Shown here one piece after another: positions 1 through 47,470 of a stretch of DNA of 47,470 bases (position 1 is the stretch's first letter; the number at the start of each line of letters is the position of its first letter). Under the pieces are notes generated by a model. The model worked only from the letters and a program-made list of their open reading frames with translations. It searched no databases and was not told the DNA's origin. The translations under genes were made by a program, and so were the position numbers. The DNA comes from an uncultured Algoriphagus sp. (lineage in GTDB: Bacteria > Bacteroidota > Bacteroidia > Cytophagales > Cyclobacteriaceae), in assembly GCA_903952135.1 (NCBI GenBank), contig CAJBER010000019.1, positions 1-47,470 on the forward strand, in the 5' to 3' direction.

Positions 1-227
1 GCATTTTCACGCGGTTTATTGGATCTGAAGGTAGAAAATGAACCCTTCATCATGGGACGTCTAGGGGAGGATGGATCACCTGATTCTTCGATTTCTCCCT
101 CCTGTTCCAATTCCATTTTTATGCGGGAAGTACGCTCCTCAATTTCTTCTTTGATCGGATCGTAATACCTAGGCTTGATTGCAAAACGTTGATGAGAGGC
201 GGTTTTAAAAATGGTAGGCAATTTCAT
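1..227 (-). CDS. Conserved hypothetical protein, N-terminal part (cut by window edge)
   Basis: An open frame starts at ATG 227 on the minus strand and runs off the window edge after 75 codons without a stop. The visible product begins MKLPTIFKTASHQRF and is strongly charged, with a run of Glu/Lys/Arg in the middle (EEIEERTSRIKMELEQEGE) and a Pro/Ser/Arg-rich stretch afterwards. There is no signal peptide or membrane segment in the visible part. I do not recognise a named domain; the opening looks like a small conserved protein seen in Cytophagales, but that is recollection rather than proof. It is divergent from the GH3 gene at 476, with a 248-bp spacer. Its function is unknown. Confidence 0.6.
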   Translation of the reverse strand, partial: MKLPTIFKTASHQRFAIKPRYYDPIKEEIEERTSRIKMELEQEGEIEESGDPSSPRRPMMKGSFSTFRSNKPREN

Positions 228-475
228 AAGGCGCTATTTTTTCCAAAATGGGGAAGAAAATTGTTGGTGTAAGCACTGGGTTAGATCAAAGGAAGTAAGA
301 TTTTCTCTAAAGAAAATACCTAACTCAATTTGAAGTTTTCCAAACTTTTGTAACTTGAAAATCAATCTTTTTTATCCCAGGACAAGCATTAAGCTGCGGT
401 CAGATTATTACAGTCTAAGCCCATGTTCTTGAAACAAATTTAAGTAAAAATTTAGAATTAAATTGAATCTCAATT

Positions 476-3418
476 ATGGCCTCAATCCATTCATTTTTAC
501 TTACATGGATACTTTTAGTTGGTTTTTTCACTACAGAAAAACGGGTCAATTCTGCAAAAATCAAGGATCCTTTAGAAAGCAAAGATGTCGATTTACAGCA
601 GCTATGGGTAGATAGCGTATTCAATGCCTTAAGCTTTGAAGAGCGACTGGGTCAACTATTTATGGTAGCGGCCTATTCGAATAAAGACCAGCGGCATGTG
701 GATGAAATTTCTGCACTCATTCAAAAGGAAAATCTGGGTGGGCTCATCTTTTTTCAAGGCGGCCCCAATAGACAAGCACGATTGACCAACCTATACCAAG
801 CGCAGTCCAAAACTCCTCTCATGATTGCCATGGATGCGGAATGGGGAGTTGGAATGCGCCTTGATTCTACCCTCAACTTCCCAAAGGCCATGACCTTGGG
901 AGCTATTCAAGATCCCAATCTAGTAAAAGAGATGGGGGCAGAGATTGCCCGTCAGTTTCGAGTGCTTGGCATGCATGTTAATTTTGCCCCAGTAGTGGAT
1001 GTCAATTCCAATCCTGACAATCCTGTCATTGGTTATCGCGCTTTTGGAGAAGACAAGATGCGTGTCACTCGTCAAGCAATCGCCTACATGAAGGGTCTTC
1101 AAGAAAATGGAATTATGGCCAATGCGAAGCATTTTCCTGGGCATGGAGACACTGAAAATGATAGCCATTATTCCCTCCCTCTAATTCAACATCCTGAAAA
1201 AAGAATCTGGGAAATCGATCTTTATCCTTACCAAGAACTCTTTAAGGAAGATCTAAAATCAGTGATGGTGGCACATTTGAATGTTCCTAGCCTTAATCAG
1301 GGGACTAATTTGCCAACAAGCCTATCCAAACCCATTGTCACCGATTTGCTTCAAAATAAAATGAATTTTCAGGGCTTAATCTTTACTGATGCCTTGAATA
1401 TGACCGGGGTAGCCATCAAGAACAAACCAGGAGAAGTCGATCTTCAAGCGCTTCTTGCCGGAAACGATGTCTTGCTGTATTCCGAGAATGTACCCAAAGC
1501 CAAAGAGCTTATTTTGGAGGCTATTAAACAAGGATTAATTACGGAGGAAGAAATCGACCGTCGTGTTAAAAAAATTTTAAAAGCTAAGTATTGGGCAGGA
1601 TTACATGCTTATTCACCCATAGATACGTATAAAATCGCTGATAAACTTACAACTCAAAATACTACTGAAGTTATAGAAAAGCTCTATGGAGACGCAATAA
1701 CGGTAGCTTCAAATAAGAATGACTTACTCCCCATCGGGGATTTGGACTTGAAAAAAGTCGCTAGTCTTAGCATTGGAGATGAGGGGGGAGTTTTCAGCAG
1801 CTACTTGAATCAATATAGTAAGGTGGATCACTTCAGCTTACCTAAAGCATCTGGAGAGGGAGCCCATTACAACCTGATGAAACAGCTGGAGGACTACGAT
1901 ATTGTCTTAGTTGGTTTAATGGGTGTCAGCAATAGTCCGCAGCGAAATTTTGGAATTGCCCCAGGCGACATATCCCTTATTCGAGAATTGGAAAAACGCC
2001 AGCAGGTGGTCACTGTACTCTTTGGGAATGTATATGCTTCCAAATTTTTAGAAGGCTTGGAGCATGTAGTTTTTGCCTATGAGAATTCCCCCTTTACTCA
2101 AAAACTTGTTCCTCAAATTTTGTTTGGAGCGCGCCCTGCAAAGGGGATATTGCCAGTAACTGTAAGCGAACAATTTACCCAAGGTGTAGGTGGACTCCTG
2201 AGCCCCCAAAATCGATTAGCCTACGGTAGCCCAGAAAGTGTGGGTATGAATGCAGAAAAATTGAATAAAATCGATGGGCTAGTAGCTGAAATGATTGCTT
2301 CGAAAGCCGCTCCAGGAGCACGGGTGCTGGTCGCAAAAGAAGGCACCGTCATTTTTGATCGATCCTATGGTCACTTAGACTATGAAAAGTCTGCCCCAGT
2401 CACTTCAGAAACAGTCTATGATTTAGCCTCAATTACCAAAGTAGCTGCAACCACACTTGCTGCCATGTTTTTACATAGCCGCGGAGAACTAGATCTAAAC
2501 AAAACATTAGGTGATTACCTCCCGGAATTAAAGGCAACGAATAAAGGTGGGATTATTTTGAAGGATTTATTGGCACATGAAGCTGGTTTGAAGGCATTTA
2601 TTCCTCACTATAACAAAACGCTCAGTTCCGGAAAATGGAAGCCAGCCTATTACAAGGATTCGAATAGCGAAGGCTATACCCTTCCAGTATCCAATACTAT
2701 GTTTGCCATTCCTAGTTTGCGTGATAGCTTATGGAATTGGACAGTTGAATCTGAGCTTTTGCCCAAACCACATGGCTATGTTTACTCCGATCTGACCATG
2801 TACTTCATGCAAGAGGTGATCGAACGGATCGTAAATCAGCCTTTGGATGAATTTGTTGATCATAATTTTTACGCCCCATTGGGCCTGCAAACACTTACGT
2901 TCAATCCATTTGAGAAAATCCCCCTTTCCCGCATCGCTCCAACGGAAAATGACAAGACCTTTCGAGGAAGACAAATCCAAGGCTATGTGCATGATCAAGG
3001 GGCTGCCATGTATGGAGGGGTAGCAGGCCATGCTGGGTTATTTGGAACTGCAAATGACCTGGCGGTAGTTCTCCAACTTCTTTTGAATAAAGGTACTTAT
3101 GGAGATGTTACATTAATGGGCCCTGAAACAATTGAAGCATTCACAAAGAGGCAGTCTACAAGAAGTAGACGAGGGTGGGGATGGGACAAGCCTGAACCGG
3201 AAAAGGGGAAAGGGGGCTCAGTTAGCAAATTAGCTCCAAAAAGTACCTTCGGGCATACGGGTTTTACTGGAACAAGCATGTGGGCAGATCCTGAAAACAA
3301 GCTCACCTATATCTTTCTATCAAATCGGGTGTACCCAATAGCCACAAACAATACCTTGTTGGATTTAGGGACTCGGACTAAAATCCATGATCTGATTTAT
3401 GAGTCTATTGAAAAATAG
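476..3418 (+). CDS. Glycoside hydrolase family 3 (beta-N-acetylglucosaminidase-type) fused to class C beta-lactamase-like serine hydrolase
   Basis: This 980-residue exported protein has a hydrophobic signal-like N-terminus (about residues 1-27). Residues about 40-380 form a GH3 catalytic domain of the NagZ type: the KHFPGHGDT motif lies at 218-226, with the following H-x-S loop that serves as acid/base in NagZ-like enzymes, and the probable nucleophile is Asp305 in TDALNMTGV. A GH3 C-terminal alpha/beta domain follows (about 400-590). Residues about 610-980 are a beta-lactamase/esterase fold with SITK (652-655, nucleophile Ser652), YSD (770-772) and HTG (927-929, the KTG-box equivalent). Known GH3 enzymes of this type remove N-acetylglucosamine from peptidoglycan fragments; the second domain may act on peptide or ester parts of the same material (inference). 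The gene is convergent with the PorE-like gene, only 21 bp apart. Such fusions are known in Bacteroidota. Confidence 0.9.
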   Translation: MASIHSFLLTWILLVGFFTTEKRVNSAKIKDPLESKDVDLQQLWVDSVFNALSFEERLGQLFMVAAYSNKDQRHVDEISALIQKENLGGLIFFQGGPNRQARLTNLYQAQSKTPLMIAMDAEWGVGMRLDSTLNFPKAMTLGAIQDPNLVKEMGAEIARQFRVLGMHVNFAPVVDVNSNPDNPVIGYRAFGEDKMRVTRQAIAYMKGLQENGIMANAKHFPGHGDTENDSHYSLPLIQHPEKRIWEIDLYPYQELFKEDLKSVMVAHLNVPSLNQGTNLPTSLSKPIVTDLLQNKMNFQGLIFTDALNMTGVAIKNKPGEVDLQALLAGNDVLLYSENVPKAKELILEAIKQGLITEEEIDRRVKKILKAKYWAGLHAYSPIDTYKIADKLTTQNTTEVIEKLYGDAITVASNKNDLLPIGDLDLKKVASLSIGDEGGVFSSYLNQYSKVDHFSLPKASGEGAHYNLMKQLEDYDIVLVGLMGVSNSPQRNFGIAPGDISLIRELEKRQQVVTVLFGNVYASKFLEGLEHVVFAYENSPFTQKLVPQILFGARPAKGILPVTVSEQFTQGVGGLLSPQNRLAYGSPESVGMNAEKLNKIDGLVAEMIASKAAPGARVLVAKEGTVIFDRSYGHLDYEKSAPVTSETVYDLASITKVAATTLAAMFLHSRGELDLNKTLGDYLPELKATNKGGIILKDLLAHEAGLKAFIPHYNKTLSSGKWKPAYYKDSNSEGYTLPVSNTMFAIPSLRDSLWNWTVESELLPKPHGYVYSDLTMYFMQEVIERIVNQPLDEFVDHNFYAPLGLQTLTFNPFEKIPLSRIAPTENDKTFRGRQIQGYVHDQGAAMYGGVAGHAGLFGTANDLAVVLQLLLNKGTYGDVTLMGPETIEAFTKRQSTRSRRGWGWDKPEPEKGKGGSVSKLAPKSTFGHTGFTGTSMWADPENKLTYIFLSNRVYPIATNNTLLDLGTRTKIHDLIYESIEK

Positions 3419-3439
3419 AATCACAAACCTCTGAAAGAT

Positions 3440-5374
3440 TTAATTCCCTTTGATCTCAATTACCTTGAATTCCGTACGCCTATTGGTCTGGTGCTCCTCC
3501 TCAGTTTGTGCATTTGGAACCAAAAGTTGGGTTTCCCCATATCCCTTGGCTACCAATCGATCTGCAGCAATTCCTTGACTTACGAGATAATCTACTGCTG
3601 ACTGGGCACGTCGCTGCGAAAGGTTGAGGTTGTAGTCGTCGCTAGATCTAGAATCTGTATGCGAACTCAACTCGATTCGAATAGAAGGATTGTCTTTTAA
3701 AATTTTGACCAATTTATCCAATTCTAGCCCTGCATCGGAACGGATATCTGACTTATTCAAGTCGTAATAAATATTGTCAAGCACAATAGACTTCTCTAGA
3801 ATCAACTGATCCAAAACAATCGTGGTATCCAAGGTAATATTGGTCACCTCTTGGATCAAGGTCGCTGGATCCGGAGTCTTGCCCTTCGTGGTGTAAGGAA
3901 AGGATTTGGAGAAATACCCACTTCGGGAAGCAATAATGCTGTATTCACTTTCAGGTGAAAGTGAAAATCGAACTCTTCCTTGTGCGTTCGAAAGGTCTCC
4001 ACCTAATTGGCTTTTATCCCCTGCATACAAGACCACTCGTGTTTGTGGCAAAATAACTTCTTGTCCATCTGCCTTGAGTTCCTTGGTGTATACATTGAGC
4101 AATACATTGACAATTTTTGGTTTGGGAGTCTTGTCTTCAAAAAAGTAAATATCGTCGTCTCCTTTTCCACCTGCACGGTTGGAAGAAATGAAGCCTGCTT
4201 TGGGGTATTCGGTAAAGAAAATTCCAAAATCATCCGCCTGACTATTGAAGCTTGCGCCTAGATTGCTGATGACTTGAATGCCATCCACATTTTTTTCAGC
4301 TACAAATAGGTCCAATTTTCCCAAGCCAGGATGTCCATCTGAAGCGAAGAAAAATTTTCCATCCTTGGTAAACCTAGGAAACAATTCATTGCCTGCAGTA
4401 TTGATTTTAGGTCCGAGATTGACAGCATTCCCAAAATCCCCATTGGCAAGTTTGGTCGCCTTGTACAAATCTATTCCGCCAAACCCTCCTGGTCGGTTGG
4501 AAGCAAAGTAAAGTTCTGCACCATCACTTGAGAAGGCAGGGGTAGAATTCCACCAGGTGTCTTCCTCATTGACAGGCATCCAGATAGGCTGGGTATATCC
4601 AGCTCCTCTGAAATAGGATACAAAGAGCATGGTCTCAGGGAAATCCTTCGAAGAAGTGGAATTTCCTCGTGCATAAACTAGGGTATTCCCATCCGGACTA
4701 ATTGCCAAAGCTGCTTGATTGAGTCCCTCCTCATTTTCAAATTCAGGCAAAAACTCCACCCCAGCTGCATCCACTTTTAGTCCCTGAGCTCGGGCACGAA
4801 AGAGCTGATGGTAACCCGTTCCTGTAGCGGAATAGAGTCGAGAAGAAGCCCTTCCCGAGGTAAAGTAAAGGAAGTCCTCGCTAATCACTGGAGAATAATC
4901 AGCAGCTGCGGTATTCAATTCGTTGTAGTTGACCAACTGGTAGTTGGCGTAGTAATCGGTAATCCCTTTCACTTTGGGTAATGCCTCCAGCTCCTGCTTG
5001 ACACGCGCTTGAAGGCGATCGTCAGAAGTGGCCGCAGCAGCAGCTTCAAAGGCAAGCTTAGCCTCCTCCCATTTTTGATTGGCCTTCAAACTTTGACCCA
5101 AGAAAAAATGGGTGTTGAAATTGGGATCATCCTTGGCCAATCTTTGGTAATGCGGCAAGGATGCTTCAATGCGATTGGAAAGGCGGTAACTTTCCGCAAG
5201 CAGTCGACGAGCAGATAGGTTGCTGGAGTCCTTGGCCAAGACCTGACTGAAGTTAGAAATGGCATACTGGTATTGACCCGAGAGGTACTGCTCATTCCCC
5301 TTTTCAAAAAGGCTTTTGCAGGACCCAAGCAGGAGCAACGTAAAAAGAGCCAGTGCAGAAAAAATGGATTTCAT
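3440..5374 (-). CDS. PorE-like OmpA-family lipoprotein (TPR - beta-propeller - CRD - OmpA)
   Basis: This 644-residue protein starts with a lipoprotein signal whose lipobox LGSC places the lipidated cysteine at residue 19. The order of parts is: TPR-like helices (about 25-130, e.g. GNEQYLSGQYQYAISNF), a WD40/PD40-type propeller (about 150-410, with repeats such as PAFSSDGAELYFASNRPGG and PRFTKDGKFFFASD), a carboxypeptidase-regulatory-like beta domain (about 425-520), and an OmpA peptidoglycan-binding domain (about 530-640, LSSHTDSRSSDDYNLNLSQRRA). This is the architecture of PorE of the type IX secretion system, which tethers the machinery to peptidoglycan. Paralogues with the same layout occur in Cytophagales, so PorE itself is plausible but unproven. 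It lies downstream of the 5412-5900 gene on the same strand (37-bp gap). Confidence 0.85.
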   Translation of the reverse strand: MKSIFSALALFTLLLLGSCKSLFEKGNEQYLSGQYQYAISNFSQVLAKDSSNLSARRLLAESYRLSNRIEASLPHYQRLAKDDPNFNTHFFLGQSLKANQKWEEAKLAFEAAAAATSDDRLQARVKQELEALPKVKGITDYYANYQLVNYNELNTAAADYSPVISEDFLYFTSGRASSRLYSATGTGYHQLFRARAQGLKVDAAGVEFLPEFENEEGLNQAALAISPDGNTLVYARGNSTSSKDFPETMLFVSYFRGAGYTQPIWMPVNEEDTWWNSTPAFSSDGAELYFASNRPGGFGGIDLYKATKLANGDFGNAVNLGPKINTAGNELFPRFTKDGKFFFASDGHPGLGKLDLFVAEKNVDGIQVISNLGASFNSQADDFGIFFTEYPKAGFISSNRAGGKGDDDIYFFEDKTPKPKIVNVLLNVYTKELKADGQEVILPQTRVVLYAGDKSQLGGDLSNAQGRVRFSLSPESEYSIIASRSGYFSKSFPYTTKGKTPDPATLIQEVTNITLDTTIVLDQLILEKSIVLDNIYYDLNKSDIRSDAGLELDKLVKILKDNPSIRIELSSHTDSRSSDDYNLNLSQRRAQSAVDYLVSQGIAADRLVAKGYGETQLLVPNAQTEEEHQTNRRTEFKVIEIKGN

Positions 5375-5411
5375 CGGTCAGGAAGTGAAGTCTAGAAGTG
5401 AATATGGGGAT

Positions 5412-5900
5412 TTAATTTGGAAAGTAGGTGCTCAGCCAACTTTTTGATAGCGGGAGCCAAAGGTTAGAAAGGTCTGCTATGGTGTGAATTTGGGGTTGAA
5501 TCACCTCGAGATCTGGAGTGATTTCCCCGCTACTAATTCTGGATTTGATCCCAAGTGCCGGCAAGACCTTGAGCTGACCTGCTTGATCTCGCAAGGTGAG
5601 TTTGCCTTGATCCACCAAATTGACACCTAGGTGCTGCTCCAAATTTCGTAGGGTCCGAACGGAGGAATCGATGGAACAACCCGAGGCTCCCAACTGGCTT
5701 TCATCCACAGCAAGCACGATGAGCTGCTCGTACAAAATCGCAAATGAAGTAGGCATCCCATTACCATGGGTCGCCCATTCCCCACAAAAATCCGTTAAGC
5801 CTGAGTGAATCAAGGCCTGTTCAGCAGGGGTAAAACTGCGAGAGGAAACGTAAACCCAGACCCGTGAACTGTCTGGTAGCTGGTCAAAAGGAAGGTACAT
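5412..5900 (-). CDS. Conserved Bacteroidota protein of unknown function (often labelled 'ABC transporter ATPase')
   Basis: I place the start at ATG 5900 (product MYLPFDQLPDSSRVW..., 162 residues) because that N-terminus looks natural; an ATG 48 bases further upstream is open but adds a run without character. The protein is soluble, has no signal peptide, and has two notable parts: FCGEWATHGN (around residue 38) and a segment AVDESQLGASGCSIDSSV (around 75-92). Homologues tend to be annotated as an ABC transporter ATPase, but no Walker A, Walker B or signature motif is present, so I do not accept that name. It follows the two Hdr-like iron-sulfur genes on the same strand (77-bp gap), which suggests a role linked to them. 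The two cysteines and Asp could be functional. No activity can be assigned. Confidence 0.75.
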   Translation of the reverse strand: MYLPFDQLPDSSRVWVYVSSRSFTPAEQALIHSGLTDFCGEWATHGNGMPTSFAILYEQLIVLAVDESQLGASGCSIDSSVRTLRNLEQHLGVNLVDQGKLTLRDQAGQLKVLPALGIKSRISSGEITPDLEVIQPQIHTIADLSNLWLPLSKSWLSTYFPN

Positions 5901-5977
5901 GGTGCGGTAATTATTCTTCAAAGAAAAACCCTCTCTGCATAACGACAAAAAGGGTCTTTTGGATTCAAATCTAGAAA

Positions 5978-6769
5978 TTAAATTCCCATATCCTTCGCGA
6001 TCATTTCGGCAAGATCATAGACTTGTACTTCCGATTCCTTGTTTTTGTTTTTGATACCGTCGGTCATCATAGTCAAACAAAAGGGGCAACCCACCGCGAT
6101 AGCCTGTGCTCCTGTAGCCAAGGCCTCTTCCGTACGCTCGATATTGATGTCTTTTTTCCCCGGTTCGGGCTCTTTAAACATTTGTGCACCCCCAGCTCCG
6201 CAGCATAGTCCTTTGGTACGGCAGCGCTTCATTTCTACCAGTTCCACATCCAAGGCTTTGATTACCTCACGTGGGGCTTCATAGACCCCATTTGCACGAC
6301 CTAGGTAACAGGAATCGTGGAAGGTGATTTTTTTACCCTTAAACTCCCCTCCTCCTTGAAGGGTCACTTTCCCTTCGTTGATGAGTTGCTGGAGAAACTC
6401 AGAGTGGTGAATCACTTCGTAGTTGCCTCCCAAGGCAGGGTATTCGTTTTTGATGGTATTGAAGCAGTGCGGACAGGCGGTCACTACTTTTTTGACTTCG
6501 TAGGCATTCATCACTTGGATGTTGGCCACTGCCTGCATTTGGAAAAGAAATTCATTGCCTGCTCGTCGAGCTGGATCACCTGTACAGGCTTCTTCTGGAC
6601 CCAGGACGGCAAAGCTTACGCCTACTTTATTCAATATTTTGACAAAAGCCTGGGTCACCGCTTTGTAGCGCTCATCAAAGGATCCTGCACAGCCCACCCA
6701 AAAGAGAACCTCAGGTGTTTGGGAGTTGGCGGCCATTTCGGCCATGGTAGGAACTTGGTAGGTAGACAT
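5978..6769 (-). CDS. CCG-domain iron-sulfur protein, heterodisulfide reductase subunit B/D-like
   Basis: This 263-residue cytoplasmic protein contains two cysteine-rich CCG-type domains as in HdrB/HdrD, GlpC, LldE/LutA and SdhE. The first is incomplete: C27, C62 (ACTGD, where the family usually has CC) and C99-P-H-C102. The second is complete: C154 (HDSCYLGR), C183, C189-C190-G and C228-P-F-C231. In Hdr proteins such domains bind a noncubane [4Fe-4S] cluster or zinc and handle disulfide or quinone chemistry. The membrane gene ending at 6829 supplies the matching haem/ferredoxin half, so the two probably form one membrane-associated oxidoreductase. The electron donor and substrate cannot be read from the sequence. 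A degenerate heptamer array fills the 59-bp gap to that gene. Confidence 0.85.
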   Translation of the reverse strand: MSTYQVPTMAEMAANSQTPEVLFWVGCAGSFDERYKAVTQAFVKILNKVGVSFAVLGPEEACTGDPARRAGNEFLFQMQAVANIQVMNAYEVKKVVTACPHCFNTIKNEYPALGGNYEVIHHSEFLQQLINEGKVTLQGGGEFKGKKITFHDSCYLGRANGVYEAPREVIKALDVELVEMKRCRTKGLCCGAGGAQMFKEPEPGKKDINIERTEEALATGAQAIAVGCPFCLTMMTDGIKNKNKESEVQVYDLAEMIAKDMGI

Positions 6770-6773
6770 GTTT

Positions 6774-6808
6774 TAGATACTAGACGTTAGATACAAGATG
6801 CAAGACAA
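6774..6808 (+). repeat. Degenerate 7-bp repeat array, five units
   Basis: Five consecutive heptamers can be laid out without gaps: TAGATAC, TAGACGT, TAGATAC, AAGATGC, AAGACAA. They sit in the gap between the two iron-sulfur genes, just upstream of the start at 6769. The same heptamer family appears at 16011, 16158 and, inverted, at 16242. Confidence 0.7.
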
Positions 6809-6828
6809 AATCGGCTTTCAGGCATCCC

Positions 6829-8163
6829 TTACTTCATTTCTTCTTCTTTCACTTTTTCGGACCAATTGAATCGGTCAGATGGACTAAATTTCCAAGGGGA
6901 GAAACTCGTTTCCATATTTTGGAACATCGAATTCCACTGCGCTGGAGTGCCTGATTCTTCCATGGCCACATAGCGACGCATCTGTAGGATAATGGAAAGC
7001 GGGTCAATATTTATGGGACAAGCCTCCACACAGGCATTGCAGCTGGTACAGGCGTTGATCTCTTCTTTGCTGATGTAGTCTCCCAAGAGTGACTTCCCAT
7101 CTGCTAGGCCTGGACCGCCAGCGTCAAGGCTTTTGCCTACCTCTTCGGCTCGATCGCGGACATCCATCATGATCTTTCGTGGGGAGAGTTTTTTGCCCGT
7201 CAAATTTGCAGGACATTCGGACGTGCAGCGCCCACATTCGGTACAGGAGTAGGCATTGAGCACGTTCACCCAACTCAGGTCATTGATGTCTTTGGCTCCA
7301 AATCTCCCAATTTCAGCAGGAGCTTCGGTAGGGGCCTCAGTAGGTATTCCCAACATCATGTTCACTTCTTGGGTCACCTCAGGCATATTTACCATTTCTC
7401 CCTTTGGTTTTAGATTCGAATACCAAGTATTGGGAAAGGCCAAGAAAATATGCAGGTGCTTGGAATAGGTCACATAGACCGCAAAAGCTAAAATGCCGGC
7501 AATGTGAAACCACCAAGCAAAGCGCTCGATAGCCACCAAAGCAGGAGTTGAAAGGCCCTCAAAGAGTGGCTGAAGAAAACTACTGAAGAAAAGCGGGCCA
7601 AGAACTAGGTAATGTGCGTCTCCTCGGCCAGCCAAAATCTGATCGGTTGCATTCATGGTTAGAATGGCAAACATGAGGATGATTTCGATCACAAGGATCA
7701 AATTGGCATCCAGGGCTGCCCAGCCCTTCAGTTCGGGCTTGGTAAAGCGCTCCACTTTCATCACATTTCTCCGCACCAAAAAAGCCACACAGGACACCAA
7801 TACTGCAACAGCTAAAAATTCAAATACATTAATCGCTACCGTATACAGTCCTCCTAAGACTGGAGCAAAGAGACGGTGGGTGCCCAATAGTCCGTCAAGT
7901 ACAAACTCCAGCACCTCCAAGTTGATGACCAAAAATCCTACATAAATCAGGGCATGTAAAAATGCGGGCACCAGGCGCTTGAACATTTTTTGCTGACCCA
8001 AAGCAACGAGAAGCATGGCTTTCCAACGATTTTCGGTTTGGTCATTTCGAGTTTCCGCCTTACCGAGCAGGATGTTTCGTCGAAGAAATTGGATCCTTTT
8101 AGCCAAAATAAAGCCCGCAACACCCAGAATTAGGACAAACGCGAGTTGTGGTAAAATGCTCAT
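6829..8163 (-). CDS. Membrane-bound iron-sulfur protein with nitrate-reductase-gamma-like domain (HdrE/HdrC-like fusion)
   Basis: This 444-residue protein has about six membrane helices in residues 1-245, including His residues (WWFH at 217-220, KHLHI at 235-239) of the kind that carry b-type haem in NarI/HdrE proteins. A Pro/Thr/Ala-rich linker (about 273-285) leads to a cytoplasmic ferredoxin-type domain with two [4Fe-4S] motifs: C307-xx-C310-xx-C313-xxx-C317 and C372-xx-C375-xx-C378-xxx-C382. With the CCG-domain partner encoded immediately downstream this makes an HdrDE/DsrMK-like module split in two genes. It would move electrons between membrane quinone and a cytoplasmic thiol or other acceptor (inference from family). 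The upstream neighbour is tRNA-Phe on the opposite strand. This is the first gene of the minus-strand run down to 3440. Confidence 0.88.
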   Translation of the reverse strand: MSILPQLAFVLILGVAGFILAKRIQFLRRNILLGKAETRNDQTENRWKAMLLVALGQQKMFKRLVPAFLHALIYVGFLVINLEVLEFVLDGLLGTHRLFAPVLGGLYTVAINVFEFLAVAVLVSCVAFLVRRNVMKVERFTKPELKGWAALDANLILVIEIILMFAILTMNATDQILAGRGDAHYLVLGPLFFSSFLQPLFEGLSTPALVAIERFAWWFHIAGILAFAVYVTYSKHLHIFLAFPNTWYSNLKPKGEMVNMPEVTQEVNMMLGIPTEAPTEAPAEIGRFGAKDINDLSWVNVLNAYSCTECGRCTSECPANLTGKKLSPRKIMMDVRDRAEEVGKSLDAGGPGLADGKSLLGDYISKEEINACTSCNACVEACPINIDPLSIILQMRRYVAMEESGTPAQWNSMFQNMETSFSPWKFSPSDRFNWSEKVKEEEMK

Positions 8164-8218
8164 ATTGATCGGATTAACTAGTTTTTACAAAATTTGGGTC
8201 TATTTTTTCTGAAAAGGA

Positions 8219-8249
8219 TTTGTAGAGAATCCTCATTTTTCTACATTTG
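8219..8249 (+). promoter_or_regulatory. Bacteroidota-type promoter of tRNA-Phe
   Basis: TTTG at 8219-8222, then 19 bp, then TACATTTG at 8242-8249. This is an exact match to the Bacteroidota sigma consensus TTTG-N19-TAnnTTTG. The predicted start of transcription is about 10 bases before the tRNA. Confidence 0.8.
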
Positions 8250-8265
8250 CAACACTTAAAAGGAT

Positions 8266-8338
8266 GGTGATATAGCTCAGTTGGTAGAGCATCGGACTGA
8301 AAATCCGTGAGTCGGTGGTTCGAGTCCACTTATCACCA
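8266..8338 (+). tRNA. tRNA-Phe (GAA)
   Basis: The 73-nt gene folds as a normal cloverleaf. The acceptor stem GGTGATA pairs with TATCACC, the D arm is GCTC/GAGC, the anticodon GAA lies at 8299-8301 within loop CTGAAAA, and the T arm is GGTGG-TTCGAGT-CCACT with one G-T wobble. The discriminator is A and CCA is not encoded (ACA follows). The top pair of the anticodon stem (27-43) is a T-T mismatch. The gene stands alone, with its own promoter and terminator. Confidence 0.97.
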
Positions 8339-8339
8339 C

Positions 8340-8370
8340 AAACCCGGTCTTCACAGATTGGGTTTTTTTT
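8340..8370 (+). terminator. Intrinsic terminator of tRNA-Phe
   Basis: AAACCC (8340-8345) pairs with GGGTTT (8360-8365) around a short loop, and the T tract continues to 8370. It begins 2 bases after the tRNA. Confidence 0.75.
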
Positions 8371-8612
8371 GCCCTATTTTTTGCTCCTGAATCAATTGCT
8401 TTCCGCCCATTTGTACTGCCAAAATATAAAATAGTCTGCATGCATACTATTTTTCAACAAATTTAAAATTCGATTTACGTTTGGCCTAACTCCAAACCAA
8501 GATAGATTACCAACAGAATTCTCTTCACTCACTCTAAAAACAAGAAGCATGGAAATTTGTTGGGGAAGTGCAGTACGTCTTTTGTCAAAAACGAAATTCT
8601 AGGTCTAGCTCC

Positions 8613-9185
8613 CTATTTTTTAAGGAATACTGCCATTTCTGCCACCCGCTTCCCAAGCCCCCTCCCCTTAACCAAAAATTGCTCCTCCACCTTTCCAGTT
8701 TGAAATGGAGCTTCCCCCGTGATCGCTGAAGCACCAAAGGCCGCTTCCGTCTCCGCTCCACCAAGTACCAGCATCCCATGAATCAGCATGGAATGCAACA
8801 AATTCAGCTGCACCAATTCCTCCCCAATCGACATCCCTCCACCCGTCACAAAGGCTGCTCCTAACTTATTTTTTAGCGGACGCCCTTCAAAAGGCCAAGC
8901 ATTGATAAATCCCTGCACGGCTGGGGCCACGTTGGCATTGTAGACCGGCGAGCCTACCATAATCGCATCGGCTTCGAGCAGCTCTTTAGTGCTCACCTGA
9001 TCGATGGAAAGCATTAGCACCCGAACACCTGCTACCGATTTTGCCCCCTCCTCCACAGCTTGTGCCATGGCTTTGGTGTTTCCCGATTGGCTGTAGTACG
9101 CAATCAATACCGTAGGTTGCCCTTGCCCATATCCAAAGAAAGAAAGGAGAAAAAACAGGGGAAGAAGCAGGAAAAAGCGATGCAT
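8613..9185 (-). CDS. Flavodoxin-like protein with an N-terminal signal peptide
   Basis: I take ATG 9185 as the start, giving 190 residues. The open frame extends upstream to 9281 but would then cross the terminator hairpin at 9214-9248. Residues 1-22 are a clear Sec signal (MHRFF, then a run of Leu/Phe, ending GYGQG). The rest is a short-chain flavodoxin: VLIAYYSQSGNTKAM has the FMN-phosphate loop SQSGNT at 32-37, and further parts are AIMVGSPVYNANVAPAVQGF (second FMN loop) and AAFVTGGG. It belongs with the NAD(P)H:quinone oxidoreductase/WrbA-like flavodoxins. These are normally cytoplasmic, so an exported one is unusual; the substrate is unknown. It is transcribed in the same direction as the M14 pair upstream but separated from it by a terminator. 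Confidence 0.82.
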   Translation of the reverse strand: MHRFFLLLPLFFLLSFFGYGQGQPTVLIAYYSQSGNTKAMAQAVEEGAKSVAGVRVLMLSIDQVSTKELLEADAIMVGSPVYNANVAPAVQGFINAWPFEGRPLKNKLGAAFVTGGGMSIGEELVQLNLLHSMLIHGMLVLGGAETEAAFGASAITGEAPFQTGKVEEQFLVKGRGLGKRVAEMAVFLKK

Positions 9186-9213
9186 TCTTGGGGAAATATT
9201 CATTCCCGAAAAT

Positions 9214-9248
9214 AAAAAAAATCCCCATCTCCGTGAAGAAATGGGGAT
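9214..9248 (-). terminator. Intrinsic terminator of the M14 operon
   Basis: ATCCCCAT (9221-9228) and ATGGGGAT (9241-9248) form an 8-bp stem. Read on the minus strand it is followed by a T tract (complement of 9214-9220). It separates the M14 genes from the flavodoxin-like gene. Confidence 0.8.
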
Positions 9249-9268
9249 CTGAATCTGAAAAGTGAGGC

Positions 9269-11014
9269 TTATTTTTTCCAACTAGCCTTTCCGCCCTTGG
9301 CAGAATCTACAGTGACACTGTAAGCAGATCCTGAAGAAACAATCCATCTTACTTGTACAGCTCCCATTCCAGGAATATTGGCTACCGCCATTTTTTCAGG
9401 GGAATTGGTCTGCTCTTTGTACTTTTTCATGTCTGCATCTTCCACTACAAATCCTGCCACCACCTTAGCTCCAGAAATCGTTACGTAGTCTGGACGCTCG
9501 ATGCGGTACTTCAAGTCTTGGCTAGCGTGAGTTGGCATCATGCGCTCGTTGAAAATCGTGGCAGTTACGGCCTTCAAGCCGCCGCCTAAATCCTCCTCTT
9601 TCACGTCAGTGATGGAAAGCTTTGGCGTATGGTAGGCATGGTAAATGGTAAAGGCTGCATTGCGATGCGCATCTTGCTCCAATAGAAATCCTGGATGCGC
9701 TCGTCCAAAGGTCTTTTTGAAGCCCCCGATCTCAACAGTTCCAAATTGCGGATGCTTGTATTCTTTGTAGTTGACAAAGGCATCACCAAATGTCAATAGC
9801 TCATCCACTTTGAGTTGCTCCTCTTGGTTGCCTCGTCCTGCCTCTTTATTGAAGTACAGGTAAGACACCATGAGTTCGTTGGTGTAGGTAAAGATTCCAC
9901 GATTGCCATAAAACCAATCCAGCTCCCCGCCAAATACAGAGTACAGATCCTTGTAAACCGTCAAGTAACGGTAGCCTGGAATCATTTCTTCTCCCTTTTT
10001 GCCTATCGCATCGTAGATTCGGATATCCTCTCGATTGTAGGTATTGAGATCTTCTTCAGCACCTGGTCCACGAAGGATCATTCCCCCAGAATTGTGGAAA
10101 CTCTGGGCTCCTGCAATGTTGGAGTGCTTCCAAACAAACTCCATCACCGCACGATTTTCAGGGAGGGTAAATGGATAGCGCATGGCACCTCGCTGAATGT
10201 AATCCGGCTGCCAGTTCCAACCCCAATCCCGGTTGGGATCGTAATAGCCGATACCATCTTCGTTAACTTCACCATCGCCATCGTTGTCGACACCTTCTTG
10301 ACCGAGCATTTCGTACTCTCCTACCTGGTCAGGACCTACTTGCATCAATCTTCTAGGATCAAGTGGATCTTTGATAAATCTACCCGTTGGAGACTTGCGA
10401 ATCATCATGGTGATGTGACCATCGCCATCTAGGTCATCCATTCTATCCTCGCCATTTTTGCCATCTCCATCGTTATCTAGCACGAGCATACCGGAACGAG
10501 GGGAACTCGCCGTATTGGGTTCCTTGAAGAAGTTATTTCGAGCATCTGGGTTGATAGTCGGGGTGATGTAAAAGGTCTTGTCTTTTAGGAGTTGCTTCAC
10601 AAATTCATTGTCCCCATGCATCTCGGTCAGGTACCAAGCCACATAGAGGGAGAATTCACCCCCCTGTACCTCGTTGGAGTGGATGTTACCATCGATCCAC
10701 ATGGCCGGCTTGTCGGTATCCTTGCCTGTAGCGAAGTCGGTGATGGTCAAGGTCAAGATATCTCTACCTTCCACCGACTTGCCGATGGATTCGATTTTGG
10801 CAAGTTTGGGATGTGCTACTGCGATTTTTTTCATCAAATCCCAAAGCCCTTCTGCGCTGTAATAGCGGTTCCAAGCAATCTCCACCTTGGGCTGGTGCGG
10901 CGTGCCGATGGCCCGAAAGTAATTTTCTTGTTGTGCACTTACTTCAATGGAACTTAGCGATAAAGCTCCCAAAGCCAAGGCAGTTAGCGTATGTTTGATA
11001 GTGTTGATCTTCAT
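9269..11014 (-). CDS. M14-family zinc carboxypeptidase with DxDxDG calcium-type loops
   Basis: This 581-residue exported protein has a signal peptide ending near residue 28 (EVSAQQ). The M14 catalytic domain shows all expected residues: zinc ligands His112 and Glu115 in GNIHSNEVQG, third ligand His307 in SFHNSGG, and catalytic Glu380 in YTNELMVSY. The part between ligands two and three is enlarged and holds calcium-type loops (LDNDGDGKNGED at 179, LDGDGH at 195, VDNDGDGEVNEDG at 242), as in dockerin/thrombospondin-3-like motifs. The C-terminal 150 residues look like a beta domain. It should hydrolyse C-terminal residues of peptides, or cell-wall peptides, outside the cytoplasm. It is the second gene of a pair; the stop of the upstream paralogue is 3 bp before this start. 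Confidence 0.9.
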   Translation of the reverse strand: MKINTIKHTLTALALGALSLSSIEVSAQQENYFRAIGTPHQPKVEIAWNRYYSAEGLWDLMKKIAVAHPKLAKIESIGKSVEGRDILTLTITDFATGKDTDKPAMWIDGNIHSNEVQGGEFSLYVAWYLTEMHGDNEFVKQLLKDKTFYITPTINPDARNNFFKEPNTASSPRSGMLVLDNDGDGKNGEDRMDDLDGDGHITMMIRKSPTGRFIKDPLDPRRLMQVGPDQVGEYEMLGQEGVDNDGDGEVNEDGIGYYDPNRDWGWNWQPDYIQRGAMRYPFTLPENRAVMEFVWKHSNIAGAQSFHNSGGMILRGPGAEEDLNTYNREDIRIYDAIGKKGEEMIPGYRYLTVYKDLYSVFGGELDWFYGNRGIFTYTNELMVSYLYFNKEAGRGNQEEQLKVDELLTFGDAFVNYKEYKHPQFGTVEIGGFKKTFGRAHPGFLLEQDAHRNAAFTIYHAYHTPKLSITDVKEEDLGGGLKAVTATIFNERMMPTHASQDLKYRIERPDYVTISGAKVVAGFVVEDADMKKYKEQTNSPEKMAVANIPGMGAVQVRWIVSSGSAYSVTVDSAKGGKASWKK

Positions 11015-11017
11015 GGC

Positions 11018-12604
11018 TTAAAATTTTACAGTTTGGGAAACAAAACCTGCATGCGGAGCCCCTGCTTTCAGTTGCACCGGACCCTTGCTTCGCACAATCC
11101 AGCTAAAGCTTGTCTTTTCAAATGCTCCCAACGAATCAACTAGCTTCACCTTATCTCCTGAAACAAGCTGGTCTGCGGCCACATCAATATCTACCCGAAG
11201 CTTACGCAACCAACGAGAGCGAGTGCCCATCTCTGAATGGGTAGCAAGCGGAGAATTATTAAATAAATCCACCGTCACACGCGTCAATCCATTTCCAATT
11301 GCCTCTGTTTTGAGGTTGTGGAATTCCAGTTTGGGTTGCATTCCAGCCAGCTTCAAGATAAAATCAGTATGCTGCTTCGCAATTTCTCCTACTTTTTCAA
11401 AGGGAGGATTGATCAATAGAAATGGCTTGACACCCCCAACTTCTACTTGTTGGTTGGGAAAATCAGGATGTTTTACTGCAGTCCAGGGCACAAAAGTATC
11501 CTGCTTCAAGGAATCAGACCAAGCCAAGAAATTGGCTTCGGCGTTGGTTTTACCCTTGTATTCAGGGTTCCAGTAGGCTGGCGTAGAAAAGCTGTAGCGC
11601 GCAAAGTGGAAATAGGCCCATTGGAAAAAATCCCCATCTGTACCTTGGTTGGTTTGTTGAAAGGCTTTGGCAGGAACCGTTTTGGTGTAGAGTTCAGACA
11701 CCATAGCATTGGTAGCCTGATCTTTTTCCAAAATAGAAGTTACTACGCGCTTGCGCGCATCTCCTGCCGAATACTTCAGCGGGGCACTCAAGTTATTGGC
11801 TGGTGAAAAGGTCACAAAGGCAAAAATATTCCACTGCTCAAAGAGGTAGTCCAATAGGGCTCTACTCTCGAGTTGAGACACTGCAATATCTCCTGCTAGT
11901 GGTTCAAATACGGGAAATTTATAGGTCAAAGATTTATTAAAGGCAATGCCCTCGGTGAGGTCTTCTGCAAACTTGCCGTCCTTGTCGCTGTCTATACTTT
12001 CCTTAAAGACCCTGTATTTTCCAGCTTCTCCTTTGGCTCGGTCTGCTTTTACCAAGACGCGGGCATCTTCTTTGGAAGTCGTCCAGTCCCCCATAGGGTC
12101 TGCGACGCGCATCCAGGTAATCATCCCATCTCCATTCAAGTCGCTGTAGCCATTGTCTCCAGCTACCCCATCACGGTCGTGGTCGATGGCTACGGCATTG
12201 CCTCGACGCTCGTACTTCAAGGCATCGTGGTACTGTGCATAGGCATCTGGAGAAAGGTTGGGAAATACATAAAAGGTAGTGGCTTCAAGCGCCTTGGCGT
12301 TTTCTCCAACCAGCTTTTCGGCAAACTGCAGGGCCAATTCCACGCTGAGGACATGGTATCCTTCTACCCCACCCACTACTGCAATCGCAGGCTTTTGGTC
12401 TTTGGCTCCGGTACCGATCTTCAGGGCATAAATTTCCTTGCCTCCAGCAGTCTTGGTAAGCGTCTTTAACTCTACTGCTGGATTAGCGCTGAGTTTTTGG
12501 ATGCGTTGAGCGGTCTGACTGAGTGTGGGGTAGTCGCTTTGGGCAAAAGCATTGCCACAAATCGTTGTCGCCAGCAACAGTCCAAAAAAGAGGTGTTTTC
12601 TCAT
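11018..12604 (-). CDS. M14-fold paralogue with replaced zinc and catalytic residues (probable pseudoenzyme)
   Basis: This 528-residue exported protein (signal peptide ending FAQS at about residue 23) aligns along its length with the active M14 enzyme encoded just downstream. Shared landmarks include KPAxxxxG, the FYxxPxxxPDA segment, DRDG/LNGDG loops and the C-terminal WIV segment. The active-site residues differ: HSNE becomes EGYH (Glu81, His84, an inverted HxxE), the third zinc ligand in SFHNSGG becomes Ser267 in TFSPANN, and the catalytic Glu of YTNEL becomes Ser in YSFST (around 338-340). It may bind peptides without cutting them, act as a partner or regulator of the neighbouring enzyme, or use a different metal site; none of these is proven. 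The reading frame is intact with no sign of decay. It is the first gene of the pair. Confidence 0.85.
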   Translation of the reverse strand: MRKHLFFGLLLATTICGNAFAQSDYPTLSQTAQRIQKLSANPAVELKTLTKTAGGKEIYALKIGTGAKDQKPAIAVVGGVEGYHVLSVELALQFAEKLVGENAKALEATTFYVFPNLSPDAYAQYHDALKYERRGNAVAIDHDRDGVAGDNGYSDLNGDGMITWMRVADPMGDWTTSKEDARVLVKADRAKGEAGKYRVFKESIDSDKDGKFAEDLTEGIAFNKSLTYKFPVFEPLAGDIAVSQLESRALLDYLFEQWNIFAFVTFSPANNLSAPLKYSAGDARKRVVTSILEKDQATNAMVSELYTKTVPAKAFQQTNQGTDGDFFQWAYFHFARYSFSTPAYWNPEYKGKTNAEANFLAWSDSLKQDTFVPWTAVKHPDFPNQQVEVGGVKPFLLINPPFEKVGEIAKQHTDFILKLAGMQPKLEFHNLKTEAIGNGLTRVTVDLFNNSPLATHSEMGTRSRWLRKLRVDIDVAADQLVSGDKVKLVDSLGAFEKTSFSWIVRSKGPVQLKAGAPHAGFVSQTVKF

Positions 12605-12802
12605 ATTGGGTCGTGTTTTTGGAAATATTCAAAGAGTAAATGAAGGGAAAGTTTAGGAAAAAAATGGGAATTTGAGTGGAGAGTTTTTCTGATTCTCTAA
12701 AATAGAGGTGGAAGGAAGGGGTAGAGGATGAATGGTGAAGGAGAGAACGGAACTTGCTCCTTTCACAAAAAATGACGTATTTCAAGGATTATTCTTGTTG
12801 CC

Positions 12803-13630
12803 ATGTATCAAAAACTTGCCCTAGCCATTGCGTTTTCTCCACGAATGGAGGCTTTGATTGCCGAAGCTCGAAAATTGATTCGAATTTTTGACGGTGAGCT
12901 CGTTTTGATTCATGTGGGCACCAAAACTCCGGAATTGGAAGCGCAATTGGCAGAAGTGCTTTCTCGACATTGTGGAGATCTCCACCGCATCAAAACCATC
13001 TGGAAGGAAGGCAAGCCTACGAAAACCATCCTAAAAACCTGCGAGGAAGAAGGGGTGGATCTTTTGGTCCTAGGAGCCTTGAAAAAAGAAGGGTTGCTCA
13101 CGTATTACTTAGGGTCTGTAGCGCGAAAAGTGATTCGAAAAGCCACTTGTTCAGTACTCACGCTGATTGATCCCAAAATTGAAACCACTCATTTTTCAAA
13201 GGTGGTCATCAATGGGACTGAATTGGAAATTACGCCACGCGTGATTGCTAGGGGGCTAAAATTCTGTCAAGCCGAACAATCCAGCCAAGTGCATATTTTG
13301 AATGAAATCAAATTGTATGGGTTTCAGATGGCTACTGCAGGGGAAGGAACGGAAACAGAAGTGGCCAATACCCGACGCAAATTGGTTCAGGATGAAATCC
13401 AATATGTTCAGGATATCTTGGATAAGCTGGACCAATCAGGCTTGAAAATCAACATCAAGGTAACTGCAGGCAAATGGGCCGTAGAATTGGTGCGTTACTG
13501 CGAATCCATTGAAGCGGACTTATTGATTATGGGCGACGAGCAAGGTCTTACCTTTATTGATCGCCTTTTTCCACATGATTTGGAGGGGATTTTAGAGGAA
13601 CTTCCGTGCAACTTGTTAATTGTGAAGTAG
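12803..13630 (+). CDS. Tandem-domain universal stress protein (UspA family)
   Basis: This 275-residue cytoplasmic protein contains two UspA folds. The first covers about 1-145 (KLALAIAFSP..., ending SVARKVIRKATCSVLTLI) and the second about 150-275 (VVINGTELEITPRV..., ending LEELPCNLLIVK). The glycine-rich ATP loop of the classical type (GxxG-x9-G(S/T)) is only partly present: LGALKKEGLLTYYLGS in domain one and MGDEQG in domain two. Whether it binds ATP is uncertain. It ends 3 bp before the start of the antiporter gene, so the two are surely cotranscribed. A regulatory or sensing role for that transporter is a reasonable inference, since Usp domains are often fused to or paired with CPA2 antiporters. 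Confidence 0.9.
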   Translation: MYQKLALAIAFSPRMEALIAEARKLIRIFDGELVLIHVGTKTPELEAQLAEVLSRHCGDLHRIKTIWKEGKPTKTILKTCEEEGVDLLVLGALKKEGLLTYYLGSVARKVIRKATCSVLTLIDPKIETTHFSKVVINGTELEITPRVIARGLKFCQAEQSSQVHILNEIKLYGFQMATAGEGTETEVANTRRKLVQDEIQYVQDILDKLDQSGLKINIKVTAGKWAVELVRYCESIEADLLIMGDEQGLTFIDRLFPHDLEGILEELPCNLLIVK

Positions 13631-13633
13631 GTT

Positions 13634-14878
13634 ATGGAAAGTTTAGCACATCAGGATGTAATCAACTTACTGCTTAAGCTAGCAACCATGTTGCTGTTGG
13701 CTCGCATTTTTGCAGAGGTAGCACAAAAACTAAAGCAGCCTGCGGTAGTCGGAGAGATATTAGCAGGAATCATCCTAGGGCCAACCGTGCTTGGCATGAT
13801 TGGCCCAGAGTTTTTCGAGTTTTTATTTAAAAGCAGCCCTTCCGCTAATCTTGCTTTGGATGGAATTGTCCAAATGGCAGTCATCCTACTTTTATTTATT
13901 GCAGGTCTAGAAGTGGAACTCCACCTCGTTTGGTCTCAAGGGAAATCAGCCGTCAGCATCAGCATTTTAGGCTTAGTGGTTCCCTTTATTTTTGGATTCA
14001 TAGCCCCTTATTATTTCCCAGATTTCTTTGGGATCTCAGAAGACAAAAAATTACTCTTTTCCTTATTCATGGGAACAGCCATGTCAATTACCGCCCTTCC
14101 AGTTGTCGTTCGGATCTTGATGGACATGAATTTGTTTAAAACCAAAATGGGTATGGTCATTGTCGCTGGTGCCATGGTCAATGATTTGATTGGTTGGTTG
14201 ATCTTTTCTGTGATCCTTTCTTTCATGGGGAAAGCAGGAAATTTCTCTTTGATCAATACGATCGGGATTACCCTCCTCTTTACCGTATTCATGCTCACCA
14301 TTGGAAAGGGATTGTTGAACAAGGTACTCCCTTGGACTAACAAGAAATTGGCTTGGCCAGGTGGCGTTCTTTCCTTGTCCATGGCTTTTTGTTTTTTGGC
14401 AGCGGCCTTTACCGAATGGCTAGGGATTCACGCCATCTTTGGAGCCTTCCTTTTTGGCGTAGCCCTTGGCGACTCAGATCACCTGTCTGAAAAGGCAAAA
14501 GAAATTATCCATCAGTTCATCAACAACATATTCGCTCCTTTATTCTTTGTTTCTATTGGTCTAAAGATCAACTTCTTTACCAACTTTGACCTCGGATTAG
14601 TTTTGATCATTCTTGTCATTTCCTTTGCCGGGAAAATTATTGGAAGCGGCTATGGAGCCCTCCGCTCAGGATATAGTCCCAAGGATGCCTTAGCAGTGGG
14701 TTTTGGAATGAATGCACGTGGGGCAATGGAAATTATCTTAGGCTTAATTGCCTTGGAAAATGGGCTCATCGATGAAAAATTATTCGTTGCCCTAGTGGTA
14801 ATGGCCCTTGTTACCTCGATGTCTGCAGCCCCATTAATGAAATGGGCACTCAAAAAGAAGCCAGAAGAATCCGATTGA
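13634..14878 (+). CDS. CPA2-type cation/proton antiporter
   Basis: This 414-residue integral membrane protein has about 12 hydrophobic segments spread over its length and matches the Na+/H+ exchanger (KefB/GerN/NapA-like) family. Typical parts are QPAVVGEILAGIILGP near residue 35, LLFIAGLEVEL at about 85-95, and FAPLFFVSIGLKI around 300. No C-terminal TrkA-N nucleotide-binding domain is present, so it is the short form. It should exchange Na+ or K+ for protons across the inner membrane. Gene order with the Usp gene, 3 bp apart, suggests that the stress protein replaces the missing regulatory domain (inference). No clear terminator follows. Confidence 0.92.
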   Translation: MESLAHQDVINLLLKLATMLLLARIFAEVAQKLKQPAVVGEILAGIILGPTVLGMIGPEFFEFLFKSSPSANLALDGIVQMAVILLLFIAGLEVELHLVWSQGKSAVSISILGLVVPFIFGFIAPYYFPDFFGISEDKKLLFSLFMGTAMSITALPVVVRILMDMNLFKTKMGMVIVAGAMVNDLIGWLIFSVILSFMGKAGNFSLINTIGITLLFTVFMLTIGKGLLNKVLPWTNKKLAWPGGVLSLSMAFCFLAAAFTEWLGIHAIFGAFLFGVALGDSDHLSEKAKEIIHQFINNIFAPLFFVSIGLKINFFTNFDLGLVLIILVISFAGKIIGSGYGALRSGYSPKDALAVGFGMNARGAMEIILGLIALENGLIDEKLFVALVVMALVTSMSAAPLMKWALKKKPEESD

Positions 14879-14927
14879 TCCTTACCTAAATCACTTTCGT
14901 CCACATTCCCCCTTGTTTTAAACTTAG

Positions 14928-14961
14928 TTTTAAAAAAAGTAAAACAAAGGGCCTATTTTTG
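14928..14961 (+). promoter_or_regulatory. Probable promoter of hemH
   Basis: TATTTTTG at 14954-14961 matches TAnnTTTG exactly. The upstream element is only a T-rich run (14928-14932, spacing 21). The start codon at 14989 gives a short leader. Confidence 0.5.
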
Positions 14962-14988
14962 GGCTTTTCTAGGGAAATACATCGCTTT

Positions 14989-16062
14989 ATGTCTACGAGT
15001 CAAGCAAAAATAGGAGTCTTATTGGTCAATTTGGGTACCCCTGACAGCACCAAAACAGGGGATGTGCGCAAGTACTTGCGGGAATTTTTGATGGATGGAC
15101 GCGTGATCGACTTTCCATTTATTCCGCGATGGATGCTGGTCAACCTGATTATTGCTCCCTTCCGTGCCCCGAAATCCGCTGGGGAATACCGGAAACTCTG
15201 GACCGATCGAGGTTCTCCCCTCCTTTTTCATACTCAGGACTTGAAGGACAAGCTAATTCAAAAGCTTGATCCCAAAAAATACCTTGTGGCCATGGCCATG
15301 CGCTACCAAAATCCCAGCATAAAAAAGGCCTTGAATGAGTTAAATAAGGCAAACGTTAAGAAAATTATTGTGCTCCCATTGTTCCCTCAATACGCCTCCG
15401 CTACCAACGGTTCCGTGATCGATCGAGTGATGGAAATAGCCCGTGGCTGGCAGATTATCCCTGAGATGACCTTTGTGAGTAATTACGTAGATCACCCCTT
15501 GTTTCTTGAGGCTTGGGCTGAACTCGGACGCGAGGCCATGCAAAAACACGAGTATGATCGATTTCTTTTTTCTTACCATGGCCTACCCGAACGGCAAATT
15601 CGCAAGGGAAGTGTGGATGGACACTGCAAGCTAGGCACCTGCTGCGCGGCCTATGGGCTCAAAAATCAGTTTTGCTACCGAGCGCAATGCTTCCAAACCA
15701 CCCGACTGGTGGCTGAGAAACTGGGTCTTCCCGAGGACAAAGTGATGACTTGCTTCCAATCTCGACTGGGAAAAGATCCTTGGATCAAACCCTATACGGA
15801 AGATACCATCAAGGAACTGGCCAAAGAAGGAGTAAAAAAAGTACTCGTTTTCTCCCCAGCTTTTGTGGCCGACTGCTTGGAAACTACCGTGGAGGTGGGC
15901 GAAGAATACAAAGAGCAGTTTGAGGAACTCGGCGGCGAGCATTGGGATCTCGTACCCAGCCTCAACTCCAGTGACACCTGGGTAAGGTGTGTGGAGGATT
16001 TGATTCTAACAAGAAGCGAGAGCCAAGAAGCAAGAAACAAGAGCCAAGAGCCAAGAAAATAG
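14989..16062 (+). CDS. hemH: Ferrochelatase with an internal cysteine cluster
   Basis: HemH inserts ferrous iron into protoporphyrin IX (or coproporphyrin III) in haem synthesis. I start at ATG 14989 (MSTSQAKIGVLLVNLGTP, 357 residues); ten upstream codons are open but overlap the probable promoter. Catalytic His197 lies in SYHGLPE and Glu298 in FVADCLETTVE. Between them is a cysteine set C213-x4-C218-C219-x9-C229-x4-C234, like the internal [2Fe-2S] site reported for some bacterial ferrochelatases. The last ~16 residues (RSESQEARNKSQEPRK) are translated from a degenerate 7-bp repeat array, and the stop codon itself lies in a repeat unit, so this tail is probably not conserved. No haem neighbours are present. 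Confidence 0.95.
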   Translation: MSTSQAKIGVLLVNLGTPDSTKTGDVRKYLREFLMDGRVIDFPFIPRWMLVNLIIAPFRAPKSAGEYRKLWTDRGSPLLFHTQDLKDKLIQKLDPKKYLVAMAMRYQNPSIKKALNELNKANVKKIIVLPLFPQYASATNGSVIDRVMEIARGWQIIPEMTFVSNYVDHPLFLEAWAELGREAMQKHEYDRFLFSYHGLPERQIRKGSVDGHCKLGTCCAAYGLKNQFCYRAQCFQTTRLVAEKLGLPEDKVMTCFQSRLGKDPWIKPYTEDTIKELAKEGVKKVLVFSPAFVADCLETTVEVGEEYKEQFEELGGEHWDLVPSLNSSDTWVRCVEDLILTRSESQEARNKSQEPRK

Positions 16063-16066
16063 ACTA
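16011..16066 (+). repeat. Degenerate 7-bp repeat array, eight units, overlapping the 3' end of hemH
   Basis: Consecutive heptamers in exact phase: AAGAAGC, GAGAGCC, AAGAAGC, AAGAAAC, AAGAGCC, AAGAGCC, AAGAAAA, TAGACTA. The hemH stop codon (16060-16062) is the start of the last unit. Because 7 is not a multiple of 3, the units are read in all three frames in the protein tail. Confidence 0.75.
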
Positions 16067-16157
16067 AAGTCTGCTGGGCTAAAAAGCCTGCTCCTGACCT
16101 AAAGTTAGTTTTCTCACTTCGAAATTCTTCAATCGACATTCAGCGTTCGATATGTAA

Positions 16158-16199
16158 AAGCAGCAAGTAGCTAGAAGCAAGTATCAAGAGGTAAGATAT
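16158..16199 (+). repeat. Degenerate 7-bp repeat array, six units
   Basis: AAGCAGC, AAGTAGC, TAGAAGC, AAGTATC, AAGAGGT, AAGATAT follow each other without gaps in the spacer between hemH and the MFS gene. They belong to the same family and strand as the array at 16011. Confidence 0.7.
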
Positions 16200-16241
16200 C
16201 CTGCTCCTTTGCTAGGATTTTTATGACGGCAGGACCTAGTC

Positions 16242-16304
16242 TAATCTCTTGCTTCTTGTATCTTGTCTCTAGTATCTCGTATTTCGTATCTCGTACCTCG
16301 TACT
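16242..16304 (-). repeat. Degenerate 7-bp repeat array, nine units, inverted
   Basis: On the plus strand the units read TAATCTC, TTGCTTC, TTGTATC, TTGTCTC, TAGTATC, TCGTATT, TCGTATC, TCGTACC, TCGTACT. These are the reverse complement of the AAGATAC-type heptamers at 6774, 16011 and 16158. The array ends 12 bp before the preferred start of the MFS gene. Confidence 0.75.
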
Positions 16305-16316
16305 TCCCGATCTCCC

Positions 16317-17480
16317 TTGTCCAAATCCTCTTCCCGCGCCTTGCTGATCCTCGGCGTGATCCTGATCTCGATCAACCTACGCACCTCAATTGCTTCGGTA
16401 GGGCCATTGATTCCGTTTATTCGGGAAGATCTGGGAATATCCAATGGAGAGGCTGGATTTTTGACCACGCTTAGCCTGATAACTTTTGCCATTTTTTCCT
16501 TGTTTGCTCCTAGCATTGGGAAGAAGCTCGGCCTAGGAAAAGCCATATTTCTTGGAATACTCCTGCTTGCCATAGGTGTAGTCATTCGGGTACAAGGGGG
16601 GACAACCTTACTTTACCTGGGTACCGCCTTGACGGGAATAGGGATTGTAACCGCCAATGTGCTGATGATTCCCTTTTTTAAGGCCAGGATTCCAGAAAAA
16701 ATTGGATTGATGACCGCGCTACTCTCCACGGGCATGTCCTTGTTTGCAGCCATCGCTTCGGGAATAAGTGTGCCCCTAGCAGAAGGGCTTGGTTGGGGAT
16801 GGAGAGGGGCACTCCTTTCCTGGGTGGGCTTGATGGCCCTTGCGCTTATCGCCTGGATTCCACAACTATCTCCTCCCAAATCCGAGGGCAATGCCGAGCA
16901 GCTAGCAGGAAAAAATGTATGGAAATCCCGACTCGCCTGGCAGGTAACTGGATTTATGGGGGCCCAATCCGTCATGTACTTCACGATGATCACCTGGCTG
17001 CCCGACCTATTGATCGGTCGGGGGATGACTCCTGTAAATGCGGGAATGGCGCTCTTCTACATGCAATTGATCTCTTTGATCGGCACTTTCTTTGCCCCCA
17101 ACCTGCTGCTTCGCCTGAAGCAGCAATCCGGTGTTATTATCGCAGTAGGAATTGGGTACCTCATCGGCTATGGCGCACTTTTTATCCATCAGGAATGGGT
17201 GACCTTCGCTGCGCTTACCATAATTGGCATTGGAAGCGGGGCCAGTTTAAGCATCGCCTACACTTTGATTTCTATGCGTACAGCAGAGGCCTTGACCACC
17301 TCTAGACTTTCTGGAATGGTACAGTCCGCAGGGTATATTTTAGCAGCCTTAGGACCACTGGTTTTTGGTATTTGTTTGGATGTATTTGGCAACTGGAACC
17401 TGCTGATTTGGATTCTCTTGGCCATGACCTTGCAATTTTTGATTTTGGGTATCCCAGCAGGCAGAGACCAAAAAATCTAA
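16317..17480 (+). CDS. MFS transporter, CynX/NimT family
   Basis: This integral membrane protein has about 12 transmembrane segments and belongs to the CynX/NimT branch of the major facilitator superfamily: N-terminal LLILGVILISINLRTSIASVGPLIPFIREDLG and a central GMTPVNAGMALFYMQLISLIG. Family members carry cyanate or other small anions and drugs; the substrate here is unknown. No ATG exists at the expected position. The frame is open upstream to about 16263 but that part is translated inverted repeat (LVSRISYLVPRTSRSP). The best start is TTG 16317 (387 residues, LSKSSSRALL...), with TTG 16341 also possible. The gene begins within a repeat-rich spacer after hemH. No separate promoter is evident. 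Confidence 0.83.
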   Translation: MSKSSSRALLILGVILISINLRTSIASVGPLIPFIREDLGISNGEAGFLTTLSLITFAIFSLFAPSIGKKLGLGKAIFLGILLLAIGVVIRVQGGTTLLYLGTALTGIGIVTANVLMIPFFKARIPEKIGLMTALLSTGMSLFAAIASGISVPLAEGLGWGWRGALLSWVGLMALALIAWIPQLSPPKSEGNAEQLAGKNVWKSRLAWQVTGFMGAQSVMYFTMITWLPDLLIGRGMTPVNAGMALFYMQLISLIGTFFAPNLLLRLKQQSGVIIAVGIGYLIGYGALFIHQEWVTFAALTIIGIGSGASLSIAYTLISMRTAEALTTSRLSGMVQSAGYILAALGPLVFGICLDVFGNWNLLIWILLAMTLQFLILGIPAGRDQKI

Positions 17481-17500
17481 ATTCTACCTTCATTTATTGG

Positions 17501-17529
17501 TTGGCTCCGCCAATAAAGCGGTATTTTTG
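17501..17529 (+). promoter_or_regulatory. Promoter of the 17550 operon, overlapped by an inverted repeat
   Basis: TTG at 17501-17503, 18 bp, then TATTTTTG at 17522-17529. An inverted repeat TTTATTGG (17493-17500) / CCAATAAA (17510-17517) covers the upstream element. A nested TTGGC (17501-17505) / GCCAA (17509-17513) pairing is also possible. The repeat could be an operator, or the end of the MFS transcript. Confidence 0.6.
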
Positions 17530-17549
17530 CATGACTTTATTCTATTCCC

Positions 17550-18152
17550 ATGCAAGACTTCCTTCAATCTTTGGGCATATCCAACGAGCTACTCAACTAC
17601 CTCTTGATGCCTTTATTGATTTTTGTGGCTCGGGTATCCGATGTTTCCATCAATACGCTGCGCTTCATGTTTATGATGAATGGCAAGAAAAACATTGTTC
17701 CTATCCTGGGATTTTTTGAGGCCTTAATCTGGCTTTTGGCCATCGGGCAAATCTTTCAAAATGTAGATAATCCACTTTCCTACTTAGCGTATGCGGGCGG
17801 TTTTGCCACAGGAACTTATGTAGGCATGACCTTGGATGAAAAATTGGCTTTGGGCCGGGTTTTGGTGCGGGTGATCACGCCCAAGCCCCTGCCTGTCCTG
17901 CTGGAATTTATGAAGGAAAACAACTACCGCTTCACCAATGTGGGTGGGGAAGGACGTTATGGGAAGGTCAATCTTTTGTTTACCGTGATGAAACGGGACC
18001 AACTCCAAGAGTTTATCGCCAAGGTAAAAGCAACGGATGAAAAGGCATTCTACACCATCGAAAGTGTGAAACGCGTCTCGGAAGAGGAATTAAACATCAT
18101 GGAAGACAAGCCTCGTTTCCGCTCTAAACTATTCAGCCGAGCCCGTACCTAA
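17550..18152 (+). CDS. DUF2179/DUF5698 membrane protein (UPF0316 family)
   Basis: This 200-residue protein has three membrane helices in its first ~95 residues (MPLLIFVARVSDVSINTLR, LGFFEALIWLLAIGQIF, LAYAGGFATGTYVGM) and a soluble C-terminal half of DUF2179 type (about 100-185, VLVRVITPKPLPVLLEFMKENNYRFTNVGGEG). This is the UPF0316 layout. The related DUF2179 domain of YitT-type proteins has a ferredoxin-like fold and may bind a small ligand. The function is not known. Its TAA stop overlaps the ATG of the methyltransferase gene by one base (TAATG), so translation of the two is coupled. Confidence 0.88.
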   Translation: MQDFLQSLGISNELLNYLLMPLLIFVARVSDVSINTLRFMFMMNGKKNIVPILGFFEALIWLLAIGQIFQNVDNPLSYLAYAGGFATGTYVGMTLDEKLALGRVLVRVITPKPLPVLLEFMKENNYRFTNVGGEGRYGKVNLLFTVMKRDQLQEFIAKVKATDEKAFYTIESVKRVSEEELNIMEDKPRFRSKLFSRART

Positions 18153-18865
18153 TGGCAAACAGCTGGTTTCAATTTCAACAATTTCGCGTACAGCAAGACC
18201 GCTGTGCCATGAAAATAAGTACCGATGCGGTTTTGCTAGGAAGCCTGGCACAACACCCTTCTCCCAAGCAGATTCTGGACATTGGGACAGGGACCGGAGT
18301 GATCGCCCTGATGCTGGCCCAACGCTTCCCCGAAGCCCAGGTAACTGCACTAGAAATTGATCCAGAAGCTGCTGCTCAGGCAACTGAAAATTTTAAGGAA
18401 AGCCCATTTGCAGAGCGGATGCACCTTATCCCAACTGCTCTCCAAGATTTTTCGGCAGACGTCTCCTTTGACTTGATTGTAAGCAATCCTCCCTATTTCC
18501 CAGATCATCTCAAGTCCAGTGATCCCAAACGGAACCTAGCCCTACATACGGATGGTTTGCCTTTTGAAACTTTACTCAGCCAAGCATGCCAACTCCTTGC
18601 GCCATCTGGGCAATTTTGGGTGATCCTGCCTCCACGACAGATGGGTGATTTCTGCAAGTTGGTTGAAGAAGTTTTGCTCTTCCCCAATTTCAAAATCCAG
18701 GTTCAAGACGCAGCTTCCAAGCCTGTGCATCGAGAAATTGTATCCTTTTCAAAAACCAAGAATCTTCCACCAATCCAGACTCGAGGATACTCTTTGAAAA
18801 ATGAGGACGGAACCTATACGGAGGACTACAGGCAACTGATCTCCGGATTTTTATTGGGGTTTTAA
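18152..18865 (+). CDS. tRNA1(Val) A37 N6-methyltransferase-like protein (TrmN6/YfiC family)
   Basis: This 237-residue SAM-dependent methyltransferase has the SAM-binding DIGTGTG motif at 43-49, an acidic residue in TALEIDPEA (about 66-73), and the amino-methyltransferase motif NPPY at 112-115. The N-terminal FRVQQDRCAMKISTDAVLLGSL is typical of the YfiC/TrmN6 group that methylates N6 of adenine 37 in tRNA1(Val). Length and motif order match that family, and the group is broad, so the exact tRNA target is inferred. It overlaps the preceding UPF0316 gene by one base. There is a 105-bp spacer with a new promoter before the next operon. Confidence 0.88.
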   Translation: MANSWFQFQQFRVQQDRCAMKISTDAVLLGSLAQHPSPKQILDIGTGTGVIALMLAQRFPEAQVTALEIDPEAAAQATENFKESPFAERMHLIPTALQDFSADVSFDLIVSNPPYFPDHLKSSDPKRNLALHTDGLPFETLLSQACQLLAPSGQFWVILPPRQMGDFCKLVEEVLLFPNFKIQVQDAASKPVHREIVSFSKTKNLPPIQTRGYSLKNEDGTYTEDYRQLISGFLLGF

Positions 18866-18917
18866 AAGAAAAAGCCTAAGATTCTCCTTTAGCGGGCAAA
18901 TAGTCAATTCAGCGGAA

Positions 18918-18947
18918 TTGTATTCTCTGGGTATTGCTGTATTTTTG
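18918..18947 (+). promoter_or_regulatory. Promoter of the kelch - TonB - DUF4249 operon
   Basis: TTG at 18918-18920 (ATTG), 19 bp, then TATTTTTG at 18940-18947. This is a strong match to the Bacteroidota consensus, with the start codon 23 bp downstream of the -7 element. Confidence 0.7.
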
Positions 18948-18970
18948 TTATTCGACCATTCCCAATTTCG

Positions 18971-20431
18971 ATGCAACTGCTACGAACTTCAATCTTCTTT
19001 TTCATTCTTTTGGCACTTTGGTCCTGCAACCAAGAGGATGATACTCCCATCCTCGTGGCTACGGAGGATGTATTATTTGTAGGGGGCGATAAAATCCGAA
19101 TTTCTGGTCGTCTCCTTGCCAATCGGGAAGTGCTAGCCGAAGACCATGGCTTTGAATTTTCCACTCAAGCATCCTTTGCCAACCCGATCATCATTTCCCT
19201 TGGAGAAAAAACCCAACCCGGACGCTTTATTGGTGAAAAGAGCGGGTTCAAGCTGAGTCAAACCTATTTTGTCAAAGCCTTTGCTACGATCAATGGATCG
19301 CGTCTCGAAGGAAAAGTGATTGAATTGAGCACCTTGAGCCCGGCAGTAAGCAGTTTTGCACCCAACTATGGAGTGGCAGGACAGGAATTGGTGATTCAAG
19401 GGAAAAATTTCCCAGAAGGAACCAAGGTGTTTTTTGGCAATCAGGAAGCTCCAGTCCTTCAAAATGTCTTTGAATCTCGGCTCACTGTAAAAATCCCAGC
19501 TCCCACGGGACAGATTCTCGTTCCCATCAAATTAAGAGTTCAAGATAAAGAAATTGTTATTCCTACCCCTTTTGAGTACCAAGCGGGTAAGTACACCAAA
19601 GTTTCTGATTTCCCTGGAGGCCTTCGGATTTACGAGAACATATCCTTTACGAATGCTTCAGGATTTCATGTGGGACTTGGCAAAGTCAGGTTCGGAGAAA
19701 ATTATCCGAGATTTCAGCGCTTCAATCCTGCTACAGGTACCTGGAGCGAAGTAAACTTTCCTGGGAATCCACGTCGCTATGTATTCGGAAGCAACAATTA
19801 CCTAGGTGGAGGAGCTATCGAAACTTCACGAGATATCTTCAGTTATGATCGCAGTTTCTGGAAAATTAATGGAAGCAATTTCGAGCGATTAGGCGATCTT
19901 CCTTTCAACACAAGAGACGCCTTGGCCGTGGACTGGGATGGTGGCCTGCTTTTGTTTGGAGGTTTGGACGGCGCCTCTCTTTTGGTACGTGCTTACGACC
20001 CCGTGAAACGGACCTGGTCAACCAAGGGAAATGCCCCAATTGCGTTGGGACGCAACGCCGCAGCCTTTGCTACAGCTACTCGGGTGATTGTCCTAGGAAG
20101 CAATGGGCAAGTATGGGAGTACAATCCCCCACTCGACAGCTGGCAGCTCCTGACTACCTATCCGGGCAACAAAGGACAAGGGTACCCCTTCGTGGAAGTT
20201 ATCGGTTCAAAAGCCTATTTAGGGCTATTTAGAGCTACTCAGGAACTCTGGGAACTAAACCTAGAGACACTTACCTGGAAAGCAAAGAATCAAATCATTG
20301 GCCTGCCTCAAAGCATCACGAGCGGGTATTTCCAGTACAATGGATCCATTTATTTTCTCCGTGCCCCTGAAGAATCCGTGAGTGGAACCCTGACCATGGA
20401 ATTGTACAAATTTGACCCAGACGCGATCTAA
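18971..20431 (+). CDS. IPT/TIG and kelch-repeat lipoprotein
   Basis: This 486-residue protein begins with a lipoprotein signal (lipobox LWSC, Cys19). Residues about 25-122 look like an Fn3-type beta sandwich, 125-205 an IPT/TIG domain (SFAPNYGVAGQELVIQGKNF), and about 215-480 a kelch-type propeller with repeats such as RFNPATGTWSEV, AYDPVKRTWSTKGNAP, EYNPPLDSWQLL and LNLETLTWKAK. Such IPT/kelch lipoproteins are surface-exposed and are often encoded beside a TonB receptor and a DUF4249 lipoprotein in Cytophagales. It is the first gene of this three-gene operon; the next start lies 10 bp after its stop. A ligand-binding role at the cell surface is likely, but the ligand is unknown. Confidence 0.88.
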   Translation: MQLLRTSIFFFILLALWSCNQEDDTPILVATEDVLFVGGDKIRISGRLLANREVLAEDHGFEFSTQASFANPIIISLGEKTQPGRFIGEKSGFKLSQTYFVKAFATINGSRLEGKVIELSTLSPAVSSFAPNYGVAGQELVIQGKNFPEGTKVFFGNQEAPVLQNVFESRLTVKIPAPTGQILVPIKLRVQDKEIVIPTPFEYQAGKYTKVSDFPGGLRIYENISFTNASGFHVGLGKVRFGENYPRFQRFNPATGTWSEVNFPGNPRRYVFGSNNYLGGGAIETSRDIFSYDRSFWKINGSNFERLGDLPFNTRDALAVDWDGGLLLFGGLDGASLLVRAYDPVKRTWSTKGNAPIALGRNAAAFATATRVIVLGSNGQVWEYNPPLDSWQLLTTYPGNKGQGYPFVEVIGSKAYLGLFRATQELWELNLETLTWKAKNQIIGLPQSITSGYFQYNGSIYFLRAPEESVSGTLTMELYKFDPDAI

Positions 20432-20441
20432 GCACCCCACT

Positions 20442-22844
20442 ATGAAAAGAATTTTTCTAATTGCCTGTTTAATTCTAGGGCTTTCCTCAGCTTGGGCTCA
20501 AACTCCCGCTGTAAAGCGAGATGTGATTGGCCGAGATATCGGCCAACTGAAAGGGATCAAACTTTCAGGCCGGATCACAGATGAAATTACCGGAGAGGCA
20601 CTAGTAGGTGCCACCGTACGGATTCCGGAGCTGGAGCTAACCCGCATCACGGATGACAATGGTAGCTTTGAACTCGAAGTATCCCGAGCAGAATACACGC
20701 TGGAGTTTCGCTATGTGGGATACGAAACCAAGATTTACCCCATCACGGCGGTAGGAGATGGAAGGCTTACGATCAAGATGCTCCAAGAGGATTTCACGCT
20801 CGATGACGTAGTGATCTATGGTAGTGATCCGGAGAAAAATATCCGTTCCACCAACATGGGTGCCGTCACGCTTAGTGTCAATACCATGAAGGAACTTCCT
20901 CCATTTATGGGAGAAATCGACATTGTACGCTCTTTGGCTACACTTCCTGGAGTGAGCCAGGTAGGGGAAGCTTCTTCAGGCCTCAATGTCCGAGGGGGTG
21001 GCGTAGATCAAAACCTCATCCAATTTGCTGGAGCACCGATCTACAATCCTTCACACATGTTCGGTCTTTTCACCGCATTCAACCCCGACATGGTCAATGA
21101 TGTGACGCTCTACAAGGCCGTAGTTCCTGCCCGATTTGGAGGTAGAAGTTCGGCCATCCTGGACATTCTTCCCAAAGCAGGTAGCGTAGAAAAATTTGGA
21201 GGAGACCTTATGCTGAGCAATTTCTCCGGAAAGCTCTCGCTAAATGGCCCACTCATCAAGGACAAGGTATCTATCCTCGGAGGATTTCGAATCTCCTACA
21301 TCAACTGGCTGCTCCAGTCGCTGAGCAATACCACGCTGAACAACTCCAATGCTAATTTTTACGATGGCAACGTGGTGATTAGTGCCCCAATTTCCGAAAA
21401 CAACGAGTTTACCTACAGCTACTACACCAGCTACGATGACTTTGCTTTTGCCTCCGACACTACAATTTCCTGGCAAAACAATGCACACTCCCTGCAATGG
21501 AAAAGTAAGCTGAGTGAAAAACTCAAAATGGAGACCGTTGGCTTTTATTCACTCTATGACTATGGGATTTTTAACCAGTCAGGGCTAAACAACTTTGAAA
21601 TCAATTCGGATATCAAGGATGTAGGAGGAAGAACCTTTTTCAACTATACGGTAAGCCCTACCCAGTCTTTTACTATGGGAGCTGAATACAAGCAAGTGGC
21701 TATCCAACCGGGAGAGCTAATTCCAACCGGAACTTCAGAAGATGTGCTCCCCAAAAAGGTCCAAAATGAAGCAGGAAGGGAAATGGCAGCCCACTTCCAG
21801 CATGAGTTGGAAATCGGGGAAAAAATAGGGGTATCCTATGGACTCCGATACGATCTTTACCAATACCTGGGCGCTCGCACCGTACGTACCTACCAGGAAG
21901 GAACTCCCGTTTCAGATGGTTCTGCCATCGGGGAAACCAATTATGGAGCAAACGAACTGATCCAAACCTACGATGGTCTAGCACCACGAGCATCTTTTAG
22001 ATATTCCTTCAGCAAATCCAGCTCGGTGAAGTTGGGATACAACAAAATGTATCAGTTTATCCACCTCATCTCCAACACGGCAACCATTGCTCCTTCGGAT
22101 GTATGGAAGCTCAGTGATGGATTTTTGAAGCCACAAATTGCAGATCAATTCTCCCTTGGCTACTACAACAATTTCAAAGGAAACATTTTTGAGACCTCGG
22201 TGGAGGTTTACTACAAAGACCTTCAAAATGTGGTGGAATACAAGGATGGGGCAAATTTGATTTTACAAAATCACCTCGAAACCGAGCTCATCCCTGCCCA
22301 AGGGCAGTCGTATGGAATGGAACTCTACGTGAAGAAAAACCTAGGTACACTTACCGGTTGGATTTCCTACACCTATTCCAGGTCTCTGAGACGTGTGATT
22401 ACTCCATTTGAGGAGGAAAATATCAACAATGGCGCCTGGTATGCCTCCAACTTTGATAAGCCCCATGACCTGACCCTGATTGGAAATTACAAAGTGAGTA
22501 CCAATGCCTCCCTATCAGCCACCTTTGCCTACAGCACGGGTAGACCTATCACCTTTCCAGATGCAAAGTTTGATTTTTCAGGAAACAACCTGGCCTACTT
22601 CAAGGATCGAAACCAGCAACGGCTTCCGGACTTCCACCGACTCGATTTTTCAGTCAATTTCAAGTTAAAGGGAGAAGGAAAGTTTTTTGATGGGGACTGG
22701 ACCTTCTCCGTGCTCAATGTGTATGGACGAAAAAATCCATTTTCCATCTTCTTTGACGATGCTCCACAGCAACCTCCGCAGGCCTTTCGTCTGGCCTTGT
22801 TGGGTATCCCTCTTCCAAGTTTAAGTTACGCCATTAGCTTCTAA
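20442..22844 (+). CDS. TonB-dependent outer-membrane receptor with carboxypeptidase-regulatory N-terminal domain
   Basis: I start at ATG 20442 (MKRIFLIACLILGLSSAWAQ, a normal signal peptide; 800 residues); the ten codons upstream overlap the end of the previous gene. After the signal comes a CarboxypepD_reg-like domain (about 35-125, LSGRITDEITGEALVGATVRI and SFELEVSRAEYTLEFRYVGYET). A plug domain follows (about 140-260, with LPGVSQVGEASSGLNVRGG and PIYNPSHMFGLFTAFNPDMV), then a beta-barrel to the C-terminus ending in aromatic SYAISF. It imports a ligand across the outer membrane using TonB energy. It lacks a SusD partner; instead a DUF4249 lipoprotein starts 4 bp after its stop and an IPT/kelch lipoprotein precedes it. 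The substrate is unknown. Confidence 0.93.
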   Translation: MKRIFLIACLILGLSSAWAQTPAVKRDVIGRDIGQLKGIKLSGRITDEITGEALVGATVRIPELELTRITDDNGSFELEVSRAEYTLEFRYVGYETKIYPITAVGDGRLTIKMLQEDFTLDDVVIYGSDPEKNIRSTNMGAVTLSVNTMKELPPFMGEIDIVRSLATLPGVSQVGEASSGLNVRGGGVDQNLIQFAGAPIYNPSHMFGLFTAFNPDMVNDVTLYKAVVPARFGGRSSAILDILPKAGSVEKFGGDLMLSNFSGKLSLNGPLIKDKVSILGGFRISYINWLLQSLSNTTLNNSNANFYDGNVVISAPISENNEFTYSYYTSYDDFAFASDTTISWQNNAHSLQWKSKLSEKLKMETVGFYSLYDYGIFNQSGLNNFEINSDIKDVGGRTFFNYTVSPTQSFTMGAEYKQVAIQPGELIPTGTSEDVLPKKVQNEAGREMAAHFQHELEIGEKIGVSYGLRYDLYQYLGARTVRTYQEGTPVSDGSAIGETNYGANELIQTYDGLAPRASFRYSFSKSSSVKLGYNKMYQFIHLISNTATIAPSDVWKLSDGFLKPQIADQFSLGYYNNFKGNIFETSVEVYYKDLQNVVEYKDGANLILQNHLETELIPAQGQSYGMELYVKKNLGTLTGWISYTYSRSLRRVITPFEEENINNGAWYASNFDKPHDLTLIGNYKVSTNASLSATFAYSTGRPITFPDAKFDFSGNNLAYFKDRNQQRLPDFHRLDFSVNFKLKGEGKFFDGDWTFSVLNVYGRKNPFSIFFDDAPQQPPQAFRLALLGIPLPSLSYAISF

Positions 22845-22848
22845 AGCC

Positions 22849-23910
22849 ATGTTGAAAAGACTAGTATACCTACTCCTACTCCTTCCGATGGCCTGTGTAG
22901 ACCCCTACGAGGTCGAAGTGCCTGATGGCGAGCAACTCTTGACTGTGGAAGGCATCATTTCCACAGGGCCAGGCCCTCATGCAATCACGCTCACGCGAAG
23001 TGCTACTTACGGAAGTATTTTCGAAGGACTCATTCGTCCCGTGTCTTTGGCTACGGTAGTCGTACGGGATAACGATGGAAATGTCACCTTCCTCACCGAA
23101 GGAGCAGATGCAAAAGGCACCTACTACACTCCTGCTAGCTTTAGTGCACAAGTAGGGAAATCTTACACCCTTCAGATTCGTACTGCAGAAGGAAAAGTAT
23201 ACACCTCCACCCCGGAGAAAGTAGCTTCGGTACCTGCCATTCAATCGCTAGAGATCCGCACTGTAACTGTACCTACTGAAGGAAGTGATGTTCCAAAATC
23301 AGGGATTCAGCTGATTGTGGGAGTAAAAGATCCTGCGGACCAGAATAATTTTTACTATTGGAAAAATGGCCCAGCAGTATACATCTTGGAGACCCGTCCA
23401 GATTTATATACGCCACGACCTTCCCCTGCAAATCCAAACCGTACCCCGCAACCGAAAGATTGCTGTGTGCAATGTTTTCGATACGAGGTAAGTAATAATC
23501 AGAGCTTATTTGTGGTCAATGACGACAGTTTCAATGGACTGACTACTAAAATCCCTGCTTCTTTCATCGCGGACGATGGGTATCGATTTGTCAACAAATT
23601 CCGAATGGACCTGAAGCAATACAGCGTCTCCCAGGAAGCGTATCGTTACTTACGTTTGGTGAAGCAACAAGCAGAAATCTCGGGTTCCATTTTTGATCCC
23701 CCGCCAGCAACCCTTCGTGGAAACATGCTCAGCCTGGACAATCCAGATGAGGTGGTGCTCGGGTACTTTATGGCAGGAGGAGAAACCTCCCGTCGAATCT
23801 ATGTGGATAAAAATGACTTGACTTTCAAGCAAAATCGAGCGATCATTCCAGACGATTGCCGCGTCATATCGGGGGCATATATTGATCCACCTGCGGATTG
23901 GAGACCCTAA
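22849..23910 (+). CDS. DUF4249-family lipoprotein
   Basis: This 353-residue lipoprotein has signal MLKRLVYLLLLLPMAC with lipidated Cys16. It matches DUF4249: a conserved opening VEGIISTGPGPHAITLTRSATYGS, a beta-rich first part with DNDGNVTFLTE, and a later region with a CCVQC cysteine pattern (around 203-207) and FIADDGYRFVNKFRMDLKQYSVSQEAYRYLRLVKQQ. DUF4249 proteins occur beside TonB receptors without SusD and probably act as the surface lid or ligand-binding subunit in the same way (inference from gene order). The close CC-x-x-C cysteines could be structural or bind a metal. This is the last gene of the operon and is followed by a strong terminator. Confidence 0.9.
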   Translation: MLKRLVYLLLLLPMACVDPYEVEVPDGEQLLTVEGIISTGPGPHAITLTRSATYGSIFEGLIRPVSLATVVVRDNDGNVTFLTEGADAKGTYYTPASFSAQVGKSYTLQIRTAEGKVYTSTPEKVASVPAIQSLEIRTVTVPTEGSDVPKSGIQLIVGVKDPADQNNFYYWKNGPAVYILETRPDLYTPRPSPANPNRTPQPKDCCVQCFRYEVSNNQSLFVVNDDSFNGLTTKIPASFIADDGYRFVNKFRMDLKQYSVSQEAYRYLRLVKQQAEISGSIFDPPPATLRGNMLSLDNPDEVVLGYFMAGGETSRRIYVDKNDLTFKQNRAIIPDDCRVISGAYIDPPADWRP

Positions 23911-23915
23911 AAACG

Positions 23916-23946
23916 AAAAAAGACCAGCTAAGAAGTTGGTCTTTTT
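23916..23946. terminator. Bidirectional intrinsic terminator
   Basis: AAAAAGACCA ending at 23926 pairs with TGGTCTTTTT (23937-23946). T tracts exist on both strands, so it can serve the TonB operon (plus) and the convergent 24043 gene (minus). Confidence 0.85.
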
Positions 23947-24042
23947 CTTTTCTGCTCAATTCACCGGTAACAACAGATTGAAGGTGAAATTTGAAGTTCC
24001 TTACAATGGGCGGTGAACTGTGGGCCGTGGTCTGTGGACGAT

Positions 24043-25371
24043 TTAATCCACCACCCGCTCCTCAAATCGAATTCCTTCTTTTTCCAAGGCATCCAAAATC
24101 GGGAGGTACAATTCCGGAACCACTGGCAGCTGCAGCCCCCGAAGTGAAATTTCCCCTTTCAAAAAGAGATCCACGGCAATGGCTAGTGGAAGCCCTACCG
24201 TCTTGGCCATTGCGGTGTACACCGCATCTTGACCTACATCGACCAAACTCGAAGTAACCTTTTTGATTCCGGTTTGGGTTTGAATCTCAAACTGGTGTTG
24301 CATCACAATCAAATCTCTATCGGCCGGCTGAAGTGCCCACTGTTCCTCAAGGATTGCCTGGAGCAACTGGGCTGGGCTCCCCTCCGTTCTGGGAAGGAGC
24401 TTAGACTCAAAAAATCCAAGCCACTGCAACTTTTCAAAGGTGGGAAAGTCTAATTCAGGAATCAGTTCCGCTAATTTCTCCTCTACCGAGAGTTGATCAG
24501 ACCAAGGAAGAAAGGTATTGAAAAACTGCCGGTAGGTGCTGCCATTCGGGAGCTGCAACGATGCAGTATCGTCCGTCATGCCTAATTGCACAAATACATC
24601 CCAGGCCTTGCAGAAACCTGCCCGCCGAAGTGTCCCACGAAGTAAGGTATCGACCTGCTCCAATCCGTAAATAGCCTGATAGTTCAAGGAATCCCGATTG
24701 GGATAGCCGTCAAAATCCCCTAAGCCTGGAAAGTGGATGGTTTCTACCCGTTTAAACAACTGCTGGTAGGGAACCAACTTCACTTCCCCATGTTCTAGAA
24801 ACTTAGACATCCCTTGACCTGCAAGTACCACATTGCGGGGATTCCAGGTAAACTTGTATTTCCAGGGGTTGTCCTCACTTTCAGGGGCCAGCAAGCCTCC
24901 GCAATAGGACTTGAAGGAGCGGACTACTTCTCCTCTAGATTGGGCTTCATGAATAATCTTCAAGGCGGAAAGGTGGTCGATGCCAGGATCCAGCCCGCAT
25001 TCGTTCAGAAACAACAAGCCTTTCGCATCAATCTCCTGCTTCATCGCTCTCAAGGCCTCACTTTCGTAAGAGGCGGTGAAAAAATGAACTCCCAATTTCA
25101 AGCAATCGGCAGCCAAAATAGGATGCAATCCTGCTGGGAGCATGGAAATAACCACATCAGCTTGGCGGATCAATTGTTGCCGGGAATCTTCCTGCTCCAA
25201 ATCTACCGGTACCGTCTCCGTATGCACACGCCCTTTGAGTTTGGCCGCTGCCAAGGCAGTGTCTATGTCGGCTACCAAAAGCTTTCGCGATCTATCCCCA
25301 CAAGAGTCGGCAAGGTAATCGATGAGGGATGTGGCAGATTTTCCTGCTCCAAAAAGCAAAATGGTAGGCAT
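24043..25371 (-). CDS. Saccharopine dehydrogenase-like NAD(P)-dependent oxidoreductase
   Basis: This 442-residue enzyme has an N-terminal Rossmann fold (ILLFGAGKSATSLIDYLA at about 4-21, acidic VADID near 35) and a C-terminal saccharopine reductase-like domain (LNECGLDPGIDHLSALKII around 130-148, then WNPRNVVLAGQG). It resembles the saccharopine reductase (LYS9-like) group that interconverts saccharopine with glutamate and aminoadipate semialdehyde, and also bacterial relatives with carboxynorspermidine-type substrates. In Bacteroidota it is usually annotated as saccharopine dehydrogenase in lysine degradation, but no other lysine gene is nearby. It is convergent with the TonB operon and divergent from cdd. 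Confidence 0.87.
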   Translation of the reverse strand: MPTILLFGAGKSATSLIDYLADSCGDRSRKLLVADIDTALAAAKLKGRVHTETVPVDLEQEDSRQQLIRQADVVISMLPAGLHPILAADCLKLGVHFFTASYESEALRAMKQEIDAKGLLFLNECGLDPGIDHLSALKIIHEAQSRGEVVRSFKSYCGGLLAPESEDNPWKYKFTWNPRNVVLAGQGMSKFLEHGEVKLVPYQQLFKRVETIHFPGLGDFDGYPNRDSLNYQAIYGLEQVDTLLRGTLRRAGFCKAWDVFVQLGMTDDTASLQLPNGSTYRQFFNTFLPWSDQLSVEEKLAELIPELDFPTFEKLQWLGFFESKLLPRTEGSPAQLLQAILEEQWALQPADRDLIVMQHQFEIQTQTGIKKVTSSLVDVGQDAVYTAMAKTVGLPLAIAVDLFLKGEISLRGLQLPVVPELYLPILDALEKEGIRFEERVVD

Positions 25372-25491
25372 GGGATGGGCTTTATTGCCTTAAAAATGGG
25401 CCTTTTTTTTGGTGCGAAAAAGTGAAGACTCAAGAATTAGGGAACATTTGCGTACTTTAATCGTTGGTTCCTTTCCAAACCAATACTGCTT

Positions 25492-25971
25492 GTGAAAAAA
25501 ATTACCGATACGATTGAGCTGGAAGAACTCGCCTTTTCAGAATTGAATCACCTTGAGGCCACCTTGGTTCAGCGAGCCCAAGAAATTTCCAAAAATGCCT
25601 ACGCCCCTTATTCCAATTTTCATGTGGGAGCGGCAGTGGCGCTTGATAACGGAGAAATCTACCAGTCTTCGAATCAAGAGAATGTAAGTTTCCCGGTAGG
25701 CACCTGTGCCGAACGATTGCTTCTCGGCTATGTGGGCGCCAACTATCCCGAGCAAGTCCCACAAATGCTCGCCATCGTGGCCCAGCGAGCAGGTGAAGAC
25801 ACCTGGGCGGGAGTATCTCCTTGCGGGATGTGCAGACAGGCGATCAATGAAGTAGAGAATCGGTACCAAAGCCCGATCACTATTTTGCTCTTGCAAGCCG
25901 ATGGAACCGTGCTACGCTTCCGAGGTATTCGCCAATTGCTTCCGCTCAAATTTGACGATCTCCACAGCTAA
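25492..25971 (+). CDS. cdd: Cytidine deaminase
   Basis: This homotetrameric zinc enzyme deaminates cytidine and deoxycytidine to uridine forms in pyrimidine salvage. The zinc ligands and proton shuttle are visible: C72-A-E74 (GTCAER) and PCGMC with C111 and C114. The substrate segment NFHVGAA is at about 42-48 and NQENVSF at about 61-67. The protein is 159 residues, slightly longer than the ~130 of the typical tetrameric form because of an N-terminal helix. The start is GTG 25492 (product MKKITD...). The next gene starts 2 bp after the stop, also at GTG, so the two are cotranscribed. The divergent neighbour is the saccharopine dehydrogenase-like gene. Confidence 0.94.
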   Translation: MKKITDTIELEELAFSELNHLEATLVQRAQEISKNAYAPYSNFHVGAAVALDNGEIYQSSNQENVSFPVGTCAERLLLGYVGANYPEQVPQMLAIVAQRAGEDTWAGVSPCGMCRQAINEVENRYQSPITILLLQADGTVLRFRGIRQLLPLKFDDLHS

Positions 25972-25973
25972 GC

Positions 25974-26621
25974 GTGAAAAAGTCCCTTCAGTTTTCTTAC
26001 GAAGCTCCCTATTTCCTATCCCATGAACCGACAGGAAAGGAACAAGAAGTTTGGATTGTGCTGCATGGCTATGGACAACTGGCAGAGTTTTTTATCCGGA
26101 AGTTTATTCCCTTCTCTTCTGAAAATCGACTTTTCATTGCCCCTGAGGGGACAAACCACTCCTATTTACAAGAATTCCAAGGGCGAGTAGGCGCCAACTG
26201 GATGACCAGTTACAATCGGGAAACCGCCATAGCCAACAACCATCGCTTCCTCAATTGCATGATGGATGAGCTCCTCCTGCAATTTTCTAGTTCACCGAGA
26301 ATTCACCTCCTGGGCTTTTCCCAAGGGGCGGCTACAGGCACACGCTGGGCCAGTCAATGGAGCGGCAGGCTCGATTCCCTGGTCCTATGGGGAGGAGGCT
26401 TTGCACATGACTTGGTACTGAATTTGGCAAAAGAAAAGTTTGCCTCCACAGAGGTGCTTTTGGTGCATGGAGCCCAGGATGTGCTGATTACTGAAGAGAG
26501 TAAGAAGCGGCAAGAAGAGCTGCTTTTTGAACTTGGAAAGCCGATGAATCTGCTGACCTTCGAGGGAGGGCATGAAATCAACCCCACGATGTTAGAAAAA
26601 ATTATAAATCAGGGGTTTTAG
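25974..26621 (+). CDS. Alpha/beta hydrolase, phospholipase/carboxylesterase type
   Basis: This 215-residue cytoplasmic hydrolase belongs to the small esterase group (acyl-protein thioesterase/YpfH-like). The catalytic triad can be read: Ser116 in GFSQG, Asp169 in HGAQDVLI, and His200 in GGHEI. The oxyanion region is VLHGYGQ (about 29-35). The start is GTG 25974, which follows the cdd stop by 2 bp, giving an N-terminus MKKSLQFSYE that suits the family. It likely hydrolyses short acyl esters; the real substrate is not known. Cotranscription with cdd may be only chance. There is no signal peptide. Confidence 0.88.
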   Translation: MKKSLQFSYEAPYFLSHEPTGKEQEVWIVLHGYGQLAEFFIRKFIPFSSENRLFIAPEGTNHSYLQEFQGRVGANWMTSYNRETAIANNHRFLNCMMDELLLQFSSSPRIHLLGFSQGAATGTRWASQWSGRLDSLVLWGGGFAHDLVLNLAKEKFASTEVLLVHGAQDVLITEESKKRQEELLFELGKPMNLLTFEGGHEINPTMLEKIINQGF

Positions 26622-26660
26622 GCTTATTTTTTTGGCTCGACCTTGTACAAATTGAAACAA

Positions 26661-26691
26661 TTTGTTGAACTTTCGATGAATCGTATTTTTA
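26661..26691 (+). promoter_or_regulatory. Probable promoter of the UPF0158 gene
   Basis: TTTG at 26661-26664, 19 bp, then TATTTTTA at 26684-26691, which differs from TAnnTTTG only in the last base. The start codon is at 26712. Confidence 0.6.
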
Positions 26692-26711
26692 AAACATCTT
26701 GAACTCCATCC

Positions 26712-27149
26712 ATGCTTTCGCTTACTGAAAAAGAGGTAGATCTAATTGCTACCCAATTGCTGAAAGGCAATGTGTGCTTCTATCAGGTTGACAAGAAGAA
26801 AATCCACCACATGCCGGACGATGAAGATTATTTCAACTATGACCTAACCCCAGAGGAAGAAGATATCCTAGACGAAATTGAAGATCAACCTGAAAATTTT
26901 GCGGAGTTTACCCGTTTAGAACCAACACAAGAGCATACGCTCATGCAGGATTTTGTGGACCGCCGTGTGAAGGAGCGGACCCTAGCGGAGGACTTGGTTA
27001 GTGCGCTAAGCAACCCCAAGGCAACAACCGCCTTCCGTTTCCTACTAGATGGGTCCAAGTACAAGGATGAATGGGCTGAATTCTTACGGGGGAAGTACCA
27101 AGATTGGATCAAGGAACAAGTAGATTCCTTCAATTACGCCGAAGACTAA
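26712..27149 (+). CDS. UPF0158 family protein
   Basis: This 145-residue acidic soluble protein matches the UPF0158 family: an N-terminal hydrophobic/acidic part with EEEDILDEIEDQPENF (about 48-64), then FTRLEPTQEHTLMQDFVDRRV (about 66-86), and a C-terminal segment ALSNPKATTAFRFLLDGS and YKDEWAEFLRGKYQDWIKE. The family is widespread but has no established function. The gene is flanked by its own promoter and a strong terminator, so it is monocistronic. No metal or nucleotide motif can be seen. Confidence 0.87.
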   Translation: MLSLTEKEVDLIATQLLKGNVCFYQVDKKKIHHMPDDEDYFNYDLTPEEEDILDEIEDQPENFAEFTRLEPTQEHTLMQDFVDRRVKERTLAEDLVSALSNPKATTAFRFLLDGSKYKDEWAEFLRGKYQDWIKEQVDSFNYAED

Positions 27150-27158
27150 ATGCATCAG

Positions 27159-27193
27159 CCGCTCCAAGATTCACAACCAGGAGCGGTTTTTTT
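27159..27193 (+). terminator. Intrinsic terminator after the UPF0158 gene
   Basis: CCGCTCC (27159-27165) pairs with GGAGCGG (27180-27186), followed by seven T. It lies upstream of the true start of the M1 peptidase and argues against the longer frame that begins at 27150. Confidence 0.88.
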
Positions 27194-27239
27194 AGGTGCT
27201 GTTGACTATATTCAAATCCTTATCCTTTTTTGCCTTACC

Positions 27240-28814
27240 ATGAAAAAACTACTCTTTTTACTTCCGCTTCTTTTTGTAACCCTGCTCATTCAAGCCCAAA
27301 CTTGGGATTGGGGTGGACCAATAGATCCCCTGCAAGCCAAGTTTCAAATTCAACAGTACCGACTTGAATTGGAAATTTTCCCCGAAACGCAGTCTATTTC
27401 TGGTCGGTCCACCATCACTTTTTCCTCCCAAGAAAAGTTAGATACACTACGCTTCCAATTGATTGGCCAATACCAGGTAAGCAAGGTGCTTATGGATGGA
27501 AAGGAGGTTGCTTTTTCCCATCAAAATGACTTAGTGGATATTATCCCCATAGACTGTACCTGCGACCAGGTGGAGATTTTCTACGAGGGTCCGACACCCA
27601 TCGCTCAGAATCCACCTTGGACTGGGGGATTTACCTGGGAAAAAGACCAGTGGGGCAGACATTGGATGGGATTATCTTCTCAGGGCGAAGGAGCCAAACT
27701 TTTTATGCCCGCCTTTGACCATCCCTCAAGCGAACCTCAAAAGGGGGTAGAGTTATTCTTCACGGTACCCAAACCTTACTTCGTGGCCTCCAATGGTCGC
27801 CTAATCCAAACCCAAGATCAAGGTCAAAAAGTGCGCTACCACTGGAAAACGGACTACCCGATCAGCAACTACAACATCAATTTTACAGTTGGGGTATTTG
27901 AAAAAGCAGAAAGCCAATTTAGATCTGTCTCCGGGGCAGTAGTTCCGATGGCAGTGTGGGTACTTCAAGACAACAAGGGTATGGCCAAGGAATTGCTGGA
28001 AGTACTTCGAGTAAGTGCCCAAACCCATGAAAAATACTTTGGCCCCTATCCTTTTCCGGAGGACAAAATCGCGGTCGTCGAAACGCCCTACTTGGGAATG
28101 GAACACCAAACCATCAATGCGTATGGCAACAATTTCCAGTTTGTCCCCATGGGCAAAGTCCAGTACGACTGGCTACTTCACCACGAACTTGGCCACGAGT
28201 GGTTTGGCAACAAGGTTTCTGTAAGTGACTGGGCAGACATGTGGATTCACGAAGGACTGACCGCCTACGGGGACTGGTTGTTCTTTTGGGAACATGGAGG
28301 GCCTGAGGCTTACTTTGAAAAAGTAAACGCTGAAGCCCGAGACATCCCACATGCCCAACCCGTAGTCAGCCCTCCCAACTCCACCGAAAAGACGGCCTAC
28401 CATCCCGAAATCTACACCAAAGGAGCTATGGTCATTCATTCCTTGCGGGGAGTCATCGGGGACGAACTCTTCTTTCCAGCACTGAAGGCCTTTGCTGAAG
28501 GGGAGCAGTTTACCTACTTAAATCAAGTGACTACTCAAGATTTCACTGCATTTATCCAGCAGTACACGGGTCAAAATCTGGAAGGCTTTTTTGAACTCTA
28601 CCTCAAGACGACGAGGCTGCCTGAAGTCAAGGTGAAAAAGAGAGGAAAAAATGAATTTCTCATTTCCTTGGAAGGCATTGATTTCGAGATGCCCGTAGAA
28701 GTAAAGACCTCCACAGGAATTCAAAAGTACTCCTTGGGAAAAACCCCTACGCTGATCTCCAGCACCAGTACCCCCGAAGTAGATCCACGGGGCTGGCTGA
28801 TGCTGAAGCGGTAA
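27240..28814 (+). CDS. M1-family zinc metallopeptidase (aminopeptidase)
   Basis: I start at ATG 27240 (MKKLLFLLPLLFVTLLIQAQ, a clean signal peptide; 524 residues); the longer frame would run through a terminator. The M1 catalytic domain has zinc motif H315-E316-x-x-H319 (HELGHEW), third ligand Glu338 (WIHEGLTAYG), and LGMEHQ at 285-290, which corresponds to the GxMEN substrate motif but with His in place of Asn. The N-terminal beta domain (about 25-220) is typical. The length is short for M1, lacking the large C-terminal helical domain, as in many Bacteroidota members. It should trim N-terminal amino acids from peptides in the periplasm or outside. Confidence 0.92.
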   Translation: MKKLLFLLPLLFVTLLIQAQTWDWGGPIDPLQAKFQIQQYRLELEIFPETQSISGRSTITFSSQEKLDTLRFQLIGQYQVSKVLMDGKEVAFSHQNDLVDIIPIDCTCDQVEIFYEGPTPIAQNPPWTGGFTWEKDQWGRHWMGLSSQGEGAKLFMPAFDHPSSEPQKGVELFFTVPKPYFVASNGRLIQTQDQGQKVRYHWKTDYPISNYNINFTVGVFEKAESQFRSVSGAVVPMAVWVLQDNKGMAKELLEVLRVSAQTHEKYFGPYPFPEDKIAVVETPYLGMEHQTINAYGNNFQFVPMGKVQYDWLLHHELGHEWFGNKVSVSDWADMWIHEGLTAYGDWLFFWEHGGPEAYFEKVNAEARDIPHAQPVVSPPNSTEKTAYHPEIYTKGAMVIHSLRGVIGDELFFPALKAFAEGEQFTYLNQVTTQDFTAFIQQYTGQNLEGFFELYLKTTRLPEVKVKKRGKNEFLISLEGIDFEMPVEVKTSTGIQKYSLGKTPTLISSTSTPEVDPRGWLMLKR

Positions 28815-28845
28815 TGAGTTGTTCCCAGGGCAGAAAGAAGGTCAA

Positions 28846-28876
28846 TATTCTCGCAAAGACGCGCAAGGCGCAAAGA
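28846..28876 (+). repeat. CGCAAAG-type dispersed repeat copy
   Basis: TATTCTCGCAAAGACGCG followed by CAAGGCGCAAAG. The start TATTCTCGCAAAG is shared with two copies at 30533 and 30623 on the other side of metK. Elements of this type are familiar from Bacteroidota intergenic regions. Confidence 0.65.
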
Positions 28877-28968
28877 ATTGGATATGGTAGTACAAACCTT
28901 GCTCTAGGATAAAACATCTTAATCTTCTGGTAGGATTTTCTAGCTCCATAGGAGCGTACCATTAATAA

Positions 28969-28992
28969 CCCCGTCCGCCGCGGCGGACGGGG
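28969..28992. repeat. Perfect 24-bp GC-rich palindrome
   Basis: Two 12-bp arms without a loop: CCCCGTCCGCCG (28969-28980) and its exact reverse complement (28981-28992). It contains no T tract and is not placed as a terminator for either gene. Confidence 0.8.
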
Positions 28993-29054
28993 AAAGATGA
29001 ATTGGGAGAAAGACGAGCCCCAGCGGGGCGATACAAAAAATTCAAGGATAAATA

Positions 29055-29096
29055 CTCGCGATTGCAAATCGCGAGCAGCATCAAATCGCGAGCAGC
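29055..29096. repeat. Hairpin with 9-bp arms plus a partial direct repeat
   Basis: CTCGCGATT (29055-29063), loop GCA, and AATCGCGAG (29067-29075) form a perfect stem. AAATCGCGAGCAGC occurs at 29066-29079 and again at 29083-29096, 17 bp apart. Confidence 0.75.
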
Positions 29097-29113
29097 TCCA
29101 AGCAGCTCCCTAA

Positions 29114-29150
29114 ACCAAAAAAACGGTGCAAGCATTCGCTCGCACCGTTT
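29114..29150 (-). terminator. Intrinsic terminator of metK
   Basis: AAACGGTGC (29121-29129) pairs with GCACCGTTT (29142-29150), with inner pairing extended on the loop side. The minus strand continues into a T tract (complement of the A run at 29117-29123). It lies 24 bp beyond the metK stop. Confidence 0.85.
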
Positions 29151-29173
29151 CTTTTTAGGAGTTGATCTAGGTC

Positions 29174-30427
29174 TTAGATTCCGAATTCCTTCTTCACCCG
29201 CTCTACGTAATCCAACTTCTCCCAAGTAAACAATTCTACCTTCTGGGTGATCGCTGGACGGTACGGGGAAGTAAAGGTTTTCTCTACCACCACGCTCTCT
29301 CTACCCATGTGGCCATAAGCCGCAGTCTCTAGGTAGATCGGAGTACGCAACTTCAAGCGCTGCTCGATGGCATAGGGACGCATGTCGAATATACCTTCTA
29401 CTTTCTTGGCAATCTCTCCATCGCTCAAGTTCACCTTGGCCGTACCGTACGTATTGATGTAGATGCCCATTGGCTTGGCAACGCCAATCGCATAGGATAC
29501 CTGCACCAAGATCTCGTCTGCGATACCCGCTGCCACCATGTTCTTGGCAATGTGACGGGTCGCATAAGCCGCAGAGCGGTCTACCTTGGAAGGATCTTTG
29601 CCAGAGAAGGCTCCTCCTCCGTGGGCACCTTTGCCCCCGTAGGTATCTACGATGATCTTTCTTCCGGTCAAGCCGGTATCACCGTGTGGTCCACCAATCA
29701 CAAACTTGCCCGTTGGGTTGATGTGGTAGGTGATCTTGTCAGTAAATAGTTTTTGTAGCGAAGGCTTCAACTTGGCCTTCACACGTGGGATCAAGATGTT
29801 GATGATGTCGGACTTGATTTTGGCAAGCATCTTTCCTTCCTCGTCAAAGTCATCGTGCTGAGTAGATACGACGATCGCATCGATGCGCTGAGGCACGTTA
29901 TCATCGGAATATTCGATTGTCACCTGAGACTTGGAGTCAGGACGTAGGTAAGGCATGTCCTTATTCTCTCTACGCAATTCCGCTAGTTCCAAAAGGATGC
30001 GGTGTGAGAGGTCTAGTGCCAAAGGCATGTAGTTGTCCGTCTCATTAGTCGCATAGCCAAACATCATGCCTTGGTCGCCTGCACCCTGCTCTTCTGGGTT
30101 CTTGCGTTCTACACCTTGGTTGATGTCCGCAGACTGCTCGTGGATAGCTGAAAGCACCCCGCAGGAGTTGCCTTCAAACATGTATTCACTCTTGGTATAA
30201 CCAATCTTGTTGATCACCTCGCGGGCAATCTTTTGCACGTCTAGGTATACTTCCGATTTTACCTCTCCAGCAAGGACTACCTGGCCGGTGGTTACGAGCG
30301 TTTCGCAGGCTACCTTGGAGTTGGGATCAAAAGCCAAAAAGTTGTCAATCAATGCGTCGGAAATCTGGTCCGCAATTTTATCTGGGTGACCCTCAGATAC
30401 AGATTCTGAGGTAAATAGGTAAGGCAT
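29174..30427 (-). CDS. metK: S-adenosylmethionine synthase
   Basis: MetK makes S-adenosylmethionine from methionine and ATP, supplying methyl groups to the whole cell. The start is ATG 30427 ([21 protein letters not shown]..., 417 residues); the eleven codons above it do not fit the family. Visible motifs are [13 protein letters not shown] (ATP/methionine), [12 protein letters not shown], and the glycine-rich [15 protein letters not shown] with the following DRSAAY. The length is about 30 residues longer than E. coli MetK, as is usual for Bacteroidota, through inserts in the central domain. A probable promoter overlaps the region just upstream. I see no SAM riboswitch fold in its short leader. 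The gene is isolated between repeat-rich spacers. Confidence 0.97.
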
Positions 30428-30457
30428 ACCGTTTTTTATTTTTCGTGAATGGTGCCC

Positions 30458-30488
30458 CAAAATTACAGGAAGTAGGGGAAATAAAAAA
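30458..30488 (-). promoter_or_regulatory. Probable promoter of metK
   Basis: On the minus strand TAATTTTG (complement of 30458-30465) matches TAnnTTTG. A T-rich element lies 19 bp further upstream (complement of 30485-30488). The start codon is at 30427. Confidence 0.5.
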
Positions 30489-30530
30489 CTGCAGAAGGGG
30501 GTTCCTTACTGAGCCGCAGTGATTCCTTTT

Positions 30531-30694
30531 TTTATTCTCGCAAAGACCTTTAGTTTATAAAACCTTTGCGGCCTGCCTGCCTACGGTAGGTAGGCTCCCG
30601 CGGCTTTGCGCTAGTCCTATTTTATTCTCGCAAAGTAGGAAAGACGCAAAGAGAAATCGTACAAACTTTGCGGCTCTGCGCCTTTGCGCGAGTA
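30531..30694. repeat. CGCAAAG-type repeats, direct and inverted
   Basis: TTTATTCTCGCAAAG occurs at 30531-30545 and again at 30621-30635, exactly 90 bp apart. AAGACGCAAAG follows the second copy. CTTTGCGGC and CCTTTGCGCGAG at 30667-30691 form the inverted partner, so 30624-30694 can fold back on itself. Confidence 0.75.
30576..30595. repeat. Near-palindromic repeat, copy 1
   Basis: Arms around GCCTGCCTAC and GTAGGTAGGC (one mismatch, single G at the centre, 30575-30595). The 20 bp at 30576-30595 are identical to those at 30727-30746. Confidence 0.75.
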
Positions 30695-30726
30695 TTTTTT
30701 TATTATCGCCAAGGCGGTAAGACCTA

Positions 30727-30746
30727 CCTGCCTACGGTAGGTAGGC
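30727..30746. repeat. Near-palindromic repeat, copy 2
   Basis: Identical in 20 bp to 30576-30595. The arm is extended on its left by CCTA (30723-30726), and a second GGTAGGCAGG follows at 30751-30760. Confidence 0.75.
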
Positions 30747-30893
30747 CTGCGGTAGGCAGGCGAAAAGATACTAGTCCAGTGAAGCCTTTTGAATGAGAAC
30801 ATTTATTTAAACTCAAAAAGAAAAATAGGAACACCGCCTTTGAGAGACTATTTTTTAAAGAAATCTCACTTTTCCACTTCAATTAGATTAACT

Positions 30894-30931
30894 AAAAAAA
30901 CCATTGAGATTCCTAAAGTCTCAATGGTTTT
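30894..30931 (-). terminator. Intrinsic terminator of htpG
   Basis: AAAACCATTGAGA (30897-30909) pairs with TCTCAATGGTTTT (30919-30931), a 13-bp stem. The minus strand runs on into a T tract (complement of 30894-30900). Confidence 0.88.
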
Positions 30932-30943
30932 AAAACTGCACTC

Positions 30944-30960
30944 GGGGTTTGAGAAACCCC
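30944..30960. other. Small hairpin just after the htpG stop codon
   Basis: GGGGTTT (30944-30950), loop GAG, AAACCCC (30954-30960). It lies between the htpG stop and the main terminator and may protect the mRNA end. Confidence 0.6.
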
Positions 30961-30968
30961 AAAGGTCA

Positions 30969-32855
30969 TTAAATCATTTCCACGCTGCGCTTTACAAAGG
31001 CAGTCAAGTCCTTGCCTGTTAGCAAGCCCTGAGACAATAAAGCCAGATCAAAGGCCTGCTTGGCAAGGGTCACCTGCGCCTCTTCGGAGTCTGCCTTCAA
31101 GATCTTGTCCACAAGCGGGTGATTGCCATTGATGGCCACCTTGTAGCTATCCGGCAAGCTGCCGTAGAAGCTCATCGGTCCACCACCTGTTTGTGCCATT
31201 TCCTTCATTCGACGCATCCACTCTTCCATGGTAATGGTCACTGGGAATTCCTCTGGACTTAGGCCTTCAATCTCTACGGTGTAGGTTTTGTTCTGAATGG
31301 CCTTGTCAAAGATTTCCTTCACCGACTTACTCTGATCTTCGGTCAGCAGGTTGGCATAGGAGGAATCCTTCTGGATCAACTTCTCCACCACATCTGCATC
31401 CACACGCTTGAGTTGGGTCTTGTCCAACTTGGACTCAATGTGCTGAATGAAATGGCTGTCAATTGGGGAATCGAGTACCAACACATCGTACTCCTTATTC
31501 AAGGCCGAATCGATAAAACTATCCTGCTTCTTGAGGTCGGTAGCGTACAAGTAGATCAATTGATCGTTTTTGTCCGTTTGCGTAGGCGCCACCTTCTCCC
31601 GGTACTCGTCCAAGGTAAAATAGGCGTCCTTCGTGTTTTTAAGCAGGGTAAATTCCTTCCCTTTCTCGTAAAATTTCTCCTCGGAGATCATGCCGTACTT
31701 CACAAATAGGCCAATGTCATTCCACTTCTCTTCGTAGACTTTGCGGTCTTTCTTGAAAAGTTCAGAAAGTTTGTCAGCCACCTTCTTCGTGATGTAGTTG
31801 TTGATCTTCTTCACATTGCCGTCCGCCTGCAAGAAACTTCTAGACACGTTGAGTGGAATATCTGGGGAGTCAATCACCCCATGAAGCAACATCAAAAACT
31901 CAGGTACAATGTCCTTCACCTCATCGGTGATGAATACCTGGCGGCTGAAAAGTTTGATCTTGTTGCGCTGCATCTCAAAGTCATTTTTGACCTTAGGAAA
32001 ATACAGCACCCCAGTCAGGTTGAAGGGATAGTCCACATTCAGGTGAATCCAGAATAGCGGATCCTCTCCCATCGGATACAGGCTCTTGTAGAAAGCCAAG
32101 TAATCCTCGTCTTGGAGGTCGCTTGGAGATTTGGTCCAAATCGGAGCAGTGGTGTTGAGGATGTTGTCTACCTCCACGGACTTCCACTTCTTCTCTCCCT
32201 TGTCGTCTACACCATCTTCAACAGACTCGGATTTGGTGCCAAACTTGATGGGGATGGGTAAAAATTTACAGTACTTATCCAAGATGCCCTGCAACTTCCA
32301 CTTGTCCAAGAATTCTTCTGAATCCTCGTTGACATGAAGAATGATGTCCGTACCGCGGCTTTTTCGTTTGCCTTTCTTGATTTCAAACTCAGTGCTTCCA
32401 TCGCAAGTCCAAATCGCAGGCTCAGAACCTTCCTGGTAGGATAGCGTATGGATCTCCACATTCTTGGCCACCATGAAGGCAGAGTAGAAACCCAAACCAA
32501 ACTTGCCAATGATCTCGTTGGCATCTTTGGCATCCTTGAATTTCTCCACAAACTCCGTGGCTCCAGAAAATGCAATCTGGTTGATGTATTTTTTGATTTC
32601 CTCAGCAGTCATGCCGAGCCCCTTGTCAGAGATGGTGATGGTCTTCTTCTTTTCATCAAAGGATACCTCCACCGTGAGATCGCCTAGTTCCCCAGTATAC
32701 TGACCTAATGTCGCAAGTCGCTTGATCTTTTGCGTAGCATCGACAGCATTAGAGACCAATTCACGAAGGAAAATCTCGTGATCAGAATAGAGGAATTTTT
32801 TAATGATTGGGAAAATGTTCTCGGTATGTATCGAGATCGTGCCTTTTTCCTGCAT
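30969..32855 (-). CDS. htpG: Molecular chaperone HtpG (Hsp90)
   Basis: This 628-residue protein is the bacterial Hsp90, an ATP-dependent dimeric chaperone in the cytoplasm. The N-terminal GHKL ATPase domain shows FLRELVSNAVDA (about 29-40), the nucleotide-binding ISDKGLGMT (about 75-83) and FGLGFYSAFMVA (about 118-129). The middle domain contains the client-contact arginine region NVSRSFLQ (around 340-347). The C-terminal dimerisation domain ends LTGKDLTAFVKRSVEMI. Length matches E. coli HtpG (624). The gene is monocistronic: a clear terminator follows and a 136-bp spacer precedes it. I found no canonical promoter in that spacer. Confidence 0.97.
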   Translation of the reverse strand: MQEKGTISIHTENIFPIIKKFLYSDHEIFLRELVSNAVDATQKIKRLATLGQYTGELGDLTVEVSFDEKKKTITISDKGLGMTAEEIKKYINQIAFSGATEFVEKFKDAKDANEIIGKFGLGFYSAFMVAKNVEIHTLSYQEGSEPAIWTCDGSTEFEIKKGKRKSRGTDIILHVNEDSEEFLDKWKLQGILDKYCKFLPIPIKFGTKSESVEDGVDDKGEKKWKSVEVDNILNTTAPIWTKSPSDLQDEDYLAFYKSLYPMGEDPLFWIHLNVDYPFNLTGVLYFPKVKNDFEMQRNKIKLFSRQVFITDEVKDIVPEFLMLLHGVIDSPDIPLNVSRSFLQADGNVKKINNYITKKVADKLSELFKKDRKVYEEKWNDIGLFVKYGMISEEKFYEKGKEFTLLKNTKDAYFTLDEYREKVAPTQTDKNDQLIYLYATDLKKQDSFIDSALNKEYDVLVLDSPIDSHFIQHIESKLDKTQLKRVDADVVEKLIQKDSSYANLLTEDQSKSVKEIFDKAIQNKTYTVEIEGLSPEEFPVTITMEEWMRRMKEMAQTGGGPMSFYGSLPDSYKVAINGNHPLVDKILKADSEEAQVTLAKQAFDLALLSQGLLTGKDLTAFVKRSVEMI

Positions 32856-32991
32856 GGGCTTACATCGGTTTAGTTACGTATAAAATGAATCTACCTTTCC
32901 CCTGCAAGGCCTATTCCAAGTGCGAAAAAATGACAAGATGTCAGAAAAAAACCTATCCCCCGTCGCTTCAGGATGAAAATCACAGAGATTT

Positions 32992-33825
32992 TTAGGGCCT
33001 TGGCACGTAGGAAAAAGTCAAGGGGTCTGGAAACTCAAAGGTAAATCCGGTGGAAACGATTTTCTCCGAACTAATCAACCTCCCTACCTCTTCATCTGCA
33101 GCATCCTGGAAACTTGCAGGCAAGGGAATTCCCAAAGCACTGGCATTGTGCTGATACACCTCACGCCGCAAGGGATGTTTGGGAGCAACCCCATTGAATG
33201 TTTGATTCCATAGTCCCTGACCGATCACCCAGGAGATCATTCCTGCCGCATCCTCTTGATGGATAAAATTGACGCGTGTGTGCCCCGCCACCTGTTCCTT
33301 TCTTGAAAAATAGGTTCCTGGAATACGATCCTCTCCCATCAATCCCCCCATCCGCAACACTGTCAAGTCATAGGTTGGCGAGGTACCCATCAAGGCTTCC
33401 GCTCGGTACAAAATCGCATTGCTTGAAGTACTTTCGGAAATTTCCTCCTCCTCGGTGTAGGGCACTGCCTTATTTTCATTGGGGTAGATGCCGGTGCTGG
33501 AAATAAAGATGACCTGCTTTACTGCTGAGTTTGCGACCAAATCGCGTAAGGAAGCGAGTTGCTGCAGGTAGGCTTCCCCATCTCCCTGCCTACTCCGAGG
33601 GGGTAGCGTCACCACCAAAATCTCGGAATCAAAAAGGCGTTGGTAATCTATCCCTTTCGGATCGGGATCTAGGGTAAAGTGAACGGCATCCAAGCCTTTT
33701 TCGCGAAGGAGTTCCACCTTTTCGGAACGAGTGGAAGATCCGAGCACCAGATAGCCCTGCTTTTGCAAAAGCAACCCAGTGGCCTCCCCGAGCCAACCCA
33801 AACCGATAATTGAAACTTTCTTCAT
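32992..33825 (-). CDS. NAD(P)-binding epimerase-like protein (YeeZ-type)
   Basis: This 277-residue protein has an N-terminal Rossmann motif VSIIGLGWLGEATGLLL (G-x-G-x-x-G at about 8-13) and a segment VIFISSTGIYP (around 106-116) resembling the active-site strand of extended short-chain dehydrogenases. The usual YxxxK catalytic pair is not clear: ILYRAEALM near residue 140 has Tyr-x3-Glu-Ala. It matches the YeeZ/SDR family a5-like proteins, whose substrate is unknown. There is no signal peptide. Its start is 275 bp above the end of bshA-side genes on the same strand, and its upstream neighbour (fatty acid hydroxylase) has its own terminator, so it is transcribed separately. Confidence 0.82.
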   Translation of the reverse strand: MKKVSIIGLGWLGEATGLLLQKQGYLVLGSSTRSEKVELLREKGLDAVHFTLDPDPKGIDYQRLFDSEILVVTLPPRSRQGDGEAYLQQLASLRDLVANSAVKQVIFISSTGIYPNENKAVPYTEEEEISESTSSNAILYRAEALMGTSPTYDLTVLRMGGLMGEDRIPGTYFSRKEQVAGHTRVNFIHQEDAAGMISWVIGQGLWNQTFNGVAPKHPLRREVYQHNASALGIPLPASFQDAADEEVGRLISSEKIVSTGFTFEFPDPLTFSYVPRP

Positions 33826-33890
33826 GCGCTAAACTAGTGGTGGGTGACTGAATGTCTACCCTCAACGGATTTTCAAATCCCCAAACCGGA

Positions 33891-33921
33891 ACCAAAGAAA
33901 AAACCTCCTTTTCGGAGGTTT
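33891..33921 (-). terminator. Intrinsic terminator of the fatty acid hydroxylase gene
   Basis: AAACCTCC (33901-33908) pairs with GGAGGTTT (33914-33921); the minus strand continues into a T-rich tract. It lies 2 bp after the stop codon of the gene at 33924. Confidence 0.85.
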
Positions 33922-33923
33922 GT

Positions 33924-34550
33924 TTATTCTTTTTTGGGAAGGGTTCCCAAAAGGTAATCCCAAAGCGGGGAACTTACCCCAAAAGCAGCATCTGGATCTT
34001 TGTAATGATGAATGGCATGGTTGACCCACAAGACCTTGAAAAAATTCTTCGGCGGATTGTAGACGTGCACCACGTAATGAACTCCCAAATACCCAGCATA
34101 CCCTAGGAGGAATCCGGGTAGGAAATAGAGCGCAAAATCACCCATCAACAGCGTAAACAACAAGTACAAAATCGCTGCATAGGCCGCACTAACAAAGGGG
34201 GGCATGGCCAGACGGTCCTTGTCCTTGGGGTAATCGTGGTGTACTCCATGGACATTGTACTGCAACTTGTCCTTGAGTGGCGTATCTGGCTCCATGTGGA
34301 AAAAATGCTTGTGCATCATGTACTCCACAAAGGTAAAGGTAAGCAACCCTACTACGGAAAAAGCCAAACCTAGTCCAAGTGGAATCGAAGTGGATACCAG
34401 CCCATAATACATCGAAACGGAGGAGATGGCTAAAAATAGGGAAATGGGGATGGAAATGTGTGTTCTTGAAATTCGCTCAAGCACAGGATTAGAAAAAAGG
34501 GTAGCCGAACCGAAATTGTCAGGTCGATCTAATCGCCCAATCTTTTTCAT
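33924..34550 (-). CDS. Fatty acid hydroxylase / sterol desaturase superfamily protein
   Basis: This 208-residue membrane protein has four hydrophobic segments and the histidine clusters of the di-iron fatty acid hydroxylase superfamily: EYMMHKHFFH (about 75-85), HGVHHDYP (about 100-107), LGVHYVVHVY (about 154-163) and NHAIHHYKDP (about 177-186). These bind two irons. The nearest group is the FA2H/scs7-like fatty acid 2-hydroxylase type, which adds OH to acyl chains including those of sphingolipids, but sterol and carotenoid relatives exist. Bacteroidota do make sphingolipids, and a ceramidase-like gene is in this window, so lipid hydroxylation is a reasonable guess. A possible promoter lies at 34613-34620. 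Confidence 0.88.
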   Translation of the reverse strand: MKKIGRLDRPDNFGSATLFSNPVLERISRTHISIPISLFLAISSVSMYYGLVSTSIPLGLGLAFSVVGLLTFTFVEYMMHKHFFHMEPDTPLKDKLQYNVHGVHHDYPKDKDRLAMPPFVSAAYAAILYLLFTLLMGDFALYFLPGFLLGYAGYLGVHYVVHVYNPPKNFFKVLWVNHAIHHYKDPDAAFGVSSPLWDYLLGTLPKKE

Positions 34551-34612
34551 GATAAACAGTGGTTTAGGTAGTCTTCAAAAAAGGTAGTGAACTAATGGTA
34601 TAAACTATCCTA

Positions 34613-34620
34613 CAAAAATA
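34613..34620 (-). promoter_or_regulatory. Possible -7 element of the fatty acid hydroxylase gene
   Basis: The minus strand reads TATTTTTG (complement of 34613-34620), an exact TAnnTTTG match, 63 bp above the start codon. The -33 element is not clear (a GAAA/TTTC at the wrong spacing). Confidence 0.4.
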
Positions 34621-34659
34621 AGGGTTTCCGTTTTTTGAAAATTTTTTCACTTTACTGAT

Positions 34660-35808
34660 TTAACTCATCTTTTTTTCTGCCTCTTGAGTCAAGGCAATGG
34701 TTTTGCGGTAATACTCCTCATACATGGGTAGGATCTGGTCAATGTCAAATTCCTTGGCACGAGCCAAAGCCCGCTCCTTAAATCCTGGCAAATTGGCGGC
34801 ATCCAAAATAAATAGCGCTTTCTTGGTCATGTCCTCCACATCGCCCACCTCGCATGCAAAGCCGGTTAACCCATCCAAATTGAGTTCGGGTATCCCGCCC
34901 GCATTGGATGACAAGACAGGCACTTCACAGGCCATCGCTTCCAAGGCAGCAAGTCCAAAACTTTCTTTTTCCGAAGGCATCAAGAAAAGGTCAGCTACGG
35001 ACAACACTTCCTCCACAGCCTCAAGCTTACCTAAAAAACGGATGTCTTCGCAAGTACCTAAGGTGCGGCAAAGGCGCTCCATACGATCTCTTTCCGGTCC
35101 ATCACCCACTAAAAGTAACTTGGCGGGGATCTCTTTACGAACATTGTAAAAGACATGGATTACGTCTTCTACCCGCTTTACTTTTCGGAAGTTGGAGGTA
35201 TGGACGAGTAGCATTTCCCCATTGGGGCAGATGGCCAATTTAAAATGCTCTTTTCGTTGCTTCTTAAACCGCTCCAAATCGATGAAATTCGGAATCACCT
35301 CGATGTCTCGCTTGATGTCGAAGTAGTCGTAGGTCTCTTTTTTCAAGTCCTCAGAAACGGCTGTGACCCCATCCGATTGATTGATGGAAAAGGTAACCAC
35401 CGGCTCGTAACTCGGATCTTTTCCCACCAAGGTTATGTCCGTGCCATGCAGCGTGGTCACTACAGGAATGGAAATTCCCTCTGTCTTCAAAATCTGCTTC
35501 GCCATGTAGGCAGAGGAAGCATGCGGAATGGCATAGTGTACGTGGAGGAGGTCGAGATTTTCATACTTGACCACACTTACCATTTTGCTGGCCAGGGCGA
35601 GCTCGTAAGGGGCAAACTCAAATAAGGGATAACTCTTGATATCTACCTCGTGGTAGAATAGGTTTTCACTAAAAAAATCGAGTCTCATGGGCTGCTTGTA
35701 GGTAATAAAATGAACCTCATGACCCACTTTCGCAAGGCCTTTGCCTAATTCGGTGGCAACCACTCCACTACCTCCGAAGGTAGGGTAACATACAATTCCT
35801 ATTTTCAT
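34660..35808 (-). CDS. bshA: N-acetyl-alpha-D-glucosaminyl L-malate synthase BshA
   Basis: BshA is a retaining GT4 (GT-B fold) glycosyltransferase that joins UDP-GlcNAc to L-malate, the first step of bacillithiol synthesis. The 382-residue protein opens with KIGIVCYPTFGGSGVVATELGKGLA and has the diagnostic HVHYAIPHASSAYMAKQIL (about 90-108) and TTLHGTDITLVG (about 118-129). The nucleotide-sugar region PSEKESFGLAALEAMACEVPVL (about 276-297) contains the conserved Glu-x7-Glu. Bacillithiol is known from Bacteroidota as well as Firmicutes. BshB and BshC genes are not in this window. The upstream intergenic region is shared with the divergent M24 gene. Confidence 0.95.
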   Translation of the reverse strand: MKIGIVCYPTFGGSGVVATELGKGLAKVGHEVHFITYKQPMRLDFFSENLFYHEVDIKSYPLFEFAPYELALASKMVSVVKYENLDLLHVHYAIPHASSAYMAKQILKTEGISIPVVTTLHGTDITLVGKDPSYEPVVTFSINQSDGVTAVSEDLKKETYDYFDIKRDIEVIPNFIDLERFKKQRKEHFKLAICPNGEMLLVHTSNFRKVKRVEDVIHVFYNVRKEIPAKLLLVGDGPERDRMERLCRTLGTCEDIRFLGKLEAVEEVLSVADLFLMPSEKESFGLAALEAMACEVPVLSSNAGGIPELNLDGLTGFACEVGDVEDMTKKALFILDAANLPGFKERALARAKEFDIDQILPMYEEYYRKTIALTQEAEKKMS

Positions 35809-35981
35809 CTACTGGGCAAAGGCTATTACAACGTGCTGATAACACGCTTCAACTATAGTTTTGTTCAAAATAAAAGATTTTTATGCTTCCTTTTTTCCTC
35901 CGAAAAGAACCCAAGAAGAAAAAATCTAGCGCGCAACTCCACAAAAATCTGAGTAATTTACCAAAGAAATCGGAGACACTT

Positions 35982-37316
35982 ATGAAACATACTTTTCTTT
36001 TACTCGGACTAGTGATCCTTAGTTGGGCCTGTACCACCTCCCCAAATACAGAATCCGCTCAAGAAAAAATCGATCCCAGCACCTACTGGGGCGAAAACCC
36101 TTGGCCAGAAATCCGTAAAAAACGGATAAATCAATTGCTCCCTGAAGCCTTAAAAAATGCGAAGGTTGCGAGTTGGCTCGTGATCTGTAGAGAAAACTAC
36201 AACGACCCCATCGCCACGCATGTGGGAGGTGAAAACGCAAGCGGTACAGCAGCCTTTCTTTTTTACAGCGACGAAACGGGCTTCCACTCGCTGGCCTTTT
36301 CCCCAGAAGGAGAAGCAAAGGCACTAGAAGACCTTGCCATCCATGAAAAAGTAGAACGCATCCCTCGAGGAGAATCTGCAGTCGCTAGAGCGGTGGCCTT
36401 CATCAAAGAAAAAGGTTTTCCTACCATAGCCATCAATACCTCTGCCAGCAACGAAATGGCCGATGGACTTACGCATAGCCAGCACCAAGAATTGGCTTCC
36501 TTGATGGGAAGCGATGTGAACAAACTCGTTTCCTCTGAAGAATTGGTGTACGAATGGCTTTCCATCAAACTCCCCGAGGAAGTAGAAATTCTGAAGAAAG
36601 CCGCACAGTTGGCATCTGATTTTCAAGAAGAGGCCTATGCCAGCATCATCCCTGGCAAAACCACCGATGCGGAAGTTGCCAAATTCCTAAAAGCCAAAAT
36701 GGCCGAATACGGTGTAACCGATGCTTGGCATCCCGATCAAAATCCGAACGTCAACTCCGGTCCTGACAGAGGCCACTCCCATGCCACCGACAAGGTAATT
36801 CAGCCGGGTGATGTCATTCAAACCGACTTTGGTGTCAAATTGTACGGAATATGGGTGAGCGACATCCAGCGATTTGCCTATGTCCTCAAAGAGGGCGAGA
36901 CCAGCGCCCCCAAAGAAATTCAGACCTATTGGGAAAATGGAAAAGCCGGCAGCCGAATTGCACTAGCAGCCATGAAGCCTGGCGTGAAGGGTGAAGATGT
37001 AGACCGTGCCCAGCGAGACCTGATGGACGCCAATGGATCACTTTATGTGCCCTGGAGTACGGGTCACCCCGTGGGTTATGTGGCTCACGATGTGGGACCA
37101 AATTTGGGAGGTGCCCGAATCCCTAAACCCCGACCTGCAGCCCAAAAACTCTTGAAGCAGGGGATGGTTTTTGCCTTTGATGGGTTCCACTGCTGGAAGC
37201 AAGCAGATGGTACAGAGAAAACCATCTCTGTGGAAGAAATGGCTGTGGTCAACGAAAGCGGAGCCACTTACCTTATCGCTCCCCAAGAAGACCTGATTTT
37301 GGTTGGAAAAAAATAA
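35982..37316 (+). CDS. M24-family metallopeptidase lipoprotein (Xaa-Pro peptidase-like)
   Basis: I start at ATG 35982 (444 residues), because the product then begins with a full lipoprotein signal (MKHTFLLLGLVILSWAC, Cys17); the frame is open upstream to 35883 but that part is lysine-rich and uninformative. The C-terminal M24 fold (about 205-440) shows metal ligands Asp282 (TDFGVKL), Asp294 (VSDIQR), His362 (TGHPVGYVAHD) and the final Glu at 418/419 (SVEEM). The fourth position, normally Glu in an xEP motif, reads Asp400 in FAFDGFH. The N-terminal half (about 35-195) is a creatinase-like domain. It is likely a lipid-anchored aminopeptidase for Xaa-Pro peptides. A TAGTTTTG sequence at 35856 may be its -7 element. 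Confidence 0.87.
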   Translation: MKHTFLLLGLVILSWACTTSPNTESAQEKIDPSTYWGENPWPEIRKKRINQLLPEALKNAKVASWLVICRENYNDPIATHVGGENASGTAAFLFYSDETGFHSLAFSPEGEAKALEDLAIHEKVERIPRGESAVARAVAFIKEKGFPTIAINTSASNEMADGLTHSQHQELASLMGSDVNKLVSSEELVYEWLSIKLPEEVEILKKAAQLASDFQEEAYASIIPGKTTDAEVAKFLKAKMAEYGVTDAWHPDQNPNVNSGPDRGHSHATDKVIQPGDVIQTDFGVKLYGIWVSDIQRFAYVLKEGETSAPKEIQTYWENGKAGSRIALAAMKPGVKGEDVDRAQRDLMDANGSLYVPWSTGHPVGYVAHDVGPNLGGARIPKPRPAAQKLLKQGMVFAFDGFHCWKQADGTEKTISVEEMAVVNESGATYLIAPQEDLILVGKK

Positions 37317-37336
37317 GTTGACCGAATTCAATAAAT

Positions 37337-37364
37337 ACAAAAGCCAGGGAAACTTGGCTTTTGT
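37337..37364 (+). terminator. Probable intrinsic terminator after the M24 gene
   Basis: ACAAAAGCCA (37337-37346) pairs with TGGCTTTTGT (37355-37364). The T tract is short and broken, so it is weaker than the others in this window. Confidence 0.65.
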
Positions 37365-37428
37365 CCTTTAACGATTTCAAATCCAATAACCCCCCAAAAG
37401 CGTTACTTGAAGAGCCACAAATTTTAAC

Positions 37429-37465
37429 TTTTTCAATCATTCAATTTTGCAATTGGTTACCTTTG
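37429..37465 (+). promoter_or_regulatory. Probable promoter of purM
   Basis: TACCTTTG at 37458-37465 matches TAnnTTTG. The -33 side is only a T-rich run ending TTTC at 37434 (spacing 23). The start codon at 37489 is 23 bp downstream. Confidence 0.5.
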
Positions 37466-37488
37466 AACAACCAAAATCTTCACCTTCC

Positions 37489-38652
37489 ATGAACGAGCGC
37501 TACCTGCAGCGCGGAGTTTCCGCATCCAAAGAAGACGTACACCAAGCCATCTCTAAGTTGGACAAGGGACTTTTCCCCAAGGCCTTCTGCAAAATAGTAG
37601 AAGACACCCTAGGCAACGACCCTGAGTACTGCAATATCATGCATGCGGATGGAGCAGGGACCAAGTCCTCCCTTGCCTACCTCTACTGGAAGGAAACTGG
37701 CGACCTGAGCGTCTGGAAGGGAATCGCGCAAGATGCGATCATCATGAATACGGATGACCTCCTTTGCGTAGGTGCCACCACCAACATTCTGGTATCCTCC
37801 ACTATTGGAAGAAATAAAAACTTGATTCCAGGTGAGGTGATTTCTGCCATCATTGAAGGAACTGAAGAAGTACTGCAACTGCTCCGCGACCATGGCGTCA
37901 ATGCGGTCCTCACCGGCGGTGAAACTGCCGATGTGGGAGACTTGGTACGCACTATCATTGTGGACAGTACCGTAACCTGCCGCATGCGTAGAGAAGACAT
38001 CATCTCCAACGACCGCATCCAAGCAGGCGATGTGATTGTTGGCCTTTCCTCCTTTGGTCAAGCCAACTACGAGAGCGAATACAATGGAGGCATGGGCAGC
38101 AATGGACTGACCTCCGCACGCCACGATGTGTTTCACAAAATTTTAAAATCCCGCTATCCAGAAAGTTTTGACCCTGCTGTTCCGGACCAACTCGTGTATG
38201 CGGGAAAATATCAACTTACTGATCCTGCTCCTGGTACCTCGGTGAACATGGGCAAATTGGTGCTTTCTCCTACTCGAACCTATGCCCCAATCCTAGCAGA
38301 TGTATTGAACTACATGCGTCCTAAAATTCATGGACTGGTGCATTGCTCAGGAGGCGCTCAAACCAAGGTCCTACACTTTGTGGACGATGTCCACATCATC
38401 AAGGACAACTTGTTTGAAACCCCACCCTTGTTCCGCATCATCCAAGAAGAAAGCGGAACCGACTGGAAAGAAATGTACAAAGTCTTCAACATGGGCCATC
38501 GCATGGAAGTCTACCTCGACGAGCGGCATGCGGAAGAGGTCATCGATATCGCCGAGTCCTACGGGGTGGAAGCACAAATTATCGGTCGAGTAGAGCCCCA
38601 CAAAGGCAAAAAAGTAACCATTCAAGGTCCTTACGGCACCTTTGAATACTAA
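37489..38652 (+). CDS. purM: Phosphoribosylformylglycinamidine cyclo-ligase (AIR synthase), Bacteroidota form
   Basis: PurM closes FGAM to AIR with ATP in purine synthesis. I start at ATG 37489 (MNERYLQRGVSASKEDVHQAI, 387 residues), since the alternative TTG at 37447 lies over the promoter. The AIRS fold shows the ATP/substrate part NIMHADGAGTKSSLAYLYW (about 50-68), MNTDDLLCVGAT (about 86-97), VLTGGETADVGDLVRT and, in the C-terminal half, IHGLVHCSGGAQTKVLHF and FNMGHRMEVYL. It is longer than E. coli PurM (345) and differs in detail, but agrees closely with the Bacteroides-type enzyme. It is monocistronic; the ceramidase-like gene starts 42 bp later and may read on. Confidence 0.94.
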   Translation: MNERYLQRGVSASKEDVHQAISKLDKGLFPKAFCKIVEDTLGNDPEYCNIMHADGAGTKSSLAYLYWKETGDLSVWKGIAQDAIIMNTDDLLCVGATTNILVSSTIGRNKNLIPGEVISAIIEGTEEVLQLLRDHGVNAVLTGGETADVGDLVRTIIVDSTVTCRMRREDIISNDRIQAGDVIVGLSSFGQANYESEYNGGMGSNGLTSARHDVFHKILKSRYPESFDPAVPDQLVYAGKYQLTDPAPGTSVNMGKLVLSPTRTYAPILADVLNYMRPKIHGLVHCSGGAQTKVLHFVDDVHIIKDNLFETPPLFRIIQEESGTDWKEMYKVFNMGHRMEVYLDERHAEEVIDIAESYGVEAQIIGRVEPHKGKKVTIQGPYGTFEY

Positions 38653-38694
38653 AAAGGGGATTACTTCCTCAATCGGACTTTTCTCCCAATTGCT

Positions 38695-40026
38695 ATGCTT
38701 CGGATGCTACGCGTATTTGCTTGGGTAGTGGCAGTTCTCCTGCTCCTGGGCGTAGCCACGCTTACGACAGTAGACCGAAGTCCACTTGAGGAGCAAGATT
38801 TCTACAAAAGCACCTTTGACCAACTAGCAAGCAGCACCTGGAGCAGTAGCAGCAGCGCACACTGGCTAGGAGGATGGGCTACCGTGAATGTGACTCCTGC
38901 CCAACCCGCGGAACTGGTAGGCTATTCCCCTCGAGGTCCCTATACTTTTGTCCAAGACTCCAGCCACGTCAAGGCCTTGACGCTGAGCAATGGAAAATCC
39001 AGCATCGCCTGGCTCAATTACGAATTACTGATTGTGCATCCCCAACTTGCCGATCAGGTACGCGCAGGGGTTCAAAAAGCAGGGATCTCTGTAGACCAAC
39101 TTATTTTCACCGCTACCCACACTCATTCCGGCATGGGAGGATACATGCCAGGGCTGGTAGGATCACTTGCCTTTGGGGGCTACGATGAGCAGGTGGTCGA
39201 GCAACTGGTGGCTGGGTCCGTTCGTGCCTTGCAAACAGCACTTGCCAGCCAAGATACGGTCACCCTTTCCTACAAAAAAACAAGCGTTTCCGATCTTGTC
39301 TCCAATCGCTTTGTCAAAGGAGGCGCCATTGACCCATACGTTCGCCAGGTATTTTTTCAACGAAAGGATGGACAGAAAGCCAGTTTCTTGACCTACTCGG
39401 CACATGCCACCGCCTTGAGTTCCAAGTTTATGGGCCTCTCTGGAGATTACCCAGCCTTTCTCACCCAGCACTTGGAAGAGGAGAAAGTAGATTTCGCCCT
39501 ATTTGCAGCAGGCACCGTAGGGAGCCATCGTCCACTTACGGAAGGAAACACCCCCGAAGAGGTCAATGCCTACGCACTTGCCATTGATGCTCGGATCAGC
39601 GCAGATACGAGTACAGTTGCGTTGGCTGGTGAAGCCAATCTTCGCACTTCCAAGGTGGGTATCCAATTGGGAGAACCCCAACTTCGTGTGACCACCAACT
39701 TGCGTATCCGCCCCTGGCTATTTCGATCCCTACTCGGAGAAATGCCGGCCTACCTAGACATTACCCAAGTGGGAAATATCCTTTTCATTTCCAGTAGCGG
39801 GGAACTGTCCGGTGTCTTTTACGAAGCATGGGATGCCCTGGCGAAAGAGAAAGGTCTAGAATTAGTAGTCACCGTATTCAATGGAAGTTACATTGGATAC
39901 ATCACTCCTGACGAACTGTACGATGCACACTACCACGAAGTCCGCGATATGAACTGGTTTGGACCAGGAAATGGGCAGTATTTTGATCGCCTCATCCAGG
40001 AAGTCATCCGCAAAGCAGAAAAGTAA
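38695..40026 (+). CDS. Neutral/alkaline ceramidase-like protein
   Basis: This 443-residue protein has an N-terminal hydrophobic anchor or signal (about residues 5-25; ATG at residue 4 is an alternative start). It matches the N-terminal catalytic part of neutral ceramidase, which hydrolyses the N-acyl bond of ceramide. Landmarks are VNVTPAQPAELVGYSPRG, zinc-type THTHSG at 141-146 and SAHATAL at 235-241. The segment holding the nucleophile in the canonical enzyme (GDxSP) appears here as AAGTVGSHRP (271-280), so the Ser is displaced and the Asp is missing. The C-terminal Ig-like domain of the classical enzyme is absent. Substrate could be a bacterial sphingolipid or another amide. The DUF983 gene starts 12 bp after its stop. 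Confidence 0.83.
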   Translation: MLRMLRVFAWVVAVLLLLGVATLTTVDRSPLEEQDFYKSTFDQLASSTWSSSSSAHWLGGWATVNVTPAQPAELVGYSPRGPYTFVQDSSHVKALTLSNGKSSIAWLNYELLIVHPQLADQVRAGVQKAGISVDQLIFTATHTHSGMGGYMPGLVGSLAFGGYDEQVVEQLVAGSVRALQTALASQDTVTLSYKKTSVSDLVSNRFVKGGAIDPYVRQVFFQRKDGQKASFLTYSAHATALSSKFMGLSGDYPAFLTQHLEEEKVDFALFAAGTVGSHRPLTEGNTPEEVNAYALAIDARISADTSTVALAGEANLRTSKVGIQLGEPQLRVTTNLRIRPWLFRSLLGEMPAYLDITQVGNILFISSSGELSGVFYEAWDALAKEKGLELVVTVFNGSYIGYITPDELYDAHYHEVRDMNWFGPGNGQYFDRLIQEVIRKAEK

Positions 40027-40038
40027 ACCCACAAACCC

Positions 40039-40431
40039 ATGTCCCAACGAAGCGGGCTTTCCAGCATCCTCAGTCTCCGCTGCCCAAAATGCAGAACGGG
40101 ACAGCTTTTTCAGTCTGGTAAAATTTCAAGACCGGGAAGTTTGTTTACCATGCATCCTGCATGTCCTCATTGCAAGCAGTCCTTCGAACCCGAACCCGGG
40201 TTTTACTATGGGGCCATGTTTGTCAGTTATGGCATCAATACCGCACTATTTTTGGTTTTTTGGGTGGCACTACTCCTTATCTACCCAGACTATACCTTGT
40301 CTTTACTTCTTGGTATTCTTACAGCAGTAGTGATCCTGAGTTTACCTTTGAGTTTCCGATGGAGTCGATCGATTTGGTTGGCTTTGTTTGTGCGCTTTGA
40401 CCCAAAGGCCGGAAATACCCTAGACTCCTAA
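40039..40431 (+). CDS. DUF983 family membrane protein
   Basis: This 130-residue protein has a zinc-ribbon-like N-terminus with CPKC (15-18) and CPHC (42-45), followed by FEPEPGFYYGAMFVSYGIN, a well-known DUF983 signature, and two transmembrane helices (about 60-85 and 88-108). The function of DUF983 is not known; in alphaproteobacteria it lies near haem-copper oxidase assembly genes, but here its neighbours are a ceramidase-like gene and a UbiA-like gene. It follows the ceramidase-like gene by 12 bp. Its TAA stop overlaps the TAG stop of the convergent gene by 4 bp in total. Confidence 0.92.
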   Translation: MSQRSGLSSILSLRCPKCRTGQLFQSGKISRPGSLFTMHPACPHCKQSFEPEPGFYYGAMFVSYGINTALFLVFWVALLLIYPDYTLSLLLGILTAVVILSLPLSFRWSRSIWLALFVRFDPKAGNTLDS

Positions 40432-41258
40432 ATCCAAAGTAGCAACCAAGGAATCCAAAAGGCGAGTTCCATCCGTTGCCTTTTTTGTGCTGCTGAAAGA
40501 CCGTTTTGAAAAAAAGTTAGGTAATGCACCAACAGCAGCAATAGCAGCAAGCAAGAAAAAGGACGGTAAAAAGAGGGGAGCAAAATAAATACGGCTAGGG
40601 ACGCAAAGATGCCCAAAAAGGAAAGGCTACGAATCCATTGGATAAGTTGAAGCGGAGGATAGACGTGTGCAATGGAAAGAAACCCATGCTGTCGATCTTC
40701 CTCTCTATCCAAAAAGGAGAGCATCCAAAGATTGAGCAAAGCCAACACAAAGAATATGGCCGCAAAAATCAGTACAGCCCAGGTCAAGTCTGCGGCTTCT
40801 GCACGAAGCAGGGGGAGCCAAATCGTACCCACCACATAGAATAAGGCGATGGATACCTCCTTCAAAAGGATCGGACCAAATTTTTGAATCGCCCAGCGAC
40901 ACCCAAACATAGATAACGCCAAAATCAAAGTCAGTTGGAATTCCTTGCCCCATCCCATCCAGAAAAATGCCCCCACAAGTCCTGAGAGGACCGCGATAAG
41001 AATACCCACTCCAAGGACAACTTGGTACCTTCGATGGAAAGCCCTTCTTGGAGAGGAGGTATTCGCAATTTTTCGAGCATCCAGCAAATGGTCCAGGCTG
41101 TAAATCGTCCAAACAGCAAGTCCCAACAAGACAAATGCAGGCCAGTCCAAGGATACATGCAGCAGTTCCTGGAAAAAATAGAGACTAGCCATCGCTCCAA
41201 TCACCACGTCTAGGGATAGCCAGGAAATAACTTGGAAAACTCGTTGGATTAACCTCAT
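40428..41258 (-). CDS. Polytopic membrane protein resembling the UbiA prenyltransferase superfamily
   Basis: This 276-residue protein has about eight hydrophobic segments. In the first third it carries WTIYSLDHLLDARK (about 50-63), which resembles the D-x-x-x-D prenyl diphosphate motif of UbiA-type prenyltransferases. A second motif of that kind is less clear: LNLWMLSFLDREEDRQHGF at about 175-193 has Asp/Glu pairs at the right distance. The overall length and helix number fit UbiA. The aromatic acceptor and prenyl donor cannot be inferred. It could also be a non-catalytic relative. It is convergent with the DUF983 gene (4-bp overlap at stops) and divergent from the SGNH gene. Confidence 0.65.
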   Translation of the reverse strand: MRLIQRVFQVISWLSLDVVIGAMASLYFFQELLHVSLDWPAFVLLGLAVWTIYSLDHLLDARKIANTSSPRRAFHRRYQVVLGVGILIAVLSGLVGAFFWMGWGKEFQLTLILALSMFGCRWAIQKFGPILLKEVSIALFYVVGTIWLPLLRAEAADLTWAVLIFAAIFFVLALLNLWMLSFLDREEDRQHGFLSIAHVYPPLQLIQWIRSLSFLGIFASLAVFILLPSFYRPFSCLLLLLLLVHYLTFFQNGLSAAQKRQRMELAFWIPWLLLWI

Positions 41259-41379
41259 TGCCTAAATTTAAAGCCAAGGAGGCAGAGCACCCAAGGAATG
41301 ATGGATTTTTAGGTAAGATTTTCTACATTTAATCAGCCCAACAAGGATACACAACGCTTCAAATCAACAACCCAAAACC

Positions 41380-42015
41380 ATGAAAACCTACTTATCACTC
41401 ATAGCACTGCTGCTACTTCCCCTACTTACTCTAGCCCAAGAACCCATCAAAATAGCCTTTGTAGGCAATAGCATCACCCAAGGACCTGGAAGAGAAAACC
41501 CTGGATCTTTTCCCCTGCAAGTAGGCCAAATCCTAGGAAATGCATACGAGGTAAAGAATTTTGGCGTAAGTGGGCGCACCCTATTGAAGAAAGGAGACTT
41601 CCCTTACTGGAACGAACCCCAGTTTCAACAAGTAAAAGATTTTCGTCCAGACGTCGTGCTTATCAAGTTGGGCACCAACGATTCCAAACCTCAAAACTGG
41701 GCCCATAAGGGTGAGTTTGTTCAAGACTACCTAGACTTGATTGCCGAGTTTCGTGACCACATGCCCAAGGATGGCAAAGTATACGTGATTCTTCCGGTGC
41801 CTGTCACCCGGGTCAATTTTGGAATTACTCCAGACGTGATGAACAACGAGCAGCGTCTTATGCTTTTTGAGATCATCCAAAAGTCAGGTGCTGAAGTCAT
41901 CGACCTCTACACCCCCTTGATGGATCGGCCTGAATTATTACCAGATGGCGTTCACCCCAATGCTGAAGGGCTGAGCATCATGGCTCGAGTGATCAGTAGA
42001 AGGATTCGGATGTAA
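41380..42015 (+). CDS. SGNH/GDSL-family hydrolase, exported
   Basis: This 211-residue protein has a signal peptide ending TLAQ (about residue 20). The SGNH blocks are all visible: block I GNSIT with Ser31, block II GVSG (62-65), block III GTND (98-101, Asn100) and block V DGVHPN with Asp189 and His192. It resembles the carbohydrate/acyl esterases (sialate O-acetylesterase-like) of Bacteroidota, which remove acetyl groups from sugars outside the cell. The actual substrate is not known. It stands alone; the bidirectional terminator at 42036 follows. TACATTTA at 41324-41331 may be a weak -7 element. Confidence 0.92.
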   Translation: MKTYLSLIALLLLPLLTLAQEPIKIAFVGNSITQGPGRENPGSFPLQVGQILGNAYEVKNFGVSGRTLLKKGDFPYWNEPQFQQVKDFRPDVVLIKLGTNDSKPQNWAHKGEFVQDYLDLIAEFRDHMPKDGKVYVILPVPVTRVNFGITPDVMNNEQRLMLFEIIQKSGAEVIDLYTPLMDRPELLPDGVHPNAEGLSIMARVISRRIRM

Positions 42016-42035
42016 ATCCGGCAACCCCTAAAAAC

Positions 42036-42071
42036 AAAAAACCACAGCCTGGATCAAGCTGTGGTTTTTTT
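42036..42071. terminator. Bidirectional terminator between the SGNH gene and the atp operon
   Basis: AAAAACCACAGC (42036-42047) pairs with GCTGTGGTTTTT (from 42058), with T tracts on both strands. It serves the plus-strand SGNH gene and the minus-strand ATP synthase operon, whose last stop is at 42086. Confidence 0.9.
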
Positions 42072-42085
42072 ATGATTTGTGGAAA

Positions 42086-42955
42086 TTACTTTCCTGCCAG
42101 TGCATTTGCACCCGCCACAATTTCGAGGATTTCGTTGGTGATGGCTGCCTGACGAGTACGGTTGTACATCAACTTCAACTCTTTAAGCAATTCACCAGCA
42201 TTTTCAGTTGCCTTATCCATCGCAGTCATACGTGCACCATGCTCAGAGGCATTGGATTCCAGCACTGCCTTGTAAAACTGGATCCGCAAAGAAATAGGCA
42301 CCAATTCTTCAATGATGTAGGTACGAGAAGGCTCCAAAAGGTAATCTGTTTCAGCAACAGCAGCCTCTCCCTCCTGTGGAGCCATAGGCAAAAACTGCTC
42401 TACGCGCACCACTTGGGTAGCTACATTTTTAAACTCGTTGAACACCAAGACCACTTGATCGTAGTCTGCTGCCAAAAAGCCATCCATTGCGAATGATGCT
42501 GCTTCCTTCACTACATCAAAATTCAATTGCTGGAAGACAGTAAAATAGGTGTCAATCACCTGATAATTGAACTTCTTGTAGTACTCGTAGGCTTTTTTAC
42601 CAAGGGGAAGCACGGTAATCTCAGCACCTTCAAATTGCTCCTTGATGGCCAGGTTAGTCGCTTTTAGGATATTGGTATTGAATGCACCGCAAAGGCCCTT
42701 GTCTGAAGTTACAGGAATCAACAACACCTTCTTCACTTCACGCTTAGCCGCAAAGACGATGTCTGAATCCCCTTCAGAGGCAGCAGATACATTGTTCAAG
42801 ATTGCAGTCAACTTTTGTGAATAAGGACGCATTTGAACGATCTTTTCTTGCGCTCTACGCAACTTGGCAGCGGAAACCATTTTCATGGCTTTCGTGATCT
42901 GCTGCGTCGACATGACCGAGTTTATTCGTTGCTTTACTTCCTTTAAGTTAGCCAT
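42086..42955 (-). CDS. atpG: ATP synthase F1 gamma subunit
   Basis: The gamma subunit is the central rotor shaft of F1. The start is ATG 42955 (MANLKEVKQRINSVMSTQQITKAMKMVSAAKLRRAQ, 289 residues), since the 13 codons above it do not fit the family. The N-terminal helix just quoted and the C-terminal helix (MTAMDKATENAGELLKELKLMYNRTRQAAITNEILEI) form the coiled coil. The middle contains SDKGLCGAFNTN (about 74-85). It is the last gene of this operon, 61 bp after atpA. No atpD or atpC follows: the SGNH gene on the other strand and a terminator close the operon. Confidence 0.97.
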   Translation of the reverse strand: MANLKEVKQRINSVMSTQQITKAMKMVSAAKLRRAQEKIVQMRPYSQKLTAILNNVSAASEGDSDIVFAAKREVKKVLLIPVTSDKGLCGAFNTNILKATNLAIKEQFEGAEITVLPLGKKAYEYYKKFNYQVIDTYFTVFQQLNFDVVKEAASFAMDGFLAADYDQVVLVFNEFKNVATQVVRVEQFLPMAPQEGEAAVAETDYLLEPSRTYIIEELVPISLRIQFYKAVLESNASEHGARMTAMDKATENAGELLKELKLMYNRTRQAAITNEILEIVAGANALAGK

Positions 42956-43016
42956 CAGAGATTGCTTTGTGCGTATAACAAGCCCTGCCAGCAAGCCGGC
43001 AGGGAATTAATGGAAT

Positions 43017-44594
43017 TTACTTTGCGTACTTAGGTGCTAGTTCAGCAGCAGCAGTAGCAAGAATTTTGCCTGCGCCATCGATATCACCTTTCAAAATCAA
43101 TTGGATTGCTTCTGGGTAAGATGCATCTAAGAGTAGGTAAAACTCTTTTTCAAATGCTCTTGCCTTTTCAACAGGAACAGTGTCCATCAAGCCTTTCGTG
43201 GAGGCATAGATGATCGCTACTTGATGCGCTACAGATACCGGAGCATACTGCGCTTGCTTCAAGATTTCCTGGTTACGACGACCACGCTCGATCGTACGCT
43301 TGGTAGAAGCATCAAGGTCAGATCCAAACTTAGCGAAGGCTTCCAATTCACGGAATTGCGCTTGGTCAAGTTTCAAGGTACCTGCTACCTTCTTCATGGA
43401 TTTGATTTGTGCGTTACCACCCACTCGAGATACGGAGATACCTACGTTGATCGCAGGACGGATACCGGAGTTGAATAGGTTGGTTTCCAAGAAAATCTGA
43501 CCGTCTGTAATGGAAATTACGTTAGTCGGGATATAGGCAGACACGTCACTGGCCTGAGTTTCGATGATTGGCAATGCAGTCAAAGAACCTCCACCTTTTA
43601 CCAAAGGACGAATGGATTCAGGAAGATCATTCATCTCTTTCGCAATCGCGTCAGACTGGTTGATTTTTGCAGCTCTTTCCAATAGTCTGGAGTGCAAGTA
43701 GAATACGTCACCTGGATAAGCTTCACGTCCTGGAGGTCTTCTCAATAGCAAGGACACTTCACGGTAAGCTACCGCCTGCTTGGAAAGGTCATCATAAACT
43801 ACAAGAGCTGGACGACCGGTATCTCTAAAGAATTCACCAATCGCTGCACCTGTAAATGGCGCAAAGAATTGCATTGGAGCAGGATCAGAAGCAGGAGCTG
43901 CTACGATTACGGTGTAAGGCAATGCACCCCCTTTTTCAAGAGCGGCAACTACACCTGCAACAGTAGAGGCTTTTTGTCCAATCGCTACATAGATACAGTA
44001 TACTGGTTGGCCTTTGTCGTAGAATTCACGCTGGTTAAGGATGGCGTCAATTACCACAGCAGTTTTACCTGTTTGACGGTCACCAATTACCAATTCACGC
44101 TGACCACGACCAATTGGAATCATCGCATCAATAGACTTGATACCAGTTTGAAGCGGCTCAGTTACTGGCTGACGGTAGATTACCCCTGGTGCTTTACGCT
44201 CCAAAGGCATTTCATACAAGTTGCCAGTGATCGGGCCTTTACCATCGATAGGGTTACCCAAAGTGTCTACTACACGACCAAGCATGCCTTCACCCGCTTG
44301 GATGGAAGCAATCTTCTTGGTACGCTTTACTGTATCACCTTCTTTGATTTCCTTGGAATCTCCAAAAAGTACGGCACCGACATTGTCTTCTTCGAGGTTA
44401 AGAACCATGGCTTTTAGGCCATTGTCAAACTCCAACAATTCACCGGCCTGAGCCTTTGAAAGTCCATAGATACGGGCTACACCATCCCCTACTTGGAGGA
44501 CTGTTCCCACTTCTTCTAGTTCGGCTTCAGTTCTGGCTCCAGAGAGTTGCTCTCTCAAAATTGCCGAAACTTCATCAGGTCTTACTTCTGCCAT
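43017..44594 (-). CDS. atpA: ATP synthase F1 alpha subunit
   Basis: The alpha subunit carries the non-catalytic nucleotide site of F1. The start is ATG 44594 ([17 protein letters not shown], 525 residues); the 25 codons above it overlap atpH. The Walker A motif GDRQTGKT lies at 171-178, followed by Walker [36 protein letters not shown], a block diagnostic for alpha. The N-terminal beta barrel (about 30-95) and C-terminal helices are normal. Order here (atpH upstream, atpG downstream) is the standard one. Confidence 0.98.
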
Positions 44595-44619
44595 GATAGG
44601 ATACGATTGAGTATTTTCG

Positions 44620-45180
44620 TTAAAACTGTTTTTCGTAATGATTTTGAGCAAACTGCACGCGTAGCGCATTTAGCTTGCTGCTAATGGATTCGTCGAGCTG
44701 TCGGTCATTGACGTTCAGCACAAAGCCTCCGATAAGTTCTGGATTGATTTTTTCCTCCAGCTGCACTTCTTTCATTCCACTGATCTGTTTCACAAGGGCT
44801 ATTAGCTGCGTACGTTGGGAAGCAGTCAAGGCCGAAGAACTAATCACTTCAGCCACTTGAATGGACTTATGAAGGTTGTACTGCGCAACAAACTCCCGAG
44901 CCACATCCAAGAGGATGCTTTCTCTATTCTTTCTAGAGACAATCTCAAAGAAAGAAAGGGTAAGTGGGCTTGCTGCTTTGGCAAACAAGGCCTTCAATAC
45001 CTTTAATTTTTTGTCTGAGCCCAACACCGGATTGGCAAGCGCATTTCCAAGCTCACGAGTAGCCTTACCCATGGCCGCTAGATTTTTGAAATCTTCAAAC
45101 ACCCCTTCCAGCTGTCCTTTCTCAATGGAAAGGTCCAAAATGGACTTGGCGTATCTGGAGGCAACGCGATGGTTTGACAT
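44620..45180 (-). CDS. atpH: ATP synthase F1 delta subunit (OSCP)
   Basis: Delta joins the peripheral stalk to the top of F1. The 186-residue protein opens with [27 protein letters not shown], the usual N-terminal helical domain, and carries [18 protein letters not shown] around 84-101. The C-terminal segment [28 protein letters not shown] is the family signature. It sits 6 bp after atpF and 25 bp before atpA. Confidence 0.96.
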
Positions 45181-45186
45181 GCCGGA

Positions 45187-45681
45187 TTAGTTAAGCTTAA
45201 GGTCTTTGATAAATTGATCGACTAGCTCCACTTGAGCTTTATCGTCGGACAATTTCTTTCTGAGCAACTTCTCAGTGACTTCCAAGGTCAATAAAGCCAC
45301 TTGGTTTTTCACTTCAGTTAAGGCTGCTTTCTTCTCTGTTTCAATGACTGCCTTTGCAGATTCAATCAACTGCGCACCTTGCTTGGAAGCTTCATTTTTG
45401 GCGTCCTCAATCATTTTGACAGAAGCCTCCTGTGCTTTTTTCAAGATAACGTCTCGCTCAAGTCTAGCTTCCTGAAGCAATTTTTCATTTTCTGCCTTCA
45501 AGTTGGCCATTTCATTTCTAGCTTGCTCAGCAGACTTCAATGCGCCATCAATGCTTGCCTCACGTTCAGCCAAAGAGGCCAAAATAGGTTTCCAAGCAAA
45601 TTTGATTAGAATAAACAAAAGGGCTAAAAAGCCAATGAGTTGCCAGAAAATCAGGCCGGCACTAGGTATGATTAGATCCAT
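45187..45681 (-). CDS. atpF: ATP synthase F0 b subunit
   Basis: The b subunit forms the peripheral stalk. The 164-residue protein has one membrane helix (residues about 8-28, GLIFWQLIGFLALLFILIKFAW) followed by a long charged coiled coil (about 35-150, with runs of Ala/Glu/Lys). It reads in the normal operon order c - b - delta. The gap to atpE is 73 bp; the gap to atpH is 6 bp. Confidence 0.96.
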   Translation of the reverse strand: MDLIIPSAGLIFWQLIGFLALLFILIKFAWKPILASLAEREASIDGALKSAEQARNEMANLKAENEKLLQEARLERDVILKKAQEASVKMIEDAKNEASKQGAQLIESAKAVIETEKKAALTEVKNQVALLTLEVTEKLLRKKLSDDKAQVELVDQFIKDLKLN

Positions 45682-45754
45682 AGTAGGAAGGATTAATTAC
45701 GTTTTTGTTCAAAAGAAAGGGATTGGCCTAGCGCCAATCCCAATTCATTTTGTC

Positions 45755-46024
45755 TTAGAAGAAGGCGATGCCACCTGCGTTCAATGCAATAAGCAAACAA
45801 ATTACTACTGCAAACAGGGCAACCACCTCAATCAAAGCTGCAATGATAAGCATGGCGGTTTGGATCTTGCCAGCAGCCTCAGGCTGACGAGCAATAGCCT
45901 CCATAGCCTGGCCACCAATACGACCAACACCAAGACCTGCGCCAATCGCAACAAGTCCAGCACCGATACCAGCACCCATAAGTGCAAATCCAGCAGTCAA
46001 TAAGATAGAAGTTAACATAAACAT
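45755..46024 (-). CDS. atpE: ATP synthase F0 c subunit
   Basis: The c subunit forms the proton-driven ring. The 89-residue protein (ATG 46018 two codons in is an equally good start) has two helices. Helix one holds the glycine packing motif GAGIGAGLVAIGAGLGVG, the loop has ARQPE, and helix two holds the ion-binding Glu66 in AALIEVVALFA. The residues expected for a Na+-binding ring around the Glu are not seen, so it is likely proton-coupled (inference). Confidence 0.96.
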   Translation of the reverse strand: MFMLTSILLTAGFALMGAGIGAGLVAIGAGLGVGRIGGQAMEAIARQPEAAGKIQTAMLIIAALIEVVALFAVVICLLIALNAGGIAFF

Positions 46025-46056
46025 TGGTTTTATAAATTGAAGAAAGAAATTACAGT

Positions 46057-47100
46057 TTAATGATGATCGTCGTGATGGTGTTCAGCTACCGCACTGCCAA
46101 TGTACATCGCAGAGAATAGTGTAAATACATAAGCCTGAATCGTAGCTACTAGCAACTCAATCACATTGATAAAGGTCACCATGATTGTAGACAGAACCCC
46201 AATCGAATAGGATTCGAAGATGAATACCAAGGCGATAAAGGAAAGGATTACAATGTGACCCGCTGTGATCGCCACAAACAATCGGACCATCAAGGCAAAA
46301 GGCTTGGTAAATAGGCCGATAAATTCAACTAGAACCATGATCGGCAAAAGGGCCGCAGGTACACCAGGAGTGGCAAACACGTGCTTCCAATAATCCTTGT
46401 TCCCGTTGACATTGACAATCACAAAAGTGATCATCGCAAGGGTAAAGGTCACTGCAATGTTTCCGGTGAGGTTAGCTGCACCTGGAAGAAGTCCCAATAT
46501 ATTTCCTGTCCAAATGAAGAAAAACAAGGTCAAGAGGTAGGGAACAAATTTCTTATACTTAGGCCCTATGGATTTGTGAGCGATTTCATCACGCACAAAA
46601 ATAACAATAGGCTCTACAAATGAGGCGGCACCCTTAGGAGCCACTGCACCGTTTTTCTTGTAATGTCTAGCCGCAGAAAGTGTGATGTAAAGCACAAAAC
46701 CAATCACAATAAGCAGCATCACTACATTCTTGGTAATCGAAAAATCAAGGATGGATACGCCATCTACTCTTCCCAAATGATCGTGGTCATCGATGAAGAT
46801 TCCATTGTGGGCATACTCCTTACCAAATTTGTGGGTTTCGTGATTTTGAAAATCACTGGAAGTGTAAAACTCAAGCCCTCTATCAGCCGAATAGGTGATC
46901 ACCGGTAGCGCTAACGTGACATGGGTATGACCTATCGTTACAAAATGCCACTCATGAGAATCCTTGATGTGGTGCATGATGAACCCAGTAGGGTCTTCTT
47001 TGCCTTCTTCAGTTTCTGCACCCGCAGCAAAAGATCCTGCAGAGAAACTCAGTAAAACCACTGAAAATAAAAGACTTAGTACCAGAAATTTGCGCGTCAT
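46057..47100 (-). CDS. atpB: ATP synthase F0 a subunit with His-rich periplasmic N-terminal extension
   Basis: The a subunit provides the proton half-channels. The 347-residue protein is about 80-100 residues longer than E. coli AtpB at its N-terminus. It starts with a signal-peptide-like helix (residues 1-26, ending GSFAAGAE), followed by an extracytoplasmic segment (about 28-120) with eleven His between 43 and 108. The C-terminus is AEHHHDDHH. The core has the conserved helices, with VLVEFIGLFTKPFALMVRLFVAITAGHIV containing the essential channel Arg. A long exported N-terminus is common in Bacteroidota AtpB. It is the second gene of the run, 19 bp after the AtpI-like gene. Confidence 0.95.
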   Translation of the reverse strand: MTRKFLVLSLLFSVVLLSFSAGSFAAGAETEEGKEDPTGFIMHHIKDSHEWHFVTIGHTHVTLALPVITYSADRGLEFYTSSDFQNHETHKFGKEYAHNGIFIDDHDHLGRVDGVSILDFSITKNVVMLLIVIGFVLYITLSAARHYKKNGAVAPKGAASFVEPIVIFVRDEIAHKSIGPKYKKFVPYLLTLFFFIWTGNILGLLPGAANLTGNIAVTFTLAMITFVIVNVNGNKDYWKHVFATPGVPAALLPIMVLVEFIGLFTKPFALMVRLFVAITAGHIVILSFIALVFIFESYSIGVLSTIMVTFINVIELLVATIQAYVFTLFSAMYIGSAVAEHHHDDHH

Positions 47101-47119
47101 TTACTCGTTTTTTGGAAGT

Positions 47120-47470
47120 CTACTTCGAAATCGGGCGCAAGTTAGAAATAAAGATGTAGATATCAAAAATCAGGTAGAACAAAAAAATGATAAAGAAATT
47201 GGCGATAAACAAAATAATATTTTCCAAATCAAGCACTGCAAGGATGCCAATAAAGCCCAAAGAACTCAAGATTCGGATGACCATTCCGAGTAATTTCAAA
47301 GAGAGCAAATTTTCTGGAGATTTCAGGTAAAGCCATTGGGTCACGACACTCAGTAGGTAGGATAGTATAACCACAAATCCAAAAATGCTCCAGATGCTTT
47401 CATGAATGATTTGAGGCAGAAAAGAACTAAAAAGGAGGATCAACCCTGCCACCACCATCGTAATGACACC
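47120..47470 (-). CDS. AtpI-like small membrane protein, 5' end cut by window edge
   Basis: The frame is open to the window edge; an ATG at 47458 exists, but the codons above it (GVITMVVAGLILLF) continue the same hydrophobic helix, so the true start is probably outside. The visible part (about 116 residues) has four hydrophobic segments (near residues 1-15, 22-45, 54-74, 79-105). Its place directly before atpB, 19 bp away, is that of atpI, whose product helps to assemble the c ring or supply Mg2+. Sequence identity with known AtpI cannot be judged by eye, so the name rests mainly on position and topology. Confidence 0.7.
   Translation of the reverse strand, partial: GVITMVVAGLILLFSSFLPQIIHESIWSIFGFVVILSYLLSVVTQWLYLKSPENLLSLKLLGMVIRILSSLGFIGILAVLDLENIILFIANFFIIFLFYLIFDIYIFISNLRPISK

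Follow-up and report, generated by a model that had tools for sequence, protein, structure and literature searches.

A putative M14-fold pseudoenzyme encoded beside an intact M14 carboxypeptidase in Bacteroidota: a candidate two-subunit unit

The window analysed here, the whole stretch of 47,470 nucleotides from an uncultured Algoriphagus sp. (contig CAJBER010000019.1), encodes on its minus strand two adjacent relatives of M14 carboxypeptidases, called A and B below, followed by a flavodoxin-like gene:

11018 to 12604, minus strand: A, a putative M14-fold pseudoenzyme of 528 aa, open frame with an ATG start
11015 to 11017, minus strand: gap of 3 bp separating the stop codon of A from the start codon of B, by the frame coordinates
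9269 to 11014, minus strand: B, an M14 carboxypeptidase with intact catalytic residues, open frame of 581 aa
8613 to 9281, minus strand: flavodoxin-like product (FMN_red, 48 bits)

An earlier reading made from the sequence only had described A as a complete frame lying 3 bp from an active gene, and the coordinates bear this out. The short gap is consistent with a single transcription unit, and both products are probably exported, judging by eye from an N-terminal hydrophobic stretch in A and from the N-terminus of B. The flavodoxin-like protein encoded after B also seems to carry an export signal, an unusual feature in a flavodoxin if real.

Both proteins match the Pfam family Peptidase_M14 (PF00246), A with 53.8 bits and B with 130.3 bits (cut-off 21.6), and NCBIfam profiles match neither. 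They share 24% identity over 486 columns (BLASTP, E 2e-27), and comparison of the A profile with the B profile gives E 7.4e-64 (hhalign). In both comparisons EGYH of A stands opposite HSNE of B without a gap, as the sequence-only reading had aligned them. A search of PDB sequences with A returned weak matches only (best E 1.3e-05). The AlphaFold2 model of A (48 rows, pLDDT 73.6) has carboxypeptidase T as its top structural match (Z 22.1 over 250 residues, 3.0 A), tied with carboxypeptidases of the A/B type (Z 21.9). Unlike A these are active enzymes, they are also the sequence matches of B, and set against them A and B have in common an inserted region with DxDxDG-type loops, putatively calcium-binding by resemblance. 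In the model E81 and H84 lie between strand 73-78 and helix 85-101, which is the place of HxxE by sequence alignment, and the active-site loops at 215-242, 269-290 and 318-326 are of low confidence (pLDDT <50). The model of B is of poor quality (pLDDT 49.9).

Carboxypeptidase residues H69, E72, H196, R127, R145 and E270 are numbered here as in Table 2 of PMC11266112. B keeps H112, E115, H307, E380, N261, R262, Y358 and R173, with H112 and E115 invariant across 79 near rows. Facing the zinc ligands and the catalytic Glu, A has E81, H84, S267 and P342. The exchange of the third zinc-ligand His for Ser267, already proposed in the sequence-only reading, is seen in the BLASTP and joint MAFFT alignments; hhalign has a gap at this column, and no His is nearby in A. 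The same reading was mistaken in having the catalytic Glu become Ser, as Glu380 of B faces Pro342 of A in BLASTP, MAFFT and hhalign. This E270 place holds Pro in 141 of 146 distinct A sequences, leaving A without this general base. Counted after removal of duplicates and of proteins shorter than 330 aa, none of H69, E72, H196 and E270 is kept in 138 of these 146 sequences and a single one in the other 8. All four are kept in 134 of 145 B rows, a set that includes two rows of a third M14 type (L213, L214) and one cut by a contig end (L038). Homologues of A with a normal HxxE, named beforehand as evidence that would overturn the reading, did not appear, since no A keeps more than one of the catalytic residues. 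We infer that A is without peptidase activity.

The replacements are less uniform than the loss. Position 81 of A is E in 115, D in 17 and K in 8 of the 146 distinct sequences, position 84 is H in 106, Q in 21, E in 7 and D in 4, and [DE]xxH stands at the place of the zinc motif in 97. Among the 81 near rows of A, E81 is invariant and position 84 is H in 68, E in 7, Q in 3, D in 2 and another residue in 1; seven other Algoriphagus loci have EGYE instead of EGYH. Because of this variation [DE]xxH is common but not required. The idea of an inverted ExxH as a conserved zinc motif is therefore not borne out, and ExxH as a conserved metal site was rejected on the 146 sequences; what stays constant is the loss of the catalytic residues.

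Two further positions are referred to by the numbers N144 and Y248, which we take to be the corresponding carboxypeptidase numbers. At the N144 place, N223 of A is N in 128 of the 146 distinct sequences; position 224, at the R145 place and K224 in A itself, is K or R in 141; and R133, at the R127 place, is R in 137, with this last match coming from hhalign alone and the R133 column left unaligned by joint MAFFT. The counterparts of the substrate-carboxylate clamp thus appear largely retained in A. Three other residues, H333, R336 and S338, are kept in 142, 139 and 143 of the 146 and are not shared by B. Over 75 rows, hand-picked segments of the former active site of A have a median entropy of 1.38 vs 1.78 for the rest of the domain (p 0.014), and the true active site of B is far more conserved (0.78 vs 1.54). 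From these patterns the pocket of A looks rebuilt, not merely decayed.

Purifying selection on A is strong. Of 120 sequence pairs for each gene, 23 of A and 18 of B had a dS between 0.05 and 1.5 and were used; their median dN/dS was 0.057 (A) and 0.026 (B). Each of the 60 genomes examined from the genus, counting the source genome, has a match to A, partial in two (G051, G055). Of 155 related stretches the 80 best were kept; the nearest of them come from Algoriphagus and other Cyclobacteriaceae, along with a few MAGs labelled otherwise or more broadly. B lies directly downstream of A in 78 of the 80, and the other 2 end at a contig edge. At the level of the order, A (E<=1e-30) occurs in 83 of 390 genomes and 24 of 129 genera. 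Of 32 such loci, 28 have B adjacent, 1 stops at a contig end, and the remaining 3, from a single genus labelled g24, lack an adjacent B. In a sample of 395 Bacteroidota genomes, 43 gave matches, 7 of which were set aside because their hits were all weaker and fell on B or on other kinds of M14 protein; this leaves A in 36 genomes, and B (E<=1e-150) is present in 37. All 36 genomes with A also carry B, side by side in 35, and the sole genome with B only (G561) has its B beginning at a contig edge. Absence in the order and phylum searches is soft, because the three best candidates per genome were scored.

A was found without B alongside in four genomes, two with B on a separate contig (G083 and G614, the latter being the exception in the phylum sample) and two with no B within the stretch (G140, G168); three of the four belong to g24. 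In every adjacent pair fetched A comes first, then B. As to the check suggested beforehand, whether EGYH is conserved and always adjacent to an intact M14 gene, A nearly always adjoins B, EGYH varies, and in one genus, discussed below, B is broken in half of the genomes. Outside the pair the gene surroundings are variable. A wider operon was considered and rejected, since the flavodoxin-like gene was present at 24 of 179 loci searched, at some of them at least 1 kb from the pair, and no other family reached more than 3 of 16 families. The commonest of these, an ABC-type ATPase by eye, occurred at 8 of 66 loci, in 3 of 16 families. Two genomes have one A followed by two B genes in a row (G542, L187 6215-11360; G744, L190 499-3980); a frame shift divides the A gene of G542, and in G744 one B copy is without the third His.

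In phylogenetic trees well-supported branches (99 each) separate the A from the B sequences, and the A side amounts to a clade only where the root falls outside it. The exception is one pair of A sequences (L189, L191) placed next to the B side. A collection of 72,556 plasmid records held one relative, a haloarchaeal M14 protein with HATE, and with this very long row added to the tree the branch between A and B kept supports of 99/96 and 100/99. The relative, encoded on a haloarchaeal megaplasmid (L265 4968-6629) and active-looking, scores about equally with the A profile (194.7 bits) and the B profile (184.8 bits). The A and B subtrees broadly match, with a long row (L197) in differing positions in the two. 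Pairwise distances of A and B correlate with r 0.95 for 128 loci and r 0.82 for a distant set of 52; having no control gene pair beside it, the correlation speaks for joint inheritance only and is no evidence of contact. One genome of family f26 (G785) is placed among rows of family f1 in both the A and the B tree, suggesting that the two genes were transferred together. Overall the pair is ancient and widely distributed, with representatives in several classes of Bacteroidota.

A genus labelled g111 departs from the rest in its B. A and B are adjacent in all 16 of its genomes (L215-L230), and in 8 of the 16 one or more zinc ligands have been lost from B, by differing routes; the altered first motifs read ISNE, RSNQ, HANQ, HSTV, ALQD, LYET, LHDP and SHNG. 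In a ninth genome (L218) the zinc ligands of B are kept and the N144 and Y248 places are changed. Distances in this genus are saturated (dS about 2), and at the level of dN the 8 genomes with a broken B have a median of 0.565 for B vs 0.364 for A, and the other 8 have 0.100 for B vs 0.128 for A. Because the pair is retained despite a broken B, catalysis is not always the point, and in g111 the pair has a use independent of a live B. The genus is a natural series for study: the live partner lost its zinc site in varied ways, and the pair was kept.

The nearest known mechanism, by analogy, appears to be that of the M16B peptidases, in which an active zinc subunit works with a homologous subunit lacking the zinc motif, the two being encoded in prokaryotes by a two-gene operon (PMC11266112). 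Like mitochondrial MPP alpha/beta and its prokaryotic homologues, A and B are an active protein and a motif-less homologue arranged as a two-gene unit, as seen in 78 of the 80 near loci and 35 of the 36 phylum-sample genomes. The two cases differ in fold, M16 with HxxEH as against M14, to which A belongs by Pfam and by fold and B by Pfam, and in that the heterodimer is known for M16B and would be a proposal for A and B. Within M14, domain III of carboxypeptidase D has A72, D196, T145 and Y270 in place of active residues (PMC11266112, Table 2) and, like A, is a pseudo-domain that accompanies active M14 domains. It differs in lying within one vertebrate polypeptide, in keeping H69 and in having Q and T for R127 and R145, where A has aligned basic residues and no H69. 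AEBP1/ACLP, CPXM1, CPXM2 and yeast Ecm14 are M14 pseudopeptidases as well (PMC11266112; PMC7706225). These are eukaryotic, and according to the table in PMC11266112 all of them keep H69 and E72, neither of which A keeps; the parts of that article drawn on here mention no pairing of them with an active M14 gene, and the M14 pseudopeptidases they name are four vertebrate proteins and one from yeast. Our searches of open-licence full-text literature brought up no bacterial M14 pseudoenzyme described as the partner of an active M14 enzyme. The pair, present in several classes of Bacteroidota, is a tractable bacterial system for the role of a dead peptidase toward its live twin.

The recurrence of a dead-plus-live pair in distant Bacteroidota suggests that A and B work as one unit. 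We propose, at a probability of about 0.5, that they form an enzyme-pseudoenzyme unit, the two subunits of one exported carboxypeptidase. A and B would assemble as a heteromer with A as the non-cleaving subunit, whose basic clamp (Arg133, Asn223, Lys/Arg224) and newly conserved pocket (His333, Arg336, Ser338) would hold C-termini, those of peptides or of cell-wall peptides being the candidates. A would position or stabilise B in the manner of the inactive alpha subunit of M16B peptidases, and the EGYH residues would be part of the rebuilt pocket, not a zinc site. Peptide binding is the candidate role of A that we favour. Co-occurrence, adjacency, purifying selection and broadly matching trees strongly support the earlier suggestion of a maintained pseudoenzyme coupled to an intact M14 enzyme, but its role as a mere regulator of the active neighbour is weakened, because half of the 16 g111 genomes retain the pair with zinc ligands missing from B. 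More tentatively, the pair may be an ancient two-subunit M14 unit of Bacteroidota in which the dead site of A is now a C-terminus pocket; in at least one genus the unit would have become a pure binder through loss of the second zinc site.

The clamp residues retained in A could also belong to a free-standing binder of peptides or peptidoglycan, an extracytoplasmic receptor for C-termini that has its pathway and promoter in common with B and makes no contact with it. Such a binder would fit the pair outlasting zinc-ligand loss in half of the g111 genomes and the existence of unlinked copies of A, but the presence of A only with B in 36 of 36 phylum-sample genomes, a figure with no control gene pair, goes beyond what a loosely shared pathway needs, and we consider it rather unlikely. 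A folding or export chaperone of B, or an inhibitor acting in trans, without a ligand of its own, seems unlikelier still: A does precede B in every adjacent pair fetched, yet its former active-site segments show extra conservation, modest in effect, for which a pure chaperone has no need.

The proposal that Glu81 and His84 build a new metal site, making A a differently metallated enzyme, draws on [DE]xxH in 97 of 146 sequences and on E81 in 81 of 81 near rows. However, Q, E, D or others also occur at position 84, K stands at position 81 in 8 of 146 sequences, EGYE is found at seven Algoriphagus loci, and A shows neither a conserved third ligand nor a conserved general base. Since position 84 and, more distantly, position 81 change, this part of the sequence-only reading is unsupported, and we think such an enzyme highly improbable. 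The lost catalytic residues and the frame-shifted A of G542 would be expected of a decaying duplicate on its way out, an explanation that dN/dS of ~0.06 and open frames in relatives from several classes leave with next to no credibility; on the same dN/dS, A as a pseudogene was rejected.

Beside the heteromeric unit proposed for A and B, the searches brought up a third M14 type, a protein of 639 aa (L263 5161-7080, G000:C234) that has HSGE and retains the base (GDELW). Asp occupies the place of the third zinc His (NSMDT) in 16 of 16 copies examined, and this type may use a His/Glu/Asp zinc site. At L263 a peptidase gene, S9-like by eye, lies 8 bp downstream.
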